A stretch of 64,000 bases of DNA from Akkermansia sp. (lineage in GTDB: Bacteria; Verrucomicrobiota; Verrucomicrobiia; Verrucomicrobiales; Akkermansiaceae). Positions 1 through 64,000 of this stretch are shown here, piece by piece. Position 1 is the stretch's first letter, and the number at the start of each line of letters is the position of its first letter. Location of the stretch: positions 186,001 through 250,000 of the forward strand of contig JALFWB010000031.1 in assembly GCA_022787425.1 (NCBI GenBank), in the 5' to 3' direction. A program made the position numbers and the translations under genes. The notes under the pieces were generated by a model that saw only the letters and a list, made by a program, of their open reading frames with translations, made no database searches and was not told the DNA's origin.

Positions 1-1772
1 ATGATGGAGAGTACGAAGTTCATCATGATGCGCTCGTTGGCAATGAGCTTGTACCAGCTCTCGAAACTCTTGGTCCAAGGTGTGACCAGCCAGTCACACT
101 GCGGGCCAACGGGGGAATTTTGGAGTTTGGGCAAGGCGGCAGCCATACGCTGCTCGATGTCGCCCGGGTTGTTCGCATCCTCCACGCGAACGCAGAGCTG
201 CTGGATCTCGCCGTTGGTCAGCCCCATGGCCTGCTGAGCGAGCTCCATGGGCAAGTATACCCCCGGTCCGGGCATGTTCTCCGGCGGCTGGTAGACGGCC
301 ACCACGCGCAAGTCCGTGGGCATGACCATCTCGTTGATGCCACGAAGGGCCCTGCCATCCTCGCGCTCGCGATCCAAGGCAGCCAGTTCCTTGGCTGTTT
401 GCTCCCACAGGGTGTTCTGCTCGCGCGTGAGAAGGGGATGCTGCAGCAAGCGGTCGGCGAAGGCCAGACCTTCCTGCACCGTGGTTTGGTCTGCGGGGTC
501 AGTGCTGTTCAGGGCAGACAGTTCCTGCTGAAGCACGCGCAGGGCCCCGGTAGGCAGAAAGAGGCAACCCTCGGCGGAGGGTTCCGCGCCGTCCGTCAAG
601 TGCGGTAGCTCAGTGGCCAGAGCGCGGGTTTGCGGAGTTTGGCGGGGCAGCGGCAGCTTGGCAAAGATGTCCGCCAGGCGCGGGGCCAGTGCTGTCCATT
701 GCTCCTGCGCCTTGGGGGTCAGGGGGCGGGCATGGAGGGCCGTGGAGACCACTGTCCACAGGTTGTCGATGATCTCCTCCTCGCTTTGACGCAGATCTTT
801 GCTTGTTTCCGCCGTCATGAAGGTCTCCAAGAGCTCCGCCAAGCGGGTCAGTTTGTCAACGCTCGGAGTCGTGCAACCTTCCTCGTCCTCCTGCAGACCA
901 TCCCGGAGATGCGCAACGGCTTCCATGAATTCCGCGTTCTCATGAGTTTGCAGTGGTTTCTGGGTCTTTGCGTAGATATCGGCAATCTGCCGCACATTGC
1001 CCAGCGGGGTGATGGTCAGGTCGTCCCCCACGCGCAATCCCAGCTGGCGCGCTACGTTGGTGGAGACTACGCATTCGGCATTCGCGCCGTCCCCGAAGAA
1101 GGCGTCTACTGCGCTGACCTTCCCATCCTCCACCTGTTGCTTCAGCTTGGGATCCGCATCCAGAATACTGGCACGCACCATCGGGTAGAGGCAGGAGAAT
1201 TGAGCGTTATTATGTGGCTGTACGGCAATGAACTGCACGGGGGCATTGCGACCGCCGAATTGCGCAAAGGCATCGCCGGATAAGTCGGGGTATACCGCCG
1301 TTACACCCTTCACCTTGCGCAGATCTGCCATGACTTCATCCGGGCTCATCCACTGCTTCTCCTCTGCCGTCTCCGGGGCCGCCGTATCCTTGCTGACCGC
1401 TGCGTCCTCCGTCTCCTCCGTTATCTGTACCTCCTGAACAGCGGGCGGGGCATCGCCGGTCTCGGCTTCCTCCGCAGACTGTTCCATGGCTGCCTGTTCT
1501 GTCAGAGGGATGCGGGTGATATACTCGGCAGCAGCCTGTCCGTCCGGCAGGCGGTAAACGGATTGAATGCGATAATGCGGTTCAAAGGCCAGTACGCGGC
1601 TCTCGATTTCTCCCTGAAGTCCCTGCATGACGGACATGACCACAATGAGCACGGCCACCCCCAGTGCCACACCCGCCAGACAGATCAGGGTGATGATGGA
1701 AAACATCGTGCGCAGTGGGTTTAAGTAGCGCAGGGCCAGCATCAGGCTTAGGTTGCGTCGCAGTATCTTCAT
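1..1772 (-). CDS. LolC/LolE-type ABC transporter permease (FtsX family), C-terminus beyond window
   Basis: The reading frame is open from an ATG at 1772 to the window edge, giving about 590 residues without the C-terminus. The N-terminus has a cytosolic stretch, then a membrane segment at about residues 19-45, then a long hydrophilic domain. The residues nearest the edge (ANERIMMNFVLSII) match the start of the second membrane segment in LolC/E and MacB-like permeases. Family knowledge: such permeases work with a LolD-type ATPase to release lipoproteins from the inner membrane. The extracytoplasmic domain has a Glu/Ala-rich insert (roughly residues 70-110), which looks lineage-specific. The remaining membrane helices and any ATPase gene lie outside the window, so LolE cannot be separated from other FtsX-like permeases. 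Confidence 0.8.
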   Translation of the reverse strand, partial: MKILRRNLSLMLALRYLNPLRTMFSIITLICLAGVALGVAVLIVVMSVMQGLQGEIESRVLAFEPHYRIQSVYRLPDGQAAAEYITRIPLTEQAAMEQSAEEAETGDAPPAVQEVQITEETEDAAVSKDTAAPETAEEKQWMSPDEVMADLRKVKGVTAVYPDLSGDAFAQFGGRNAPVQFIAVQPHNNAQFSCLYPMVRASILDADPKLKQQVEDGKVSAVDAFFGDGANAECVVSTNVARQLGLRVGDDLTITPLGNVRQIADIYAKTQKPLQTHENAEFMEAVAHLRDGLQEDEEGCTTPSVDKLTRLAELLETFMTAETSKDLRQSEEEIIDNLWTVVSTALHARPLTPKAQEQWTALAPRLADIFAKLPLPRQTPQTRALATELPHLTDGAEPSAEGCLFLPTGALRVLQQELSALNSTDPADQTTVQEGLAFADRLLQHPLLTREQNTLWEQTAKELAALDREREDGRALRGINEMVMPTDLRVVAVYQPPENMPGPGVYLPMELAQQAMGLTNGEIQQLCVRVEDANNPGDIEQRMAAALPKLQNSPVGPQCDWLVTPWTKSFESWYKLIANERIMMNFVLSI

Positions 1773-1896
1773 GGCTTTTCCCCCAGTATCGCCTATATCG
1801 GCCCATACGGCAAGCCTAAAAACCGCCAGCAGCCTGCCCCGGCCGTGCTATGACAGGAAAATACCGACTCGCTACCCCCGATTTCTCATTTTGGGC

Positions 1897-1925
1897 TTGA
1901 CCCCGCCCGCGCCCTGTGGCATAGT
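1897..1925 (+). promoter_or_regulatory. Promoter of the SRP RNA
   Basis: A -35 box TTGACC (1897-1902) and a -10 box CATAGT (1920-1925) are separated by 17 nt. The predicted start, about 1932, coincides with the first paired base of the SRP RNA helix, which supports both calls. Confidence 0.6.
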
Positions 1926-1930
1926 CTCTT

Positions 1931-2032
1931 TGCCGTCGGGGCTCCCCGGAGGCAAGGCCGGAAAACCCCGCCAGGACCGAGAGGTAGCAACGGTATTCGG
2001 ACCTTGTTTGTCGGGAGTAGTCTCGGCGGTTT
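1931..2032 (+). ncRNA. ffs: Signal recognition particle RNA, bacterial small (4.5S) type
   Basis: The conserved SRP domain IV signature is present: CCAGGACC, a GNRA tetraloop GAGA (1979-1982), then GGTAGCAACGG. The flanks fold into one long hairpin: GCCG...CTCCC at 1932-1946 pairs with GGGAG...CGGC at 2013-2027, and GGCAAGG (1951-1957) with CCTTGTTTG. The RNA binds Ffh and directs ribosomes making membrane and secreted proteins to FtsY. The length of about 100 nt is normal for the small bacterial type without an Alu domain. The rest of the 1773-2192 gap holds only its promoter and a possible terminator for the next leftward gene. Confidence 0.88.
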
Positions 2033-2120
2033 CTAGTTTTGTGCCCTTCACCCACTCTCGGATGGACCCAACTTTGTGCAGATGCCATTTGATTGATTAA
2101 GCATTGAGGGAGAAGTATGC

Positions 2121-2159
2121 ACGAAACCGCAGGGGCAACCGGAATGGTCACCCCTGCGG
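2121..2159 (-). terminator. Possible terminator of the low-complexity secreted protein gene
   Basis: A 9-bp stem (CCGCAGGGG at 2127-2135 with CCCCTGCGG at 2150-2158) lies just downstream of the gene ending at 2193. The following T-run on the minus strand is short (GGTTTCG), so intrinsic termination is uncertain. Confidence 0.4.
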
Positions 2160-2192
2160 GAGGTCATGATGTTATGAAGAATAAAGCCTTAA

Positions 2193-3011
2193 TCAGTTGG
2201 CCTGAGGAGCCGGGGCGGGAGCGGGAGCCGGAGCGGCGGGGCGGGGAGCCTTGTTGCCGCGGGCCCAGGGACGGGCGATTTCAGCACCGGCCTTGCCGCA
2301 GCCACAGCCGCAACCGCAAGCACCGCGACGGGGAGCGGGGGCCTTAGCGCCGCAGTTCTGCCCCTTGTTCATGCCGCCGCGCACACCGTGCTGACGGCCT
2401 TGGAACTGAGCACCAAAGCGGGGACCCTGCGGAGCAAAGCCACGGAAGCCCTGCTGCTGACCGCCGCGCACACCGTGCTGACGGCCCTGGAACTGAGCGC
2501 CGAAGCGGGGACCCTGCGGAGCGAAGCCGGTGCGGGAAACCTGCATGTTGGGGCGGCCGAACTCATTCCAACGGGCAGCCTTCACGCCGCGACGAGCACC
2601 CATAGCGCGACGGGCGTCGGCCTGACGCACAGCCTTGCGAGCCTCCTGCGGGTTGAAGGTAGCCATGCGCTGCATCCAGACGTTGAAGCTGAGCTTGTTG
2701 TTACCACGGCGAGGACCCTGAGCACCCTTGTGACGACCCTGAGCACCGCCCTTGCAGCCGTGCTTCGGGCCCTTCTGACCCTTCATACCGCGGGGACCCT
2801 GCGGACCCTGAGCGGCGGCGGGAGCCAGAGCGGGCTGACTCTTGAACTCGATGGGGGACTGCACGGGGGCGGGAGCCTGCGGGGCAGCGGCGGGAGCCGG
2901 AGCTTGCTCCGCAACAGGAGCGGGAGCCGGGGCAGGGGCAGGGGCCGGAGCGGCCTCTTGAGCGAACACGGGCAGAGCCGCGAACAGCGCGATGAGGAGT
3001 GATTTCTTCAT
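2193..3011 (-). CDS. Secreted Ala/Pro- and Gly/Gln-rich low-complexity protein
   Basis: The chosen start (ATG at 3011) gives 272 residues beginning with a signal peptide (MKKSLLIALFAALPVFAQE); an upstream in-frame ATG would add an implausible leader. The mature protein runs: an Ala-Pro tract; a collagen-like Gly-x-x stretch rich in Gln, Lys and Arg; a basic region; two near-identical copies of a segment starting GFAPQGPRFGAQFQG; a cluster of alternating Cys-Gly (CGCGCG); and another Ala-Pro tail. It is strongly basic, with no catalytic domain recognised. It may be an envelope or matrix protein; the Cys cluster could bind metal or form disulphides. Function is unknown. Confidence 0.75.
   Translation of the reverse strand: MKKSLLIALFAALPVFAQEAAPAPAPAPAPAPVAEQAPAPAAAPQAPAPVQSPIEFKSQPALAPAAAQGPQGPRGMKGQKGPKHGCKGGAQGRHKGAQGPRRGNNKLSFNVWMQRMATFNPQEARKAVRQADARRAMGARRGVKAARWNEFGRPNMQVSRTGFAPQGPRFGAQFQGRQHGVRGGQQQGFRGFAPQGPRFGAQFQGRQHGVRGGMNKGQNCGAKAPAPRRGACGCGCGCGKAGAEIARPWARGNKAPRPAAPAPAPAPAPQAN
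2374..2528 (-). repeat. Tandem duplication inside the low-complexity secreted protein
   Basis: Two 68-nt copies (2374-2441 and 2461-2528), repeating every 87 nt, encode the same segment around PRFGAQFQGRQHGVRGG. Differences are few and mostly silent, indicating a recent in-frame duplication. Confidence 0.8.
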
Positions 3012-3114
3012 GTTTTTTCTTTCTTTTTTTGAGGAGTGGCGGAGGCTTTGTGCCTCCCTTACACCCACGAGAACGAAAGCCTCTGCAGAAAATCTACAGC
3101 TTTTTTGAAAAAAA

Positions 3115-4236
3115 TCACCAACGCGGGGTATTTCCGGCGATGTCCCGGGCCTCGGTCTCCGCCCCGCGGGCAATCAGGAGGTTGGCCATCTCCGGGGTCT
3201 CGGCATAAAAGAGGGGCGTCCTCCCATCCACATCCTCCGCTTCGATATCGGCCCCGTGATCGAGCAGAAGTCGCACCACGTCCGGCCGCCCCTCCCGCAC
3301 AGCAAGCGAGAGCGGCGTAGCGGCACCCTCAAAGGCCACGCCGTCCACCTCGGCGCCGTGCTTCAGTAAAAGCTGCACCATGGCAAGGGAACCCTGCTGA
3401 ACCGCGAGACCCAAGGGCAGCTCATACCACCCGCGCAGGCGGTGCGTCAGCGCATCCGCACGGCGCAGCAGCATGCGTTCCATAGCCTGCAGACTGTCGC
3501 ACTCTATGGCGTCCCCCAAGGGTTCATCATCCCCCACGCCGATGACATCGGCTCCGCGGTCCATCAGCCAATCGACCATCTCCGCCCGATTCCGCCGCGC
3601 CGCTGCGCACAGAGCAGCGTGGGCATGCTGCACAGCCGCACCGGCGGACTCCATCAGCTCCGCCATGGCTCGCTGACCGAACAAAGCCGCCCAAACCAGG
3701 GGAGTCCTGCCCTCTGCATCCGGTTCATCGGGGTCGTTACCTGCGGCCAACAGCTCCCGCACCTCGGCCTCCCGACCGCGCAGAACGGCGTAGGCGAGCG
3801 GGGGAAACGCTGCCGACGTGTGAGCCCCGAGGGACTCGAAGAGCTGCACCGTCTCCTCATCGCCGGAGCAGCAGGCATCGTCCATCAGCTCGCATGCCTC
3901 ATCCGACTCTGCCGACCAATCTGCCCCCGCAGCCAGCAGTAGGCGCACATTCTCGGCCCTGCCGTGCATGGCTGCTATCTTCAAGGGAGTCCACAGACCC
4001 ATGGACGTATCACGCACGGCATTCACGTTTGCCCCTGCGCGGATGAGCAGGCGCACCGTCTCCGGGGCATCGTGCTGACACGCCCCCATGAGGGGAGTCT
4101 CCCCATAGGAAGAAGGGGTGTTCACATCTGCCCCCTGCGCCAAGAGGGCCCGCACCTTCTCCCCGTCCCCGGCGTAAGCAGCGTTGAGCAAGCGCTCCTC
4201 CGGAGTAGGAAGGTGTTTTTCGCGGCGGCGGCTCAT
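3115..4236 (-). CDS. Ankyrin-repeat protein
   Basis: The protein of 373 residues is almost entirely ankyrin repeats, with recurring motifs such as GETPLMGACQ, GRTPLVWAALFGQ, ATPLSLAVREGR and GRTPLFYAETPE, ending in a capping repeat GNTPRW. There is no signal peptide, so it is probably cytosolic and mediates protein-protein contacts. The start at 4236 is preferred over the ATG at 4254 because it forms an ATGA overlap with the stop of the upstream membrane-protein gene, the usual sign of translational coupling. The likely partner is that membrane protein. No enzymatic domain is visible. Confidence 0.85.
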   Translation of the reverse strand: MSRRREKHLPTPEERLLNAAYAGDGEKVRALLAQGADVNTPSSYGETPLMGACQHDAPETVRLLIRAGANVNAVRDTSMGLWTPLKIAAMHGRAENVRLLLAAGADWSAESDEACELMDDACCSGDEETVQLFESLGAHTSAAFPPLAYAVLRGREAEVRELLAAGNDPDEPDAEGRTPLVWAALFGQRAMAELMESAGAAVQHAHAALCAAARRNRAEMVDWLMDRGADVIGVGDDEPLGDAIECDSLQAMERMLLRRADALTHRLRGWYELPLGLAVQQGSLAMVQLLLKHGAEVDGVAFEGAATPLSLAVREGRPDVVRLLLDHGADIEAEDVDGRTPLFYAETPEMANLLIARGAETEARDIAGNTPRW

Positions 4237-5540
4237 TTCTTTTCGTTCAGGCAAGGCGGCAGCTCAGCCTCCGGCCAGGCGTAGGGTTGCATATCCTCCT
4301 CGCCGCAGCTCCACTGCAGCACTTTCTTCACCCGCAGCTTCTCCTCCAGGGTCACAGACCAAGACCCGTAGAAGGTGCCGAACGAGAGGTGGCGCTCCGG
4401 GGTTCCGGCGGAGATGGTGAGGGAGGCGTACTGAAGGTACTCGCGGGGCTGGAAGCACTCGGCCAGCTCGTAGACCTTGTCCTGCGACATCCGGACTACC
4501 TCGTCCTCCTGCGAAGGGAAAACACGGGCCCACACAAAAGAAAGCAGCAGAGCGACGCCCGCAACCCAACGCAGCACAAGATCCGCCCGCGGATGGCTGA
4601 TGCGCAGGCTGCCGATGGGAGTCGGCAGGGCAAGATGAGCAGGCAGGCACATCGCGGCAGGCCCGATGGCAGGGTTGACGACCTGCAGGTGTTGTCCGCG
4701 CACCACGCTGACCGACTCCTTTCCGAAAGTCACCCGCCACCATCCCCGGCTACCGGAGATACACAGCGTCTCCCCCAACATGCTCCGGCTCCACTGCCGC
4801 TCCGGCTCCTCCGTCAGCTTGCGGAAGATCGGCTCCAAGGTTCGCCCGGGACGGCAGAACAGCGAGACAAGACAGAAAAAAAGCAGAAAGATACCCCAAG
4901 AGTTCATCCACATGGCCGCCCCCAACCACAGCATCAGGGACAACACCAGCCCAACGGGGTACAGCCAAACCCACGAGGCACACGGGCGGGTCTGCAAGTC
5001 GACCAAGCGGGAGACCTCGCGGACATAGGTTTCATCAAATTGCTCACGGTGCACCTCCGCTCCCTCCGGATGCGGCGGTATTGCCATCGGCCCCGGATCC
5101 CCGGCCTTGAGACGCTCCTGCTCCAGAGCCTCGACAAAAGCCGCCGCCTGCGGGTTGTTCCGCACATTGAATAAGAGGGCACCGGTGGTCGACTGCACCA
5201 ACAGCATTCCGCGCACCGAGATGCAGCGGGTCACGCGCTTCAGGGGGCAGAAGTGCTGTACACGCCCCTCCCCCCACTCCGTCAGCAGACCTCCGTCTAC
5301 CAAGCGCAGGGTGGCACCCGCACTGCGACCGGAGCGGTGGTAGAGACAGGCATCCACCATGGAGGGTACATAGGCGATCAGCGCTGCGAGCACGGCCACC
5401 GCATAGACCCACCACGAGGCCCCCTCTGCGTATACCACGACGGCCGCAACTCCGACAACGATAGCTATGACGAGGGGGCTGATCCGCATGATGAGCATGC
5501 ACTGCCCCAAGGTAAGCGGCTCGGTTTTCAGCTCCTGCAT
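4233..5540 (-). CDS. Membrane protein of unknown function, coupled to the ankyrin gene
   Basis: 435 residues with two hydrophobic helices near the N-terminus (about residues 19-62), a soluble segment, a second hydrophobic pair (about 195-235), another soluble domain and one more helix near residue 330. No catalytic motif or family was recognised. The soluble parts contain short beta-rich stretches (LRLVDGGLLTEWGEG, LLVQSTTGALLFNV) that resemble the membrane-associated PH-like folds of YdbT/YcxB-type proteins, but this is only an impression. It is the first gene of a two-gene unit with the ankyrin protein, and its own upstream neighbour ends 21 nt away. Confidence 0.65.
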   Translation of the reverse strand: MQELKTEPLTLGQCMLIMRISPLVIAIVVGVAAVVVYAEGASWWVYAVAVLAALIAYVPSMVDACLYHRSGRSAGATLRLVDGGLLTEWGEGRVQHFCPLKRVTRCISVRGMLLVQSTTGALLFNVRNNPQAAAFVEALEQERLKAGDPGPMAIPPHPEGAEVHREQFDETYVREVSRLVDLQTRPCASWVWLYPVGLVLSLMLWLGAAMWMNSWGIFLLFFCLVSLFCRPGRTLEPIFRKLTEEPERQWSRSMLGETLCISGSRGWWRVTFGKESVSVVRGQHLQVVNPAIGPAAMCLPAHLALPTPIGSLRISHPRADLVLRWVAGVALLLSFVWARVFPSQEDEVVRMSQDKVYELAECFQPREYLQYASLTISAGTPERHLSFGTFYGSWSVTLEEKLRVKKVLQWSCGEEDMQPYAWPEAELPPCLNEKK

Positions 5541-5561
5541 GCTGCGGTGGGCGGTAAGGGG

Positions 5562-6590
5562 TTAAATAAAGGTACGGATGACCGCCTTGTTGCGCAGGCG
5601 CTCCACCCAGCGGCGGTACTGCTGCTCGCTCTGCTTGCGGCGCACGGCGGCATCCACCTCCGCCTTCACCTTTTCCAGCGGCGGGGCAGGGGCCAGGCGG
5701 CGTTCCTTCACCTTCACGATGGTGAGACCCTGGGGTGAGCCGAGCGGGCCGACCAGTTCCCCGGGTTTAGCGCTGAAGACAATGTTGGCGAAGTCCACTG
5801 CCAAGTCCTTGCGCTTGATGAGCGGCCACTCGCCTCCATCCTCAGCGTGAGCATCGCGTGAGAATTCCTTGGCCGCGTCCGCAAACTTGATGCGCCCGGC
5901 CTTCAAGTCCGCCACCAACTGCTTGGCGCGCGCCACCTGTGCCTCCGGGGTGGTAGCCATGTTCCCCTCCTCAAAGGGAAGAAAAATCTTATAATAGGAG
6001 ATAGAGTCCTCAAAGACATCGCGATACTCCGATTTGGTGGCGTTATACTCGGCCCGCAGCTCGTCCGGGGTGGGCGGCAGGTCGCGCTCATAGCGAGTGC
6101 TGCGCATAGAGTTCGCCTGGATCTCGCGGCGCACGGATTCACGGTATTCGCTCGTGGTCATGCCGATGCGTGCCAATTCCCGCAGGAAAGCGTCTCGATT
6201 GCCGTTGTACTGCATCAGGATTCGGCGGTGAATTTCGCGGTCCACAATCTCATCCTTGATCATGTAACCTTTGTTTTCGAATTCGCTGAGCACCAGCTCA
6301 CGTTCAATCAATTCGTTGAGCACCTGCTTTTTGGCCTTCACCAGCTCCGAGTTAAAGCGCGGTCCCTGCTCCGGGTACAGCATCATCAGCTCGTGCACAT
6401 AGGGGGCAAGACGCTGGCGCACCTCACCGGCGGTAATCGGGCGTCCGTTTACCGTGGCTGCCACTCTGTTTACTATTACAGAGCGGTTTTGCGCCGGGGC
6501 GGGCTTCTCCGCAGCAGCCGCTACAGCCACCGCGCTCATGCCCCATACCACCGCTATCGTCCGGTACAGCACTCGCTTGATCTCGTTCAT
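5562..6590 (-). CDS. SurA-like periplasmic peptidyl-prolyl isomerase / chaperone
   Basis: 342 residues. An N-terminal signal peptide (residues 1 to about 27) is followed by a SurA N-domain-like segment, beginning VNRVAATVNGRPITAGEVRQ, that continues as helices to about residue 185. A parvulin-type domain follows at about residues 200-305 (ARAKQLVADLKAGRIKFADA, EFSRDAHAEDGGEWPLI, GELVGPLGSPQGLTIVKV). Only one parvulin domain is present, compared with two in E. coli SurA, so it is closer to PrsA/PpiC-like forms. The likely role is folding of outer-membrane proteins, which would suit an organism with giant autotransporters. It has its own promoter, with the -10 box 6 nt before the ATG. Confidence 0.85.
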   Translation of the reverse strand: MNEIKRVLYRTIAVVWGMSAVAVAAAAEKPAPAQNRSVIVNRVAATVNGRPITAGEVRQRLAPYVHELMMLYPEQGPRFNSELVKAKKQVLNELIERELVLSEFENKGYMIKDEIVDREIHRRILMQYNGNRDAFLRELARIGMTTSEYRESVRREIQANSMRSTRYERDLPPTPDELRAEYNATKSEYRDVFEDSISYYKIFLPFEEGNMATTPEAQVARAKQLVADLKAGRIKFADAAKEFSRDAHAEDGGEWPLIKRKDLAVDFANIVFSAKPGELVGPLGSPQGLTIVKVKERRLAPAPPLEKVKAEVDAAVRRKQSEQQYRRWVERLRNKAVIRTFI

Positions 6591-6596
6591 GCGCCT

Positions 6597-6624
6597 ATTC
6601 TACCACATTTTATCACCCAATCAA
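6597..6624 (-). promoter_or_regulatory. Promoter of the SurA-like gene, near-leaderless
   Basis: On the minus strand: -35 TTGATT (6624-6619), a 16-nt spacer, -10 TAGAAT (6602-6597), then AGGCGC and the ATG at 6590. The predicted transcription start falls on or beside the start codon. Confidence 0.6.
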
Positions 6625-6712
6625 CACTCTTCTTCGTCACTGGCACAGTTTCTGCTCGCCAAGGCAGGAAAAATGTGCTAGAACATGGAGGAACCCATCT
6701 TTTTTTACAGAT

Positions 6713-7804
6713 ATGGCGATGAAACTGTTTATTCCCGGTCCGACCATCGTGTCGGAGTCCATCCTCAAGGAGCTCAGCCGCCCCATGATCAGCCACCGCT
6801 CCAAGCTGGCCTCCGAGATCCAGAAGCGCATCTCCGATAACCTGCAGAAGGTGCTCTTTACGGAGAACCGCATCCTGCTCTCCACTTCCTCCGGCTCCGG
6901 CCTCATGGAGGGCGCCATCCGCTCCTGCACGGCCAAGCGCGCCGCCGTGTTCTCCATCGGTGCTTTCGGTGACAAGTGGTTCAAGATGGCCAAGACCAAC
7001 GGCATCCCGGCGGATAAGTTCTCCAGCCCCATGGGCCAGCCCACCACCCCGGAGATGGTCGATGAGGCTCTCTCCACCGGTAAGTACGACCTCATCACCG
7101 TCACCCACAACGAGACGTCCTCCGGCATTCAGAACCCGGTGGAGGAGATCGCCGAGGTGATGAAGAAGTACCCGGATGTGATCTGGTGCGTGGATGCCGT
7201 GTCCTCCGCCGCCGGTTCGAAGATCGAGACGGATAAGCTGGGCATCGACGTGCTCATCACCTCCACGCAGAAGGCTCTCGCACTGCCCCCGGGCATGGCT
7301 ATCGCGGCCGTCAGCACCAAGGCTTACGAGCGTACCGCCCAGGTGGAGCACCGCGGCCTGTACTTCGACCTGCGCAACCTCTGGGACTTCATCGACAAGA
7401 AGAACTACCAGTACACCTCCACCCCCTGCCTTTCCATCATGTACGCCATGGATGCCCAGCTGCAGCATATCGTCAATGAGGAGGGCATCGAGAACCGCTT
7501 CGCTCGCCATCAGCAGATGGCGGAGTTCACCCGCGCTTGGGCGGATGAGTACTTCTCCGTCTACCCGAACCGCAAGTACCTTTCCCGCACGCTCACGGTC
7601 ATCGACTCTCACCCCAAGGGCAGCAGCGAGATGATCAACGTGCCGGCACTTAACAAGGAGCTCGCTCCGCACAACATGCTCATCGGCAACGGCTACGGTG
7701 ACCTCAAGGACAAGACCTTCCGCATTGCCCACATGGGCGAGCTGACCATGGACCACATGAAGGAGATTACCTCCACCATCGTGGACATCCTTAAGCTCAA
7801 GTAA
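6713..7804 (+). CDS. Class V aminotransferase (alanine-glyoxylate / serine-pyruvate type)
   Basis: 363 residues, normal length for the small archaeal/bacterial subgroup of class V aminotransferases. The N-terminus FIPGPT and the SRPMISHRS segment are family hallmarks. The PLP-binding Lys is K187 in STQKALALPPG, and the Asp contacting the cofactor is in WCVDAVSSAAG. Family members transfer amino groups between alanine or serine and glyoxylate or pyruvate; some act on phosphoserine or other substrates, so substrate is not certain. A second ATG lies two codons in. No strong Shine-Dalgarno sequence is near either start. The hotdog thioesterase follows 59 nt downstream. Confidence 0.88.
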   Translation: MAMKLFIPGPTIVSESILKELSRPMISHRSKLASEIQKRISDNLQKVLFTENRILLSTSSGSGLMEGAIRSCTAKRAAVFSIGAFGDKWFKMAKTNGIPADKFSSPMGQPTTPEMVDEALSTGKYDLITVTHNETSSGIQNPVEEIAEVMKKYPDVIWCVDAVSSAAGSKIETDKLGIDVLITSTQKALALPPGMAIAAVSTKAYERTAQVEHRGLYFDLRNLWDFIDKKNYQYTSTPCLSIMYAMDAQLQHIVNEEGIENRFARHQQMAEFTRAWADEYFSVYPNRKYLSRTLTVIDSHPKGSSEMINVPALNKELAPHNMLIGNGYGDLKDKTFRIAHMGELTMDHMKEITSTIVDILKLK

Positions 7805-7863
7805 CCCCCCACCCACCGGCGGCGGGGCAGCACAGTTCGCTCGCCCCGCCGCCTCTTTGCCCC

Positions 7864-8292
7864 ATGACATCCCCCCAATTCTCCCTCCCCTACCAAGTGA
7901 TGTACTACGACACCGACGTGGGCGGCGTAGTGCACAATTTAGCCTACCTCCGCTGGGTGGAGGAGGCACGCACCAAGATGTCCGCCGCTCTCGGCATGGA
8001 CTACATTACCCTCGCGCGCGAGAAAAATCAGCACTGTGTCCTCGTTCACCACGATGTCACCTACCACACCCCTGCCCTGCCCTTCGATAATGTGGTCGTG
8101 AACGGCTGGGTAGAGCGCGCCGAGAACGCCAGTATCTACTTCCTCTTCGAGATCCGCCGCACGACCGACAACACCCTCTGCGTGACCGTCCGCCAGCGCC
8201 TCGCTCTCGTCCAAATGCCCCAAGGTCGCGTCCTCCGCATCCCCAAGGAGTGGAAGGCCCTCGCCGCCCCCTCCTCCCCCTCTGCGGTGTGA
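7864..8292 (+). CDS. Hotdog-fold acyl-CoA thioesterase (YbgC/4-hydroxybenzoyl-CoA family)
   Basis: 142 residues forming a single hotdog domain. The active-site segment YYDTDVGGVVHNLAYLRW carries the conserved Asp (D18) and the downstream E-x-x-R of this family. Members hydrolyse acyl-CoA or acyl-ACP esters; YbgC is linked to the Tol-Pal cell-envelope system, but no tol gene is nearby. It follows the aminotransferase on the same strand and may share its transcript. The C-terminus ends in a Ser/Pro-rich tail. A strong hairpin lies just downstream. Confidence 0.85.
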   Translation: MTSPQFSLPYQVMYYDTDVGGVVHNLAYLRWVEEARTKMSAALGMDYITLAREKNQHCVLVHHDVTYHTPALPFDNVVVNGWVERAENASIYFLFEIRRTTDNTLCVTVRQRLALVQMPQGRVLRIPKEWKALAAPSSPSAV

Positions 8293-8303
8293 GTAGACGT
8301 TAC

Positions 8304-8348
8304 GCCCTGCGCAGCCCTTCCTCGTCAGTGGAAAGGCTTGCGCAGGGC
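8304..8348. terminator. Hairpin between convergent genes (probable bidirectional terminator)
   Basis: A long stem pairs GCCCTGCGCA..CTTCC with GGAAAGGC..TGCGCAGGGC. It sits between the end of the thioesterase gene (8292, plus) and the end of mnmG (8369, minus). T-runs are weak on both sides. Confidence 0.55.
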
Positions 8349-8368
8349 CTTGCTCTTGAAAACTGAGG

Positions 8369-10246
8369 CTAAGGTGACGTTTGGCGGCGGGGGAGACCCT
8401 TTTTGAGGTGGACGAGGAGAAGGGCGATGTCAGCGGGGGTGATGCCGGGAATGCGGGAGGCTTGGCCGAGGGTGGTGGGGCGGATGCGGTCAAGGCGTTG
8501 GCGTGCCTCGGTCTTGAGGGCGGGGATGGCCATGTAGTCGGTGTCGGCAGGGAGTCGACGCTCCTCCTGACGGCGAATGCGGTCAGCGGTGTCCCGCATG
8601 CGTTTGATGTGACCGGCGTAAATGATTTCCGTGACAACCTGCTCGATAACTTCAGAGGGGAAACGGGCGAGAATGTCCGGGGGTAGGTCCTGACACCTGT
8701 TCTCCGGACGGCGGAGCCACAGGTCCATGGGAATGCCGTCAACGCGGAGAGTTTTAGCCAGCTGAATACCCTCCGCTATACCCTGCAGGCGGCGGCAGGC
8801 CTCCTCGCCGCGCTCGGCGGGGATGAGGCCTATACGAGCCGCGAGAGGAGAGAGGCGCAGGTCTGCGTTGTCCTGCCGCAGGAGGAGACGCATTTCCGCA
8901 CGGCTGGTGAACATGCGGTAGGGCTCATCCGTGCCTCGCGTCACCAAGTCATCCACCATCACACCGAGGTAGGCCTCATCGCGGCGCAGGATAAGCGGTG
9001 CATCACCGTGCAGCGACAGCATAGCGTTGGCGCCCGCCAGCAGGCCTTGACCGGCGGCCTCTTCATAGCCGCTGGTGCCGTTGATCTGGCCGGCAAAGTA
9101 GAGACCGCGCACCCGCTTGGTCTCCAGCGTCGGCTGCAGCTCCGTGGGGGGAACGTAATCATACTCCACCGCGTAGCCGGGGCGGATGATCTCGGCCCGC
9201 TCCAAACCCGGAATGCTGTGTACGATATCTAACTGCGCCGAGTAAGGCAGGCTGGTGGAAAGCCCATTGAGGTAGAATTCATCCGTGCTGCGTCCCTCCG
9301 GCTCGATGAAGATCTGGTGCCGCTCCTTGTCGGCGAAACGCACCACCTTATCCTCGATGCTGGGGCAATAACGAGGGCCCGTCCCCTTGATAATGCCGCT
9401 GTAAAGCGGGCTGAACTGCAGGTTGTCGCGGATAATATCATGCGTCCGCTGCGTGGTGTAAGTGATGGCGCAGGGGAGCTGCTCCGGCGGGAAGTCCATA
9501 TCCGCCAAAAAATTCAGCGTACAATGCGGCTCCAGTGAGCGGCTCAGATTCGATAGGGACTGAGAACTAAAGAACGGAGGGAATGGGTCTCCCTCCTGAA
9601 GCTCCAATGAGCCAAAATCGATCGTGCTCCCCTTGATACGCGGCGATGTGCCTGTCTTAAAGCGCGCGAGCGGGAAACCGAGAGCCTCCAGCGATGCAGA
9701 AATACCGCTGGGCGCGCAGCCGAGACGCCCCCCCGGCAGGTGCGATTGCCCCACATGCAGCAGTCCGCGCATGAACGTGCCGCTGCACAGCACCACCCGA
9801 GCCGCCCGTATCTTCTGCCCCCACGACGTCACAATACCCGCCACAGCCCCATTCTCCACCGAAATCTCCGCCACCTCCGCCTGGAAAAGCTGCAAGCCCG
9901 GCGTTGTCTCCAGCAGCCACTTCATGCGCGAGCGATACGCCAACTTATCACACTGAGCACGCGGAGCCTGCACCCCAGGCCCCTTCGAGGCGTTCAGCAT
10001 GCGCCACTGCAGGGCCGTTGCGTCCGTGTTGAGTGCCATGGCCCCGCCCAAGGCATCGATCTCCCGCACCATGTGCCCCTTACCTAGGCCACCGATGGCG
10101 GGGTTGCAGCTCATCTGACCGATCGTGTCCAAGTTATGAGTGACGACTGCTACCCGCCCACCGAGGCGCACGGCAGCCAAAGCCGCCTCGATGCCGGCAT
10201 GACCGGCCCCGATGACAAGCACATCGTATATCGTCTCGCAAGCCAT
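8369..10246 (-). CDS. mnmG: tRNA uridine-5-carboxymethylaminomethyl modification enzyme MnmG (GidA)
   Basis: 625 residues, the usual MnmG length. The N-terminal FAD site is [12 protein letters not shown] (GxGxxG at residues 13-18), followed by the family signatures [44 protein letters not shown] and [12 protein letters not shown]. With MnmE it installs cmnm5 at the wobble uridine of several tRNAs, using FAD, glycine and tetrahydrofolate. It is the last gene of a tight leftward cluster purB - glycosidase - holA - mnmG (3 nt from holA). Its partner mnmE is at 42.7 kb. gidA genes are often found near replication origins. Confidence 0.97.
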
Positions 10247-10249
10247 AAA

Positions 10250-11350
10250 TTATTTGGTAGACGTAAGAGAGACAATCAGCTTATGCAGCACATCACGCGC
10301 ATCACACCCCGTAGAGACCAGAGCACGGTCTGCCGCAGCACAGGCCTGCAGATCCCGCCGTGCCTTAGCCGGCTTGATCCCTTTGCAACCTCGAGCCGCA
10401 TTGATGAGCCCAAAGGTATTCACATTACCGTCCTTTTTGAGCGGCAGCAGCTTGCGCGCGTGGAGCGGCAGCTTGTTCAGCCCGCTCTCAAAGCCCCGGT
10501 AATCCGTGGGATCCAAATGAAATTCCGCCATAATCAAGGAGGCACAGAAACGGTTACGCACCAGCGGCACGAGTGCCGCGCGCATGATAGAAACCGCCTG
10601 CTCACCGCGATCCAGCTGCTCATTAACCAAACGAATGGCACGGTTGCAATCCGCATTTTCCACCGCCCGCGCTACCTCGAACACAACCCCGTTGCGCGAC
10701 ACCGCCACCATCAAGTCCACGTCCTCCATCGTAATCTGCCGCCGCTCCGGCCCCAAGTAGACATCCAACTTAGCGATCTCGTTAGCGATTTGACGCGAAC
10801 TCTCGTTGACACGATGCACGAACAGGTCCAGCGCATCGCTGCTGAAGGTGAGCCCGAGCGGTTTCGCCTGCCGCACGGCCAGAGCAGAAAGCTCATTTTC
10901 CCAGCCGGGCTTGGAGATATCGATCTTCGTAAACTCCTTCACCTCCGCCACCTTGCACAGCTTCTTGTAACAGCTTCGCCGCTTGTCAACCTCTGCCGCA
11001 CTCAGCACAAAAAAAGTCTCCGGCGGCAGGTGTCCCAAGGACGCCACCAGGTCCTCCATAGCCTGCTGAACCGCTTCACTGCGCAGCCCCTGCGGTGTAT
11101 CTGCCAAGAAGGTCGCGCCCTTCAGCCACACCACCTTGCGCCCTCCGAACATACTGACCATCTGCAAACCGGAGATCGTCCGGCGGATGACGGACAGGGC
11201 CTCATCTACCACGGCCGTTGCGCCATCGATTATTTCGTTTCCCCAGCCATCCGAGCCCTCGCTCAGCTTATCGAAAGCTGCTTTGGCCGCTGCAGACGCA
11301 GCACCCTCATCGCTGCCGCAAAAAACGAAACTGACGCACTCCTCTGCCAT
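10250..11350 (-). CDS. holA: DNA polymerase III delta subunit
   Basis: 366 residues, slightly longer than E. coli HolA (343). The order of features fits delta: an N-terminal domain with VSMFGGRKVVWLKG, the central helical part (VNESSRQIANEIAKLDVYLG, corresponding to the AAA+ lid), and a C-terminal clamp-loader collar domain. Delta opens the beta sliding clamp during loading. It shares a transcript with mnmG (3 nt downstream) and the glycosidase (9 nt upstream). Confidence 0.88.
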   Translation of the reverse strand: MAEECVSFVFCGSDEGAASAAAKAAFDKLSEGSDGWGNEIIDGATAVVDEALSVIRRTISGLQMVSMFGGRKVVWLKGATFLADTPQGLRSEAVQQAMEDLVASLGHLPPETFFVLSAAEVDKRRSCYKKLCKVAEVKEFTKIDISKPGWENELSALAVRQAKPLGLTFSSDALDLFVHRVNESSRQIANEIAKLDVYLGPERRQITMEDVDLMVAVSRNGVVFEVARAVENADCNRAIRLVNEQLDRGEQAVSIMRAALVPLVRNRFCASLIMAEFHLDPTDYRGFESGLNKLPLHARKLLPLKKDGNVNTFGLINAARGCKGIKPAKARRDLQACAAADRALVSTGCDARDVLHKLIVSLTSTK

Positions 11351-11359
11351 AGACCGGTA

Positions 11360-13573
11360 TCAATCCAGACGAACGAGCTCCAGATGCCGCACCATGCACT
11401 GGTTGATAAACCCGTGCCCATTGACACAGCGCGGTGTGTAACGAAGTGAGAAAATCGTGCGCCCGGCCTCCACGTAGAGCGTCACGGGTGCCGTATAGGA
11501 ATAAGACTCCCAATTGCAGTCCTCCGTGTTATGCGGCAGCGGGATGACCTCGGCGCGCTCCCCATTAACGAACAGCTCTCGAAGGGCGCAGGTGTTACCA
11601 TCCCGGCGGGAAGCCGTGGCATTGCTGTAGAGGAAGCGCAGGCGATACGTTCCGGCAGCCAGCGTCACGCCCTCATAATCCAGACGCGCCGTGCAGGGGC
11701 GGGTATCCAGCCATGCCTGCCGGTGTTCCACACGGTACTCCGCCTCCTCCCCAACGCGGCGAGGCTGCAGCAACTGCCGCGCCCCCGGGGCCGCTACCTC
11801 ATAGGGCTCGCTGAGGCAGGAGCAGATCCCCCGATTTTCCGCCTGCACGCGATAACAACGCATCCGTGCACTTTGTTTCGGCAACTTATAGCGACAGTCC
11901 AGCGGCGTGGCAATTGCCCGACCATCAGCATAAACGATGTAACTGGAGGCCCCCGGAACAGGATGCCAACGCAGCTCCTGCGGCGTTGGATTATCCCACA
12001 CCGGGATGGGCAGGTCCTCCCCGGCCGTCAATACCGGAGCAGAGGAGGCTTCACCTCCTTCCGCAGGATTCAGCTCCAACTCGATTTGTACGCTGCCCTC
12101 GGTATCCAAGGGGATGACGGGGCAGCCGGGCACCCCGTTGATGAGCACGCGCATGGAGCAAACCTCCGTGCCCCAACCGTGTATGTGAATCGAGAGCTCC
12201 ATCTTGCGGATGCGCAGACCGCTGAGACGATGATTACCGCCGAAGCCACGAGGCACGCAGGGGGAGATTACGAGGTTTTGTTTATCAAATTGAATACCGA
12301 AGATGATGTGGTAGAAGAGCCCCAGCATACCGCTGACACTCCAGAGCTGGCGGTCCGAGTTCAGCAGGGTGTCCGGCTCGCCCGTTACGGCGTTGAAGTT
12401 CTCCTTATTCGTCCCGAAGGCCAAGGCCGCCCGCAGAAGGGCTCCCATGGAATGCGCCGCTCGGTCGGCATTCTGGAGGCTTGCGTGCGCGGACAGAACA
12501 TAGCCCTCCACAAAGGGCCAGACGGCACGATTGTGATAGGAAGGAAGATGGGTACGATAGGGGCTGAACACCGGTGTACCGAAGGGCGAGACGGGCACCT
12601 TCTCCATTGCCTTTCCGGCGTACTCACCCGCAACGCCGCTCAACACCGCGAGAGCCGTTGCCAAGGCATCTGTCCGGTCATCCAAAATACCGTCTGCACT
12701 GCGGTACATGCCGTAATGCTGCGTACTGCGCAGCCAGAAGCTTTCGTTGATCGCCTCTGCCAGAGCGGTAGCCTCGCTGCGGTAACGCTCGGCCAGCTCA
12801 TTGCAACGCCTAGCCTCGGACGGACGCTTGGCAGCCGTAGCCGCAGCGGACTGTTCGCGCAACATGGAGGCCAGGATGCGACGGCAAATGCAGTGCACCA
12901 CGTTGGTACCGAAGGCGTATGAGGCCCCGATCTCCGCCATGCTCATCCACTCCGGATAACTCTGCTCCCGCCAATCGATGAAGGTCGTCTCCCCCCGGCG
13001 CAGCGGTGTAGAATTCGGCATCACGCGCTCATCATCCGCCAAGGTATCCATCAGCACCTGCACGCAGTAATCGAGCCATTCGCGGTCCCCCGTGCGGCGG
13101 TAGACCGCCTGCGCACCGATGGCCCAAGACACGCGATCCGTTGAGATAGGCCACCCGCCGCCCGTTCCGGTGTCCTGCATGATGATGCCCCCCTGCACGC
13201 GGCTCTCCAGACTCCTGCGGCAGGCTTCCGGGTTGGCCAGCGCAGCCCCGAGTCCGGCAGCGTAAGCGATATCGCGCGTCCAGACGGAGTCCCAATTGGC
13301 GCCGGCACGCAGGGTTCCCTCCGGCGTCAGGTTCTCATCCAGCTCCTTGAGGGCTAAGTGGTACATGGCCTGCAGCACGGGCAGGTCACTCCGGAAGGCC
13401 GGATAACAGGCCGGGGCTTGGGTGGGAATGTACACACTGCGCGACTGTCCGTCCCTTGTGATCCGCAACTCCCCGGGGGCAACCAGCTCTGCCACCGTGC
13501 CGCCCTGTATCAAACGGTCGGCCTTCAGGCAGTACGCCTCATTGCTGTACACAACTCCGTCCTTGTTATCCAT
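11360..13573 (-). CDS. Six-hairpin glycosidase-like protein with C-terminal carbohydrate-binding-like domain
   Basis: 737 residues. Residues about 65-450 form an (alpha/alpha)6-barrel-like region with motifs typical of six-hairpin glycosidases (NWDSVWTRDIAYAAGLGAAL, GGGWPISTDRVSW, YHNRAVWPFVEGY, DRQLWSVSGMLGLFYH). Then come a beta-sandwich segment, a fibronectin III-like linker (LRWHPVPGASSYIVYADG) and a C-terminal beta-sandwich resembling CBM6/35-type modules. No signal peptide is visible, so it may act in the cytosol on glycogen-like or imported oligosaccharides. The exact GH family and substrate cannot be fixed by eye. It sits between purB (18 nt) and holA (9 nt). Confidence 0.72.
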   Translation of the reverse strand: MDNKDGVVYSNEAYCLKADRLIQGGTVAELVAPGELRITRDGQSRSVYIPTQAPACYPAFRSDLPVLQAMYHLALKELDENLTPEGTLRAGANWDSVWTRDIAYAAGLGAALANPEACRRSLESRVQGGIIMQDTGTGGGWPISTDRVSWAIGAQAVYRRTGDREWLDYCVQVLMDTLADDERVMPNSTPLRRGETTFIDWREQSYPEWMSMAEIGASYAFGTNVVHCICRRILASMLREQSAAATAAKRPSEARRCNELAERYRSEATALAEAINESFWLRSTQHYGMYRSADGILDDRTDALATALAVLSGVAGEYAGKAMEKVPVSPFGTPVFSPYRTHLPSYHNRAVWPFVEGYVLSAHASLQNADRAAHSMGALLRAALAFGTNKENFNAVTGEPDTLLNSDRQLWSVSGMLGLFYHIIFGIQFDKQNLVISPCVPRGFGGNHRLSGLRIRKMELSIHIHGWGTEVCSMRVLINGVPGCPVIPLDTEGSVQIELELNPAEGGEASSAPVLTAGEDLPIPVWDNPTPQELRWHPVPGASSYIVYADGRAIATPLDCRYKLPKQSARMRCYRVQAENRGICSCLSEPYEVAAPGARQLLQPRRVGEEAEYRVEHRQAWLDTRPCTARLDYEGVTLAAGTYRLRFLYSNATASRRDGNTCALRELFVNGERAEVIPLPHNTEDCNWESYSYTAPVTLYVEAGRTIFSLRYTPRCVNGHGFINQCMVRHLELVRLD

Positions 13574-13591
13574 GCTGTGCGGGGATATGGG

Positions 13592-15016
13592 TTATAGGAT
13601 AGCGCCGGGGGCGTACTCTACGCCGTCCGGGAAACGCGTGGCTAACTCATCGACCATGGAGCAGAAGCCGTCCACCTGGGCGGCAGCCATGCCGGTGTCG
13701 CCTGCGTTGGCGTCGTAAATCTGCTGAATTTCCTCGCGGCTCAGACGCAGGCGCGCATCATTGCCCAAGCGATCCAGCAGGTCGTTGCAGGAGATACGCC
13801 CGTGGCGCAGGTCATCCGACACCGCAACGGCGTGCTCCTTGATGACCTCGTGTGCCTCCTCGCGGCCCACGCCTCGCTTCACCGCCGCCATCATGATGGT
13901 GGTGGTCATCAAGAAAGGCAGGTAGCGGTTCAGCTCCGTGCGGATGACGGGTTCATAAATATCCATCTGGTCCAGCACCGTGATGAAGGTCTCGAACAAA
14001 CCATCCGCCGCCATGAAGGCATCCGGCAACACGCAGCGGCGCACCACGGAGCAGGAGACGTCGCCCTCGTTCCACTGGTCGCCGATGATGCCGCCGATCA
14101 TGCTGAGGTGGCCCTTGAGGATGGCATGGAAGCCGTTGACACGCTCGCAGGAGCGCGGGTTCATCTTGTGCGGCATGGCGCTGGAGCCCGTCTGGCCCTT
14201 GGCAAAGCCCTCCGTGCAGAGCTCATGCCCGACCATGAGACGCCAGGTCTTGCAGAAGCTGGAAGGCCCGGCAGAGAGGCCGACCAAGCCGGAGATAATC
14301 TCGAAGTCCAGCGAGCGGGGGTACACCTGGCCCACGTTGATCCACTTGGCCTCGATGCCGAGGTGGCGGCAGATGCGCTGCTCCAGCTCCTGCACCGTGG
14401 CGGCGTTCTTGCCGAAGAGGGAGAGCTGGTCCAGCTGCGTACCCACGGCACCCTTGAGCCCGCGCACGCGGTAGCGCTCCATGGCAGAGATCCAAGCGTG
14501 TGCCCAGTGCACCAGCTCCTCCCCGAACATAGCCACGCGCTTGCCCATGGTGGTGGCCTGCGCTGCCACATTGTGCGTGCGGGCGGCAAAGACCACATCG
14601 CGCCACTGCCGGGCGTGCTTGGCCATGCGCACGCAGGCAGCCACCACCTTGTTCATGATGATGTCCATGGAGCGGCGGATCTGCAGCTGCTCCACGTTCT
14701 CGGTCAGGTCGCGGCTGGTCATGCCCTTGTGGATGTGCTGGTAGCCGGCCAGGTCGCAGAATTCCTCGATTCGGGCCTTCACATCGTGGCGCGTGATGCG
14801 CTCGCGGGCATTGATCGAGTCGATGTTCACCTGCCCCTTCACGCGCTCGTAGGCGTCGATGGCCTCCTGCGGAATGTCCAGCCCCAGGTCCTTTTGGGCC
14901 TTCATGACAGCAATCCAGAACTCGCGCTCCAGAACGATACGCCCCTCGGCGGACCAGATGGCTTTCATTGCATCGGACGCATAACGCCCGGCCAGAACAT
15001 TCGGTATGGCACTCAT
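13592..15016 (-). CDS. purB: Adenylosuccinate lyase
   Basis: 474 residues with the fumarase/aspartase superfamily signature GSSAMPHKMNPRSCERV and the catalytic region HKGMTSRDLTENVEQLQ. It cleaves SAICAR and adenylosuccinate, releasing fumarate, in two steps of purine synthesis. The N-terminus (MSAIPNVLAGRYAS) is typical of the PurB subgroup related to animal enzymes. It is the first gene of the purB - glycosidase - holA - mnmG cluster and has a clear promoter 55-84 nt upstream. Confidence 0.95.
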   Translation of the reverse strand: MSAIPNVLAGRYASDAMKAIWSAEGRIVLEREFWIAVMKAQKDLGLDIPQEAIDAYERVKGQVNIDSINARERITRHDVKARIEEFCDLAGYQHIHKGMTSRDLTENVEQLQIRRSMDIIMNKVVAACVRMAKHARQWRDVVFAARTHNVAAQATTMGKRVAMFGEELVHWAHAWISAMERYRVRGLKGAVGTQLDQLSLFGKNAATVQELEQRICRHLGIEAKWINVGQVYPRSLDFEIISGLVGLSAGPSSFCKTWRLMVGHELCTEGFAKGQTGSSAMPHKMNPRSCERVNGFHAILKGHLSMIGGIIGDQWNEGDVSCSVVRRCVLPDAFMAADGLFETFITVLDQMDIYEPVIRTELNRYLPFLMTTTIMMAAVKRGVGREEAHEVIKEHAVAVSDDLRHGRISCNDLLDRLGNDARLRLSREEIQQIYDANAGDTGMAAAQVDGFCSMVDELATRFPDGVEYAPGAIL

Positions 15017-15071
15017 GGTGAAAAATAATGGTTATGAGACAGGCGCAGGGTGCTGCCCCTGCATCGGCGGT

Positions 15072-15100
15072 ATTATAGCACCTTTCACCCGCGTTGGCAA
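15072..15100 (-). promoter_or_regulatory. Promoter of purB operon
   Basis: On the minus strand: -35 TTGCCA (15100-15095), a 17-nt spacer and a perfect -10 TATAAT (15077-15072). The predicted leader before purB is about 50 nt and contains a small GC-rich hairpin. Confidence 0.7.
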
Positions 15101-15116
15101 GCCCTAATCCTGCCTG

Positions 15117-15668
15117 TCAGGGGCGCAGCAGACCCGGCATGACGCGGCCGGAGGGCAGGATGACGCGGTCCAGCAGCACATCCTCCCCCGCAAAGCGGAA
15201 GCGCTCGCAGAAGCGCAGGCTGCCGCCCTGCACGGAGAAACAAACAGCGTAGTCCCCTATGCGGAACACCCCGGGCTGCCGGGTGGTGTAGCGTACAGCA
15301 GAACAGGAGGTCTGCACCAAGCGCGGACCGAGCGGGGCAAAGCGGCGCGTGGTGGCCAGCAGGCTCAGGCCGTCCGGGCTCAGGCGGTATTGCTCCAGAA
15401 CCGGGGAAACGATGCCGCCCGTCTCGCTGCGGTCCGGAGTATAGGCGACCACCAGGCACATGCCGGGGCCGTCCACATAGGGCAGGTGTTTCTTGGCGGC
15501 ATCGGGGTGCAACTGCGGCATCAGGTAAGGCAGGGGCAGAGCCTCTTCCTTGGGCAGCGGTGTCACCTCCGCCTGCTGTAGGTTGCGCCAGTCGATGCTT
15601 TCCTGTCCGCAGACGGTGGCAACGGCGGCGGGAAGAGCGACAAGGCCGAGGACGGAGGTGTATTTCAT
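15117..15668 (-). CDS. Small secreted protein of unknown function
   Basis: The ATG at 15668 gives 183 residues starting with a signal peptide (MKYTSVLGLVALPAAVATVCGQ). The mature part is probably all beta strand (GMCLVVAYTPDR, PGVFRIGDYAVCFSVQ, GSLRFCERFRFAGEDVLL) and has no motif I recognise. It is the last gene of the cluster isochorismate synthase - prfB - trmD and lies 49 nt after trmD; co-transcription is likely but no functional link is evident. Confidence 0.65.
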   Translation of the reverse strand: MKYTSVLGLVALPAAVATVCGQESIDWRNLQQAEVTPLPKEEALPLPYLMPQLHPDAAKKHLPYVDGPGMCLVVAYTPDRSETGGIVSPVLEQYRLSPDGLSLLATTRRFAPLGPRLVQTSCSAVRYTTRQPGVFRIGDYAVCFSVQGGSLRFCERFRFAGEDVLLDRVILPSGRVMPGLLRP

Positions 15669-15717
15669 AAGCCGGGAGTATAAACGGGGGCGGAACATTC
15701 TGCAAGCCTGCGCTGCG

Positions 15718-16503
15718 TCATGTCTCGCCGCCTTCCTGTGGACGGGGTTTGTAGGCGGTTTGGCGCACGCGCTTGCGTTTGGGGGAGAAGTACTCCGGGT
15801 GGGCGGCTGCCCATTTCTCGTACAGATCCGGCCGGTTCGCCTTGGTGCGTTCCAGAGCGTGTTCCAGCTTCCACTCCGCGATGGCTCGGTGATTGCCGGA
15901 GAGGAAAACGGCGGGTACTTCCATTCCCCGGAAGTTGTTGGGCTTGGTGTAGGCGGGGGCTTCCAATAAGCCATCGGAGAAGGACTCCTCCGCGCTGCTG
16001 CGCTCGTCTCCCAGGGCACCGGGGAGAAGGCGCGCTACGGCGTCTACCACCACCACGGCGGCAATCGCGCCGTTCGTGAGGATGTAGTCGCCGATGGAGA
16101 TTTCCTCGTCCACCAAGGTATCAATGACCCGCTGATCCACACCTTCGTAGTGCCCGCAAAGGATGATGTAGTGGGCATCCCCGCCCTCCCGGCAGGGAGC
16201 AGCCAAGGCTTCCGCCATGGGTTGACAGAAGGGACGCCCCTGCGGGGTCATCAGGATAACACGGGTATTCTCCCGCCGCAGCTCCTCAACGGCCTCGAAG
16301 ATGGGCTCGCATTTCATCAGCATGCCCTGCCCGCCGCCGCACAGGTAGTCATCCGTGCGGCGGTATTTATCGTGCGTCCAATCCCGCAGCTGGTGCGCCC
16401 GCACGGTGATGAGTCCGTTCTCGGCGGCGCGGCCCATGATGCTCTGTGAGAGCGGCACGGTAATCAGCTCCGGGAAGAGCGTCAGGACGTCTATCTCCAA
16501 CAT
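15718..16503 (-). CDS. trmD: tRNA (guanine-N1)-methyltransferase
   Basis: The ATG at 16503 gives 261 residues beginning LEIDVLTLFPEL, the standard TrmD start. SPOUT/trefoil-knot motifs are present: GGGQGMLMKCEP, ILMTPQGRPF, LCGHYEGVDQRV and SIGDYILTNGA. It methylates G37 of tRNAs reading CNN codons and prevents +1 frameshifting. The usual Arg in GRYEG is His here, a minor variation. It lies 25 nt downstream of prfB, so a frameshift-suppressing enzyme is next to a gene that depends on frameshifting. Confidence 0.95.
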   Translation of the reverse strand: MLEIDVLTLFPELITVPLSQSIMGRAAENGLITVRAHQLRDWTHDKYRRTDDYLCGGGQGMLMKCEPIFEAVEELRRENTRVILMTPQGRPFCQPMAEALAAPCREGGDAHYIILCGHYEGVDQRVIDTLVDEEISIGDYILTNGAIAAVVVVDAVARLLPGALGDERSSAEESFSDGLLEAPAYTKPNNFRGMEVPAVFLSGNHRAIAEWKLEHALERTKANRPDLYEKWAAAHPEYFSPKRKRVRQTAYKPRPQEGGET

Positions 16504-16528
16504 GGCGGGGCGAGGCAGGCGGGGGTGC

Positions 16529-17630
16529 TCACTTGCGGAGCATCCCCTCGATGTAGGCATCGATGTTGCCGTCCATCACGTCTTGGATGTTGCCGGTCTC
16601 CACGCCCGTGCGCAGGTCCTTCACCATTTGGTAGGGCTGGAAGACGTAGGAACGGATCTGGTTACCCCAGGCAATTTCACCCTTCTCGGAGTACTGACGA
16701 TCGGCTTCTGCGCGCTTGCGGTCTTCCTCCAACTGAATGAGGCGGGCCTTCAACATGCGCATGGCTTCCTCGCGGTTGCGGAGCTGGGAGCGCTGGGTCT
16801 GGCAGGCAACGATGATACCCGTGGGCAGGTGGGTAAGGCGCACGGCGGTCTCCACCTTGTTCACGTTCTGGCCGCCCTTGCCGCCGGAGCGGTAGGTGTC
16901 CATTTTCACGTCCGATTCCTTCACTTCGATCTCGACGTCATCGGAGATGTCGGGGGTGGCGTCCAAGGAGCAGAAGGAGGTATGACGCTTGCCGGCGGCA
17001 TCGAAGGGGCTCATGCGCACCAGACGATGCACGCCGCGTTCGTTTTTCAGATAACCGTAGGCGTATTCACCGGTGATCTTGACGGTAACGGAGCGGATAC
17101 CGGCCTCATCACCATCGGTGCTTTCCATGATTTCTGCGGTAAAATTATGGCGTTCGCAGTAGCGCAGGTACATGCGCAGCAACATTCCGGCCCAGTCACA
17201 GGCCTCCGTGCCACCGGCTCCGGCGTGGATGGTCAGGTAGCAGCCTGCGTTGTCGTGCGGGCCATTCAGCAGGGTGATGAGCTCGAACTCCTCCAAGCGT
17301 TTGCACCAGGCATCGTATTCTGCCTTGGCTTCGGCGGCCATTTCGGGTTCCTCGCCGGCCATCTCGATGGCCACTTCCACATCTTCCAGGGAGCTTTCCA
17401 AGGCGCGGAATTGCTCCATGCGGCGCTTCTGCGGGTTCACTTCGTCCATCAGTGCGCGGGCGGCTTCCGGGTTGTCCCAGAAGTCCGGGGCGCTCATGCG
17501 GGCGTCCAGATCGGCTACTTTCTTTTCGATGTCCTCTAAGTTAAAGATAGCTCCCGAGCTCGGAAAGACGGCTGCGCATAGCCTCCGTGTCGAGCGTCGA
17601 GAGATCGATATTGGTCGTCGGGGTCTCCAT
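16529..17630 (-). CDS. prfB: Peptide chain release factor 2, programmed +1 frameshift
   Basis: The product is read from 17630 to 17544 (29 codons), then +1 shifted and continued from 17542 to 16529, giving 366 residues, close to E. coli RF2. After the shift the sequence is [22 protein letters not shown], typical of RF2. The GGQ motif is in [12 protein letters not shown], and the codon-recognition tripeptide SPF is in [13 protein letters not shown]2 terminates at UGA and UAA. The in-frame stop at the shift site is UAA rather than the usual UGA, with an upstream GGGAG. It lies 34 nt after the isochorismate synthase gene and 25 nt before trmD. Confidence 0.93.
17540..17557 (-). promoter_or_regulatory. 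prfB autoregulatory frameshift site with UAA
   Basis: Read on the minus strand, the site is GGGAG, C, TAT, CTT, TAA, C. It matches the classical RF2 site (Shine-Dalgarno-like element, TAT, slippery CTT, stop, C), except that TAA replaces TGA. Slippage of CTT forward by one puts AAC (Asn) in frame. Low RF2 should favour the shift; RF1 could also terminate here, which would change the regulation. Confidence 0.88.
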
Positions 17631-17664
17631 ACGCAGCCCAGTATACACGCCCGGGTCCGTCTTG

Positions 17665-18702
17665 TCAATCCCGAAATCCAACCGGGGACGCTGCGACCGC
17701 CATCACGGCGCGCATGGCGTGCATCTTGGCCTCGGTCTCCTGCCATTCGGTTTCTTCATCGGAGCTCGCGAGGAGTCCGCCGCCGGCATACAGGCGGCAG
17801 CGGTCGGGCAGAAACTGCATGCAGCGCAGGGTCACATACAGGGTCGGCTCGCCGTTCCGGCAGGGACCCAGGTAGCCTGCGTACAGGCGACGGTCGATGT
17901 CGGGGTGGGCGGCCAAAGTAGCGGCGGCCTGTTCGCGGGGGTAGCCGCAGACGGCGGGGGTGGGGGGGAGCTGCTTCAGCAGGGCGGGGATGTGCTCGGC
18001 CGCCAGCTCAAAGGAAATGGGGGTGCAGAGGTGCTCGATACGGCCTGCGTTGCGGGTGTGCGGCGGCAGGGCTTGCACTCGGGGGGTGAAGCGCAGCAGG
18101 GTCTCGGTGATGCATCGGGTCACCAGCTCCTGTTCCTCTCGGTTTTTGGCATCCCACGGGCCGCTCTGCACGGGGCGGGTGCCGGCCAGGGCCATGGTGT
18201 GCCACTGTTGCCCGCTGCCGCTCAGGAGCAGCTCGGGCGTGCTGCACAGCCAGGCGCCGTGTTCGGGGGTCTGCACCAAGGCTGTGAATGCAGCGGGATG
18301 CGCTGCACAGGCTGCCGTATAGGCGCGGAAGGGGCTTACGCTGCCGCAGAATACATCCGCCGTGCGGGCCAGGACCAGCTTGCGCAGACCGCCCGGGGTT
18401 CTCAGTAGTTTCATGGCGCGCTCAAAGGCGGCGTGGTAGGCTTCGCGTGTGGTGGCTTCCTCGATATCGGTAGGCGCTGCAGGGGGAAACTTCTCTGCCT
18501 CCGGGGGCTCGTGCAGTTCATCGGCTATCAGTCGGCCGGCTTCACCGTAGGCGGCGATGGTAAATCCATCCCCTATCCCTGCAGGGCTCATCCCGCCGTC
18601 CGCCTGCATGCAGAACACATCTCCGCCCGCTGACGTGCGGTACAGCGCAAAAGCGCACCGCCGCCGCGTCAACGCATCGATTTTCTCGCCTCTCTCCCGC
18701 AT
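17665..18702 (-). CDS. menF: Isochorismate synthase (chorismate-binding enzyme)
   Basis: 345 residues, one chorismate-binding domain. Diagnostic segments are [33 protein letters not shown], a Glu-rich metal site ([12 protein letters not shown]) and the C-terminal [23 protein letters not shown]. It converts chorismate to isochorismate, the first committed step to menaquinone (or siderophores); a menaquinone role fits an anaerobe with cytochromes, but no other men gene is present. Anthranilate or aminodeoxychorismate synthase is less likely from the signature. Its promoter puts the -10 box 9 nt before the ATG. Confidence 0.8.
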
Positions 18703-18711
18703 GTCGCCCCC

Positions 18712-18740
18712 ACTATACCACGCCCCGCCCTCTTTTTCAA
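18712..18740 (-). promoter_or_regulatory. Promoter of the isochorismate synthase - prfB - trmD cluster
   Basis: On the minus strand: -35 TTGAAA (18740-18735), a 17-nt spacer, -10 TATAGT (18717-18712), then 9 nt to the ATG at 18702. The arrangement predicts a leader of at most a few nucleotides. Confidence 0.65.
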
Positions 18741-18831
18741 TGCCTTTCTACCCCTACTCACATGCTCTGTGGGGCTTGACACTCATGGATGCCGGAAGCG
18801 CAGCCGGGTGGCCGTCGCTCCCCGCTGAGTC

Positions 18832-18862
18832 AAAAAAAGCGCCGGGGTGGCCCCGACGCTTT
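18832..18862 (-). terminator. Rho-independent terminator of the PA14-like gene
   Basis: On the minus strand, AAAGCGTCGGGG pairs with CCCCGGCGCTTT around a short loop and is followed directly by a run of seven T. It lies 30 nt after the stop of the gene at 18892. Confidence 0.85.
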
Positions 18863-18891
18863 GAGTTGATGAAAGTGAGAGATCAAGGGGA

Positions 18892-20160
18892 TCAGGGGAC
18901 GGCCTTCCAGACCATGGAGTCCTTGTTGTAGGTCGGGCATTGCATACCGCCGCCGCCCAAGTAACCCTGGAGCATCTTCTCCAGCTCCGCCTTGTCCGGC
19001 TCAGCGAAGTTAGTGCGGAAGAGGTCGAAGTTTTTGCCACCGGTACCATCCGTGACATTCTGAATGAGAAGCACGAAGCCGAAACTACCGCCCTGTTCGG
19101 CGATGAGCACCTCGATGGGGTAGTTTTGACCCTGCTTCACCTCGAAGATCGCGCCGGCTGTCAGACCGCCGACTTCGCTGTTCCACTTGGGTGTCTCCTG
19201 TGTGGTAATGAATTCGTAGCCCTTGTGCTCCTTGTCTTTACCACTCTTGATTTCCTCCGCGTAGGCCTTGAGGTCGCCGCCGGAGACACGCATAGCGCCC
19301 GGCTTGGACTTATCGAAGCGAGTGGCGATACGATAGCCGGCCTCCAACACGAGTTTGTTGTTGAAGCGGACAGCGAGGATATCGTCACCCGTACCGACGA
19401 AGCGGAATTTACCGGTGACGGGGGCCTGCACACGGCCGCGGTAGACGGCCACCCAGCGGGCGGGCTTCACGCGGTCCTCGCACTGGTAGGCCACGGGAGC
19501 GTAGCGGTCTTCACAAACAGGCAGGTAGAAGTTGGTGGCGTACAGCTTGGTGGGGGACTGCCAGTACTTGGCAAGCACGCTCTCGCGCCAGCCACCCTTC
19601 ATGAAGTCATGCAACACCTCGAACTGTTTGAGCTCACTGTTCGGTCCGCTCTCTTTGATGATGCCGGTCGGGCTGCCGGATTTGGTCTGCTTGAGGTCGT
19701 AGAACGTACCCTCCAAGGCAGAGCCACCGCCCTTGCTGGAACCGAGACCGTTACCGCCGTCGCCGAGGCCCTCACCCAGACCGCCGGCACCCATGCCGAT
19801 ACCGAAGTCAGCCGCCTCACCGAAGTCGGCGCTATCCATCTCCACCGGAGCCATGGCCACATTGGCGGGCGCATCCGCCACAATCATGGCCGGTGCCACA
19901 TCGCTGGACGGGCTGGAGGAGCTGGAGGAGAGCTCCTGCGTGGTCGGCTTGTTGGTGGGCGGTGCGTTATCCTCCGGCGGTGTAAAGCTGATGAAGGAGG
20001 GCTCCACCGTCTTGACGATGATCTTAACGGCAAAGTAAAGCACCGTGGCTGCCAAGCTGATCAGCAGCAGGGCAAGCGCAGCAGATGTAACCTTATTGCG
20101 GGTCGCGGACTTGCGCAGCTCCGCTTCCGCTTCCGGGCTCATTTCGATGTGTAATGCCAT
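18892..20160 (-). CDS. Membrane-anchored protein with PA14-like beta domain
   Basis: The ATG at 20160 gives 422 residues; earlier in-frame ATGs lack support. A cytosolic N-terminus is followed by one membrane helix (about residues 24-48), then a Pro/Ser/Thr-rich and Gly-rich low-complexity linker (GIGMGAGGLGEGLGDGGNGL), and then a domain at about residues 150-350 with PA14-like motifs (WVAVYRGRVQAPVTGKFRFVGTGDDILAVRFNNKLVLEAG, YPIEVLIAEQGGSFGFVLLIQN). PA14 domains bind carbohydrate or act in protein-protein contacts. The layout suggests an inner-membrane-anchored periplasmic protein. No partner gene is evident; a strong terminator follows. Confidence 0.72.
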   Translation of the reverse strand: MALHIEMSPEAEAELRKSATRNKVTSAALALLLISLAATVLYFAVKIIVKTVEPSFISFTPPEDNAPPTNKPTTQELSSSSSSPSSDVAPAMIVADAPANVAMAPVEMDSADFGEAADFGIGMGAGGLGEGLGDGGNGLGSSKGGGSALEGTFYDLKQTKSGSPTGIIKESGPNSELKQFEVLHDFMKGGWRESVLAKYWQSPTKLYATNFYLPVCEDRYAPVAYQCEDRVKPARWVAVYRGRVQAPVTGKFRFVGTGDDILAVRFNNKLVLEAGYRIATRFDKSKPGAMRVSGGDLKAYAEEIKSGKDKEHKGYEFITTQETPKWNSEVGGLTAGAIFEVKQGQNYPIEVLIAEQGGSFGFVLLIQNVTDGTGGKNFDLFRTNFAEPDKAELEKMLQGYLGGGGMQCPTYNKDSMVWKAVP

Positions 20161-20361
20161 ATGCGTGGGAAATTCGTTTACTCCGTTTTTGTACCACATC
20201 TCAGCACGTTTGGCGAGCAAAATCCCCCGAGAAAGTGCAACAAGAGTGCAACAGATACCACTGTAACGCTCTCAACACCCTCTCTCTACTGCCGCAGTGG
20301 GGCGGATCCCGGGTCTGATAAGACTTCTCTCCACCGTGGTGATAGTGGAGGAGAGATGGTG

Positions 20362-20543
20362 GGACGCGGAATTTTCGGAAGGATCGGAAACTGATTGGTA
20401 TGCTTGGTCGGTACAAGCTGCATGCCGCCGAGATAGTAGCTTCCTTGTTTTTTGATAAATTTCTATAGCTACCTACGATGAATTTGCTTTGAAGTCTTTG
20501 CCGAAGAAGAGCATATAATTCGGTTTCCGAAAATTCCGCGTCC
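20362..20543. repeat. MITE-like interspersed repeat, copy 1
   Basis: Perfect 19-bp terminal inverted repeats, GGACGCGGAATTTTCGGAA at 20362-20380 and its complement at 20525-20543, bound a 182-bp AT-richer interior. A weaker GAGAG-rich similarity continues outside both ends. The interior shares a 28-bp block (20466-20493) with only two differences from copy 2 at 47182-47209. No transposase is encoded. The rest of the 20161-20644 gap holds only upstream sequence of the PA14-like gene and a terminator. Confidence 0.8.
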
Positions 20544-20584
20544 TCCCCCACACCCCCTCTCTATTACCCAGGCGGCAGGATTTG

Positions 20585-20620
20585 AAAAAAGGGCCTGCCG
20601 CAGTGGAGGCGGCAGGCCCT
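20585..20620 (-). terminator. Rho-independent terminator of the autotransporter gene
   Basis: A 10-bp stem (GGGCCTGCCG with CGGCAGGCCC) is followed on the minus strand by six T. It sits 25 nt after the autotransporter stop codon. Confidence 0.85.
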
Positions 20621-20644
20621 GTGAAGTGGACTTGCGTCCGTGTA

Positions 20645-23600
20645 TCAGAAGTTGACGCGGTAGCCGACGGAGCCGTTCACGCCCACCTCGTCGGCGTTGA
20701 AGTCGGCGTTCACATCGAAGAAGATGGAACCCGCATCCTGCGAGATCGGGATGGTGAGGGTGGCACCGAGTTCTGCACCGATGACTCCCTTTTCGTTGCT
20801 GCGGGTGCTGACCGTGGCGGTCGGAAGAGCGGCGAGGGCGGTGTTCAGCTTGTTGTAGCGGTCCCCGAAGTCCAGCTTGAGCAGGGCGCGGGCCTCGAAG
20901 ATGGAGGCGCGGTTGTACTCGTTTTCACCCACGATGCTCTGGAGTCGACCACCGAGGCCGAGGGAGAACTGCGTGAGGGAAGCTGAGTCCGTGGTCAGGC
21001 GGGTGTCCGCCGTGCCGCCTTCCGTCGCGCTGTCCAGCGAGGTGTGGCTGAAGCTCATGTTGAACAGGGGCTGCACGCAGGTGGTCGCCTCATCGTTCAG
21101 GGCGAAGGTTCGGGCTACCTCATACAGGAAGCCGAACATCATGCCGTTCGTCTTGTAGGTGGTCTTGCCTGCGATGCCCGGGATGGTGCGCTCCAGATCC
21201 ACATCGGCGCGGCCGAGGGTGCCCACGAAGGTGTTGACCCAGGAACCGGTCGAGACGCGGGCGAAGAGCGAGACGTACTGGGTGTCCAGGTCGCCCGTCA
21301 GGGTGTCGGCAGCCTTGCCGGTGTAGTCACCGAAGAGGGCGCTGACCGCCACGCCGAGGGTGAGGTTCGGGTTCACATCGACGTCAACACCGACCGTGCC
21401 GCCCCAGGAGGAGACTTGGTAACCTGCATCCGTGCCGCTCTCGCTGAGCTGGCGATAGTTGCCGTCACCGCTGATCCAGCCGTTGACGTAGGGCATGTCC
21501 TCGTTCACCACGCACTCATTCACGCCCATGGTGGTGGTGCGGTTGCGGATGGAGCGGAGTTGACGCTGCACATCGTCAGCCACCGCCAGCCCCACGGCGG
21601 ACAGCGAGCTGCCTGCCAGAGCCGCACCCAGCTTGTCCATCGCGCCCTTATTGCCGGTAGTAATGTGGTTATCCAGCATATCGAGCACCTGAGCCAACTC
21701 ACTGCCCGGAGTCCTTGTCTGCGGATCAAGGTGGAACATCGCCTTGCCCGCCAGCGCCAAGCCTGCCGTTCCGTTCGGCGTCTGACCACCATGCGCGACG
21801 TAGTATCCCGTGTTAGCATCGGCAATGATATCAACGGAACCCTCCACCGCGCGGAAGTTGGTGAAGTACTTGGTCATCCACGTGCAGTCGCTCATGTCCA
21901 CCATCACGTTGCTCACCGTGCAATTGTCCTGATCGTTCAGCACAAAGAGCAGGATGTCCTTCTCCTTGCCGCCCGCATTGAAATTCAGACCCGTGTTCTC
22001 CACTTCGTGCACCTTCAGCGTCACGTTCTCCAAGCTCAGGGATGCACCCGTGGTAACCGTGGGCTTGCCGTCAGTCTTCAGGCTGTTATTCACCTCCTTG
22101 GCGGAAACGGTGAAGTCCAGCTCGCCACCCTTCATAGAGGAGTCATTGACCAGCGTCACCGGGGTCGCCTTACCGTCAACTGTCTTGTTGTTCAGTAGTA
22201 CTGTCTCCCCCGTGGTGTCAATACCACCCAGAGTGTAACCTTCTGCGTCAGTATATTTCAGATCCACCGTACCTGCCTTGCCGATCACCATCAGGTTCGC
22301 ACTCGCGCGAAGAACCAGGTGTGCGTCCTTATCCGAGGTACCAACACGAACAGGGGCCCCATCTGCACCCGGTAGATATTCCCCGGTGTAGCTGCCTCCC
22401 TCGCGCACCAAGAGTGTACCGCTCACACCCAGAGTTGCATCCTCATCGTTCAGCGTGTCCATCTCGATGGTCCCGGAGTTGGTGGAGAGCGTCTTCTCGC
22501 TTACCTTGCCGTCCAGCACCACCAGCATTCCATCGCCCGCCACCGAGCCATCGCCCGTGAGGGAAGCGACTTTCACCGTGGAGCCGCTGCCGATCGTCAG
22601 CGTACCATCGTTGGCCATGGAGTCACCGGTCAGCGTACCGCCATCATTGACGGTCAATTCCGTGCCGCTGTGAATGGAAATAAGGCCGTTAGCCGTCAGC
22701 TCGTTCTGGACAATCAGCTTGTTCTGGACAATCAGGTTGCCGTGGATAATGCTCAGCGTGTTCGTGGTCACGGAATCTCCCGTGAGGGTGTAGGTCGTCA
22801 CCCCGGACTCGGCATCCACGTTGATACCCGTTACCGTCTGAGCCCCATGAACCTGCACGATATCGGAGCCGTTTCCCATGAAACTCACCGGACCATTGGA
22901 AGATTGCTTCGGACTAAAGCCATCGGACTCCGTCCAGCCGACTGTCGTGTCGCCGACCCATTCCGGCCCCATCGTCACCTTCGTCAGAGTAACAGCGGAA
23001 TCGGTTGCCTCGATGTAGAACTTCACACCATCCTTGACGTAAGATTTGTCACCATTATTCAAGGTGAAGGAGCCGGTGGAAGAACCGAAACCGGCCAACT
23101 TGTAAGCTGCGCCCTCTGCCACGGCATTGGACAGCAGATAGGTCCAATCATTGTTATTGATGATAAAATCCAGACCCTTCAGCTCACCGGATACCTTAAT
23201 CAGCGGCGTATTCGTATCGAGGCCAGCCAGAACACCATCACCGATCGTGATAGAAGTAGCCGTCATATCCCCGCCCACCGTCAGGGAACCGCCCAAGGTG
23301 AAAGCGGAGGCCGTCATGTTGTCGGTCAGGGTGGCCCCCTTATTCAGAGATGCCCCGTTGCCCAACTCCATGGACTTGCCGCTGATGGTGGCGTTTACCG
23401 TAGTATTCTCCGCAAACTCTACCGTGGAATTCGTACCCGTGTAACTACCGATCCAGTCCATGATCTTGTCCGTGAAGGACACAGTGCCGGTGGAGGTGTC
23501 CGAAATGCTGCCCGAGCCCTTCAGCTCGCCGTTGAAGGTGAAATCACCCGTGCCGCTGAGGGACAGGGTAGAGTCCTCCTTCAACTCCATATTCGCGTTG

Positions 23601-26600
23601 GTCGTACCCGTGCTTGCCTCCACTTCCCCGCCAAGGTTCAGGGTGCTCCCGGAGATGGCCAAGTTATCCAAATTGGCCAAGCTGCCGATCGTTGAATCGC
23701 TCAGGTTGATGGTACCGGTCCAAGTGTTGTCGTCCACCTCCGTTGCTGCTGCATCGTCTGCGTTGGCACCGGACATGTTGTAGACGCCGGAGCCCTTGAG
23801 CGTCATGTTTCCGGACTCAATCTTGACCTTTTCGAGCGTCACTCCTCCGTTGATGGTCAGAGAAGCGTTCTGCCTGACGATGATGCCCTTCTCTGCCGTT
23901 GACACGAGAGCATTATTCATCACCAGGTTGCCACCGTTCAGTACCAGACCTTCCGTTGTCGCAGCGTCAGCCGCGTTGCCGGCAGCACCATAGGTCACCT
24001 CCCCGGTGTTGATATAGTAGAGCCCGCTCGTGCCGGCCTTGGTAATCGTTGCCTCGCTGCCGTCTACGGTAACAGCGAGGTTGGTTTCCGATCCGACAGA
24101 AACCATTGTGCTTCCCGAAGTAATCCCCTCGAGAGTTCCGCTGCCCGCGATGATGGTGTAGACACCGGACTCATAGCCGTTACCATAGGTTCCTGCAGTG
24201 GGATCGTAGTATGATGATGTGGTCTTCTTGTCGAGCACGTCGAACGAGGTGAATGACAAATTGCCGCTGCCCATTTCGAACGTGCCGTCATTCTCGATAG
24301 CCTTACCCAAGGTGACTGAACCGTCAATCGTGAGCGAATTGCCGTTCGTCACCTTCAGGGTGCCGCTACCCTCCACAGTGCCGCCCAAACTCCTGGTCCC
24401 CTCGTTGGTCAATACCGCTCCCTCCTCCAAGGAGATGGTGCCGGCTGCGGCCGCAGTGTCGCCCGTCAGACTCAGCGTTGCGCCCTCCTTCACCGACACG
24501 GATCCGCTGCCGTCAGACATACCGGCCAATCTCAAGGTTCCCCCGGTCACCTCAACGCTTGTCGCCTTCTCCAAGGAAGTCAGGATCTCCGTTGTGCCTG
24601 AACTGACCAATTTCCCGGTACAGTCAAGTTTGTTAATCGTATTGTCACTTCCGGTCAGAGTTGTAGCACCATTTACCTCGAGGGTGTCGATGTAGTTCCC
24701 ATTGCCGGATATGAGAGCCCCACCGTTGTCGGTCAAAGTTGTGATGATGTTTGAAGAACCGGAGATAATCGTCTGTGAATTCGACGTCAGCGTCGTAATC
24801 TTATTCTCGTTTCCCGATATAACAGAGCCTCCGTTATCAATGAGGGTTTGAATGACGGAATTGCTGCTGCTGAGTTTGCTCTGACCGTTGGCTGTCAAGG
24901 TCGTGACTGTCAGAACTCCCCCAAATGCCGCGGACTTTCCATTATTCACTGTTACCGTATTTGCTGTTATGCTCTTCGAGAATGTTGCATCAGTGTCAGC
25001 TATTACGGATAAAATTCCGTTGTCGGTCGTGCGGATAATATCGATATTGATATCTCCTGCATTACCGGAAAAAGTAAGAGTTGAAGCCGACGTCGCATTT
25101 GTGCATTGTAACTCGAACTTTCCGGTCCATGCTGCTATGTCTCCGGTATAAGTGTAGTTCATGTAGCGAGCACCACTCGAGTCGATGTTTGCGACGTAGG
25201 TGCCGGAACCGGACCAACTTCCGGAGAACGTGGATGTGTTATTTGTGGTAGAGTTGGTGTATGCACTGTTAGTCCAAGCCTTTTTGGAAGCTGTGTCTGT
25301 AAGCTTTACATTGAAACTCTGAACTGACTGCCAGTTTTCTGCACTGCTATCATGGCTCCATCCATCTACTCCCTTGAATTCTAAGAGAGACCTCTGTCCG
25401 TTGACAAGCTCTCTGAAATAGCTTCCTTTGAGACCGCCGGAAATTGTGACAGTGCCCGTCCACTCCGGTCCCAGACTTACACCTGTGCCAAGAGAGGTAA
25501 TTGCTGCATTCGGGGATTCAATTACATAGTTTCCGTTTCCCGTCAGCGTCAGAGATTTGCCGGAATCCACTGTTACGCTTGATTTGTTCAGTACGGTGCC
25601 CGTGCCATCCAAACCAATCGTTGAATTCTTAATTACCTGAATCCCCTGCGACACTTGATCAGTGAGGGATGCCGTCATTCGGAGTGTGCCACCGTTGAGC
25701 TTCAGTTTGGTAGCATCAGCGATGCCTCCGGTGTTATCGGAGGGGGAACCATCATAAAGGACAACCCCGCTGTTGACATAATATACGCCGGAATCGGCAG
25801 TCAGCGTGGCAGAGATATACCACCCCTCGGAGTTCCCCTTGGTAATTGTGTATTCGGTTCCGTCTATGCTTACTGTCTTAATATCCTTCCCCCCCGTAAT
25901 CGAGGCGCCTGTCCCTTCATTGCGAACAATCCAGGCTTTTGTCGTGTCGATGTATCCATTGGCAGAAGTCTCTCCTTTGTCTATATAGCCGCAGAAATCC
26001 TGCACCGAAACACCTGACGTAACGGTGATGGCTGTGCTGTCACCGAAAGTCAATGATCCCGTGTTAAAGATTACTCCCCCCAACGTCAGAGCATCTCCGT
26101 TGAAGGAAAGAGAACCACCCCCTGTGTTGCTGACAGAACCGGCGATAGTTACAGAGTTGCCGAAAGAAAGGGAGCCTGCGCCGGAATTGGTGATGGAGCC
26201 TGCCGCGGTTACAGCACCGGTGAAGGACAGCGACCCGGAACCTTCCAGATAGAAGCCGGAAGCCAGAGTAGCATCAGCAGAGACAACTGCATTTTTACCT
26301 GCCGCTTGTCCGGCAGAGCTCACCGTAATGTAAAGCGAGCCTGCACTTGCGCCTCCCTTGGAAAGTGTTCCACTGTAGTCCTCGAGCTTATTGATATTCA
26401 GACGAAGGGAATCTCCTGTGGAATGGGTCGCAGAAAAATCTCCGCTTCCCGTCAGAAGTCCAACGTTCAGGACTCCTTTCCATACCGTCTCCAAGGTGCT
26501 ATTTTGCGTAATAGCGAGGGAGCCAATGGCGATGGAGTCGGTCGCCTTGTTAGAATCAAAGAATAGGATTTTGCCTCCGTTTAAGGCGACTGAGGCGATC

Positions 26601-28336
26601 GTGCCGGTGCAATATTGAAGTTGCAGCACAGCACCATTCTCAACAGTAAGATCAGAGAGGGAGAGCGTGTACGGTACCCCATCGCCCGTTCGGCCTACAA
26701 AAAGAGTACCCGCAGAGACGGTAATGTCACCTGAATACTGCAGAGATGGGTTGAGTAGCTGCAAAGTACCCGCTCCGGTTTTTGTCAAAACAGAATTTCC
26801 CCGAATATCACCGCTGATGGAGCCTTGCCCTTCATGAACATAGATGTAGGCATCACTCTCAAGGGTTACCGAACCCGTAACATTAGAATTCTTCCCTATG
26901 CGAAGTGCCCCGAATTTTGCTGTTTGCTCACCATTTTTATCGGTGTCCCAGCCGATGCCTGATATATTCAGAGATCCATTATAGGAAGCTATATTGTCGG
27001 CGATGAAGAATTGACCTCCGTTCTGTACAGTGACACTGTCGAAGAAATGAGATGAAGATTTGTAGTCATACCTGCCGCTCGATATGACCAAGTCTCCGGT
27101 GAATTCGGTTAATAAAGAGGAAGTCAGCGACATGTTCTCGTTCCCTCTATCTACACGGAGCGTGCCGTCACCGAGAAGAGGTGTCGCAGTATCTGTTTGG
27201 AGTATCAGGGTGCCATCAACCTGAATCCAAGCCGGGCCTCCGGTTATATCGTTGTATCTGATTACCTCCCCGGTGTGAACGAGATAATACTCTCCCTCAT
27301 ACGTTCCGACCCTGTCTGAAGATCCGAAATCGACCTGTACGCCGGCACCATGGAGGGTATACTCCACATTTTCACCCCGTATAACCGATCCATTGGAACC
27401 TTGAACCAAGCTGAAACTGCCCCCAAAGCCAATATACCCGGACGTTTCTTTATCCCCGGTTTCCGTGTAGGAATCCAAGTTCGAGAGCAAATCGACAGAG
27501 GTAGTTCCGGAAATTTTTAAGATAGAACCATCAACGAGAGTGATTGCCTTAGAATTATATAGATAACCGGACGACAACTCAAGAGTTCCTCCTTTGGTGA
27601 TTTGTATACCATCGGTGAAACTCAGGCTACCGGAACCGGAATTCAGCGTTAGGGTTTTACCTGAATTAATCTTCCAAGTTCCACTGCTCAGAACCTCAAT
27701 TTTTCCACCACTGCTGTTTAGCACTGTATCGACTCCGATGTCCATATTGACGCCACCCTCACCAGCAATGAGCTTGAAAGGCCGAGCCGGCCCGCTCCAT
27801 GCCGTTGCAATAGCCTTCAAAGAATATGAGGTAGCTTCTCCTGTCGTGATTAAGCCGCCAAGGGTGATCGGCTGGAAGGTGCATTCAAGGGAAATGTCTG
27901 TGGTGGAAGAAGAATTCAGTTTGAGCGTATGCCCATGCGTATGATTCACGCCTTCATCCAGAGCGAACAAATAATACAGGGCTTGTCCGCTATACTCCTT
28001 TGTTCCGTCCGTGTACGTTTCGACCGCAGCGTTCGATGTACCGTTAGAAGTAATCGTTAGATTATTTTTCGAATCAGATTGGGCATTTCCCTCAAACAGT
28101 GCTGTGTGGAATGCACCGGTAGATGCACCGATATACTCAATAACATAACCGGAGTAGGTTACGCCATCCACGGTTGTCTTCTCCGATGTAAGGGTCGAGG
28201 CTTCTGCCTGACAGAAGGCAAAAGCGGCGACACCAGCGGTGAGGGCTACACCGGAGACGGAGGGTGCAAAGGGGGAGATGAGGGCCATGCAGGCGAGCAA
28301 GGCCGACCGAAGGCGGGTGGGGAGGTGTAATTTCAT
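20645..28336 (-). CDS. Giant autotransporter (type Va secretion), beta-helical passenger
   Basis: The ATG at 28336 gives 2563 residues. The N-terminal signal peptide is long (MKLHLPTRLRSALLACMALI, cleavage near FCQAEA). The passenger has many autotransporter-associated beta-strand motifs (GSGSLSFTDGIQI, KTGAGTLQLLNPSLQYSGDITV, NTGSLTFGDSTAITV) and a block of 18-residue repeats. The last 280 or so residues form the outer-membrane barrel (GYQVSSWGGTVGVDVDVNPN, TKMIGAELGATL-like strands) and end in YRVNF, with the terminal Phe required by the BAM complex. It is likely a surface adhesin. No catalytic triad was spotted. Sequence coding for residues up to about 1250 is much AT-richer than the rest. 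Promoter and terminator are both clear. Confidence 0.93.
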   Translation of the reverse strand: MKLHLPTRLRSALLACMALISPFAPSVSGVALTAGVAAFAFCQAEASTLTSEKTTVDGVTYSGYVIEYIGASTGAFHTALFEGNAQSDSKNNLTITSNGTSNAAVETYTDGTKEYSGQALYYLFALDEGVNHTHGHTLKLNSSSTTDISLECTFQPITLGGLITTGEATSYSLKAIATAWSGPARPFKLIAGEGGVNMDIGVDTVLNSSGGKIEVLSSGTWKINSGKTLTLNSGSGSLSFTDGIQITKGGTLELSSGYLYNSKAITLVDGSILKISGTTSVDLLSNLDSYTETGDKETSGYIGFGGSFSLVQGSNGSVIRGENVEYTLHGAGVQVDFGSSDRVGTYEGEYYLVHTGEVIRYNDITGGPAWIQVDGTLILQTDTATPLLGDGTLRVDRGNENMSLTSSLLTEFTGDLVISSGRYDYKSSSHFFDSVTVQNGGQFFIADNIASYNGSLNISGIGWDTDKNGEQTAKFGALRIGKNSNVTGSVTLESDAYIYVHEGQGSISGDIRGNSVLTKTGAGTLQLLNPSLQYSGDITVSAGTLFVGRTGDGVPYTLSLSDLTVENGAVLQLQYCTGTIASVALNGGKILFFDSNKATDSIAIGSLAITQNSTLETVWKGVLNVGLLTGSGDFSATHSTGDSLRLNINKLEDYSGTLSKGGASAGSLYITVSSAGQAAGKNAVVSADATLASGFYLEGSGSLSFTGAVTAAGSITNSGAGSLSFGNSVTIAGSVSNTGGGSLSFNGDALTLGGVIFNTGSLTFGDSTAITVTSGVSVQDFCGYIDKGETSANGYIDTTKAWIVRNEGTGASITGGKDIKTVSIDGTEYTITKGNSEGWYISATLTADSGVYYVNSGVVLYDGSPSDNTGGIADATKLKLNGGTLRMTASLTDQVSQGIQVIKNSTIGLDGTGTVLNKSSVTVDSGKSLTLTGNGNYVIESPNAAITSLGTGVSLGPEWTGTVTISGGLKGSYFRELVNGQRSLLEFKGVDGWSHDSSAENWQSVQSFNVKLTDTASKKAWTNSAYTNSTTNNTSTFSGSWSGSGTYVANIDSSGARYMNYTYTGDIAAWTGKFELQCTNATSASTLTFSGNAGDINIDIIRTTDNGILSVIADTDATFSKSITANTVTVNNGKSAAFGGVLTVTTLTANGQSKLSSSNSVIQTLIDNGGSVISGNENKITTLTSNSQTIISGSSNIITTLTDNGGALISGNGNYIDTLEVNGATTLTGSDNTINKLDCTGKLVSSGTTEILTSLEKATSVEVTGGTLRLAGMSDGSGSVSVKEGATLSLTGDTAAAAGTISLEEGAVLTNEGTRSLGGTVEGSGTLKVTNGNSLTIDGSVTLGKAIENDGTFEMGSGNLSFTSFDVLDKKTTSSYYDPTAGTYGNGYESGVYTIIAGSGTLEGITSGSTMVSVGSETNLAVTVDGSEATITKAGTSGLYYINTGEVTYGAAGNAADAATTEGLVLNGGNLVMNNALVSTAEKGIIVRQNASLTINGGVTLEKVKIESGNMTLKGSGVYNMSGANADDAAATEVDDNTWTGTINLSDSTIGSLANLDNLAISGSTLNLGGEVEASTGTTNANMELKEDSTLSLSGTGDFTFNGELKGSGSISDTSTGTVSFTDKIMDWIGSYTGTNSTVEFAENTTVNATISGKSMELGNGASLNKGATLTDNMTASAFTLGGSLTVGGDMTATSITIGDGVLAGLDTNTPLIKVSGELKGLDFIINNNDWTYLLSNAVAEGAAYKLAGFGSSTGSFTLNNGDKSYVKDGVKFYIEATDSAVTLTKVTMGPEWVGDTTVGWTESDGFSPKQSSNGPVSFMGNGSDIVQVHGAQTVTGINVDAESGVTTYTLTGDSVTTNTLSIIHGNLIVQNKLIVQNELTANGLISIHSGTELTVNDGGTLTGDSMANDGTLTIGSGSTVKVASLTGDGSVAGDGMLVVLDGKVSEKTLSTNSGTIEMDTLNDEDATLGVSGTLLVREGGSYTGEYLPGADGAPVRVGTSDKDAHLVLRASANLMVIGKAGTVDLKYTDAEGYTLGGIDTTGETVLLNNKTVDGKATPVTLVNDSSMKGGELDFTVSAKEVNNSLKTDGKPTVTTGASLSLENVTLKVHEVENTGLNFNAGGKEKDILLFVLNDQDNCTVSNVMVDMSDCTWMTKYFTNFRAVEGSVDIIADANTGYYVAHGGQTPNGTAGLALAGKAMFHLDPQTRTPGSELAQVLDMLDNHITTGNKGAMDKLGAALAGSSLSAVGLAVADDVQRQLRSIRNRTTTMGVNECVVNEDMPYVNGWISGDGNYRQLSESGTDAGYQVSSWGGTVGVDVDVNPNLTLGVAVSALFGDYTGKAADTLTGDLDTQYVSLFARVSTGSWVNTFVGTLGRADVDLERTIPGIAGKTTYKTNGMMFGFLYEVARTFALNDEATTCVQPLFNMSFSHTSLDSATEGGTADTRLTTDSASLTQFSLGLGGRLQSIVGENEYNRASIFEARALLKLDFGDRYNKLNTALAALPTATVSTRSNEKGVIGAELGATLTIPISQDAGSIFFDVNADFNADEVGVNGSVGYRVNF
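24630..24900 (-). repeat. 18-residue (54-nt) repeats in the autotransporter passenger
   Basis: Four to five consecutive units of 18 residues, for example SVIQTLIDNGGSVISGNE, NKITTLTSNSQTIISGSS and NIITTLTDNGGALISGNG, occur in register. One unit matches one turn of a beta-helix. The nucleotide copies have diverged more than the protein copies. Confidence 0.7.
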
Positions 28337-28458
28337 GACTGATGAGAAAGAGCTGAGAGAAGCGGCGCAGGGGGTGCGGGACGCAGCACTGTGACGGCCC
28401 TTTCTCTCTTTCTCAAACCGGGAAGAGTGATACGCCGGCATCCCATGCGCACGCTCTG

Positions 28459-28487
28459 AGCATACCGTATTGCGAATGCTGAATCAA
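28459..28487 (-). promoter_or_regulatory. Promoter of the autotransporter gene
   Basis: On the minus strand: -35 TTGATT (28487-28482), a 17-nt spacer and -10 TATGCT (28464-28459). The predicted leader is about 115 nt, much longer than for other genes here, leaving room for post-transcriptional control. Confidence 0.6.
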
Positions 28488-28579
28488 GCAAAAAAGCGTC
28501 AAAAACGCGAAAAAATCTTGATTTTTCCTATTCCGGGATGGGGTATTCCGAGATTCGTAAATTCATCTCTTTCATGCGT

Positions 28580-28600
28580 AAGTGCTTGATTATCAACGCT
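28580..28600. repeat. Copy of the TTGATTATCAA palindrome
   Basis: The core TTGATTATCAACG is shared with three other sites (36534, 36683 and 40668). This copy starts AAGTGC and its right arm is cut short after AACGCT. It lies between the divergent autotransporter and Aas-like genes. Confidence 0.55.
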
Positions 28601-28717
28601 CGGCATGGGGTGTGCATTCGCAATGCATAAGGCAGCACCCCCCTACCCTACGCGCGTTTTTTACTTTTCCGGAGGCGGGGGTGGGTGAGAATTTTGCGAA
28701 AGTGGGCAAGATGAAGG

Positions 28718-28747
28718 TTGCCAATACGAGGGCAAGTGTGCTACAAT
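28718..28747 (+). promoter_or_regulatory. Promoter of the Aas-like gene, near-leaderless
   Basis: -35 TTGCCA (28718-28723), an 18-nt spacer, -10 TACAAT (28742-28747), then 9 nt (GGGGGCGGG) to the ATG at 28757. Confidence 0.6.
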
Positions 28748-28756
28748 GGGGGCGGG

Positions 28757-30892
28757 ATGAGTGAAATTGCTGTCGAAGGTCTGGAACATATCCATTTGCA
28801 ATCCGCATGGATTGTACCCAATCGTGTTGACGTTGAGGTACTGACAGCAATTGAGGCCGCCCTGGGAGGGATGGACAAAATCGTCTGGGTGACGGATCAT
28901 CGCATGCTGCCGGACAGCGAGATGGCAGGGTATCTGCGGAAGGGGCGAGCGATCGGTTCACGGATGCGAACGGATCCGGCAGACGCCTCCAATGACATCC
29001 GGATGCTGCTGGAACAGGGGCGCCGGGTGGTACTGCTGCCCGGCAAAACCGCACGGGCCGGTGGGACACTGACCGACATACCTGCGGAGGTACTCACCTT
29101 TCTGGACGGCATGTCCATTAACGTCGTGCCTCTGTACGTCGGCATGTTTAATAACAGCCTTGTCGGCGGCTACACGACCGAGGCCCCGCACGACATGGTG
29201 CGACTGCGCTTCTGCCCGCCCCTGACGGCCGGAGCGGGGCTCGCCATGCGACTTCGGCGGGTCTGGATGGAGAACGATACGGAATACTTTGCCAAGCATC
29301 CCCTGTTGCAGCACGCCGACTTGGCCGAGCAGCTGGTACACGCCGTCTGCTGCCATCCGGATGCCTGTATCATCGATGGCACAGATGACACCACCATGAG
29401 CTATGGTGAGGTGTTGCGCTCAGCCGTGGAGCTGGCCAAATACCTGCGCAGGATCATCCAATCCCCCCGCCTCGGCATCATCCTCCCCCCCGGCAAGGCT
29501 GCAACCATTGCTAATCTAGCCTGTATCCTGACCGGCATATCGCCCGTCAATATCAATTATCGTCTCAGCGGAGAACAGTTCTTCGAGACCTACGAAGACA
29601 CCGGATTGGCGCGATTCCTCACGGAGAGGAACTTCAAGAACATGCATCCGGATTTCCCATGGCCCAACGATCGAGACCTGTTGGACATGGAGAAAATTCT
29701 TAAGGGGATACGCTCCACCCTCAGCAGCTGGTGGCGCAGCAAGGCGAGCCTGAGCCCGGAGAAACTGCTCAAATCGATAGAGCACCGAGCACCGGAGCCC
29801 GATGACGAGGCCTTGCTCATGTTCACCGGCGGAGCTGCTTTTACAACGCCGCATGCCGTACCGTACAGCCACCGCATGGTACTGGCGGCGGCCATGCAGA
29901 TGCAGGCGCGCGCCGGGCTGAGAAGCGGTGCCCGTGTACTGGCGACCCAGCCTCTCTATACCCCGGCCGGGCTGCACACGGGGCTGCTGCTCCCCCTGCT
30001 CTGCGGGTACGACATGGTAACCTACACTGACTACACCATGTATGGCCGCCTCGGTGAACTGGCCGCCGATTATCATACCGATCTCTCCCTCTCGCAGCCC
30101 GAATTTGCCCTCAACCTCATCCGGCAGAAGGAAGGTACGGCAGGCTCCGGGATCTCTCGTTTTTTGGTAGAGGGTGAAACCCTGCCGCCGCGCATTATCA
30201 ACCGCGCTGCGCAGCAATTCAAAACCACCCTGCTGTCAGCATACAGCATGGTGGAATGTACCTCACTCATCTCCTGCTGCATGTCCGCACCGACTGCGGA
30301 GGCAGATCGCGGCGTGACCGTATGCGGGGCAGCGGGCAGTGCGGGGATGCTGATGCCGGGCATGTCAGCGCGCGTGACAGAGGATGCAGAGGGCACCAAG
30401 CCCGCACCGCTCGATGCCCCCGGTTTTCTGTGGCTGCGCGGTCCCAATGTCCTCCGGGGAGAAGAGTCGGAAGACCGGGACGGAATGTGGTTTCGCACAA
30501 ATGATATTGCCTACCTGATGAAGGACGGCTCCCTCGTTGTCTTGGGCCGCAGGAACCGTTTCTCACGAGTGAACGGCAAACTGATCTCCCACCATATTCT
30601 GGAGGAGGCATTATTCAGCATCTACAACATTGACAAAAAGAAAGAGCCCTGCGCCCTGGCCATCGTCGGGCTGGAGGCTCAGGGGAAGCGAAACGACCTT
30701 GTTGTCCTCTTGACGACACGACCTCAGCAGGCTAACGAAGGCATCAAGCTGTACTATGAGATTCTGAACATGAAGTTTGATGCTTCATGGGTACCCGGTA
30801 GGATTCTCAGTGTGAAATCCATTCCGATGCTTCCGGACGGCACGCCGAATTACTTGGCCTGCTTGAACTACGCTCAATCCGTTGTAAAATAA
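28757..30892 (+). CDS. Aas-like protein: degenerate acyltransferase plus adenylate-forming domain
   Basis: The ATG at 28757 gives 711 residues. Residues 1 to about 170 resemble a PlsC acyltransferase but lack its H-x4-D (PNRVDVEVL where NHxxxxD is expected) and FPEG (LPGK at 94-97). From about residue 200 it resembles an AMP-forming acyl-ACP/acyl-CoA synthetase: MSYGEVLRSAVELAKYLR, P-loop region FTGGAAFTTPHAVPYSH (residues 356-372), SAYSMVECTSL, WFRTNDIAYLMKDGSLVVLGRRNRF. The P-loop Lys is missing and the C-terminal catalytic Lys position reads LPDGTPNY. E. coli Aas reacylates lysophospholipids. Here catalysis is doubtful; a binding or regulatory role is possible. A kinase gene follows 14 nt downstream. 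Confidence 0.75.
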   Translation: MSEIAVEGLEHIHLQSAWIVPNRVDVEVLTAIEAALGGMDKIVWVTDHRMLPDSEMAGYLRKGRAIGSRMRTDPADASNDIRMLLEQGRRVVLLPGKTARAGGTLTDIPAEVLTFLDGMSINVVPLYVGMFNNSLVGGYTTEAPHDMVRLRFCPPLTAGAGLAMRLRRVWMENDTEYFAKHPLLQHADLAEQLVHAVCCHPDACIIDGTDDTTMSYGEVLRSAVELAKYLRRIIQSPRLGIILPPGKAATIANLACILTGISPVNINYRLSGEQFFETYEDTGLARFLTERNFKNMHPDFPWPNDRDLLDMEKILKGIRSTLSSWWRSKASLSPEKLLKSIEHRAPEPDDEALLMFTGGAAFTTPHAVPYSHRMVLAAAMQMQARAGLRSGARVLATQPLYTPAGLHTGLLLPLLCGYDMVTYTDYTMYGRLGELAADYHTDLSLSQPEFALNLIRQKEGTAGSGISRFLVEGETLPPRIINRAAQQFKTTLLSAYSMVECTSLISCCMSAPTAEADRGVTVCGAAGSAGMLMPGMSARVTEDAEGTKPAPLDAPGFLWLRGPNVLRGEESEDRDGMWFRTNDIAYLMKDGSLVVLGRRNRFSRVNGKLISHHILEEALFSIYNIDKKKEPCALAIVGLEAQGKRNDLVVLLTTRPQQANEGIKLYYEILNMKFDASWVPGRILSVKSIPMLPDGTPNYLACLNYAQSVVK

Positions 30893-30906
30893 CATCGGCA
30901 GACATC

Positions 30907-31851
30907 ATGGACGAAGAAGTGCCCTCCATCACCGGCGCCGCCACCCGACGCAGTGCAGACACCGCACCGGGCACTTCCGCAGACAGAGCATTGCCGCCGG
31001 GGAGTATGCTCCATGGTTACCGGCTCCTGCGCACCCTGGGTTCCGGTGGCTTCGGTATCACCTACCTGGCAGAGGATCCCATGCTGTGCCGCCCTGTTGT
31101 GATCAAGGAGAATTTTCCTGCCTCCGCCTGCCGGCGCAATGCGGATTCGCCCCTTGTGACGCTTGTTGATGAAGACCACCGCGATGCCTTCGATTGGGCG
31201 CTGCGCAACTTCCTGCGTGAGGCCCGACTTTTGGCCTCACTCGCCCACCCCGGGATTGCACAGGTCTTCTCCTACTTCAGCGCCAATAACACGGCGTACT
31301 ATGTTACGGAGTACATCGAAGGCCCCTCGGCGGCGAACCTGGTGCTGGACTACGCCCGCCACGGGCTCAATATCCCTCAGGAGGCCCTCTTCGCGCTGAT
31401 GATCCGCATTCTGGATGCCTTGGACTATATCCATGACCGCCGGATACTGCACTGCGATATCAAGCCGGATAACATCCTCATTACCAAGGCGGGTCACCCT
31501 GTTCTCATAGACTTCGGAGCGGCCCATGAGCTGGATGTGCTCTCCGGGGACGGCTATGTCGAGTCCCCGGGATTCACCCCGCCGGAACAGGTCTCCTCCG
31601 GAGGCAAGCTGGGCCCGTGGACGGATCTATATGCTACCGGGGCAGCCCTCTACTACCTCCTCACCCTCCGCTGCCTTCCCTCCTCGCGCCAGCGTGAACT
31701 CTACGATACGGTAGAGCTCCTCGAGACCAATCCACGCCTCCGCAGCCTCTACCACCCCCGCATTCTTGCCTCCATTGACCGCGCCATCTCCCCGGACCCG
31801 AGGTCACGTTTCCAATCCGTCGGTTCGTGGATAGAGGCACTGAGGATCTGA
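30907..31851 (+). CDS. Hanks-type Ser/Thr protein kinase, soluble
   Basis: 314 residues. The Gly-rich loop is GSGGFG (45-50), the ATP-binding Lys is K67 in VVIKENF, the alpha-C Glu is in FLREARLLA, the catalytic loop is HCDIKPDN (182-189) and the Mg loop is DFG (202-204). The catalytic set is complete, although HRD reads HCD, so it lacks the Arg needed for activation-loop phosphorylation control. There is no membrane helix or extracellular sensor, unlike PknB. About 35 N-terminal residues are disordered. The gene is in a two-gene unit with the Aas-like gene and converges on the LplT-PlsC gene (20 nt), suggesting that it regulates lipid turnover or one of these proteins. Confidence 0.88.
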   Translation: MDEEVPSITGAATRRSADTAPGTSADRALPPGSMLHGYRLLRTLGSGGFGITYLAEDPMLCRPVVIKENFPASACRRNADSPLVTLVDEDHRDAFDWALRNFLREARLLASLAHPGIAQVFSYFSANNTAYYVTEYIEGPSAANLVLDYARHGLNIPQEALFALMIRILDALDYIHDRRILHCDIKPDNILITKAGHPVLIDFGAAHELDVLSGDGYVESPGFTPPEQVSSGGKLGPWTDLYATGAALYYLLTLRCLPSSRQRELYDTVELLETNPRLRSLYHPRILASIDRAISPDPRSRFQSVGSWIEALRI

Positions 31852-31871
31852 CCCTGAACCGCTGCCCTCCA

Positions 31872-34574
31872 TCAGGAGAATTCGCCCAGGAAACCGCTTT
31901 CGTCTACATAATAACGTGACGGCAGCGTGAAGGGCTTGGCAAGGCTGTGCCCCGTAATCGTGGTGGTGTCATCCGAGTTCTTGACCACACAGAAACAGGG
32001 GAGCAGCAGGCCCCGGGTACGCGGACGGGAGCCGAGCTGAATCGTGCCATCGGACATCTTGAAAACACTGCTCCGCATGCTCATGGATAGCACGGTACCG
32101 GCAGAGGTGGCCATGCAGGGGCGCCAGCGCATGTTCGGTGCCGCAAGGTCCGGGCCCAAGCTGAAATCGAAGAAGGGGATCTGGCGCGGCGGGAAGACCT
32201 TGATGAGCAGAGAACGCATGTGCGCACCGCCCACCATCTGTGAGATACAGGGATCGATGCTGCGGGAGTCATCCGTGATGATATGCACAGGCGTCTGCGT
32301 CAGGATGGGCCAGAGCACGCCGAGGACAAACTCATGCGACTCTCCGTGACCGACCGTAGTGAGCATGTGGTGCCCCTCCTTGAGCGTATTCGTGCGGCGA
32401 ATCTGGCAGGCATTCAGCCAACTGCGGTGCAGGGAAATAATGTTCTCCGTGCCTGCTATCAGGGCATTGAGCCATGGGATGGCCTCCGCCGGACTCTTGG
32501 GAGAAGGCTGGCGCGCAATCAGAGCCGCCGCTATCTGAATGCCGGAGAGGGTGCCCCCGCTACAATGCACGAGGGGTTTGTTCCCCATGCGCTCCAGCAG
32601 AAGCAGAAGGGCCTCTCGGCTACCGCCGTCCGACACCTCCAAGCAGTCCGCTGCCAAGTTACGGAAAGTGCGCATAATGCCCTCTGCATTGAAGGAAGCA
32701 GCCGGTATGGGCCGCCCGACAGCCACCGTGAACGAATAAGGGACACTCTTGGGCATCTTGGCAAAGAAGCGGCTGCGCGAGAAAGAAAAGATGCTGCCCC
32801 ACAGGCCATCCATGTAGAGCGGGATAATGGGAACCTGTGCCCGGCGCGCAACCTGCTCAATGCCCCGACGGATGGGGATAAGGCAGCCGCTGCGGGTCAA
32901 TTGCCCCTCCGGGAATACGCAGATGAGCTCGCCGTTGGCGATACCTTCCTCAGCGTTGCTGATGGCCTCCCGCGGGTCCTTGGAAGAAATGGGCAGCGCG
33001 TTAAAAATCTCTAACACCCAGCTGATGAGACGTGAGGCCATGAACTCCTCCGCCACCACGAAGCGCACGGGACGCGGGCAGACCATGGTGATGAAGAGGG
33101 CATCGGCATAGGTAACATGGTTCGCGACCAAGAGGGCACCCCCGCGCTCCGGCAGGTACTCCGGGTTCAACGTGCGCGGACGGTACACCAAACGCATGCA
33201 CCATATACCCACCATGCGGATGAATTCCTGCGGGATGAGACGCAGGGAGGTGACCATGATGAACACGCTGAGGAGGAAGAGCACGAAAAACTGATTCTGC
33301 GGGCTCGCGCCGTACTCGTGCATCACCCACATCAGCCCCACGGCTACCAAGCCCATCACATTGTCGATGAGGTTGCCCGCTGCAATGATATTGCCACGGT
33401 TCGCGGGGTCGCAGTGGTCCTGAAGGAAGGCATTGAGCGGCACCAGATAGGCCGCACCGAAGGCACCGGTGAAGGCCAGGAAGATGTTGCTCATGTAGGT
33501 GTTCACATCCAGACACACCAGCATGAAGGTGCAAACCGTAATACCGATGGCACCGAAGGGAATGAGGCCCAGCTCATTCTTACCCTTGCAGAGCTGCGAG
33601 GCAATGGCACCACCCGTCAGCACACCGCCCGTCAGCCAAGCCATCAGGATGCCGCACTGCAAACTGAAGTCGCACTCGGGGTCCGCCTCCTGGAGTTGTT
33701 TGGCAATCTGAATGATAATGAGAAAGAGGGAACCGGCGAGGCACCAGAAGTAGGAGATGCCCAGCTCACTGAGGCGCAGCAGGCGGTCCTTCCAGAGGTA
33801 CTTGACCTGCACGAAATGCTCGTAAAAGAGGCTCCAACTGAAGGGCCGCGGCTGCTTGGCGGGGTAACGGGGAACAAGAAACGATGCCGCAGAAACGATG
33901 CCCGCCAGAATCAGGAACACCCAAGTCGGCAGCTTTACCGCGCTCCACCCTGCCTCCTCCACGGCATCGGGCAACTCGTTGTACACATCCAACAAATAGC
34001 TGAACCAGAAGAAGACGCCGATTTGAGCAATCAGAAGCACGCCGACCATGCTCATCTCGACAATACCGGATCCGAAACCGATGTACTTGGAGCCCAGAAG
34101 ATCCTTCACAATGCCCTTCTTGGCCGGACTTAGAATAGTGGCTTGTGTAGCAAATACCGCAAACCACAGAATCGCTGCCGTCATATCATGCTGGTAGAAG
34201 CAGAAGAGCATGCAGCTCATCACAACGATCTGCGCCAGGCTCATCACCTGGATAATACGCGTCTTGCAGAAGCAGTCCGCCAACCAGCCCACGAGCGGGG
34301 AGAAGAGGATATACGGCAGCACGAAAATGGCACCCAGCGTATACTCCAGTGTACTGCCGGAAGCACCCCACAACCACACCCCCAAGGGAATCAGCAGAAA
34401 CTGCACCGCCTTCTCATTAAAGGCGTTCTGCGCCTGCACCGCCACCAGCGTCCAGAACCCCCGCCACTCCTTCCGGCTGGGCTCCTTGTAGTGCATGTCA
34501 TCCTCCCCTCCCTCTAAAGGAACGGGAGGACACGGCTCCGCCGCCGGCACGACCGTTTCGTCTGTTTCTGCCAT
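31872..34574 (-). CDS. LplT-PlsC fusion: lysophospholipid-type MFS transporter with acyltransferase
   Basis: 900 residues. Residues about 40-450 are an MFS transporter with some 12 helices, resembling LplT. Residues about 455-640 are a PlsC acyltransferase with the complete H-x4-D motif (NHVTYAD, H486 and D491) and FPEG (554-557). The last 250 or so residues look like remnants of an adenylate-forming domain (GGTLSGIQIAAALIA, TTVGHGESHEFVLGVLWPIL) but have no P-loop. In E. coli, LplT flips lysophospholipids inward and Aas reacylates them. This protein keeps transporter and acyltransferase, while the neighbouring Aas-like gene keeps a synthetase-like domain. The promoter has a short leader. Confidence 0.85.
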   Translation of the reverse strand: MAETDETVVPAAEPCPPVPLEGGEDDMHYKEPSRKEWRGFWTLVAVQAQNAFNEKAVQFLLIPLGVWLWGASGSTLEYTLGAIFVLPYILFSPLVGWLADCFCKTRIIQVMSLAQIVVMSCMLFCFYQHDMTAAILWFAVFATQATILSPAKKGIVKDLLGSKYIGFGSGIVEMSMVGVLLIAQIGVFFWFSYLLDVYNELPDAVEEAGWSAVKLPTWVFLILAGIVSAASFLVPRYPAKQPRPFSWSLFYEHFVQVKYLWKDRLLRLSELGISYFWCLAGSLFLIIIQIAKQLQEADPECDFSLQCGILMAWLTGGVLTGGAIASQLCKGKNELGLIPFGAIGITVCTFMLVCLDVNTYMSNIFLAFTGAFGAAYLVPLNAFLQDHCDPANRGNIIAAGNLIDNVMGLVAVGLMWVMHEYGASPQNQFFVLFLLSVFIMVTSLRLIPQEFIRMVGIWCMRLVYRPRTLNPEYLPERGGALLVANHVTYADALFITMVCPRPVRFVVAEEFMASRLISWVLEIFNALPISSKDPREAISNAEEGIANGELICVFPEGQLTRSGCLIPIRRGIEQVARRAQVPIIPLYMDGLWGSIFSFSRSRFFAKMPKSVPYSFTVAVGRPIPAASFNAEGIMRTFRNLAADCLEVSDGGSREALLLLLERMGNKPLVHCSGGTLSGIQIAAALIARQPSPKSPAEAIPWLNALIAGTENIISLHRSWLNACQIRRTNTLKEGHHMLTTVGHGESHEFVLGVLWPILTQTPVHIITDDSRSIDPCISQMVGGAHMRSLLIKVFPPRQIPFFDFSLGPDLAAPNMRWRPCMATSAGTVLSMSMRSSVFKMSDGTIQLGSRPRTRGLLLPCFCVVKNSDDTTTITGHSLAKPFTLPSRYYVDESGFLGEFS

Positions 34575-34585
34575 AGTATGCCCAT

Positions 34586-34613
34586 ATTATCGCACAATCC
34601 ACCGTAATGGCAA
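34586..34613 (-). promoter_or_regulatory. Promoter of the LplT-PlsC gene
   Basis: On the minus strand: -35 TTGCCA (34613-34608), a 16-nt spacer, -10 GATAAT (34591-34586), then 11 nt to the ATG at 34574. Confidence 0.55.
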
Positions 34614-34616
34614 GCA

Positions 34617-35438
34617 TTATTTTGCTTCCGAGGGAAAATGTGGCTCTATATTCAGGAAAGTAATCTCCGGGCGGCAGAATGTACGGAGGGGGAGGATGCT
34701 GGTGCCGAGGCCGCGGGTGGTGTAAATGGGCAGGCCGTTGTAGCGGTGGAGGCCGCGGGTGAGGACGGGTGGGGTGATGGAGTCCGGGAGCTTGATGGCC
34801 TTGCCGCCGGGCAGGCAGAGTTGGCCGCCGTGGGTGTGCCCGCAGACAGCCAGGAAGGCCCCGCTCGGGGCGAAGAGGGCACCGTAGGGGGTGTGACTCA
34901 GGAAAAGGAGCGGCGTACCGGGACGTTTCTCCGCAATAGGGCCGGTGGTGGGGAAGGTGTACATGCAGCGGACACCGGCCACATCTAACTCCGCGCCACC
35001 CGGGCGGATCGTGATGCGCCTCCCTTCCGCCAAGGGGATGCCGAGCCGGGCGAACATCGCTCGCGCCTCGGCCTCGCCGTAATAGTAATCGTGGTTACCC
35101 AGCACCGCCACGCAGGGCAGGCTTGTCAGCGGCCGCAGATGCTCCTCCAACTCATCAGCCGACATACTCGACTCCGCGTTGTGCCCGTTGAAATAGTCCC
35201 CCGCCAGCAAAACCGCATCCGGCTTGGCCGCCAGCACCCGGCGCACGATTTCATCCATGTAGTCCCCATCCCCCGGGCGCGCATGCAAGTCCGCCAGCAG
35301 AGCCAAGCATACCCCCCTGCCCTGCCACTCCTCACACGGGATGGGCACATGCGTCTCCTCGATGTACTCGCGTTCCCACCACGCGTACAAGAACACCGCG
35401 AGCAGCAGCAACCCATAGATGAACCAACGCAGCCTCAT
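34617..35438 (-). CDS. Membrane-anchored metallophosphoesterase (YaeI/LpxG-like)
   Basis: 273 residues. One N-terminal membrane helix (about residues 4-21) is followed by a calcineurin-like domain with all metal motifs: LADLH, GDYFNGH, GNHDYYYG, SHTP and CGHTHGGQ. This subgroup includes YaeI phosphodiesterase and the LpxG UDP-2,3-diacylglucosamine hydrolase, so a role in lipid A synthesis is possible, but the substrate is not shown. The start codon overlaps the ribD stop by ATGA at 35435-35438, indicating coupling. Confidence 0.87.
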   Translation of the reverse strand: MRLRWFIYGLLLLAVFLYAWWEREYIEETHVPIPCEEWQGRGVCLALLADLHARPGDGDYMDEIVRRVLAAKPDAVLLAGDYFNGHNAESSMSADELEEHLRPLTSLPCVAVLGNHDYYYGEAEARAMFARLGIPLAEGRRITIRPGGAELDVAGVRCMYTFPTTGPIAEKRPGTPLLFLSHTPYGALFAPSGAFLAVCGHTHGGQLCLPGGKAIKLPDSITPPVLTRGLHRYNGLPIYTTRGLGTSILPLRTFCRPEITFLNIEPHFPSEAK

Positions 35439-36463
35439 TGCAACAGCCCCTGCAAGATGATGTCACTCCCGCAATCCACCACCTGCTTGTCGACCAAGCG
35501 CAGCTCCCTCGGCAGGAAATCCCCCCCCGCCACGGTATCGCACCCGCCGCTCACATAAGGCGTGATGTTCTGCACCCACTCCTGCACCATCCCCTGCTCC
35601 AGAAAACGCCGCAGGAGCCTCGGTCCGCACTCCAGCATCAATTGAACCACCCCATGCTCCCGATACAACCGCTCAAGCAGCTCCCCGAGCCGGACGACCC
35701 CGGAGAACACCAAGGTGCGCTCCCGGTACTCATCCGTCAGCAGGCAGCAGTCGGCGGGTATCCCCTGCCCTGTCAGCACCACGCGCAGAGGCTGTTTCTT
35801 CTCCGGCGGGATGGGCAGGTGCGGGTTGCGTATCGTCAAGCGCGGGTTATCCGTGCGTACGGTGTGCCCGCCGACCAAGATGGCATCACTGCGCAGGCGG
35901 AGGTCGTGCGCGTACCGCAGACTCTCCTCGTTGCTCAACCAAGCCGAGCCCCGCCGGGTCATGCTGCCGTCCAGGGTTGTGGCCAGCTTAGCGACTACCC
36001 AGGGACGCCCATGCTCCATGGCATAGGCCCAAGGACGCAGCAGAACCCCGCAGGCGACTGCTTCAAGCCCGGCATGCACCTCAACGCCCTCAGCGCGCAG
36101 AAGGGCGTCTGCGCGGCCTCTGTGACGGGCGTTCGGGTCCACGCAGGCGTAGAACACCCGGCGGATGCCTGCCTCGATGATGGCATCCGTGCAGGCCGGG
36201 GTGCGGCCTACCGTGGAGCAGGGCTCCAGCGTGACGTAAAGGTCTGCTCCGAGCGGCGACTCCCCACGCTCCCGGGCGTCGGCCAAGGCCATACGCTCAG
36301 CGTGCGGTTTGCCGGCCTCGTGGTGGTACCCCCTGCCGATGATGCGCCCCTCTCGCACGAGAATGGCCCCGACCGGGGGATTCGGGGAGGTGGTACCGAA
36401 TCCCTTGTAGCCCTCGGTCAGGGCCTCACGCATCCATGCGGCTTGTTCAGATGTTGCTTCCAT
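35435..36463 (-). CDS. ribD: Riboflavin biosynthesis deaminase/reductase RibD
   Basis: 342 residues with both RibD domains. The deaminase part has zinc motifs HAERMAL and EPCSTVGRTPACTDAI; the reductase part (from about residue 150) has VAKLATTLDGSMTRRGSAWLS, ILVGGHTVRTDNPRLT and LECGPRLLRRFLEQGMVQEW. It deaminates and reduces the pyrimidine intermediate of riboflavin synthesis. No other rib gene is nearby. The gene starts at the left edge of the AT-rich candidate origin, and its reading direction is away from it. It is coupled to the metallophosphoesterase gene. Confidence 0.93.
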   Translation of the reverse strand: MEATSEQAAWMREALTEGYKGFGTTSPNPPVGAILVREGRIIGRGYHHEAGKPHAERMALADARERGESPLGADLYVTLEPCSTVGRTPACTDAIIEAGIRRVFYACVDPNARHRGRADALLRAEGVEVHAGLEAVACGVLLRPWAYAMEHGRPWVVAKLATTLDGSMTRRGSAWLSNEESLRYAHDLRLRSDAILVGGHTVRTDNPRLTIRNPHLPIPPEKKQPLRVVLTGQGIPADCCLLTDEYRERTLVFSGVVRLGELLERLYREHGVVQLMLECGPRLLRRFLEQGMVQEWVQNITPYVSGGCDTVAGGDFLPRELRLVDKQVVDCGSDIILQGLLQ

Positions 36464-36533
36464 GAAGAATACTATGGAATTTAAATTTAAAATTCATCAT
36501 CATCTGCCTTGTGAATAAGTGAATAAGTCACCT

Positions 36534-36556
36534 AAGTGCTTGATTCTCAACGACTT
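36534..36556. repeat. Copy of the TTGATTATCAA palindrome inside the candidate origin
   Basis: The arms AAGTGCTTGA and TCAACGACTT flank a 3-nt centre. It sits between the first two DnaA boxes and the third. Confidence 0.6.
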
Positions 36557-36682
36557 CGACCTTGAATATCTCGTGAATAAGATTGGTGACAAGGCAAACG
36601 GAATGTGCATAAGTCATTCATCAACAAGTTATTCACCATTTACTCACCCTCTTATTAACATATGATGTGGATAACATTGCTT

Positions 36683-36705
36683 AATCGTTGATTATCAATG
36701 ACTTA
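36683..36705. repeat. Copy of the TTGATTATCAA palindrome at the right edge of the candidate origin
   Basis: The right arm TCAATGACTT and the left TAATCGTTGA flank TTA. It overlaps the last codons of the lipoprotein gene whose stop is at 36695-36697. Confidence 0.6.
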
Positions 36706-37312
36706 GGAAGTCAACAAAGAAATAGAACGGGGCGATGACCGGCAAGAGAGCATTGGCCGCAAGAGTCGTCGGAGCATCCACTAGAACGAGATCCGCCGTA
36801 CCCAAAACAGAGCCTGCCATCGAGGGGGTGGACGGCTTGCCCAGGTTCACGAAAACAGCCCCACTCTCCCCTGCTGCCTCGGCCCGAACGCTCCCCGCCG
36901 GCCGCACCTTACCCCGCGCCTCTTCCGACGTGTAGTAGCGCTTGAAACGCTCCATCTCGCTGACCAGATCACCGATGTGCACATAGCCATCCTTCCGCTG
37001 CATTACCGCTGCGGTGCCCTCAGAGACCGGGATATAGATAGGCTCCTCCGACAGAGGACCGGCTTCACTGACGATGGGCGGACGCGTGTTACCCGTGAAG
37101 GTCTCATCTCGGATGATAGGATAATCTAACTTTGTGTTGACCTCGTGCGCCTTCAGGCACCAATCATTCCCGACCCGATAGAGACGGTCGCGCTCCAGCT
37201 TACCCATCGGTGTCGTTGAGCCGATCTGCTCCACATTCTTGTGCGTCTGCACATAGACACAGGAAGGCATCAACAGAACCCCCAGAGATAACAAGAATAG
37301 ACTTCTCTTCAT
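36695..37312 (-). CDS. Lipoprotein of unknown function
   Basis: The ATG at 37312 gives 205 residues with a lipoprotein signal (MKRSLFLLSLGVLLMPSC, lipobox LMPSC, C18). An upstream in-frame ATG at 37348 falls inside a terminator hairpin and is rejected. The mature protein has no recognised domain; it contains YIPVSEGTAAVMQRKDGYVH and ends in a hydrophobic stretch (ANALLPVIAPFYFFVDFLSH) that might associate with membrane. Its 3' end runs into the candidate origin. Confidence 0.65.
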   Translation of the reverse strand: MKRSLFLLSLGVLLMPSCVYVQTHKNVEQIGSTTPMGKLERDRLYRVGNDWCLKAHEVNTKLDYPIIRDETFTGNTRPPIVSEAGPLSEEPIYIPVSEGTAAVMQRKDGYVHIGDLVSEMERFKRYYTSEEARGKVRPAGSVRAEAAGESGAVFVNLGKPSTPSMAGSVLGTADLVLVDAPTTLAANALLPVIAPFYFFVDFLSH

Positions 37313-37326
37313 GAAACGGAAGCTAG

Positions 37327-37369
37327 CAAAAAAAAGGCGGTATGTCAAGAGTAACTCCTGACATACCGC
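37327..37369 (-). terminator. Rho-independent terminator of the TPR gene
   Basis: An 11-bp stem (GCGGTATGTCA with TGACATACCGC) is followed on the minus strand by a run of nine or more T. It lies between the TPR gene and the lipoprotein gene downstream. Confidence 0.85.
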
Positions 37370-37405
37370 AGAAAAGCCCCCTACCCTACTTTGGGCCCTG
37401 TTTCA

Positions 37406-37421
37406 CGTTCCACGTGGAACA
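37406..37421. promoter_or_regulatory. parS-like centromere site 1
   Basis: The sequence CGTTCCACGTGGAACA differs in one base from the parS palindrome TGTTCCACGTGGAACA recognised by chromosomal ParB proteins. It lies directly beyond the TPR gene stop codon, 0.75 kb from the candidate origin. Confidence 0.75.
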
Positions 37422-38816
37422 TCAGCGCCTGCGTTTCCTCGGCTTCCTTTTTTCCGTCTTCGGCTTATTCTTAGCCTCGATTTCCTCCGGGCTGAGGTAG
37501 TAATCCTTCTCCATGGGAGCGGAACGTGTCGGAATGAGCGGCGGCCGCAGATGGGTGGGCGGCGTGTTCAGGTCCCGGAAAAGCTCGAGAGTCTCCTTCC
37601 CTGTTCCGGGAACGACGAAGCACTGCGTGAGCGCCACAGCGAGCTTGCATGCCTGCGGACTGCGCTGCACCTCTGCATCGGGATTCACACAGAGTGCCAA
37701 CTCTCGGTCGGCCTGCTTACCCTTCTCCGCCGCAGCGAGGTAGAGACGATAGGCCTCCTCGTGTTCATTGCGGGAAGCACTGCGGCGAGCACGCAGGCAA
37801 TCCCCCGCCAGCTCACGGAAGAGTCGGCAGGTATTATCCGGAATGTACTCGCCCTGCTCCTTCGGCATGGCTGCCTTGAGGGCGGCAGAGATTTCATTGA
37901 TGCTCGGCGTCTCCTGTCTTCCCAGCAGCACACGGAGCGGGAGGGTTCGTGCCTCCCAGTTTTCGTAAAAGAGCGGATGCTTTCGGATGAGCTGACGCAC
38001 GGCGAGAGAATCTCGGTCCTTCCCGGCGCACCAGAGAGCGGTTGCTTTGTAGAGTAAAATACGCAGTCCCTCCCTGCCCTGTGGCTCGCAAAGAGCCAGC
38101 TCCTCCGTGAACTTCTCCGCTGCCGGGAGAAACTCTCCCGCACGGAACAAAAGGTGGGCATGCAAATGCAGTAGGCGCGGATGCCCCGGGAATAACTCCG
38201 CTGCCTTGGCCGCCGCCGTCCGCGCCGTCTCCGTAGGAGGCTCTGCCCATTCCTCTGCCAGCGCACGCAGGAAGCACACAGGCATGGACTCCGGGTGTGC
38301 GGCGTACAAAGCATCCGCCTCGCTCAGGGCAGCCTCCTGCTGTCCGGGTGCGTAATGCTTCAGCAGGGTCATCCAGCAGCGTGCATGAAGATCGGCGCGG
38401 TATTTCGCGCAATGCGCCTCCAGCAGACGGAGCGCCTCGTCGGATTCATCATTGGTCAGCGCGAGAAAAACATTCAGGTACAGCAGCTCCATCGGTGTCG
38501 CTCGAACGCTTGGAAGAAGCGCCTCCAGAGCACCTCGCAAAGCTCGCGATTTTTCCGTGATACCATTCTCGCGCTCCGCCAGCATGGCCGCTGCGTAGGC
38601 CACTGCACAATCCGGGTCCTCCCGAATGACTCGGTCGAACTGCTCCGCTGCTCGCTCATGGCAACCCAAGAAAAGCTCCGTCATCCCTTTGTTCAAAGCC
38701 TCGGCCGCAGCGGGGTTCGGTGTCGATGCCGTAATAGACATCTGCTGTGCCCCCGCGAAGGAGACACAGCAGATAAGCCCGATGACCGGGAATTGTTCCA
38801 TGTGGAACATAGTCAA
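37422..38816 (-). CDS. Exported TPR-containing protein
   Basis: Up to 464 residues; translation could start at 38816, 38810 or 38801. The N-terminus has a hydrophobic segment (FPVIGLICCVSFAGAQQ), probably a signal peptide lacking the usual basic residues. The body is helical with TPR-like pairs (ALNKGMTELFLGCHERAAEQFDRVI, AAEKFTEELALCEPQGREGL). The C-terminus is a highly basic tail (KPKTEKRKPRKRRR). No enzymatic motif is seen. A parS-like 16-mer lies within its first codons, so the start region is constrained by a second function. It follows argS by only 14 nt and may be co-transcribed with it. Confidence 0.68.
   Translation of the reverse strand: MTMFHMEQFPVIGLICCVSFAGAQQMSITASTPNPAAAEALNKGMTELFLGCHERAAEQFDRVIREDPDCAVAYAAAMLAERENGITEKSRALRGALEALLPSVRATPMELLYLNVFLALTNDESDEALRLLEAHCAKYRADLHARCWMTLLKHYAPGQQEAALSEADALYAAHPESMPVCFLRALAEEWAEPPTETARTAAAKAAELFPGHPRLLHLHAHLLFRAGEFLPAAEKFTEELALCEPQGREGLRILLYKATALWCAGKDRDSLAVRQLIRKHPLFYENWEARTLPLRVLLGRQETPSINEISAALKAAMPKEQGEYIPDNTCRLFRELAGDCLRARRSASRNEHEEAYRLYLAAAEKGKQADRELALCVNPDAEVQRSPQACKLAVALTQCFVVPGTGKETLELFRDLNTPPTHLRPPLIPTRSAPMEKDYYLSPEEIEAKNKPKTEKRKPRKRRR
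38794..38809. promoter_or_regulatory. parS-like centromere site 2
   Basis: TGTTCCATGTGGAACA, identical to site 3 and one base from the palindromic parS. It is embedded in the 5' codons of the TPR gene. Confidence 0.72.
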
Positions 38817-38830
38817 ATTTGGTTAAGGGA

Positions 38831-40585
38831 TTACATACGCTCGACCATTTCGATACCGAGCAAGCCCATACCTTGTTTCAGCACACGGGCGGTAAGCTCG
38901 CAGAGAATCAGACGGCTGCTGCGCACCTCGCCCTCGCTGCGAAGAACCGGGCAGGCTTCGTAGAAGCTGTGGAAGGCGCGTGCCAGGTCATAGAGGTAAG
39001 CGGCCAGAATGTTCGGGCGGCAGTCATCTAACGTAGCGGGCACGGTTTCGGAGTAGCGCACCAGCATGCGCGCCAGGTGGATTTCCGCGTCCTCGGTCAG
39101 TTGCACCTTTGCCGCCTGCGTCTCATCGGCATCGACCTTGCGGAAGATGGAACGCACACGCACATAGCTGTTCTGCAGGTAAGGCGCGGTGTCCCCGGAG
39201 AGAGACAGCATCTTATCCCAGTCGAAGATGTAGTCGCTGAGACGATTCTGGGAAAGCTCCGCGAACTTGATGGCACCGATGCCGACAGCCTTCGCGATGT
39301 GCGCCTTCTCCTCCTCCGGCAGGCTCGGGTTCTTCTCCTCAATGACTTTGGCGGCGCGAGAGACAGCCTCATCGATGACGTCCTGCAAGCTGACGGTATC
39401 CCCGGAGCGCGTTTTGAACGGCCGGCGATCCTTTCCGAGAATCGAGCCGAACGCCACATGACGGAAGTCACCGCTCACGCCGCGCATACGCTCGATGTCG
39501 AAGATCTGCTTGAAGTGCTTATCCTGGGGCGCACCGACAACATACCAAATAGAGTCGGCATGGAAGTTCGCGATGCGATAATCCAGCGTCGCCAGGTCGG
39601 TGGTCGCATAGAGGAAACCGCCGTCCGCCTTGCGGATGATGGCAGGCACGGGCACCCAGCTTCCGTCGCGCTGCACCAGGAAGGGATCGTTCTGCGGCTT
39701 GTGGAAACCATCGGAGAAGATACAGACCGCCCCCTCACTCTCACGGGCAATACCCTTGGCCAGCAGATCCTCAACCAAGGGACCGAGCGCATCGTTGTAG
39801 GCACTCTCGCCCAGCCAGTAATCAAACTTGATGTCGAGTTGGTCGTAGATTTTCTCCAGCCCCACCTTCGTGACGGCGATGCACTTCTTCCAAATTTCTA
39901 GGTTCTCACTGTCGCCGCTCTGCAGCTTCACGAGCTCCTCCTTACAGACGGGCAGCAGGGCAGGGTCCTCTTTGCAGCGAGAGTTCACCTCCTTGTAGAC
40001 CGAGAGCAGGGCCTCAATCGGATCGCTCTCCAAGTCCTCCTGCTTCAGGATGTTCTTCCACCCCCACAGAATCATACCGAACTGCGTGCCCCAGTCGCCG
40101 ATGTGATTGTCCGTGATGACCCTGTGGCCCATGAAGCGCGCCAAGCGGCCCAGTGTATCACCGATGATGGTGGAGCGGATGTGACCCACGTGCATCGGCT
40201 TTGCCACATTCGGGGCAGAGAAATCGATGACCAAGGACTTAGGCTGAGCTGCCACCGGCACCCCCAAGCGATCATCCGTCAGCATGTTTTCCGCACGCTC
40301 GGCATAGTAGCTCGGCTTGATGCGGAAATTGATGAAACCCGGACCCGCAATCTCTGCAGTCGCCACGGCGGATTCGCCCAAGGTCTCCACCACTTTGCCG
40401 GCCAGCTCACGCGGGTTCTTGCGGGCCTGCTTGGCCAGCACCATGGCTGCGTTGCTCTGGTAATCCCCGAAGCGCAGATCCTGGGATGCGGTGACACTCG
40501 GTGTAAAATTCTCCGGTAGGTCGGCACCCAGTACACCCTTGAGTGCCGCCGCCAATTGCTCGCTCAGTATGGACGGTATCGTCAT
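38831..40585 (-). CDS. argS: Arginyl-tRNA synthetase
   Basis: 584 residues, normal for bacterial ArgRS. The N-terminal Add-1 domain is followed by the class I HIGH-equivalent HVGH in SAPNVAKPMHVGHIRSTIIGD, the region DNHIGDWGTQFGML-like (here ending FGMI), SLQDVIDEA, and the C-terminal anticodon-binding helices beginning YVRVRSIFRK. It charges tRNA-Arg. Its promoter is a perfect consensus placed 9 nt before the ATG. The parS site 3 lies upstream of the promoter. Confidence 0.96.
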   Translation of the reverse strand: MTIPSILSEQLAAALKGVLGADLPENFTPSVTASQDLRFGDYQSNAAMVLAKQARKNPRELAGKVVETLGESAVATAEIAGPGFINFRIKPSYYAERAENMLTDDRLGVPVAAQPKSLVIDFSAPNVAKPMHVGHIRSTIIGDTLGRLARFMGHRVITDNHIGDWGTQFGMILWGWKNILKQEDLESDPIEALLSVYKEVNSRCKEDPALLPVCKEELVKLQSGDSENLEIWKKCIAVTKVGLEKIYDQLDIKFDYWLGESAYNDALGPLVEDLLAKGIARESEGAVCIFSDGFHKPQNDPFLVQRDGSWVPVPAIIRKADGGFLYATTDLATLDYRIANFHADSIWYVVGAPQDKHFKQIFDIERMRGVSGDFRHVAFGSILGKDRRPFKTRSGDTVSLQDVIDEAVSRAAKVIEEKNPSLPEEEKAHIAKAVGIGAIKFAELSQNRLSDYIFDWDKMLSLSGDTAPYLQNSYVRVRSIFRKVDADETQAAKVQLTEDAEIHLARMLVRYSETVPATLDDCRPNILAAYLYDLARAFHSFYEACPVLRSEGEVRSSRLILCELTARVLKQGMGLLGIEMVERM

Positions 40586-40594
40586 TTGGTCATT

Positions 40595-40623
40595 ATTATA
40601 CCCTGATACCCCCGTTTTGTCAA
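40595..40623 (-). promoter_or_regulatory. Consensus sigma-70-type promoter of argS, near-leaderless
   Basis: On the minus strand: perfect -35 TTGACA (40623-40618), a 17-nt spacer, perfect -10 TATAAT (40600-40595), then 9 nt to the ATG at 40585. The expected start is about 2-3 nt before the ATG. Confidence 0.85.
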
Positions 40624-40645
40624 TCCTCTGTGTGCAGAATGCCTA

Positions 40646-40661
40646 TGTTCCATGTGGAACA
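40646..40661. promoter_or_regulatory. parS-like centromere site 3
   Basis: TGTTCCATGTGGAACA, the same 16-mer as site 2. It is intergenic, 23 nt upstream of the argS -35 box and 7 nt from a copy of the 23-bp palindrome. Confidence 0.75.
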
Positions 40662-40667
40662 TTCTCT

Positions 40668-40690
40668 AAGTCGTTGAGTATCAACGACTT
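40668..40690. repeat. Perfect copy of the TTGATTATCAA-type palindrome
   Basis: The arms AAGTCGTTGA and TCAACGACTT are perfectly complementary around GTA. It lies between parS site 3 and the promoter of the predicted RNA. Confidence 0.65.
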
Positions 40691-40721
40691 ACAAACATTT
40701 AGACCTTTCTTCTTTTTTTGC

Positions 40722-40750
40722 TTGCCATAGGCCCCGGAATGTGGTATACC
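40722..40750 (+). promoter_or_regulatory. Promoter of a predicted non-coding RNA
   Basis: -35 TTGCCA (40722-40727), a 17-nt spacer and -10 TATACC (40745-40750). The predicted start at about 40757 coincides with the first bases of a closing helix. Confidence 0.5.
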
Positions 40751-40756
40751 TATTGT

Positions 40757-40940
40757 CAGCTGCTGTGTTCGTGACTTTTATGGACTAAAGGCTCGGACCG
40801 TTGTTGTAAAACAAGGGGCTAATGTATCGGGTAAGATGTTCCGTCCCACCGAGGATACCTCAGACGACCCGAACTCTGCACCCACCAGTAAAAATCGGGG
40901 ACGTAGTTCTCGCTCCATGGACGGCACAGCGGCTCTCTTT
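40757..40940 (+). ncRNA. Predicted structured RNA of about 180 nt, 6S-like in shape
   Basis: No protein is convincingly encoded here. AGCTGCTGTG (40758-40767), at the predicted 5' end, pairs over 10 bp with CACAGCGGCT (40925-40934), one G-U included. Inside, TCGGGT (40827-40832) pairs with ACCCGA (40867-40872), and small hairpins form at 40801-40814 (TTGTT with AACAA) and near 40850 (GAGG with CCTC). The size, long-range closing stem and own promoter resemble 6S RNA, which binds sigma-70 polymerase. tmRNA or RNase P signatures were not found. No terminator with a T-run was seen. The 40586-40959 gap otherwise holds the argS promoter, parS site 3 and the palindrome. Confidence 0.42.
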
Positions 40941-40959
40941 GTCGGTAGGGCAGGGGGGG

Positions 40960-41721
40960 CTAATCCTCGAAGACGCGCCGTTCCACGGAATGGAGGAAGC
41001 TCTCCTCCTCCAGCATTTTCTCCACCGAGGTACCTTTACGCAGGGCCGTACTGCCTGCAATAAGCAGCCGCCCCATCCCGTTGGCCCACTCTTTGAGATT
41101 GGTGAGAGCCACTCCTTCAGACGTGTAGGCATCCTTCTCGTAGAAACGTGGATTACGGTGATTGTGGTCCTTGAAAGCCATCAGCAGCTTGTTGGTTCTC
41201 CCGTCGCGCGCGGTAGCCTCCACCACAATTCTGCCGGTCGTGAGATGCTCCACAATGTTACCTGTCCCCGGCACGGGACTGAAGAAACTGCCGATAGCAC
41301 CCAGCCAACGCGCCGCCGAATGCTGAGGGGTGAAGGAAACGACTGCGAGCTTGATACACAGAGTAGCCCCCTGAGGTTTGGGAGTGATCGTCCATCGGCA
41401 GTTCATCTCTTTGTTAATCGTAGCCAAGGCATTCGTGATACTCTCCTGCATGTACTCTTCCATTTTCTTCTGCAACAGGGCGGCTGCCTCAGGCTCATCG
41501 GCTTGAATGCGGCTCACATCCAGCGGTGCGATGTAAACGGTACCCCGCTTAACATTGCCGTAGCGAGAGGGGTCGCCCTCCAGCCAAAAGCCGGAGGCAC
41601 TCACCTTGGCAGAGCGCCGGAGCTGCACATCATACAGACCGGTTTCGGATTGCAGGTTAGTGCAGTGGGAAAGGAGACAGGCGGCGGCTAGGGCCGGGAG
41701 GAGTATCCGTATCGTGCGCAT
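40960..41721 (-). CDS. DUF3313-like lipoprotein
   Basis: The ATG at 41721 gives 253 residues with a lipoprotein signal (MRTIRILLPALAAACLLSHC, C20). The mature protein has the pattern of DUF3313-type lipoproteins: YIAPLDVSRIQADEPEAAA near the front, a central domain (CIKLAVVSFTPQHSAARWLGA), and IVVEATARDGRTNKLLMAFKDH towards the end. Function is unknown. A plausible promoter, TTGCAT - 17 nt - TATTGT, has its -10 box 9 nt before the ATG. Confidence 0.7.
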   Translation of the reverse strand: MRTIRILLPALAAACLLSHCTNLQSETGLYDVQLRRSAKVSASGFWLEGDPSRYGNVKRGTVYIAPLDVSRIQADEPEAAALLQKKMEEYMQESITNALATINKEMNCRWTITPKPQGATLCIKLAVVSFTPQHSAARWLGAIGSFFSPVPGTGNIVEHLTTGRIVVEATARDGRTNKLLMAFKDHNHRNPRFYEKDAYTSEGVALTNLKEWANGMGRLLIAGSTALRKGTSVEKMLEEESFLHSVERRVFED

Positions 41722-41784
41722 AACGCCATTACAATAAAGCAAAGCGGCGCGGGATGCAAGCCCAAAATAGGGCGCGGGGTAAAA

Positions 41785-42294
41785 TCAGTGGTGGCAGGTA
41801 GTGCAGGCCGTGGAGGCTTTCTTCTCCCGGTGGCACTGCAGGCAGGCGTCCATGGTAAAGCCGGCGGACTCCCCCGGGGTGGGGTGGCAGTGCGCGCAGT
41901 CCTGCCCGGCGAGCACCGTGTGGGCGCGGTGGTGAAAATGCACATGAGCGGGCAGGGGGGCCGTTCGAACCCAGCGCAGGGGCTCCCCCGTGTAGGCAGG
42001 GTGGTCCGGGTTGGCCGCCGCCTGCACGGGCAGCAGTCGCGGGTCCTCCGCAAGCAGATGCAGGTGGCAATCCAGGCAGCTCCCCGCAGAAGGCAGACCG
42101 GCCCCGGCAGCGCGCTCGGCATCCGTGTGACAATGCAGGCAGGGTATACCCGCCGTCTCCGCATGCGTGGTGTGCGTGAAAGGAACCGGCTGCGCGGGAG
42201 CGTGGCGGTGCAAGCGGTAAGCCGCTGCATACAGCACACCCAGTGCTGCAAGCGCCACAGAGCAACCCCAAATGGTATGCACTTTACTCATCAC
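41785..42294 (-). CDS. Five-haem c-type cytochrome, membrane-anchored
   Basis: 169 residues; the second Met is an equally good start. One N-terminal helix (about residues 7-27) acts as anchor or signal. Five CxxCH haem-binding motifs follow: CLHCH, CLDCH, CAHCH, CLQCH and CTTCH. Additional His residues (FTHTTHAETAGIP, HVHFHHRAHT) could be distal ligands, as in cytochrome c3/c7-like electron carriers and the pentahaem subunit of alternative complex III. It probably carries electrons from the quinol pool in the periplasm. No nrf or act gene is adjacent. Confidence 0.85.
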   Translation of the reverse strand: MMSKVHTIWGCSVALAALGVLYAAAYRLHRHAPAQPVPFTHTTHAETAGIPCLHCHTDAERAAGAGLPSAGSCLDCHLHLLAEDPRLLPVQAAANPDHPAYTGEPLRWVRTAPLPAHVHFHHRAHTVLAGQDCAHCHPTPGESAGFTMDACLQCHREKKASTACTTCHH

Positions 42295-42298
42295 CCTT

Positions 42299-42336
42299 GA
42301 AAAAAGAGCGCGCTCGGACGTACATCCAAGCGCGCT
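42299..42336 (-). terminator. Rho-independent terminator of the 40-residue lipoprotein gene
   Basis: An 8-bp self-complementary stem AGCGCGCT (42307-42314 and 42329-42336) is followed on the minus strand by six T. It sits just before the cytochrome gene. Confidence 0.75.
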
Positions 42337-42372
42337 AAAGCAGTGTAAGGAGTTTTACCTCCCCTCGCTTGC

Positions 42373-42495
42373 TTACTTCTTAGCCTTGACGGGAGCAACC
42401 GGCTGGGGCTCCGGGGTGGTCGGCTGGGGCTGCTGCTGCTGCTGGCAGGAAACCAGAGCGGCGGCCGTAAGAGCGAGAATAGCGATGGTCTTCAT
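42373..42495 (-). CDS. Tiny lipoprotein, 40 residues
   Basis: ATG at 42495, stop at 42373-42375. The N-terminus MKTIAILALTAAALVSC is a lipoprotein signal (lipobox LVSC, C17). The mature peptide of 24 residues is Gln- and Pro-rich (QQQQQPQPTTPEPQPVA) and ends in KAKK. Own promoter, about 65 nt leader and strong terminator show a real transcription unit. Similar tiny lipoproteins act as entericidin-like or envelope-tethering peptides, but no specific function can be given. Confidence 0.72.
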   Translation of the reverse strand: MKTIAILALTAAALVSCQQQQQPQPTTPEPQPVAPVKAKK

Positions 42496-42564
42496 ATTAT
42501 CTTACTTACTTTTGAGGTTAATGACCTTCCGCCAACCCGGAATAGATTGGTGAGGTCGCGAATG

Positions 42565-42592
42565 AGTATACACCAAATCACGCCGACGTCAA
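42565..42592 (-). promoter_or_regulatory. Promoter of the tiny lipoprotein gene
   Basis: On the minus strand: -35 TTGACG (42592-42587), a 16-nt spacer, -10 TATACT (42570-42565). The same pair of boxes and spacing is found upstream of the Verru_Chthon-like gene. Confidence 0.7.
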
Positions 42593-42701
42593 GTCTAAAA
42601 TGCGTGTTTAGGTAAAAAAAATCAGGAAGAGTAAAAAAATTTGCCTTTGAAAGCAAAATTTGCGCTTTTCACTCGGGGTAGAATATGCAACAATAGGGGA
42701 A

Positions 42702-44027
42702 ATGAACGGAACAACCATTGCAGCGCGTGCGACACCGGACGGGGTAGGGGCCTTAGCCATCCTGCGCCTCAGCGGCCCGCAGGCCCATGATGTGGCGTCC
42801 GCCGCCTTGGGCGGCAAGCCCTTGCAGCCCCGCCTTGCGACCTTTGCCCGGGTGCGGGCGGAGGACGGCAGCGTGCTGGACGAAGTGGTGGCCACCTACT
42901 TTGCGGCCCCCGCCAGTTTTACGGGCGAGGACGTGGTCGAAATCTCCTGCCACGGCGGCATCCTCGTCACGGAGCGCGTGCTGGAGCGCCTCTTCGCCTG
43001 TGGGGCTGTTCCGGCGGAGCCCGGCGAGTTCTCCCGCCGCGCCTTCGAGAACGGCAAGCTCGACCTCACCCGGGCGGAGGCCATCATGGACATCATCCAC
43101 GCCGGGAGCGACCTCGCCCTGCGCGCGGCTCAGCACCAGCTGCAGGGCGCCATCGCCGACAGGGTGCAGGTCACGCTGGATGGCTTGATTGACGTTGCGG
43201 CCCATGTGACCGCCTACATTGACTTTCCGGAGGAGGACATCCCCCCCGCCACGGTGGAGAGCCTGGGCGGGCAACTGCAGGCCGCGGAGGAGCAGGTGAA
43301 TGCGCTGTTGGCTACGGCGGAGGGCGGGCGTTTGCTCCGCGAGGGGGTGCGCACGGTCATCGTCGGTGCCCCGAATGTGGGCAAATCCAGCTTGCTGAAC
43401 ATGCTGCTGGGTTACGACCGCGCCATCGTCAGCGACCGCGCCGGCACCACGCGCGACACCATCGAGGCCCCCCTCAGCCTCGGCGGTCTCTGCCTGCGTC
43501 TCATCGACACAGCGGGGCTGCACAGCAGCGAGGACAGCTTGGAGCAATGCGGCATGGAGCGCAGCCGCCGGGCCCTCGCCGCCGCCGACCTGGTGCTGGA
43601 GGTAGCGGATGTGTCGCAGCCGCCGGTACCCCTTCCGCCCCCGCCACCCGGGGCGCATAGCCTGCTCGTGCTCAACAAGGCGGATTTGCCGGAGCACCCC
43701 GCCTGGGCGGGCAAGCCCGGCATCCGCATTTCCTGCGCGCAGGGCAGGGGGCGGGAGGACCTCGGGCAGGCCATTCGCAGCCTCTTCCTGCGCAGCCTGG
43801 GGGAGGCCGACACCGTGGCTGCCGTCAACACGCGCCACCGCTTCGCCCTGCAACAGGCCGCCGAGGCCCTCCGCCGCGCTCGGGCAGGATTGTTCGCGGG
43901 GGAGAGTCCGGATCTCATTGACATCGACCTGCATGAGGCGCTGGATGCCCTCGGCAGCATCACCGGACGGGTGGATACGGAGGACATCTTGGACCGCGTG
44001 TTTTCGACCTTCTGCCTGGGCAAGTAG
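42702..44027 (+). CDS. mnmE: tRNA modification GTPase MnmE (TrmE)
   Basis: The ATG at 42702 gives 441 residues starting MNGTTIAARATPDGVGALAI. The N-terminal tetrahydrofolate-binding domain is followed by a G domain with G1 VGAPNVGKSS and G3 LIDTAGLH, and by the C-terminal CLGK motif that is required for tRNA modification. It forms the complex with MnmG (8.4 kb) that makes cmnm5U34. The G domain is slightly short with a proline-rich loop (PPVPLPPPPPGA). The leader is short with AGGGGA before the ATG. mnmE is commonly near oriC. Confidence 0.96.
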   Translation: MNGTTIAARATPDGVGALAILRLSGPQAHDVASAALGGKPLQPRLATFARVRAEDGSVLDEVVATYFAAPASFTGEDVVEISCHGGILVTERVLERLFACGAVPAEPGEFSRRAFENGKLDLTRAEAIMDIIHAGSDLALRAAQHQLQGAIADRVQVTLDGLIDVAAHVTAYIDFPEEDIPPATVESLGGQLQAAEEQVNALLATAEGGRLLREGVRTVIVGAPNVGKSSLLNMLLGYDRAIVSDRAGTTRDTIEAPLSLGGLCLRLIDTAGLHSSEDSLEQCGMERSRRALAAADLVLEVADVSQPPVPLPPPPPGAHSLLVLNKADLPEHPAWAGKPGIRISCAQGRGREDLGQAIRSLFLRSLGEADTVAAVNTRHRFALQQAAEALRRARAGLFAGESPDLIDIDLHEALDALGSITGRVDTEDILDRVFSTFCLGK

Positions 44028-44040
44028 CGCAAAAGGGTAG

Positions 44041-44069
44041 GGGGCAAGGACCGCATCAGCCCTTGCCCC
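44041..44069. terminator. Hairpin between convergent mnmE and M3 peptidase genes
   Basis: A 9-bp stem, GGGGCAAGG with CCTTGCCCC. It lies 13 nt after mnmE and 24 nt before the end of the peptidase gene. T-runs are poor on both strands. Confidence 0.5.
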
Positions 44070-44092
44070 CTTGTGTCAGAGTCGTCTGCGGT

Positions 44093-46294
44093 TTATTCCG
44101 CCGGCAGCAGCCCCTGCGATTGCAGCAGAGCGTCCGGATTCGGGTCGCGGCCCATGAAGTCGCGGTACACCTCATCCGCGGGCTTGCTGTCGCCCTTGGA
44201 GAGCACCGCCTCGCGGTAGGCGGCACCGGTGGCGGCATTCATCACGCCCTCCTTCTTGAAGCGCGTAAAGGCGTCCGCAGCCAGCACCTCGGCCCACTTG
44301 TAGGAGTAGTAACCGCCGGCATAGCCGCCGTTGATGCAGTGCGTCAGGTTGCGCATGATGGAGTGGGAGTCCACGGTCATCGGGATGCGCCAGGGACGCA
44401 GCAGCTCGCTCGTCGCAGCGTCCAGGTCTTTGCCCGCAAAGCTCGCGGCGTAGTTGGTGTGCATCTCCAAGTCCAGCTTGGCCAGGCAAAGCTGCCCCAT
44501 GTTGTCCGTAGCGGGCATAAAGTAGCGGGCGGCCAGCATCTTGCGCATCAGCTCCTCCGGCAGGGCCTCGCCGCTCTCGTAGTGCTTGGCGATGAGCTTC
44601 AGTCCCTCGGGCTCCCAGGTCCAGTTCTCGTTCAGCTGGCTGGGCAGCTCCACGAAGTCCCAGGCCACGTGGGTGCCCATGTGGCTCAGCACCTTGGAGT
44701 CGGCCAGCATGCAGTGCATCATGTGCCCGAACTCGTGGAAGATGGTCTCCACATCGTAGTGGGTCAGCAGGGCGGGCTTGTCCGCCGTGGGGGCGGTCAG
44801 GTTACCGCAGAGGGTAGCCAAGTGCGGCTCGTGCGGCTTGTTCTCGGTAGCGGGGGTGCCGTAGCGCATGCTCATCACCCAGGCACCGGCGCGCTTGCTG
44901 GCGCGGGGGTACAGGTCTGTGTAGAAGGAACCCAGGTGCGCGCCGGTCTTGTTATCCACCACCTTGTAGAGCTTCACCTGCGGGTGCCACACCTCGATCT
45001 TGCCCTCGGGGCAGGTCTCGCCGGGTTGCAGGCAGACGGTGGGCAGCTCGGTGTAGGTCACATCATACAGGTGGGAGAAGATGCGGAACATGCCGTCGAT
45101 CACCTGCTCCATGGGCAGGTAGGGGCGCAGGGTCTCGGGGTCGAAGTCGTAGAGTTCCTTCGCCATCTTGCGGGAGTAGAAGAAGCGGTCCCAGGGGTTC
45201 AGTTTCGTGACGGTCTCTCCCTTGCAGCGGGAAACGAAGGCCAGGAAGTCGGCGCATTCTTTGTCGAAGGCGGGTTTCAGGCGCTGCATCATGCCGTCCA
45301 CAAAGGCCACGGCGTTGGCGGAGTTGCGCACCATGCGGCGGGCGGTCATCAGGTCGCAGTAGTTGCCGAAGCCCAGCAGCTCGGCGAGCTCTTGGCGCAG
45401 CACCATGATGCGGGCCACGATGTCCGCCGTGTCGGTCTCCCCGCCGCAGCCGATGCGGTCGCGTGCCTCCCACACCTTGCGGCGGGTGGCTTCCACGGTG
45501 CAGTCGCGCAGCACATCGCCGCAGGAGGAGAAGTCCAGGGTGATGAGCCACTGCGGGTTCTCTTTGCTGCCGTAGCCGGCGGCCAGGGCTGCCCCGGCGG
45601 CGCGCTCCAGCCAGGAGTCGCTCAGGCCGGCGAGTTCGGTCTTGTCGGTCACCACCCACTTCCAGGCGTTGGTGGAGTCGAGTACTCGCTTGGAGAAGTC
45701 ATGCCGCAGCATGGTCATCTCTTTCTGGATCTCCATCTTGCGGGCTTTCTTGTCGGCGGGCAGGTCGGCACCGCTGTCGCGGAATCCGTCTACCACCTGC
45801 TGTACAAAGCGTTGGTGCTCGGCGTCCAGTTGCTTCACCCAGGGTTGGGCGGCGGCGTTCTTGACCACGTTCCACAGCTGCTCGTTGGAGGTCACGCCGG
45901 AGCTGAACTCGGTGAGTTCCGGCAGCAGGGTTTCCTGTGCCTCACGCAGGGCAGGGCTGTCCATTACGGAGCCCAGGTGGGCCAGCAGGCTCTCCGCGCG
46001 GTCTAGGTCTTCGCCCATCATCTCGTAGGCGGCAAAGACGTTCTCGTAGGTCGCTTCCTCGGGTTTCACGCGGCAGATGGCTTCCAGGGCGGCCTTCGCT
46101 TTGCCCAGGGCCAGGCGTACATCCACCACGCCGCGCTCGGGGGTCAACTGTGACCAAGCGGGGTACATGGCGGTGCTCAGGTACGGATGCTGCTGCACCT
46201 GTGCCGGCGCACCCGCTGCTGCTTCCTCGGCCTGCAGGGCCGGCATCATGGCCAGTCCGCATGCCATTGCTATCAGTAGCTTCTTGGTTTTCAT
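44093..46294 (-). CDS. M3-family zinc metallopeptidase (oligopeptidase A / dipeptidyl carboxypeptidase type), exported
   Basis: 733 residues. A signal peptide (MKTKKLLIAMACGLAMMPALQAEE) suggests a periplasmic enzyme. The catalytic site is HEFGHMMH in ETIFHEFGHMMHCML with the downstream Glu region ELPSQLNENWTWEP, matching thimet-like M3 peptidases. Other family blocks are GSFYTDLYPRASKRAGAW and GKDLDAATSELLRPW. It should cleave short peptides. A good Shine-Dalgarno sequence (AGGAGAGG) precedes the ATG, unlike most genes here. Confidence 0.93.
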   Translation of the reverse strand: MKTKKLLIAMACGLAMMPALQAEEAAAGAPAQVQQHPYLSTAMYPAWSQLTPERGVVDVRLALGKAKAALEAICRVKPEEATYENVFAAYEMMGEDLDRAESLLAHLGSVMDSPALREAQETLLPELTEFSSGVTSNEQLWNVVKNAAAQPWVKQLDAEHQRFVQQVVDGFRDSGADLPADKKARKMEIQKEMTMLRHDFSKRVLDSTNAWKWVVTDKTELAGLSDSWLERAAGAALAAGYGSKENPQWLITLDFSSCGDVLRDCTVEATRRKVWEARDRIGCGGETDTADIVARIMVLRQELAELLGFGNYCDLMTARRMVRNSANAVAFVDGMMQRLKPAFDKECADFLAFVSRCKGETVTKLNPWDRFFYSRKMAKELYDFDPETLRPYLPMEQVIDGMFRIFSHLYDVTYTELPTVCLQPGETCPEGKIEVWHPQVKLYKVVDNKTGAHLGSFYTDLYPRASKRAGAWVMSMRYGTPATENKPHEPHLATLCGNLTAPTADKPALLTHYDVETIFHEFGHMMHCMLADSKVLSHMGTHVAWDFVELPSQLNENWTWEPEGLKLIAKHYESGEALPEELMRKMLAARYFMPATDNMGQLCLAKLDLEMHTNYAASFAGKDLDAATSELLRPWRIPMTVDSHSIMRNLTHCINGGYAGGYYSYKWAEVLAADAFTRFKKEGVMNAATGAAYREAVLSKGDSKPADEVYRDFMGRDPNPDALLQSQGLLPAE

Positions 46295-46380
46295 ATGCTA
46301 CCCTCTCCTACGCGCGCCCGCGCCCGATTCTTTCATTCAATTCGCCCCCGGGCCCGCCGATGACGCAGAAAGGGCGCGCT

Positions 46381-46857
46381 TCATTCCACCTCGGAGAAGT
46401 CGAAGTTGCGGGAGGCGTGGGGCAGGGGGGCGCGGTGCCGGGAGTCCCAGAGCAGCAGCAGCATCGCGCCGAGTATGAGGATGCGGATGGTGATGTCCTG
46501 CGGGTAGTTGATCACATCGTGCTCCGCCCCGAAGCAATTGCAGGACAGCGACAGCCCCCGCGCCCAAGCCTGAATATAGAGAATAACAAAGACGGAGGTC
46601 ATGATGACGGCCCAGACCGTCGCTCCGCGATATTCCAGGCGAAAAATCAGGCAGACCGCCACGATGATTTCCATCGCTACCCCGGTACACGCCAAGGGCA
46701 TGGAGAAGAACTCCGGCAGAATGTTGCTGCGCGTCAGAAACTCCGCCGTCGTGCCCAGATCCGTCACCTTCGCTATGCCCGTATACAGAAAGAAAATCCC
46801 CATGGAAATCCGGAGAATAAACAGCATGCTGCGTACAATGGCGGGGATCTCTTTCAT
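46381..46857 (-). CDS. DoxX/MauE-like membrane protein
   Basis: The ATG at 46857 gives 158 residues with four hydrophobic helices. The segments ISMGIFFLYTGIAKVTDLG and AMEIIVAVCLIFR are typical of DoxX/MauE-type proteins, and LSCNCFGAEHDVINY resembles the Cys-x-Cys-Phe-Gly motif near the end of MauE-like members. MauE-like proteins are linked to disulphide or methylamine dehydrogenase maturation, but the function is unknown here. Its promoter puts the -10 box 6 nt before the ATG with the same AGGCGC spacer as the SurA-like gene. Confidence 0.75.
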   Translation of the reverse strand: MKEIPAIVRSMLFILRISMGIFFLYTGIAKVTDLGTTAEFLTRSNILPEFFSMPLACTGVAMEIIVAVCLIFRLEYRGATVWAVIMTSVFVILYIQAWARGLSLSCNCFGAEHDVINYPQDITIRILILGAMLLLLWDSRHRAPLPHASRNFDFSEVE

Positions 46858-46863
46858 GCGCCT

Positions 46864-46892
46864 ATTGTAGCGCACAAAGCTCCCCTTCGCAA
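46864..46892 (-). promoter_or_regulatory. Promoter of the DoxX-like gene, near-leaderless
   Basis: On the minus strand: -35 TTGCGA (46892-46887), a 17-nt spacer, -10 TACAAT (46869-46864), then AGGCGC and the ATG at 46857. Confidence 0.6.
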
Positions 46893-47070
46893 GGCTTTTT
46901 CCTGCCCCGCTACCCACCCAACCATGCTCCGCGCCAAGAAGTCTCCCACCCCCTTATGTCCAAAACTCCATTCAACTTCCAATTTCTCCACCTTCAAACC
47001 ACTACAGCGGCATGCAGGACTTGAAGGAGACTTCGCACCGCTGTGATGGTAGGGGCGGTTTTATGGGGGT

Positions 47071-47267
47071 GACGCGGAATTTTAGGAATGAAGGGAAAGG
47101 GGAAGGTTGTACGGGGCTTTGCTTGTGACTTCCTAGGGCTATCGTAGTAGGTTTCTTGAGGCCTTTTTGTTAAATTTTCTTTAGCTACCTATGATGAATT
47201 TGCCTTGAATTCTCGTCAAAGAACAGTATGATATTCAAGTTTCCGAATCTTCCTGAATTTCCGCGTC
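47071..47267. repeat. MITE-like interspersed repeat, copy 2
   Basis: The terminal inverted repeats GACGCGGAATTTTAGGA (47071-47087) and the complement of GACGCGGAAATTCAGGA (47251-47267) match at 15 of 17 bases. The interior shares a near-identical 28-bp block with copy 1, plus the flanking order of short matches. The two copies have diverged, so this one is older or unconstrained. The 46858-47341 gap holds this element, the DoxX-like promoter and otherwise nothing recognisable. Confidence 0.78.
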
Positions 47268-47341
47268 CCCTCCACTCTCGCTCCCTGCTATCAAAGCGGT
47301 GTGAAGTCTGAAACAGCCCCGGCGCAGCTTTTGCTTCTGTG

Positions 47342-47791
47342 TCAGCATCCTTCTTGGCGGGCGAGGAAAATGCTGTTGATGGCATCGAATTGATAGACCG
47401 GGCCCGGGGTGCCCCGGGTGGCGGATTGCTCGATGGCGTTGTAGTACTCAATCTTGCGGTCGAGGAAGCGGAGGCTGCGCTCAAGCTCCTCTTTTTGGCG
47501 GTTGAGACGCTCGGCCGTGCGGAGGAGCAGCTCGCGGCGTTCGGGCACGGTGGATTCACCTTCCTCGACCAGCTCGAAGTAGTGCTTCATCTCCGGCAGC
47601 TCCAAGCCGGCGTTGCGCAGGCAGCGGATGGTGAAGCAGCGGTTCAGCTCTGCCTTGCCGTAGCAGCGGTTACCGGCGGCGTCGCGCGGCACGGGCGGGA
47701 TGATGCCTTCCTGCTCATAAAAACGCAGCGTGGGGACGGAAAAACCGGTGGCCTGAGCTGCCCGGGCAATGCTGATGCTCTCCTCTTGCAT
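47342..47791 (-). CDS. MerR-family transcriptional regulator
   Basis: 149 residues. An N-terminal winged helix (SIARAAQATGFSVPTLRFYEQEGIIPPVPRDAAGNRCYG) is followed by a long coiled-coil dimer helix (RRELLLRTAERLNRQKEELERSLRFLDRKIEYYNA). There is no Cys-rich metal-binding loop, so it is closer to the AdhR/BltR type, which responds to electrophiles or drugs, than to metal sensors. It is divergent from the three-gene exported cassette, and a perfect 19-bp dyad lies between them. Confidence 0.87.
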   Translation of the reverse strand: MQEESISIARAAQATGFSVPTLRFYEQEGIIPPVPRDAAGNRCYGKAELNRCFTIRCLRNAGLELPEMKHYFELVEEGESTVPERRELLLRTAERLNRQKEELERSLRFLDRKIEYYNAIEQSATRGTPGPVYQFDAINSIFLARQEGC

Positions 47792-47853
47792 GCCCTCATC
47801 ATAGAGGAAGCGGGGGCTTATGGCAAGTTTTTTTCAAAAAAGAAAAAAAGTTC

Positions 47854-47883
47854 TTGCCCTAAAGTGACTTTAGGGCCTACCAT
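47854..47883 (+). promoter_or_regulatory. MerR-type operator/promoter
   Basis: -35 TTGCCC (47854-47859), -10 TACCAT (47878-47883), spacer 18 nt. The spacer contains most of the perfect dyad CCCTAAAGTGACTTTAGGG (47857-47875), the usual position of a MerR-family operator. The ATG at 47891 lies 7 nt beyond the -10 box, so the transcript should be leaderless. Confidence 0.82.
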
Positions 47884-47890
47884 GTAGGAA

Positions 47891-48952
47891 ATGAGCCACT
47901 TCATCACACTCACTTGCCTGGCCGCTCTCGGCTTCATGAGCGCGCAGGCGGAAACAACAAACAACAAGATGCCCATCATGAACGAGCATTCAACGACACA
48001 AGAGGCCCTCACCCCCGGGGAGCAGGCCCTGACGGCAGCGGCGGCGTACGCTGCGAGCGGAAATCAGGCCGGGCTTCGGCAGGCCGTCATCTGCGGCTTC
48101 GAGTGCGGCGTCACGGTCAACGAGTTCCGGGAAATCCTGGTGCAGGTCTACGCGTACTGCGGCTTCCCCCGCGCGCTGAATGCGCTGCAAACCCTGATGC
48201 AGACCGTGGAGGAACGCGGAAACCGCGACACGGTGGGGGCCGAACCGGGGCCGAGGCCCGAGGGAGATTCCCGCGTCTTCGGGGCGGACAACCAAACCGA
48301 GCTGGTCGGCCGCAGAGTGGAGGGGAAGCTGTTTGACTTCGCCCCGGCCATCGATGAGTACCTCAAGGCGCACCTCTTCGGCGACATTTTCGCCCGGGAT
48401 AACGTGAGCTGGCGGACCCGCGAGATGGCGACCATCGCCATGCTGGCCGTGCGCGACGGCGTGGAAAGCCAGCTGAAGAGCCACGTTGCCATCGGCAAAC
48501 ACAACGGCCTGACGGATGAGCAGGTGGATGCTATCCTGAAGATTGCCTCGCGCACGAAGGCGGAGAATGTCCTCTTCGGCTTCGGCGAGGAGAATTCGGC
48601 CTATGCGGCCTACTTCAGCGGAGCGAGCTACCTCAATCGGCTGAATACGGAGGGGGTCGGCATCGCGAACGTGACCTTCGAGCCCGGCTGCCGCAACAAC
48701 TGGCACATTCACCGGGGCGGCGGCCAAATCCTCATGGTGGTCTCGGGGCGCGGCTGGTACTGCGAGTGGGGCAAACCCGCGCAGGAGCTCAAGCCGGGGG
48801 ATGTCGTCAACATCCGCCCCGGAGTGAAGCATTGGCATGGTGCGGCGGCGGACAGCTGGTTCACGCACGTGGCCATTGCCGTGCCGGCGGAGAACGCTTC
48901 GACCGAGTGGTTGGAGCCGGTGGATGAGGCGGAGTACGGCCTGTTGAAATAA
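47891..48952 (+). CDS. Exported carboxymuconolactone decarboxylase-cupin fusion
   Basis: 353 residues. A signal peptide (MSHFITLTCLAALGFMSAQAE) is followed by two carboxymuconolactone decarboxylase-like units (VICGFECGVTVNEFREILVQVYAYCGFPRALNAL; then AMLAVRDGVESQLKSHVAIGKHNGLTDEQV), of which the first keeps a Cys but not the AhpD C-x-x-C. A cupin follows with metal-type His motifs (NNWHIHRGGGQILMVVSGRGWY, RPGVKHWHGAAADSWFTHVA). This fusion is common in redox-stress loci with MerR regulators. Its reaction is unknown. First gene of the MerR-controlled set. Confidence 0.85.
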   Translation: MSHFITLTCLAALGFMSAQAETTNNKMPIMNEHSTTQEALTPGEQALTAAAAYAASGNQAGLRQAVICGFECGVTVNEFREILVQVYAYCGFPRALNALQTLMQTVEERGNRDTVGAEPGPRPEGDSRVFGADNQTELVGRRVEGKLFDFAPAIDEYLKAHLFGDIFARDNVSWRTREMATIAMLAVRDGVESQLKSHVAIGKHNGLTDEQVDAILKIASRTKAENVLFGFGEENSAYAAYFSGASYLNRLNTEGVGIANVTFEPGCRNNWHIHRGGGQILMVVSGRGWYCEWGKPAQELKPGDVVNIRPGVKHWHGAAADSWFTHVAIAVPAENASTEWLEPVDEAEYGLLK

Positions 48953-48975
48953 GAATCCCTGACCTATCAAATATA

Positions 48976-49554
48976 ATGAGCAAACGTTTATTCAGATGTT
49001 TCGCCGGATTGACATCTGCCCTCATGGCTGCATCCTGCTACGGAGACAGCGGGGCAGGGGCGGCGCAGGCTTCAGAGCCGGGGCATGTGCTGGTGGCCTA
49101 TTTCAGTTGGAGCGGTACCACCGAGAGAGTCGCAAAGACCATTGCGGCGGAAACGGGGGGTGACCTGTTCCGTATCGAGACGAAAGAGGCGTATCCCGCC
49201 CATTACAGCGAATGCGCGGATTCGGCACAGCGACAGCAGGAGCAGAAGGTTCATCCTGCCCTCAGGGGAAGGGTGGAGCATATGGAGAAGTACGACCTGA
49301 TTTTCATCGGCTGCCCGGTGTGGTGGGGGTCGGCCCCGATGGCCATTCACACGTTCTTATCGGATTCCGGATATAACCTGAAGGGTAAGACCATTGTGCC
49401 TTTCTGTACCTACGGGGGAGACTCTGCGGGGGAGACGCTGACAGATATCGTTAAACTCACGCCGGACTCGGAGCATATGAAAGGCTACGGGGATTCCGGG
49501 TACAATGCAAGGCGCATCAAACAATGGCTTCGTTCCATAAACATCATCAAATAA
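48976..49554 (+). CDS. Exported flavodoxin-like lipoprotein
   Basis: 192 residues. The N-terminus is a lipoprotein signal (lipobox MAASC, C21) followed by a short linker. The flavodoxin domain has the FMN phosphate loop YFSWSGTTERVAKTIA and the isoalloxazine-contacting GCPVWWGSAPMAIHTFL and FCTYGGDSAGETL. Flavodoxins are normally cytosolic, so export with a flavin site is unusual. It follows the decarboxylase-cupin gene by 23 nt and precedes the hydrolase by 6 nt. Confidence 0.87.
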   Translation: MSKRLFRCFAGLTSALMAASCYGDSGAGAAQASEPGHVLVAYFSWSGTTERVAKTIAAETGGDLFRIETKEAYPAHYSECADSAQRQQEQKVHPALRGRVEHMEKYDLIFIGCPVWWGSAPMAIHTFLSDSGYNLKGKTIVPFCTYGGDSAGETLTDIVKLTPDSEHMKGYGDSGYNARRIKQWLRSINIIK

Positions 49555-49560
49555 CCAACC

Positions 49561-50607
49561 ATGAACAAAATACTCAGACTCATCTGCCCGGTTATGCCTG
49601 GATTCATGAGCGTGCAGGGCGCAACCCCAAATCAAACCATGACCCCGATTAAGAATGACACTCGTGTCTTTACCGTGAACCCCGATGTGCGCGTCGGCGA
49701 GGTTCGTTTTACCAACCGCTTCGGCATTGAGCTGGTCGGGCATTTGTACCTGCCGACCGATTTCGATGCGGGCAAGCCCCGCGCCGCCGTGGTGCTCAGC
49801 GGGCCTTTCGGAGCCGTCAAGGAGCAGGTCTCCGGACTCTACGCGCAGGAGCTGGCGCGGCGCGGTTTCGTGGCTCTCGCCTTCGATCCGTCCTTCACGG
49901 GCGAGAGCGGCGGTGCGGCACGATTTGTGGCCTCGGCGGACATCAACACGGAGGATTTCAGCGCAGCGGTGGATTTCCTGTCCCTGCTCCCCGGGGTAGA
50001 TCCCGAGCGCATCGGCATTGTGGGAATCTGCGGCTGGGGCGGCTTCGCCCTCAACGCGGCGGCGATCGACACGCGCATCAAGGCCACCGTGACGTCCACG
50101 ATGTATGATATGCACCGCGTCTCTGCCAACGGGTACAACGATGCCGAGGACAGCGCGGCGGCACGGCAGCAGAAGAAGGAAACCCTGAATGCCATCCGCA
50201 CCGCAGATGCCCGCCGCGGCAGCCCCGAGCGCGAGGTGCCCTTCGGTACCACTCTGCCGGCCGATGCCCCTCAGTTTGTCAAAGATTACTTTGACTACTA
50301 CAAGACCCCGCGCGGCTTCCACCCCCGCTCGCTGAACTCCACCGGCGGCTGGACGAAGACCTCCGTGCTCTCGCTCATCAACACCCCGATCCTGGCCTAC
50401 GCGGGCGAGATCCGCACCCCCGTCCTGCTGGTGCACGGCGAGAAGGCGCACTCCCGTTACTTCTCGGAGACCGCCTATTCCCTGCTGCCCCCCTCGCACC
50501 GCGAGCTCCACATCGTCCCCGGTGCCAACCACACGGACCTCTACTACCGAATGGACAAAATACCCTTCGACAAGATAGAGAGCTTCCTCCGCGAGAACCT
50601 CAGATAG
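49561..50607 (+). CDS. Exported alpha/beta hydrolase with Cys nucleophile (dienelactone hydrolase / YcjY type)
   Basis: 348 residues. The N-terminus looks like a signal peptide (MNKILRLICPVMPGFMSVQG). The nucleophile elbow is GICGWGG, with Cys where most hydrolases have Ser, as in dienelactone hydrolase and YcjY-like proteins. The oxyanion-like GPFGAVKEQ and the late VHGEKAHSRYF and PGANHTDLY supply the likely Asp/Glu and His. It is the third gene of the MerR-controlled set, so it probably acts on the same unknown electrophilic substrate. Confidence 0.83.
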   Translation: MNKILRLICPVMPGFMSVQGATPNQTMTPIKNDTRVFTVNPDVRVGEVRFTNRFGIELVGHLYLPTDFDAGKPRAAVVLSGPFGAVKEQVSGLYAQELARRGFVALAFDPSFTGESGGAARFVASADINTEDFSAAVDFLSLLPGVDPERIGIVGICGWGGFALNAAAIDTRIKATVTSTMYDMHRVSANGYNDAEDSAAARQQKKETLNAIRTADARRGSPEREVPFGTTLPADAPQFVKDYFDYYKTPRGFHPRSLNSTGGWTKTSVLSLINTPILAYAGEIRTPVLLVHGEKAHSRYFSETAYSLLPPSHRELHIVPGANHTDLYYRMDKIPFDKIESFLRENLR

Positions 50608-50710
50608 CCTTCCTGTCACGGTGTGTGCTATGCGCCCTCGGTATTGCCGGGGGCGCGTTTGTAATGGGATTTCCTCACGCCACGGGATGACGAGGAGAGG
50701 TTCCGGAAGA

Positions 50711-50740
50711 ATAAAGGCCTGCCGCGTTGTGCGGCAGGCC
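50711..50740 (-). terminator. Terminator of the C39-like protein gene
   Basis: A 10-bp stem, GGCCTGCCGC with GCGGCAGGCC, is followed on the minus strand by TTTAT. It closely resembles the autotransporter terminator stem. Confidence 0.65.
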
Positions 50741-50770
50741 GGGGATTGAGAAATCGGGAATGGGTCGGGC

Positions 50771-52192
50771 TCAGCGGCTGGACTTGAGGGCAAAGCGGTC
50801 TGCCGTCATGGCGGCAGCCTTGGCTACCTCCATGGACTTCACCTCGTGTCCGGCACCCCAAGAGTCGCTGTAGATGATAGACTTGTTACCCTCATCGTAG
50901 CCGATGATGAGGCGCATGTGACCACCGCGGGACTGGGGCAGGGCAGGCACCTCCGGGTAAAGACCGAGGGTGACGCACCAGAAGAGCGGCACACCGGCAT
51001 CCACGTTCTTCTTCACCACATCCATGAACTTCTTAGCACCCTTGCTGCGGGCCTTGAGCAGCAGATCCGGGTCCGCCACCTCCAATGGATTCACATCCGT
51101 GCGCAGGGGGATGCCCGGCTTGCCCTCTCGAGAGGCGAGTTTGTTGTACTCCGCCACCCAAGGATAGGTGCCCAGCACGGCGGCCTCCGGCGAGGCAAAG
51201 AATTTGGACTCACGCTCCTTCTTCGTTTCCTTGGCACCGATGGCGATCACCTTGCCCTCATCCGTGATACGGAAGAGCTTGACGTGATACTTGCTCGCGA
51301 TGGAACGCAGGGCCTTCACCATGCTTTCCGTCGTGGTACCCTGGGAGGCACTGGAGTCACACATGGCTGCGATGGTGTGCATATCCACGCCGTCCATGCC
51401 GTAGAGCGAGAAGATGCGGGAGACCGTGGCAGGCAGGCAGTATCCCTTGTCACCCTGGTCCACCATGGGCACATCCAGCCACACCGCCTTGGCACTCAGG
51501 CCCTTGGGGCGCTCCGACTCCGGCATGTTTGCCGCACGGCGGACACAGTTTTTCTTGATGTCTGCACGGCGCACCGTATCCTTGGCACCGCCGGTGGCGA
51601 TGGCCCCGGCATTCATTCCGATACGCACGCGGATATACTCGGATTCGAAGGGAGCGGAAGGAGCGGCCCCCTTCTTGCTCTTGGAGGTCTTGGTATCGCC
51701 GCCCGTGCTGGCCGCCTCCATGGCAGCTGCACCGCCCTCCCAAGTCCAACGCCAAGAGCGCTCGGCGATCGGGGAACCCTTTTTGCCGGCCCTCTTGCCG
51801 CCGGTGGCCTTCACGCCCAAGGCCTCATTCAAGGCATTGACGGTCTGTTCCACCTTATTTTCGAAGGCCTCCTGACTCATGGGACCATCGTCACCTTTGT
51901 TATACACCATGACGGAGATGGAGTCGAAGTTATCCCCGGCGGTGTTGAACATGTAGACAGCCGGCGAGAAGGAACCAACCTTCAGATTGCCGCGATTATG
52001 GATGCGGATCTGTGTTTTCGCCGCATCGAGCCATGAGTACATTTCCCCGACGAAATACTTGTTAGTGACGGCATCCTGATTCATGGACCAGAGGGAGCCG
52101 CTGCGGATGTCCTCCGCCATGTCCCCCCCGGCGAGGGCGGTGGGCAGGGCAAACAGGACGGCCAAAGCAGAAGAGATAAGGAGCTTTTTCAT
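50771..52192 (-). CDS. Exported C39-like cysteine protease domain protein
   Basis: The ATG at 52192 gives 473 residues with a signal peptide (MKKLLISSALAVLFALPTALAG). Residues about 20-225 are an unrecognised domain with a Lys/Gly-rich insertion. From about residue 240 it is a papain-like C39 peptidase: Cys in DVPMVDQGDKGYCLPATVSRI, His in SRGGHMRLIIGYD and Asp/Asn-equivalent in YSDSWGAGHE. Members include bacteriocin-leader peptidases, but here there is no ABC exporter, so it more likely cuts envelope or peptide substrates. Promoter TTGACT - 17 - TATGTT and a terminator frame it. Confidence 0.78.
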   Translation of the reverse strand: MKKLLISSALAVLFALPTALAGGDMAEDIRSGSLWSMNQDAVTNKYFVGEMYSWLDAAKTQIRIHNRGNLKVGSFSPAVYMFNTAGDNFDSISVMVYNKGDDGPMSQEAFENKVEQTVNALNEALGVKATGGKRAGKKGSPIAERSWRWTWEGGAAAMEAASTGGDTKTSKSKKGAAPSAPFESEYIRVRIGMNAGAIATGGAKDTVRRADIKKNCVRRAANMPESERPKGLSAKAVWLDVPMVDQGDKGYCLPATVSRIFSLYGMDGVDMHTIAAMCDSSASQGTTTESMVKALRSIASKYHVKLFRITDEGKVIAIGAKETKKERESKFFASPEAAVLGTYPWVAEYNKLASREGKPGIPLRTDVNPLEVADPDLLLKARSKGAKKFMDVVKKNVDAGVPLFWCVTLGLYPEVPALPQSRGGHMRLIIGYDEGNKSIIYSDSWGAGHEVKSMEVAKAAAMTADRFALKSSR

Positions 52193-52214
52193 CGTTCTTG
52201 CGTGGTATGCTTCC

Positions 52215-52243
52215 AACATAGCGCATCTGCGGCGGGGAGTCAA
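52215..52243 (-). promoter_or_regulatory. Promoter of the C39-like gene
   Basis: On the minus strand: -35 TTGACT (52243-52238), a 17-nt spacer, -10 TATGTT (52220-52215). The predicted leader is about 15 nt. Confidence 0.65.
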
Positions 52244-52285
52244 GCCTTTTCGCGCGCAGAATGAAACATGCAGTCGCTGCTGACG

Positions 52286-52316
52286 AAAAACCCCCGGGGC
52301 GTGAGGCCCCGAGGGT
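52286..52316 (-). terminator. Rho-independent terminator of the Verru_Chthon-like gene
   Basis: A GC-rich stem (CCTCGGGGCC with its imperfect complement GCCCCGGGGG) is followed on the minus strand by TTTTT. It lies 24 nt after the stop at 52341. Confidence 0.75.
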
Positions 52317-52340
52317 GGAAGAAAAGTCGGAAGCTGCGGG

Positions 52341-55300
52341 CTAAATATCCCACGCATCTACCCACTTGAAGGATACAACGCGGAAGCGGCGGCCGAGGGT
52401 CTTGTTGACCTGCGAGAGCTTCTTACGGGAAGCACTGCCGTCCGGCTCCAGCTCGGAGTCCTCCGGCGAGTTGGTCGGGTCCACATAGTCGATGGTACGC
52501 TGCACGATGGCCTCACACCATGCCTGAGAGAGGATGACATTGTTCTTGGTACGCACACAGCCGTAGGCGCGGATGGTGAAGGTATCATCGCGCACGGTCA
52601 GAATGTTACCCAAGGAGGCCAGCACATCACTCTGAATGAGGTAGCCGGGTGCCGCTGTATACAGCGGGCCCTCCGCAGCTTTGCGGTTCTTGTACAGGCT
52701 GCCGTTCGGTACCTTGACCGTCACATCCTTGAAGTCACGGTTGATATCCGTCGCATCGATGGCGGCCTGAAGAGCACCTGTGAGCGAGTTCTCGCCCTCC
52801 TCCAATCGGCGGTTGATGAAGTCGGACATGGAGAGGAAGGGCCCGCGCTCGCGAACCTTCTCAACAATGCGCTCGGCCAGCTTGCGGATGCTGTCCTGCG
52901 AAAGGAGACGCACCTCACTCCACGCCGCCAGACCGCTGCCCTTGCGGAAGCTGTCACCGCGCTTCATACTGTAACCGCCGTCCGGGCAAGCCTTGTCCGT
53001 AGTGGAAACCGCGAAGCGGGAGAAGACAACATCCGTCTCTCCTCGGCCGGGTTCTACCTCGCTGAGCTTACCGTTGACATTCGTCACGAGCTTGCGGTTG
53101 GCCAAGCCCTGCAGCGTGGCGGCCCAAGCATCCACCGAGGTGGAGTTCACGTTGAACCCACCGTCGATCATCAGGTAGAGGGCCGGGTACTTCCAGCCGT
53201 CATCCGCCATCAGGCGGCTGATAATCTCCTCGTCCTTGAACGGGGTGTTCGTCTTCTTATAACGCGCTACGGGCAGGTCTTCCTTACCGGTGATGAACTT
53301 GCGCAGCACGTCCTCGGCCTTGAGGTTGCCGCGCTTGGACGGCATGTCCGAGATGGAGGAGCAGAACCAAGCATCCCACAGGGCATCGTTGATCAGAAGA
53401 CCATGGTCGTAGAAGTCGTTGAACACCTTGTCATTACCCCCTTGGTCACCGGAGGCCGAGGCCGCCGTCATCTTGTAAGAGTGGGAAGTGTAGATATCCG
53501 TAGCCGGAAGGCAGGGATCCGCAAAGGCGTTGCCGATACCCACGCCCGGCACGCCGGACTGGTACTGCATACGACGCAGGGCACCGATACCCTTGTCGGC
53601 ACCGCTGGTGTACCAACCGGGCTGCAGGCGCATGCCCGAAAGACCCGCCAGAGAGAACGTCGGATGCACCGGCAGCTCCAGCACCGAGGCGAAGGAAACT
53701 TCCTCGCCGTCGCCCTCACTGGTAATGCCCAAAATACCGTTACGCCCGATATTATCCATGGGGGAGGCGCAGAGCCCCGCAGACACCGGAATGATGGCCA
53801 GCTGGTAGGGGTGGTAAGCCTTCTCCTGGGCATCCGGCTGGCGGATGGCGGAGCCCCAGAAAGCGGGGCAGGAGTGCTGCCAAATCTTGGAACGGTAGTC
53901 CCCGTCATCCACATCGGAGCCCAGGGTGTTGTTGGCGGACTTAACCACGACACCCATGGAACCAACGTAGTAGGGCACGTTTTCATCACTCTGCGTGCCG
54001 TCCGTGGCCCAGGTGGCGTCCTCTTGGTTGGCAAAGATGTAATTCTTGCCCTCGTTCGGATTATACCAACCGAGTAGCATACGCTGGGGAGAGTGGCAGC
54101 GCTTGCCGGCAGCCGTGTCACCGCTGCTGCTCTGGCCGTCCATGCCGCCGTAGCCGTTCATCACGGTGAATACCTCCGCGCTGCGCGGGGCAAACCAATA
54201 GCCGTCCGTGGCGTTGGGGCCGCCGTTGTTCGGGTTGGCGTGCTGCCCATCGCCGCCGTTGATACCCAAGCGCAGTTGCACGTAGAAGTATCCGTTGTCA
54301 ATGTTTGACTTACTGGCTATGCCGGGAGAATCCTTCCTTTGGTTGGGGCCGCCGCTGGAGTAGAAGAGCGCGCGGAAACCTGCCACGGAGCTCGGATTAT
54401 AGCCCTCCACCCAAGGATTCGAGAAGGCTGCTCCCTTGTTGGTGCGTGCCTTACCGGGGGAGAAGAAGAGGATCTCACCGGGCTGCATGACGATGTCATC
54501 CCTTTCCGCACCGAGACTCTTCTGGAAGAATTCGCCGAAGTCCTGCCCCAGCTGAGCATTACCGGTGCCCTGCATCATGGCGTAGCGAGACCAAGTGTAG
54601 TTCCAAGTGCCTGCCTGATTGACGGAGAAGGTCTGGATCCAAGAGGTCTTGTAGGGCAGGGAGTGAGACCACAGCTGCTTGCCGCGAATGCGCATGGGCA
54701 CGTTGTAGGGGTTCCACCACAGTGCCATGGACGCAAAGCACATATCCAAGCGGTAGACCTGGTCACCGTCGCTGGTGAATACACCCTCCTTGGGCAGGGT
54801 CACGAGGCCGAAGTTATTCATGAAGGCCAGGAGCACGGGGGTACGGGCATAGCCGGCGTAGGTGCTGCCGTTGTCCATGAGGGAGCGGGAGTCATAGAAA
54901 CTCATGCCGCCGGTACCCACGGAGAGTGTATTCGGGTCTGCCGGTGCGGAGGAGCTGCCACCCATCTTGTAGGCCGTGCCGCTCATGCGGGTGTAGGCGT
55001 TGTCCACATCGCCCAGCAAGCGGGCCGTGAAGTTGTTGCTGTCGTTTGCCGTGCCGTTCGGCCAAGCATTGTAGTAGTCGTGCAGCACCTGCCAGGAGCC
55101 GATGGGCATGTTCGGTTCGGAGCCGCGGGGGATGGCATCGTTCTCCGCAATGGGGCAATCCTGGTTACTGCGACCGGCGAAGTCCGTGTTGCGCAGGCTC
55201 GGGCGGTTGAGCAGCAGGCAGAGGTCCCGCTTGATGCCGCCGGTGCTTACGTTGGTGGGCAGGCTGTAGGCGGTGGTGGTCAGATCAAAGAAATAGGGCA

Positions 55301-56138
55301 GGCCGTCCGCTTGGGAGGTGGAGACCATCAGGGGCAGGGTGCTGAGCGTTACCAATTTGTCCGGCTCCGGGATCTCATCCGGCATGGCGGTGAATTTCTC
55401 ACTGCCCACGACCATCGGTCCGGGGGTGTCCCAGGTGCGGTGCAGAATCTCCAGCGGGTCACTTGTTTTCTCTCGCGTGGCGATGGAGAGCTTGGCTTTC
55501 TGGTTCTCACCGCATACCCACCAGGCAAAGCTACCCTTGTTCGTGCCCTTGGACGGCATGTCCAACAGATCCGCATAAACAAAGTCACGGGATGAGCTCT
55601 TGCCGCCGAGGGTACCCGCACCGAGAAGGCAGACGCGGGAACCGAGGCGCGGGGTGGAGAGGGAGCGACCGGATTGCAGCTGCGTGACGGCGTCTCGATT
55701 GCGGCAGGAGATGAGCCAGCGGCGGAACATCTTGCTGCGGCCTTTGTCGTAGGTGGCCTGGATGTTGAAGCCCTTTTTCTTGCTCTTGCCGTAGAGCGGG
55801 GCATCCCAGCTGTTCCACACGCCGAGGAGGTATTGGCCGCCGGATTTCTCGTTGTCATTGGCATTGAGGATGCCGGAGTGGGCGGTTACGCGGCAGTCCG
55901 GTCCGACCTCCGCCTGCAGGGTGCCGATGGCGGCATCCAGTCCCACGAGGGCCTGCTGGCGTGCCTCAGCCTGCAGAACGGTGACGGAGGCAATACGGGT
56001 TTGGGAGGAGGCAATGGCCAAGATGCCTACCGCCACAAGGGTGAGGAGCATCAGAAGCGTCAGCGTCGCAATCAGGGCGAAGCCGTGCTTCTTCTTTCGG
56101 AAGACTTTGCGGGGATGTGGAGCCGTTCGATATTTCAT
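52341..56138 (-). CDS. Prepilin-like giant protein resembling Verru_Chthon cassette protein A
   Basis: 1265 residues. A short basic leader ending KKKHGF is followed by a hydrophobic helix (ALIATLTLLMLLTLVAVGILAIA), the N-terminus of type IV prepilin-like proteins. The rest has no enzymatic motif; repeated Trp/Asn/Gly-rich stretches (ALWWNPYNVPMRIRGKQLW, PGEILFFSPGKA) and a helical part near the C-terminus (FLSMSDFINRRLEEGEN) are seen. Size and layout match the Verru_Chthon cassette A family of Verrucomicrobia, usually with three smaller pseudopilins (B-D), which are absent here. It is probably an exported pilus- or secretion-associated protein. The promoter has a short leader. Confidence 0.7.
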   Translation of the reverse strand: MKYRTAPHPRKVFRKKKHGFALIATLTLLMLLTLVAVGILAIASSQTRIASVTVLQAEARQQALVGLDAAIGTLQAEVGPDCRVTAHSGILNANDNEKSGGQYLLGVWNSWDAPLYGKSKKKGFNIQATYDKGRSKMFRRWLISCRNRDAVTQLQSGRSLSTPRLGSRVCLLGAGTLGGKSSSRDFVYADLLDMPSKGTNKGSFAWWVCGENQKAKLSIATREKTSDPLEILHRTWDTPGPMVVGSEKFTAMPDEIPEPDKLVTLSTLPLMVSTSQADGLPYFFDLTTTAYSLPTNVSTGGIKRDLCLLLNRPSLRNTDFAGRSNQDCPIAENDAIPRGSEPNMPIGSWQVLHDYYNAWPNGTANDSNNFTARLLGDVDNAYTRMSGTAYKMGGSSSAPADPNTLSVGTGGMSFYDSRSLMDNGSTYAGYARTPVLLAFMNNFGLVTLPKEGVFTSDGDQVYRLDMCFASMALWWNPYNVPMRIRGKQLWSHSLPYKTSWIQTFSVNQAGTWNYTWSRYAMMQGTGNAQLGQDFGEFFQKSLGAERDDIVMQPGEILFFSPGKARTNKGAAFSNPWVEGYNPSSVAGFRALFYSSGGPNQRKDSPGIASKSNIDNGYFYVQLRLGINGGDGQHANPNNGGPNATDGYWFAPRSAEVFTVMNGYGGMDGQSSSGDTAAGKRCHSPQRMLLGWYNPNEGKNYIFANQEDATWATDGTQSDENVPYYVGSMGVVVKSANNTLGSDVDDGDYRSKIWQHSCPAFWGSAIRQPDAQEKAYHPYQLAIIPVSAGLCASPMDNIGRNGILGITSEGDGEEVSFASVLELPVHPTFSLAGLSGMRLQPGWYTSGADKGIGALRRMQYQSGVPGVGIGNAFADPCLPATDIYTSHSYKMTAASASGDQGGNDKVFNDFYDHGLLINDALWDAWFCSSISDMPSKRGNLKAEDVLRKFITGKEDLPVARYKKTNTPFKDEEIISRLMADDGWKYPALYLMIDGGFNVNSTSVDAWAATLQGLANRKLVTNVNGKLSEVEPGRGETDVVFSRFAVSTTDKACPDGGYSMKRGDSFRKGSGLAAWSEVRLLSQDSIRKLAERIVEKVRERGPFLSMSDFINRRLEEGENSLTGALQAAIDATDINRDFKDVTVKVPNGSLYKNRKAAEGPLYTAAPGYLIQSDVLASLGNILTVRDDTFTIRAYGCVRTKNNVILSQAWCEAIVQRTIDYVDPTNSPEDSELEPDGSASRKKLSQVNKTLGRRFRVVSFKWVDAWDI

Positions 56139-56160
56139 ACGCTCGATGATTTACTTATTG

Positions 56161-56188
56161 AGTATACACCCGGAGCCCCCCGCGTCAA
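56161..56188 (-). promoter_or_regulatory. Promoter of the Verru_Chthon-like gene
   Basis: On the minus strand: -35 TTGACG (56188-56183), a 16-nt spacer, -10 TATACT (56166-56161), then 22 nt to the ATG at 56138. Confidence 0.65.
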
Positions 56189-56231
56189 GGAAAATCAACT
56201 CGCCCGGGGCTGAATTCTTCAGGAATCAGCC

Positions 56232-57002
56232 TCACTCGGGCTCCGAAAGGGCCGCCATATCCGCCGGAAGCGGGGCCTGAACCGCGACTTCCTGCCCCCG
56301 GAAGACGAAGCGGAGGCATGAGGCATGCAGGGCGTGGCGGGGTAGGTGCAGCCGCTCTGCCAGGCGCGGGGTCCAGCCTTCGGCAATGAATTCGGTGTAG
56401 TTCGTCTCGTCGGGTCCGTATATCTTGTCGCCCAGCAGCGGGTGGCCTAAGTGGGCGAGGTGGGCACGGATCTGGTGCATGCGCCCGGTATGCGGTAGGC
56501 AATGCAGCAGGGAAAGGGGCGGTAGAGTCCCGCGGGCGGGCAGACGGCGCAAAACGCGGAATTCCGTGCGGCAGGGCTTGCCGTCGGGATGGCAGCATTG
56601 GCGTACATGGATGCGCGTGGGAGCCACTTCCTCCATGCGCCGCAGGGGCTCGGCGCAGCAGGCAGTCTGCCACATCGGATGCCCGGTGACGATGGCGAGG
56701 TATTCTTTGTGCATCTGCCGGGCTTGCATGGCCTTGCCCAGCTCACTCGCGGCCTCGGCTGTCTTCGCCACCAGCACGATGCCGCTGGTCTCGCGGTCCA
56801 GTCGGTTGATGAGGGAGATCTGTCCGCCGCAGGCCAACTCATAGGCGAGCAGCTGCTGCAAGCCGTGGAGCAGAGTGGGCTCGTTTTTGGTGCCGGTGGG
56901 ATGGGTGAGCAGGGGGGCGGCTTTGTTTACCAGCAGGTAGTCCTCGGTCTCCTGCAGTACATCGAAGTGCGCGTTCAGGGCGATGGGCAGGTCAAAGCTC
57001 AT
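56232..57002 (-). CDS. RluA-family pseudouridine synthase
   Basis: The ATG at 57002 gives 256 residues and an ATGA overlap with the upstream RsuA-family gene. The catalytic Asp is in LINRLDRETSGIVLVAK; PHTGRMHQIRAHLAHLGHPLLGD is the other RluA hallmark. There is no N-terminal S4 domain. It isomerises uridines in rRNA or tRNA; the target site cannot be read from sequence. The pairing of two pseudouridine synthase genes in one unit suggests a shared rRNA role. Confidence 0.92.
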   Translation of the reverse strand: MSFDLPIALNAHFDVLQETEDYLLVNKAAPLLTHPTGTKNEPTLLHGLQQLLAYELACGGQISLINRLDRETSGIVLVAKTAEAASELGKAMQARQMHKEYLAIVTGHPMWQTACCAEPLRRMEEVAPTRIHVRQCCHPDGKPCRTEFRVLRRLPARGTLPPLSLLHCLPHTGRMHQIRAHLAHLGHPLLGDKIYGPDETNYTEFIAEGWTPRLAERLHLPRHALHASCLRFVFRGQEVAVQAPLPADMAALSEPE

Positions 57003-57694
57003 GCAAACAGCGTGGGGTCGACGGGGGCCCATTCCCCGGGGGCCAGTTGCAGTTCTTCGAGACTCAGCGGGCCGATGGTAAGGCGGTGCAGGGTGAGCAC
57101 GGGGGCTCCTACGGCGGCGAGCATGCGGCGCACCTGGTGGTAGCGGCCTTCGTGTAGGGTCAGGCGGCCCGCGCAGGGGCCTTCTGTTTCCAACCGCGCG
57201 GGCAGGCAGGGGCTGCTCTCTCCGTTCAGGGTCAGGGTGCCTGCGGCAAAGAGTTCCGCTGCTTCTGCCGGAATGGGGGCGGAGGTCGTGAAGTGGTAGA
57301 CTTTCTCCACTTTTTTTCCGGGGGCGGTGAGGGCGTGCAGAAATTGCCCGTCATCCGTTATCAGTAGCAGCCCGCTCGTCTCTTTGTCCAAGCGGCCAAT
57401 GGTATTGATTCCCTTGCTGCGGCGCAACCAGCGGGGCGGCAGCAGGTCATAGACGAGCAGGCCTTCCTCCCGGTGGCTGCAGGTGTACCCCACGGGCTTG
57501 TGCAGGGCAACGTAGAGGCCGTGCGGAAACTCCACGGGTGCTCCGTCCACCGTCACTTCATCCGGTTGTACATGCTCGGCAGCTCGCCGTATCGGGGTGC
57601 CGTCCGCTTTCCGAATGCGCCCTGCTTTGAGCCACAGCGCTGCTTCTCGCCGCGTGCAGTATCCATATTGGCTCAATAATGCGTCCGTTCTCAT
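56999..57694 (-). CDS. RsuA-family 16S/23S rRNA pseudouridine synthase
   Basis: 231 residues, the usual RsuA size. A short S4-like RNA-binding domain (MRTDALLSQYGYCTRREAALWLKAGRI) precedes the catalytic domain with the Asp in IGRLDKETSGLLLI and with LHEGRYHQVRRMLAAVG. It could be RsuA or a RluE/RluF-like enzyme. It is translationally coupled to the RluA-family gene by ATGA. Confidence 0.92.
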   Translation of the reverse strand: MRTDALLSQYGYCTRREAALWLKAGRIRKADGTPIRRAAEHVQPDEVTVDGAPVEFPHGLYVALHKPVGYTCSHREEGLLVYDLLPPRWLRRSKGINTIGRLDKETSGLLLITDDGQFLHALTAPGKKVEKVYHFTTSAPIPAEAAELFAAGTLTLNGESSPCLPARLETEGPCAGRLTLHEGRYHQVRRMLAAVGAPVLTLHRLTIGPLSLEELQLAPGEWAPVDPTLFA

Positions 57695-57793
57695 GCTCGA
57701 AAGCTATTTAACCACGTTTTTTCCGAAAAACAAGGTTGAATTCCCGTTTCGTCTGTGGTAATCTGGTGCTTGCGCAAAGTAAACTCATTATCT

Positions 57794-59164
57794 ATGGTCA
57801 CCATCATCACAGAACGCGAGCTCGCAGCGGACCAGATGGCTCTCTGGGCTAAGGCCAACCAGGCCGTCGCTGCCAAGAATTATAAGTATGCCGTCACCAT
57901 CCTCAAGACGGTGGTGAAAAAAAACCCGGGCTTCGTGGAGGCTCGTAAGGCTCTCCGCGCCTGTGAGCTGAAGGTGGTGCCGGAGGGTGGTCGCCGTACC
58001 TCGCTGTTCGGCGGTCTGCGCCTGACGACCACGCGCAAGGACCCGGAGACCGTGCTGACGACAATTGAGGAGGAGCTGGAGAAGGATCCCTATTCCGTGT
58101 CCGCCAATGAGGCTCTCTTCGCTGCTGCGCGGGACCTGAAGCTGAATGAAATCGCCGCCTTCGCTCTGGAGACGATCTGCCAGGGTCAGCAGAACCCCAA
58201 GAAGCATCTGCATCTGCTGGCTAACTTCTACAAGGAGGTGAACGATTTTGCCAAGGCGGCGGAGGCTTACCGTCGAATCTTGGAAATCGACCGTACGGAT
58301 CCCATCGCTATGCGTGGGGAGAAGGATTGCGCGGCTCGTGCTTCCATGCAGCAGGGTAATTGGGAGGGCAGCGGTGATTTCCGTACCAAGATGAAGAATG
58401 CCAACGCCACGGCTGACCTGGAGAGCGGGGATAAGATGGGCCTCACGCGGGCGGAGCTGGAGTCGCGTCTCGCGCAACTCTCGGAGCAGTATGCGGTGGA
58501 TAACACGAATCTGCAGGTCGTCAAGGATATTGCTTCCGTCTATGAACAGATGGAGGACTACGCCAACGCTTATTCTTTCTATGCCTACGCCTTCACCCTG
58601 AGCGGGGAGGCCGATGTGTCCATCAACGATAAGGCCATGGTGATGCACGGTAAGGCCATGCAGGCTGAGCTTGATTACTATGAGCAGGTGCTCGCTGCCG
58701 ACCCGGAGAACGAGGAGGCTCGCGCTAATTACGAGGCCCGCAAGAAGGAGGTGGCTCTTGCCGCCGTGGAGGATGCCCGCGTGCGTGTGGAGGCTAACCC
58801 GACGGATGCCCAGCTGCAGTACCGCTACGGCAGTGCCCTTTTCGATGCGGGTATGTTCTCGGAGGCTATCCCGGCCCTGCAGCGTGCGCGCAGTAACCCG
58901 AACCTGCGTATTAAGGCCATGACCATGCTGGGTAAGTGCTATGCCTCCAAGAACATGACGGATATGGCCATTCGCCAGCTGGAGGATGCTAACAAGGAGG
59001 CCATTGCCATGGATGAGACGAAGAAGGACATCCTCTACCTCATCGGTGAGCTCTACGAGAAGGCCGGGGACAAGGCGAAAGCGCTGGAGAACTTCAAGAC
59101 CATCTACGAGGTGGATTACGGTTACCGCGACGTGGCACAGAAGGTGGAGTCCGCCTACAGCTGA
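57794..59164 (+). CDS. TPR-repeat protein
   Basis: The ATG at 57794 gives 456 residues. Helical pairs of TPR type run through the protein (ANQAVAAKNYKYAVTILKTVVKKNPG, FAKAAEAYRRILEIDRTDP, ALENFKTIYEVDYGYRDVAQ), separated in the middle by a long coiled-coil-like stretch (DYYEQVLAADPENEEARANYEARK). There is no signal peptide and no catalytic motif. The next gene, a transglutaminase-like protein, overlaps by one base (TGATG), so the two are translated together. Confidence 0.82.
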   Translation: MVTIITERELAADQMALWAKANQAVAAKNYKYAVTILKTVVKKNPGFVEARKALRACELKVVPEGGRRTSLFGGLRLTTTRKDPETVLTTIEEELEKDPYSVSANEALFAAARDLKLNEIAAFALETICQGQQNPKKHLHLLANFYKEVNDFAKAAEAYRRILEIDRTDPIAMRGEKDCAARASMQQGNWEGSGDFRTKMKNANATADLESGDKMGLTRAELESRLAQLSEQYAVDNTNLQVVKDIASVYEQMEDYANAYSFYAYAFTLSGEADVSINDKAMVMHGKAMQAELDYYEQVLAADPENEEARANYEARKKEVALAAVEDARVRVEANPTDAQLQYRYGSALFDAGMFSEAIPALQRARSNPNLRIKAMTMLGKCYASKNMTDMAIRQLEDANKEAIAMDETKKDILYLIGELYEKAGDKAKALENFKTIYEVDYGYRDVAQKVESAYS

Positions 59165-59928
59165 TGCACCCATACTTGCTACCTGTTTCCGTGCTCTGCG
59201 TGGCCCCTGTCTTGGCTGCGCAGGGCACGGTTTGCACCACCCTGCCGCAGGTGGAGGAGCATCTGCTGGCTGCCGCCCGCAATCTCGAGCCGGAGTTACA
59301 CCTGCGCGTTGAGCCCGCCCTGCAACCCGCGCTGCAGAAGTACCTTTTCTGCATTACCTCGCAGTTCTGTTTCAAGTTCCGTATGCGCCCGATGCCGGAC
59401 GGTGAGATCATTCTCACCCCGCAATATGCAGATGACTGGCGCATCATCCAATCCCTCACCCGCCCGCAGGCCGGTATCCGTCTCACTGAGCGAGAGGTAA
59501 AGACCCTGGCTGAGGCCCGACGCCGTGTGGCCGCTTTGGTCAAGCCCGGTATGTCCCGATCCGCTGTTGTCAAGGCTTTGCATGATGACTTGGTGAGCCG
59601 CATGACCTACAAGCCCTCCCGCTGGATGGGCGGTGCCTCCGCCGCTCTGCTGGAGAACGAGGGTGTCTGTGAGGCTTACGCCCGCGCGCTCGGACTCATG
59701 CTGCACCTTGCCGACATCCCCTCTCGCAAGGTCTTCGGCATGCTCGATAAGCGCACCACCCACGAGTGGAATCTTGTCTTCATCAACGGTCGCCGCCTCC
59801 ACGTTGATGCCACCCTCTCCGACACCCGCCCCGCTTCCGGCCCTTTCCTCCTCCTCCCGGACTCCGCTCTCTCCCGCACCCATTCCTGGTGCCCCTCCCT
59901 TCTCCCCGCCGCCGAAAAGGAACTGTGA
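59164..59928 (+). CDS. Exported transglutaminase-like protein
   Basis: 254 residues. The N-terminus (MHPYLLPVSVLCVAPVLAAQG) looks like a signal peptide. The C-terminal half is a transglutaminase-like fold with the catalytic triad: Cys in ENEGVCEAYARALGLM, His in TTHEWNLVFING and Asp in LHVDATLSDT. Bacterial members act as proteases or in cell-wall remodelling. The overlap with the TPR gene suggests the two act together, though one is cytosolic by prediction and the other exported. Confidence 0.83.
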   Translation: MHPYLLPVSVLCVAPVLAAQGTVCTTLPQVEEHLLAAARNLEPELHLRVEPALQPALQKYLFCITSQFCFKFRMRPMPDGEIILTPQYADDWRIIQSLTRPQAGIRLTEREVKTLAEARRRVAALVKPGMSRSAVVKALHDDLVSRMTYKPSRWMGGASAALLENEGVCEAYARALGLMLHLADIPSRKVFGMLDKRTTHEWNLVFINGRRLHVDATLSDTRPASGPFLLLPDSALSRTHSWCPSLLPAAEKEL

Positions 59929-60022
59929 GGCCGGCTCCGCGCGGTGATCTCTTGATTCCTCTTCTATTCCGAGGTTAGAGCTGTCGGCCTCTGCAAGTGC
60001 CGCATTGCCGGTTTATGTCAAG

Positions 60023-60056
60023 AAAACGCCCCCGCTGCGGGGGATGCAGCGGGGGC
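60023..60056 (-). terminator. Terminator of the beta-galactosidase gene
   Basis: An 11-bp stem, GCCCCCGCTGC with GCAGCGGGGGC, is followed on the minus strand by TTTTCT. It lies 22 nt after the stop at 60079. Confidence 0.7.
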
Positions 60057-60078
60057 GGGGGAGGATTGGAGCAGGGGC

Positions 60079-63000
60079 TCAGTCCGTCAGCACATCGATG
60101 GTGGAGATGGCCGCAGAGTCGCCGCCGTCGTGGGCAGAGATCGCGATGATGCGGATGTATTCTGCCTGCACGGGGGCGGGGAAGAGGAGCTTCTGCAGAT
60201 CCGTGGTGTTCTCCAGCGAGCCCGTGAGCACAGGCTTGCCCCATTCTTTACCATCGGCAGAGGTGTAGACCTCGTAGTCCTTGATGCGGCCCTTCTGCGG
60301 GGCAGCACTGCGGAGCGAGATGCCCTTGAGGGTGCGCTGAGAACCGAGGGAAAGGCGGATCTCGTGCGGGAAGCCGGCGAGGGTGTTGCCGGTGATCGTG
60401 TGCCAGTAGGTGTTCGGGTTACCGTCCAGTACATTGCGCGCGGCACCACCCTCCGGCAGGTCGGAGCTGACGTAGTTGACCGTCAGGAAGGCGTAGGGCG
60501 GGTACTCTCCGATGACGCGTGTCACGATGGGCGTGATCTCCGCGATGGCGGCGTAGGAGAGCGTGTTGTTCATCGGTTCCAGACAGATCATCTTGATGAA
60601 CTTAGCTGTCTTGCGCTGCGGCAGGTGGGCGATCTGGGCGTTATCCTCGTTCGGCATTTCAATCGTGCAATCCGGCTCAGCGGGCCAGGTTGTGCCGTCC
60701 TCGGAGAGGTAGAACGCGATTTTGCGCACGCGGCCGCCTTCCTCACCCTGGCGGGGGATGATGCGGATACCCGTCAGCTCGCTGCGCACACCGAGGTCGA
60801 TGACCACCTCGTGCGGGTAGGGGGCCGCCGGCTTGTGCCATTCCGAGTGCCAGAAGGTGTCGCGGCGTCCGTCGATGAGTGCCCACGGGGACTCCGCCTT
60901 GCCGGAGGAGCTGGAGCAGGAGACGATGCGCAGTAGGTTATCCGGACGCCAAGCCTCCAAGCCCATGTAGACGAGCGGTGCCGGCAGCTTGCCCTGGCTG
61001 GTGGCCGTGGCGCGCAGCACACCCTCCTCGCGCTGCAGGAAGGGGCCGTTGTAGGGCTGCACCGTGCCGTCCGGCAGGGTGAGGGTGATCTTGGCCCCGC
61101 GGGTGCCGCAGGCGGCGGAGACGTAGCCCAGCTCATCGCGGGAGAGCGTCACGGCCCCGGTGAGGGGCATGCCGGCGCGGCCCAGCTCGCGGGCGTCATC
61201 CCCGGGCATGATGGGACGCAGGTTGAAGGCGAAGGTGGTGGGGTGCGACAGCGGGATGTCGCGGTCGATGGGGCGCGGTCCGCAGGCAGCACCGCCGAGT
61301 CCCAGGGTAAGGGCATCCACGCTCAGGATGGTCGCGCCGGCGCGCTGCAACTCCTCCGGGTGCGCAGCCTCAAACAGGGCCTGCGCCGTGCAGGGCAGAG
61401 CAGAGAAGCTCATCCGCTCCTCTCCGGCGGCAGCCACCATCAGGCCCACGCCGTCCTTGTTCGTGGCAGCCACCCACTTCGTGTCGCAGCGGTTGCCCAT
61501 TTCCATCGGGCGCGGGTAGCGCTCCAACATGTCCTCGGTCTTGCAGCTGTAGACGCCGATGGGCGCACCGGCCTTGCGGTCCGGGTAGTTCTCCCCGGGG
61601 CCGCGTCCGTACCACGTGACGTTGTCGAATTGCTCCGGGAGGGCCAGCGTGTAGCCCAGTTTGGGCAGCACCAGCTTCTCCTCGCTGGGTACGATGCCGG
61701 CCTGCACGCTCACCCAGCCATTCGGCAGGATGGTGTAGACCATCTGAGTGGAGAAGTGGAAAGCCTTGTCCGAGATCGGGCCGCGATCCTCCAGCTCGAA
61801 GCGGCCGCGGTCATAGTTGCGGGCTTGCAGGGCCTCCACGCGCTTGCCTCGGCTGGTGACGGTGGTGGAGATGCGCACCACGCCACCTTCCAGGCGGTCG
61901 ACCAGCATGGGTGAGGCATCGTGAGTCATGTCGCGCAGGCCGTTGGTGAGCCACTGGTTCATGGCCCATTTATCATTGGCCAGCGGGGCGCGGAAGGCGT
62001 TGAGCAGCACGGTGGGTTCCGCTCCCAGCAGGGTGCGGCCTTTCACTTTGTAATCGAAGAGGCCGCCGGTCGTCTTGTCCACGCTGATGGAGAAGTCCGG
62101 GCCGATGACGTCAACCCGGTTATCCGAGTTGCGCACCTGCACGCGGGAGTTGGGGTCGTAGGCCGCCGGTACCAGATCCGGGGAGTAATTGTTGAAACTC
62201 TCGGGCACGGGGATCTGCTCATAAGCCACGACATACCCCTTCTCGGCCCAGTCGGTGTCCTGCTTCAGGGAGAGCTCGAGCTCCAGGAAGTAGAGTCGAT
62301 CGCGTCGGAGGGAGTCAGCGCGCAGCTCGGCGCGGGAGAGGCGCAGCTCGGCGCGGGAGTTGGGGGCAACGTCCGCCGTAAAGCTGCCGGTGGCAATCTC
62401 GTTCTTGCCTTCCTCCAGCAGGCGCCAGCGGCCTTCGAATTCGTTCAGGTTCGTGAAGAGGAATTTGTTGCGCAGTTTGATGACTACATCCTCCCCGGCC
62501 GCGAAGCTGCCCGGAGCGAACTCGGCGTTTTGGTGCACCTTGCGGATTTCCGCATACAGCGGGGTGGGGGTGCGGTCGCTGTAGATAACACCCTTGATGC
62601 AGAAGATGCCATCGTTCGGGTACTCGCCGTGGTCGCCGCCGTAGCTCTGGCGGGTCACTCGGCGCCCGTCGGGCAGGGTCACTTCCTGGTCATAGCTCTG
62701 GTGAATCCACTCCCAAATGCCGCCGCCGATGATGGAGTCGCTGCTGTCGAAGGCCTGCCAGTAGTCGGCCAAGTTGCCCATGGAGTTGCAGAGAATGTGG
62801 GCGTACTCGGAGACGTACCAGGGTTTGTTGAGCTTGCGGGATGCCACGTCGCGGGCCCAGTTGACGCTGGGGTACTGGTTGGAGCGCAGGTCTGCCAGGT
62901 CGTTATTGCGCTCGTACTGGGTCAGGCGGGAGGTGTCGCGGCTCTTGATCCAGTCGCGCACGGCCTCGAAGTTCTTGCCCGGGCCGGCTTCGTTGCCGTA

Positions 63001-64000
63001 GGACCAGATGACGACGCAGGGGTGGTTCTTGCTCTGCTCCACCATGTTCTTGTTGCGCCAGACGTGCTGGGCCTCCCATTCATCGGGGTGGGAGAGGGAG
63101 AGTTCGCCGTAGTAATAACCGTGGGACTCGATGTTCGCCTCGTCGCAGACGTAGATGCCGAGCTCGTCGCACATCTCGTAGAAGAAGGACGGCTGCGGAT
63201 AGTGGGAGTTGCGCACATGGTTGATGTTGGCGCGCTTCATGAGCAGCAGCTCTTGGCGGCACTCTTCCTCCGTGACGGAGTGGCCGTTGGCGTGCTGGCT
63301 CTCGTGGCGGTTCACTCCCTTGAGCTTCACGGGCTGCCCGTTCACCAGGAAGCGGCCGTTGAGCAGTTTCACGTCACGGAAGCCGATGCGGCGTGAGATG
63401 GTTTCGGTGATGCGGCCCTCGGCGTCGCGCAGGGTCAGCAGCAGGCGGTAAAGGTTCGGCTTCTCCGCGCTCCACAGGGCGGGGGCGGTAACGGGAAGCT
63501 GCAGGATCTGCTTGGCGGGCTTGCCCGGGGCCGTCTCGAAGGCGGGGCTGTCGATCGTGCCCACGGTCTTGCCGGCGGCATCCAGCAGCTCGGCTTGCAC
63601 ACTGCCGCCGCAGGCGGTCGCGCGGTTCTCGACGTCGACCTCTACGCGCAGGGTCGCGCTGCTGTAGTCACTCGTGCCGTCCGCGTTTTGCGGGAAGTCG
63701 GTGTGCACGAAGAAGTCGCGGATGAAGGTGCGGGGCGTGCTGAACACGGACACGCTGCGGAAGATGCCGGAGAGACGCCACATGTCCTGGCACTCCAGAT
63801 AAGAGCCGTCGCTGTAGCGATAGACCTCCGCTGCGATGGTATTGGCACCCGGCTTCACATAGGGGGTGATGTCAAAGATGGCGGCTGTGCGGCTGTCCTT
63901 GGAGAAGCCCACCTTTTGCCCGTTTACCCACAGGTAGAAGAAGGAGTCAACGCCGTCGAACTGAATGAACACCTCCCGTCCGTCCCAGTCGGCGGGCAGT
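60079..64000 (-). CDS. GH2 beta-galactosidase with two C-terminal discoidin (CBM32-like) domains, N-terminus beyond window
   Basis: At least 1307 residues; the reading frame is still open at 64000, so the start is missing. In order: GH2 sugar-binding domain (FIQFDGVDSFFYLWVNGQKVG), Ig-like domain, TIM barrel with the acid/base Glu in WSYGNEAG and the nucleophile in WYVSEYAHILCNSMG, LacZ-type domain 4 and small-chain region, then two discoidin-type beta-sandwiches (around SPWALIDGRRDTFWHSEWH and NVLDGNPNTYWHTI). GH2 enzymes with CBM32 modules are common in mucin users. It should release galactose from glycans; linkage is not shown. The missing N-terminus probably carries the signal peptide. 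Confidence 0.93.
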   Translation of the reverse strand, partial: LPADWDGREVFIQFDGVDSFFYLWVNGQKVGFSKDSRTAAIFDITPYVKPGANTIAAEVYRYSDGSYLECQDMWRLSGIFRSVSVFSTPRTFIRDFFVHTDFPQNADGTSDYSSATLRVEVDVENRATACGGSVQAELLDAAGKTVGTIDSPAFETAPGKPAKQILQLPVTAPALWSAEKPNLYRLLLTLRDAEGRITETISRRIGFRDVKLLNGRFLVNGQPVKLKGVNRHESQHANGHSVTEEECRQELLLMKRANINHVRNSHYPQPSFFYEMCDELGIYVCDEANIESHGYYYGELSLSHPDEWEAQHVWRNKNMVEQSKNHPCVVIWSYGNEAGPGKNFEAVRDWIKSRDTSRLTQYERNNDLADLRSNQYPSVNWARDVASRKLNKPWYVSEYAHILCNSMGNLADYWQAFDSSDSIIGGGIWEWIHQSYDQEVTLPDGRRVTRQSYGGDHGEYPNDGIFCIKGVIYSDRTPTPLYAEIRKVHQNAEFAPGSFAAGEDVVIKLRNKFLFTNLNEFEGRWRLLEEGKNEIATGSFTADVAPNSRAELRLSRAELRADSLRRDRLYFLELELSLKQDTDWAEKGYVVAYEQIPVPESFNNYSPDLVPAAYDPNSRVQVRNSDNRVDVIGPDFSISVDKTTGGLFDYKVKGRTLLGAEPTVLLNAFRAPLANDKWAMNQWLTNGLRDMTHDASPMLVDRLEGGVVRISTTVTSRGKRVEALQARNYDRGRFELEDRGPISDKAFHFSTQMVYTILPNGWVSVQAGIVPSEEKLVLPKLGYTLALPEQFDNVTWYGRGPGENYPDRKAGAPIGVYSCKTEDMLERYPRPMEMGNRCDTKWVAATNKDGVGLMVAAAGEERMSFSALPCTAQALFEAAHPEELQRAGATILSVDALTLGLGGAACGPRPIDRDIPLSHPTTFAFNLRPIMPGDDARELGRAGMPLTGAVTLSRDELGYVSAACGTRGAKITLTLPDGTVQPYNGPFLQREEGVLRATATSQGKLPAPLVYMGLEAWRPDNLLRIVSCSSSSGKAESPWALIDGRRDTFWHSEWHKPAAPYPHEVVIDLGVRSELTGIRIIPRQGEEGGRVRKIAFYLSEDGTTWPAEPDCTIEMPNEDNAQIAHLPQRKTAKFIKMICLEPMNNTLSYAAIAEITPIVTRVIGEYPPYAFLTVNYVSSDLPEGGAARNVLDGNPNTYWHTITGNTLAGFPHEIRLSLGSQRTLKGISLRSAAPQKGRIKDYEVYTSADGKEWGKPVLTGSLENTTDLQKLLFPAPVQAEYIRIIAISAHDGGDSAAISTIDVLTD

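Follow-up and report, generated by a model that had tools for sequence, protein, structure and literature searches.

The window analysed here is a 64,000-nt stretch of the Akkermansia sp. genome GCA_022787425.1 (contig JALFWB010000031.1, 186,001-250,000, plus strand), a draft of 2.5 Mb in 56 contigs, of which the one bearing the window measures 268 kb. Between ribD and a gene for a small putative lipoprotein, it contains an intergenic cluster of DnaA boxes next to an AT-rich element, and palindromic parS-like sites follow beyond the lipoprotein gene. The features are, in window coordinates:

35435-36463, minus: ribD (deaminase plus RibD_C by Pfam), the single flanking gene kept beside the candidate origin genus-wide
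36474-36706, minus (ribD sense): candidate oriC core, AT-rich, carrying DnaA boxes and the AT-rich element
36479-36491, no strand: ATTTAAATTTAAA, probable unwinding element (DUE), with AATTTAAATTT or variants as its conserved form
36493-36504, minus: GATGATGATGAA, a conserved (GAN)3-4 trinucleotide repeat, separated from the tandem boxes by five bases
36510-36518, minus: DnaA box TTATTCACA, exact, tandem pair member 2, pointing at the AT-rich element
36518-36526, minus: DnaA box TTATTCACT, one mismatch, tandem pair member 1, beside the AT-rich element
36572-36580, minus: DnaA box TTATTCACG, one mismatch
36604-36612, minus: DnaA box TTATGCACA, exact
36629-36637, plus: DnaA box TTATTCACC, one mismatch
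36652-36660, plus: weak DnaA-box-like TTATTAACA, one mismatch
36666-36674, minus: DnaA box TTATCCACA, exact
36695-37348, minus: small putative lipoprotein gene without a Pfam family
37406-37421, no strand: parS 1, CGTTCCACGTGGAACA
38794-38809, no strand: parS 2, TGTTCCACATGGAACA, inside a 464-aa ORF (37422-38816)
40646-40661, no strand: parS 3, TGTTCCACATGGAACA, directly upstream of argS
41640, no strand: point at which cumulative GC skew is lowest over the entire 268-kb contig

The DnaA-box cluster and its surroundings

A sequence-only reading of the window had proposed a chromosomal origin at this place, and the elements on which it was built were recovered. The island of ~230 bp is indeed AT-rich in a GC-rich context (34% GC for 36474-36706 vs 60% for the entire window), and the AT-richness of its 233 bp is matched by 17 of 63,767 window positions, all of them at the same place. 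The three exact boxes claimed at 36510, 36604 and 36666 are the only exact copies of TTATNCACA in the window, all on the minus strand, where shuffling would lead one to expect 0.79. The one-mismatch boxes at 36518, 36572 and 36629 are likewise present, with the TTATTAACA site at 36652 as an addition, and the AT-rich element said to lie at one end of the island corresponds to ATTTAAATTTAAA, a candidate unwinding region adjoining the boxes, as expected of an oriC. The draft genome as a whole holds 56 exact copies of TTATNCACA in 2.5 Mb, a density that predicts 0.0004 triples within 165 bp; the cluster thus exceeds chance. Among the boxes listed for the draft there is no second comparable triple, and a check of these 56 exact boxes for a stronger cluster elsewhere in the genome revealed none.

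The three suspected parS-like sites within 4.2 kb also proved real. They conform to the palindrome TGTTCCACRTGGAACA (two exactly, one with a single end mismatch), lie 0.7-4 kb from the boxes and are the only palindromic parS in the draft, an origin-proximal grouping that would suit both an oriC and the centromere of a ParABS system. ParABS homologues are recorded in 12 of 12 genomes, A. muciniphila included, in a previous study (PMC10197239). Of the two genes mentioned as lying nearby, mnmE does so (42660-44027, plus), but mnmG (8369-10246, minus) is 26 kb away. Elsewhere in the window, a 2598-aa ORF (20645-28441, minus) in a stretch of lower GC (~50%) resembles a repetitive surface autotransporter.

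An adjacent dnaA, common at origins yet not obligatory, is missing here, as had been remarked: the dnaA of this genome resides on a different contig (C19:2571). The dnaA locus was considered as an origin and rejected, as the first 8 kb of C19 contain no DnaA-box cluster. A GC-skew minimum near 36.5 kb had been named as a check, and over the 268-kb contig the cumulative minimum falls at 41,640, ~5 kb away, with the keto-skew minimum at window position 40,410; these minima are 4-5 kb off the boxes, and skew is noisy at the scale of the window.

Conservation of the site in the genus

Homologues of the AT-rich, box-bearing region were found upstream of ribD across the genus. In 52 congeners, this position holds 125 exact boxes, compared with 1.35 expected from shuffling. 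At least two exact boxes just upstream of ribD occur in 55 of the 66 congeners taken as having the ordinary DnaA (D-type DnaA being assumed for unaligned congeners without a match in the serine scan described below), while eight of the 66 have none, several of these with one-mismatch boxes. Gene order around ribD varies by subgroup; ribD and the boxes remain together. Six ordinary-type ribD-side origins without an exact TTATNCACA, namely L015 (G035), L005 (G019), L161 (G025), L165 (G026), L227 (G087) and L236 (G089), often have several TTATTCACY or TTATTAACA-like sites, and may possibly have relaxed their box sequence.

For skew on whole chromosomes, we sampled 20-kb stretches of four complete congeners (G004, G015, G052 and G073, the last with parts masked), and in all four the skew inversion coincides with a cluster of boxes and parS at the homologous site; an exact parS lies near every ribD-side box cluster of these genomes. 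In G004, samples up to 1.20 Mb have negative skew and those from 1.28 Mb onward positive skew; the cluster is at 1.238 Mb (boxes at 1,237,894-1,237,948) and dnaA at bp 422, i.e. 1.24 Mb from the boxes. The flip falls at 425 kb in G015, whose dnaA is at 2.81 Mb (a single sample, taken at 460 kb, dips slightly below zero), and at the box cluster, at 973 kb, in G052. The skew of G073 flips at 958.5 kb; this genome has a local cumulative skew minimum at 958,534, ~100 bp from boxes at 958,637-958,744, parS at 956,703 and 962,244, and dnaA at ~1.9 kb, about 0.96 Mb from the candidate origin. Position at a skew minimum is therefore found through the sampled complete congeners as well as, 5 kb off, through the contig of the window itself. 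Annotation by dnaA position would miss such an origin, as had been anticipated, because the numbering of G073, G052 and G004 starts at dnaA, 0.96-1.24 Mb away.

G073, a single contig of 2,664,102 bp, matches Amuc_1100 at 100% (PDB entries of that name served to verify the query), and its length is that of the type-strain genome of A. muciniphila. The RibD of the window species is ~48% identical to that of A. muciniphila, and by its sequence the window species is only a distant relative of the latter. Members of the A. muciniphila group (L062, L117, L149, L248) have, at a distance of 2.7-3.5 kb from their main cluster of boxes, a further parS-like site, TGTTCTACGTGGAACA, with an exact TTATTCACA no more than ~5 bp from it.

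Outside the family, though in the same order, G063 has parS and a skew flip at ~484-540 kb and its dnaA at bp 7 (L133, G063:C1:478001-498000). The stretch sampled there shows neither ribD nor a clear box cluster near the parS and skew flip. The origin of G063 is probably located away from dnaA, too, and the separation of origin and dnaA may therefore extend beyond the genus.

Trinucleotide element and altered boxes

The tandem box arrangement is present in most congener origins. Read in the sense of ribD, the tandem pair nearest ribD (TTATTCACTTATTCACA in the window) is followed after a few bases by GATGATGATGAA, or by GAAGAAGAAGG in the A. muciniphila group, and then by a sequence like AATTTAAATTT. 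A (GAN)3 repeat after the last box occurs in 45 of 67 origins vs 0.4 in shuffles, a test that is non-circular as it was anchored on the last box alone (a version anchored on the repeat was partly circular). Three NAN triplets within 16 bases on the box-sense strand were counted in 60 of 67 origins, where shuffles gave 36.3, whereas the strand used by the canonical DnaA-trio showed no enrichment (25/67 vs 22.0 shuffled). This strand test does not support a reading of (GAN)n as a canonical DnaA-trio. With the basal unwinding system (BUS; PMC8287927) the arrangement shares tandem boxes facing the AT-rich side, a short spacer, repeated NAN trinucleotides and an AT-rich tract, and one or two DnaA boxes adjoin the element, as in that system. 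The BUS also has three or more 3'-NAN-5' trios in the first 16 bp leading off from a box, and these are not enriched here; the Akkermansia (GAN)n is carried by the box-sense strand, on which it leads off from the boxes in the 5' to 3' direction. This element may have a functional role, and Akkermansia possibly employs something like a DnaA-trio, but with the opposite strand polarity.

Besides, five species (G040, G001, G003, G031 and G085) retain the ribD-side region, the (GAN)n element and the nearby parS, yet lack TTATNCACA there, their boxes following TTNYTGACA instead. The loci concerned are:

L006 (G040), L013 (G001), L020 (G031), L021 (G003), L222 (G085): altered-box candidate origins
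L202, L208, L203, L199, L215: DnaA loci of the five-species clade

In G040, TTATTCACA has become TTATTGACA, in four copies; G031 and G003 have three copies each of TTGCTGACA; TTACTGACA also occurs as an altered box in the clade, and altered boxes are fewest in G001. Among 37 aligned DnaAs, exactly those five carry Ser for Asp in the motif GGRDHGTV, which becomes GGRSHGTV or GGRSHATV, at the position of the near-universal D433 of E. coli DnaA domain IV. Four of the five clade members read GGRSHATV, with Ala two residues after the Ser, and these are the same four that show the further change in their boxes. A scan of all 76 genus members for the Ser signature, with a longer DNA pattern, found no further dnaA and gave one stray match outside dnaA, in G016. 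Phylum-wide, the DNA pattern used for the Asp-to-Ser change was too degenerate to be informative, its matches being mostly chance-like. The base contact of D433 has been assigned to box position 7 (PMC8235120); the base changed in the boxes of the clade is position 6, next to it. The window species belongs to the ordinary DnaA and box type.

The five species form one clade with full support, in which G040 branches first. Box type and DnaA type are associated (Fisher P = 1.6e-6, a value that ignores kinship among five Ser species of a single clade), and correlation statistics therefore cannot carry the link between box and DnaA. The change is one evolutionary transition and not a repeated one, and the strength of the case lies in the coincidence of a change in the recognition helix with a change in the sites. 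We consider it reasonably likely that this clade has changed its DnaA code, in a natural and possibly stepwise switch of specificity, and that the genus possesses the trio-like element of opposite polarity.

Interpretation and relation to known origins

Taken together, the boxes of relatives, the parS sites and the skew inversion strongly support the proposed origin between ribD and the lipoprotein gene, and 36474-36706 is very probably the chromosomal replication origin (oriC) of an Akkermansia species, located away from dnaA. Boxes at the ribD-side site appear to track the DnaA type, which supports this reading. It is improbable that the boxes instead form a DnaA-titration or regulatory cluster of the datA or DARS kind, with the true origin a few kb away near the skew minimum and parS. 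Box clusters can have regulatory roles and the skew minimum of the contig is 4-5 kb distant, but no second box cluster is present from 36.7 to 42 kb, the local skew minimum of G073 comes to within ~100 bp of its boxes, and conservation of the AT-rich element next to the tandem pair extends over the genus. We give even less credence to the idea that the boxes are mere chance matches in an AT-rich ribD promoter or leader. Although the region is directly upstream of ribD and in its sense, chance would hardly account for the excess of exact boxes in 52 congeners (125 vs 1.35 expected), for the way in which complete genomes couple them to parS and a skew inversion, or for boxes that follow the type of DnaA.

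Boxes, AT-richness, parS, skew inversion and conservation in the genus are computational observations, and an origin at this site could operate as follows. DnaA, encoded elsewhere on the chromosome, would bind the TTATNCACA cluster between the lipoprotein gene and ribD, and the tandem pair at 36510-36526 would direct it to the GATGATGATGAA plus ATTTAAATTTAAA stretch. There, oligomers of DnaA would form and the duplex would be opened by them, allowing helicase loading and the departure of two forks, while organisation and segregation of the newly made origins would fall to ParB at the three parS sites, 0.7-4 kb off.

For A. muciniphila YL44, an earlier study used parS, GC skew, Hi-C and coverage to find an ori-parS region; it notes that an origin does not always sit at dnaA and that its placements of origins are backed by coverage (PMC10197239). 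That work concerns the same genus and follows the same logic, and an Akkermansia origin away from dnaA is therefore not new in principle; its maps are at 5-kb resolution, and the part of it available does not describe boxes, the link to ribD or the architecture. Another verrucomicrobial origin found by GC skew, that of the Methylacidiphilum infernorum chromosome, lies 250 nt upstream of dnaA (PMC2474590), whereas dnaA is far away in Akkermansia. Box consensus and DnaA recognition also vary by lineage in epsilonproteobacteria, but there the 433-434 dyad is described as highly conserved, and position 6 of the box, within the core TTCAC, remains C (PMC5043019), in contrast to the Ser at the D433 position and the G at box position 6 of the Akkermansia side clade. 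Thermotoga maritima offers another natural DnaA box far from TTATNCACA, namely ACCTACCAC (PMC10316083), yet it represents a deep lineage, while the Akkermansia change took place within one genus and at an otherwise homologous origin. In the literature searched, a limited set of open-access papers, we found neither a ribD-linked Akkermansia origin nor a description of the origin at sequence level, its genus-wide architecture or the clade whose boxes and DnaA are altered; DoriC may contain a computed entry. The novel part is the putative box/DnaA switch.

Akkermansia genomes numbered from dnaA start ~1 Mb off, which knowledge of the true origin puts right, together with the reference point for coverage-based estimates of growth rate in gut metagenomes. 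Besides, the aligned origins of the genus constitute a natural experiment, in which one clade appears altered in both an initiator recognition residue and its sites. How the code of an essential protein-DNA interaction can change thereby becomes a question open to direct testing, for which a pair of short DNAs and a pair of domain IV proteins would be enough.
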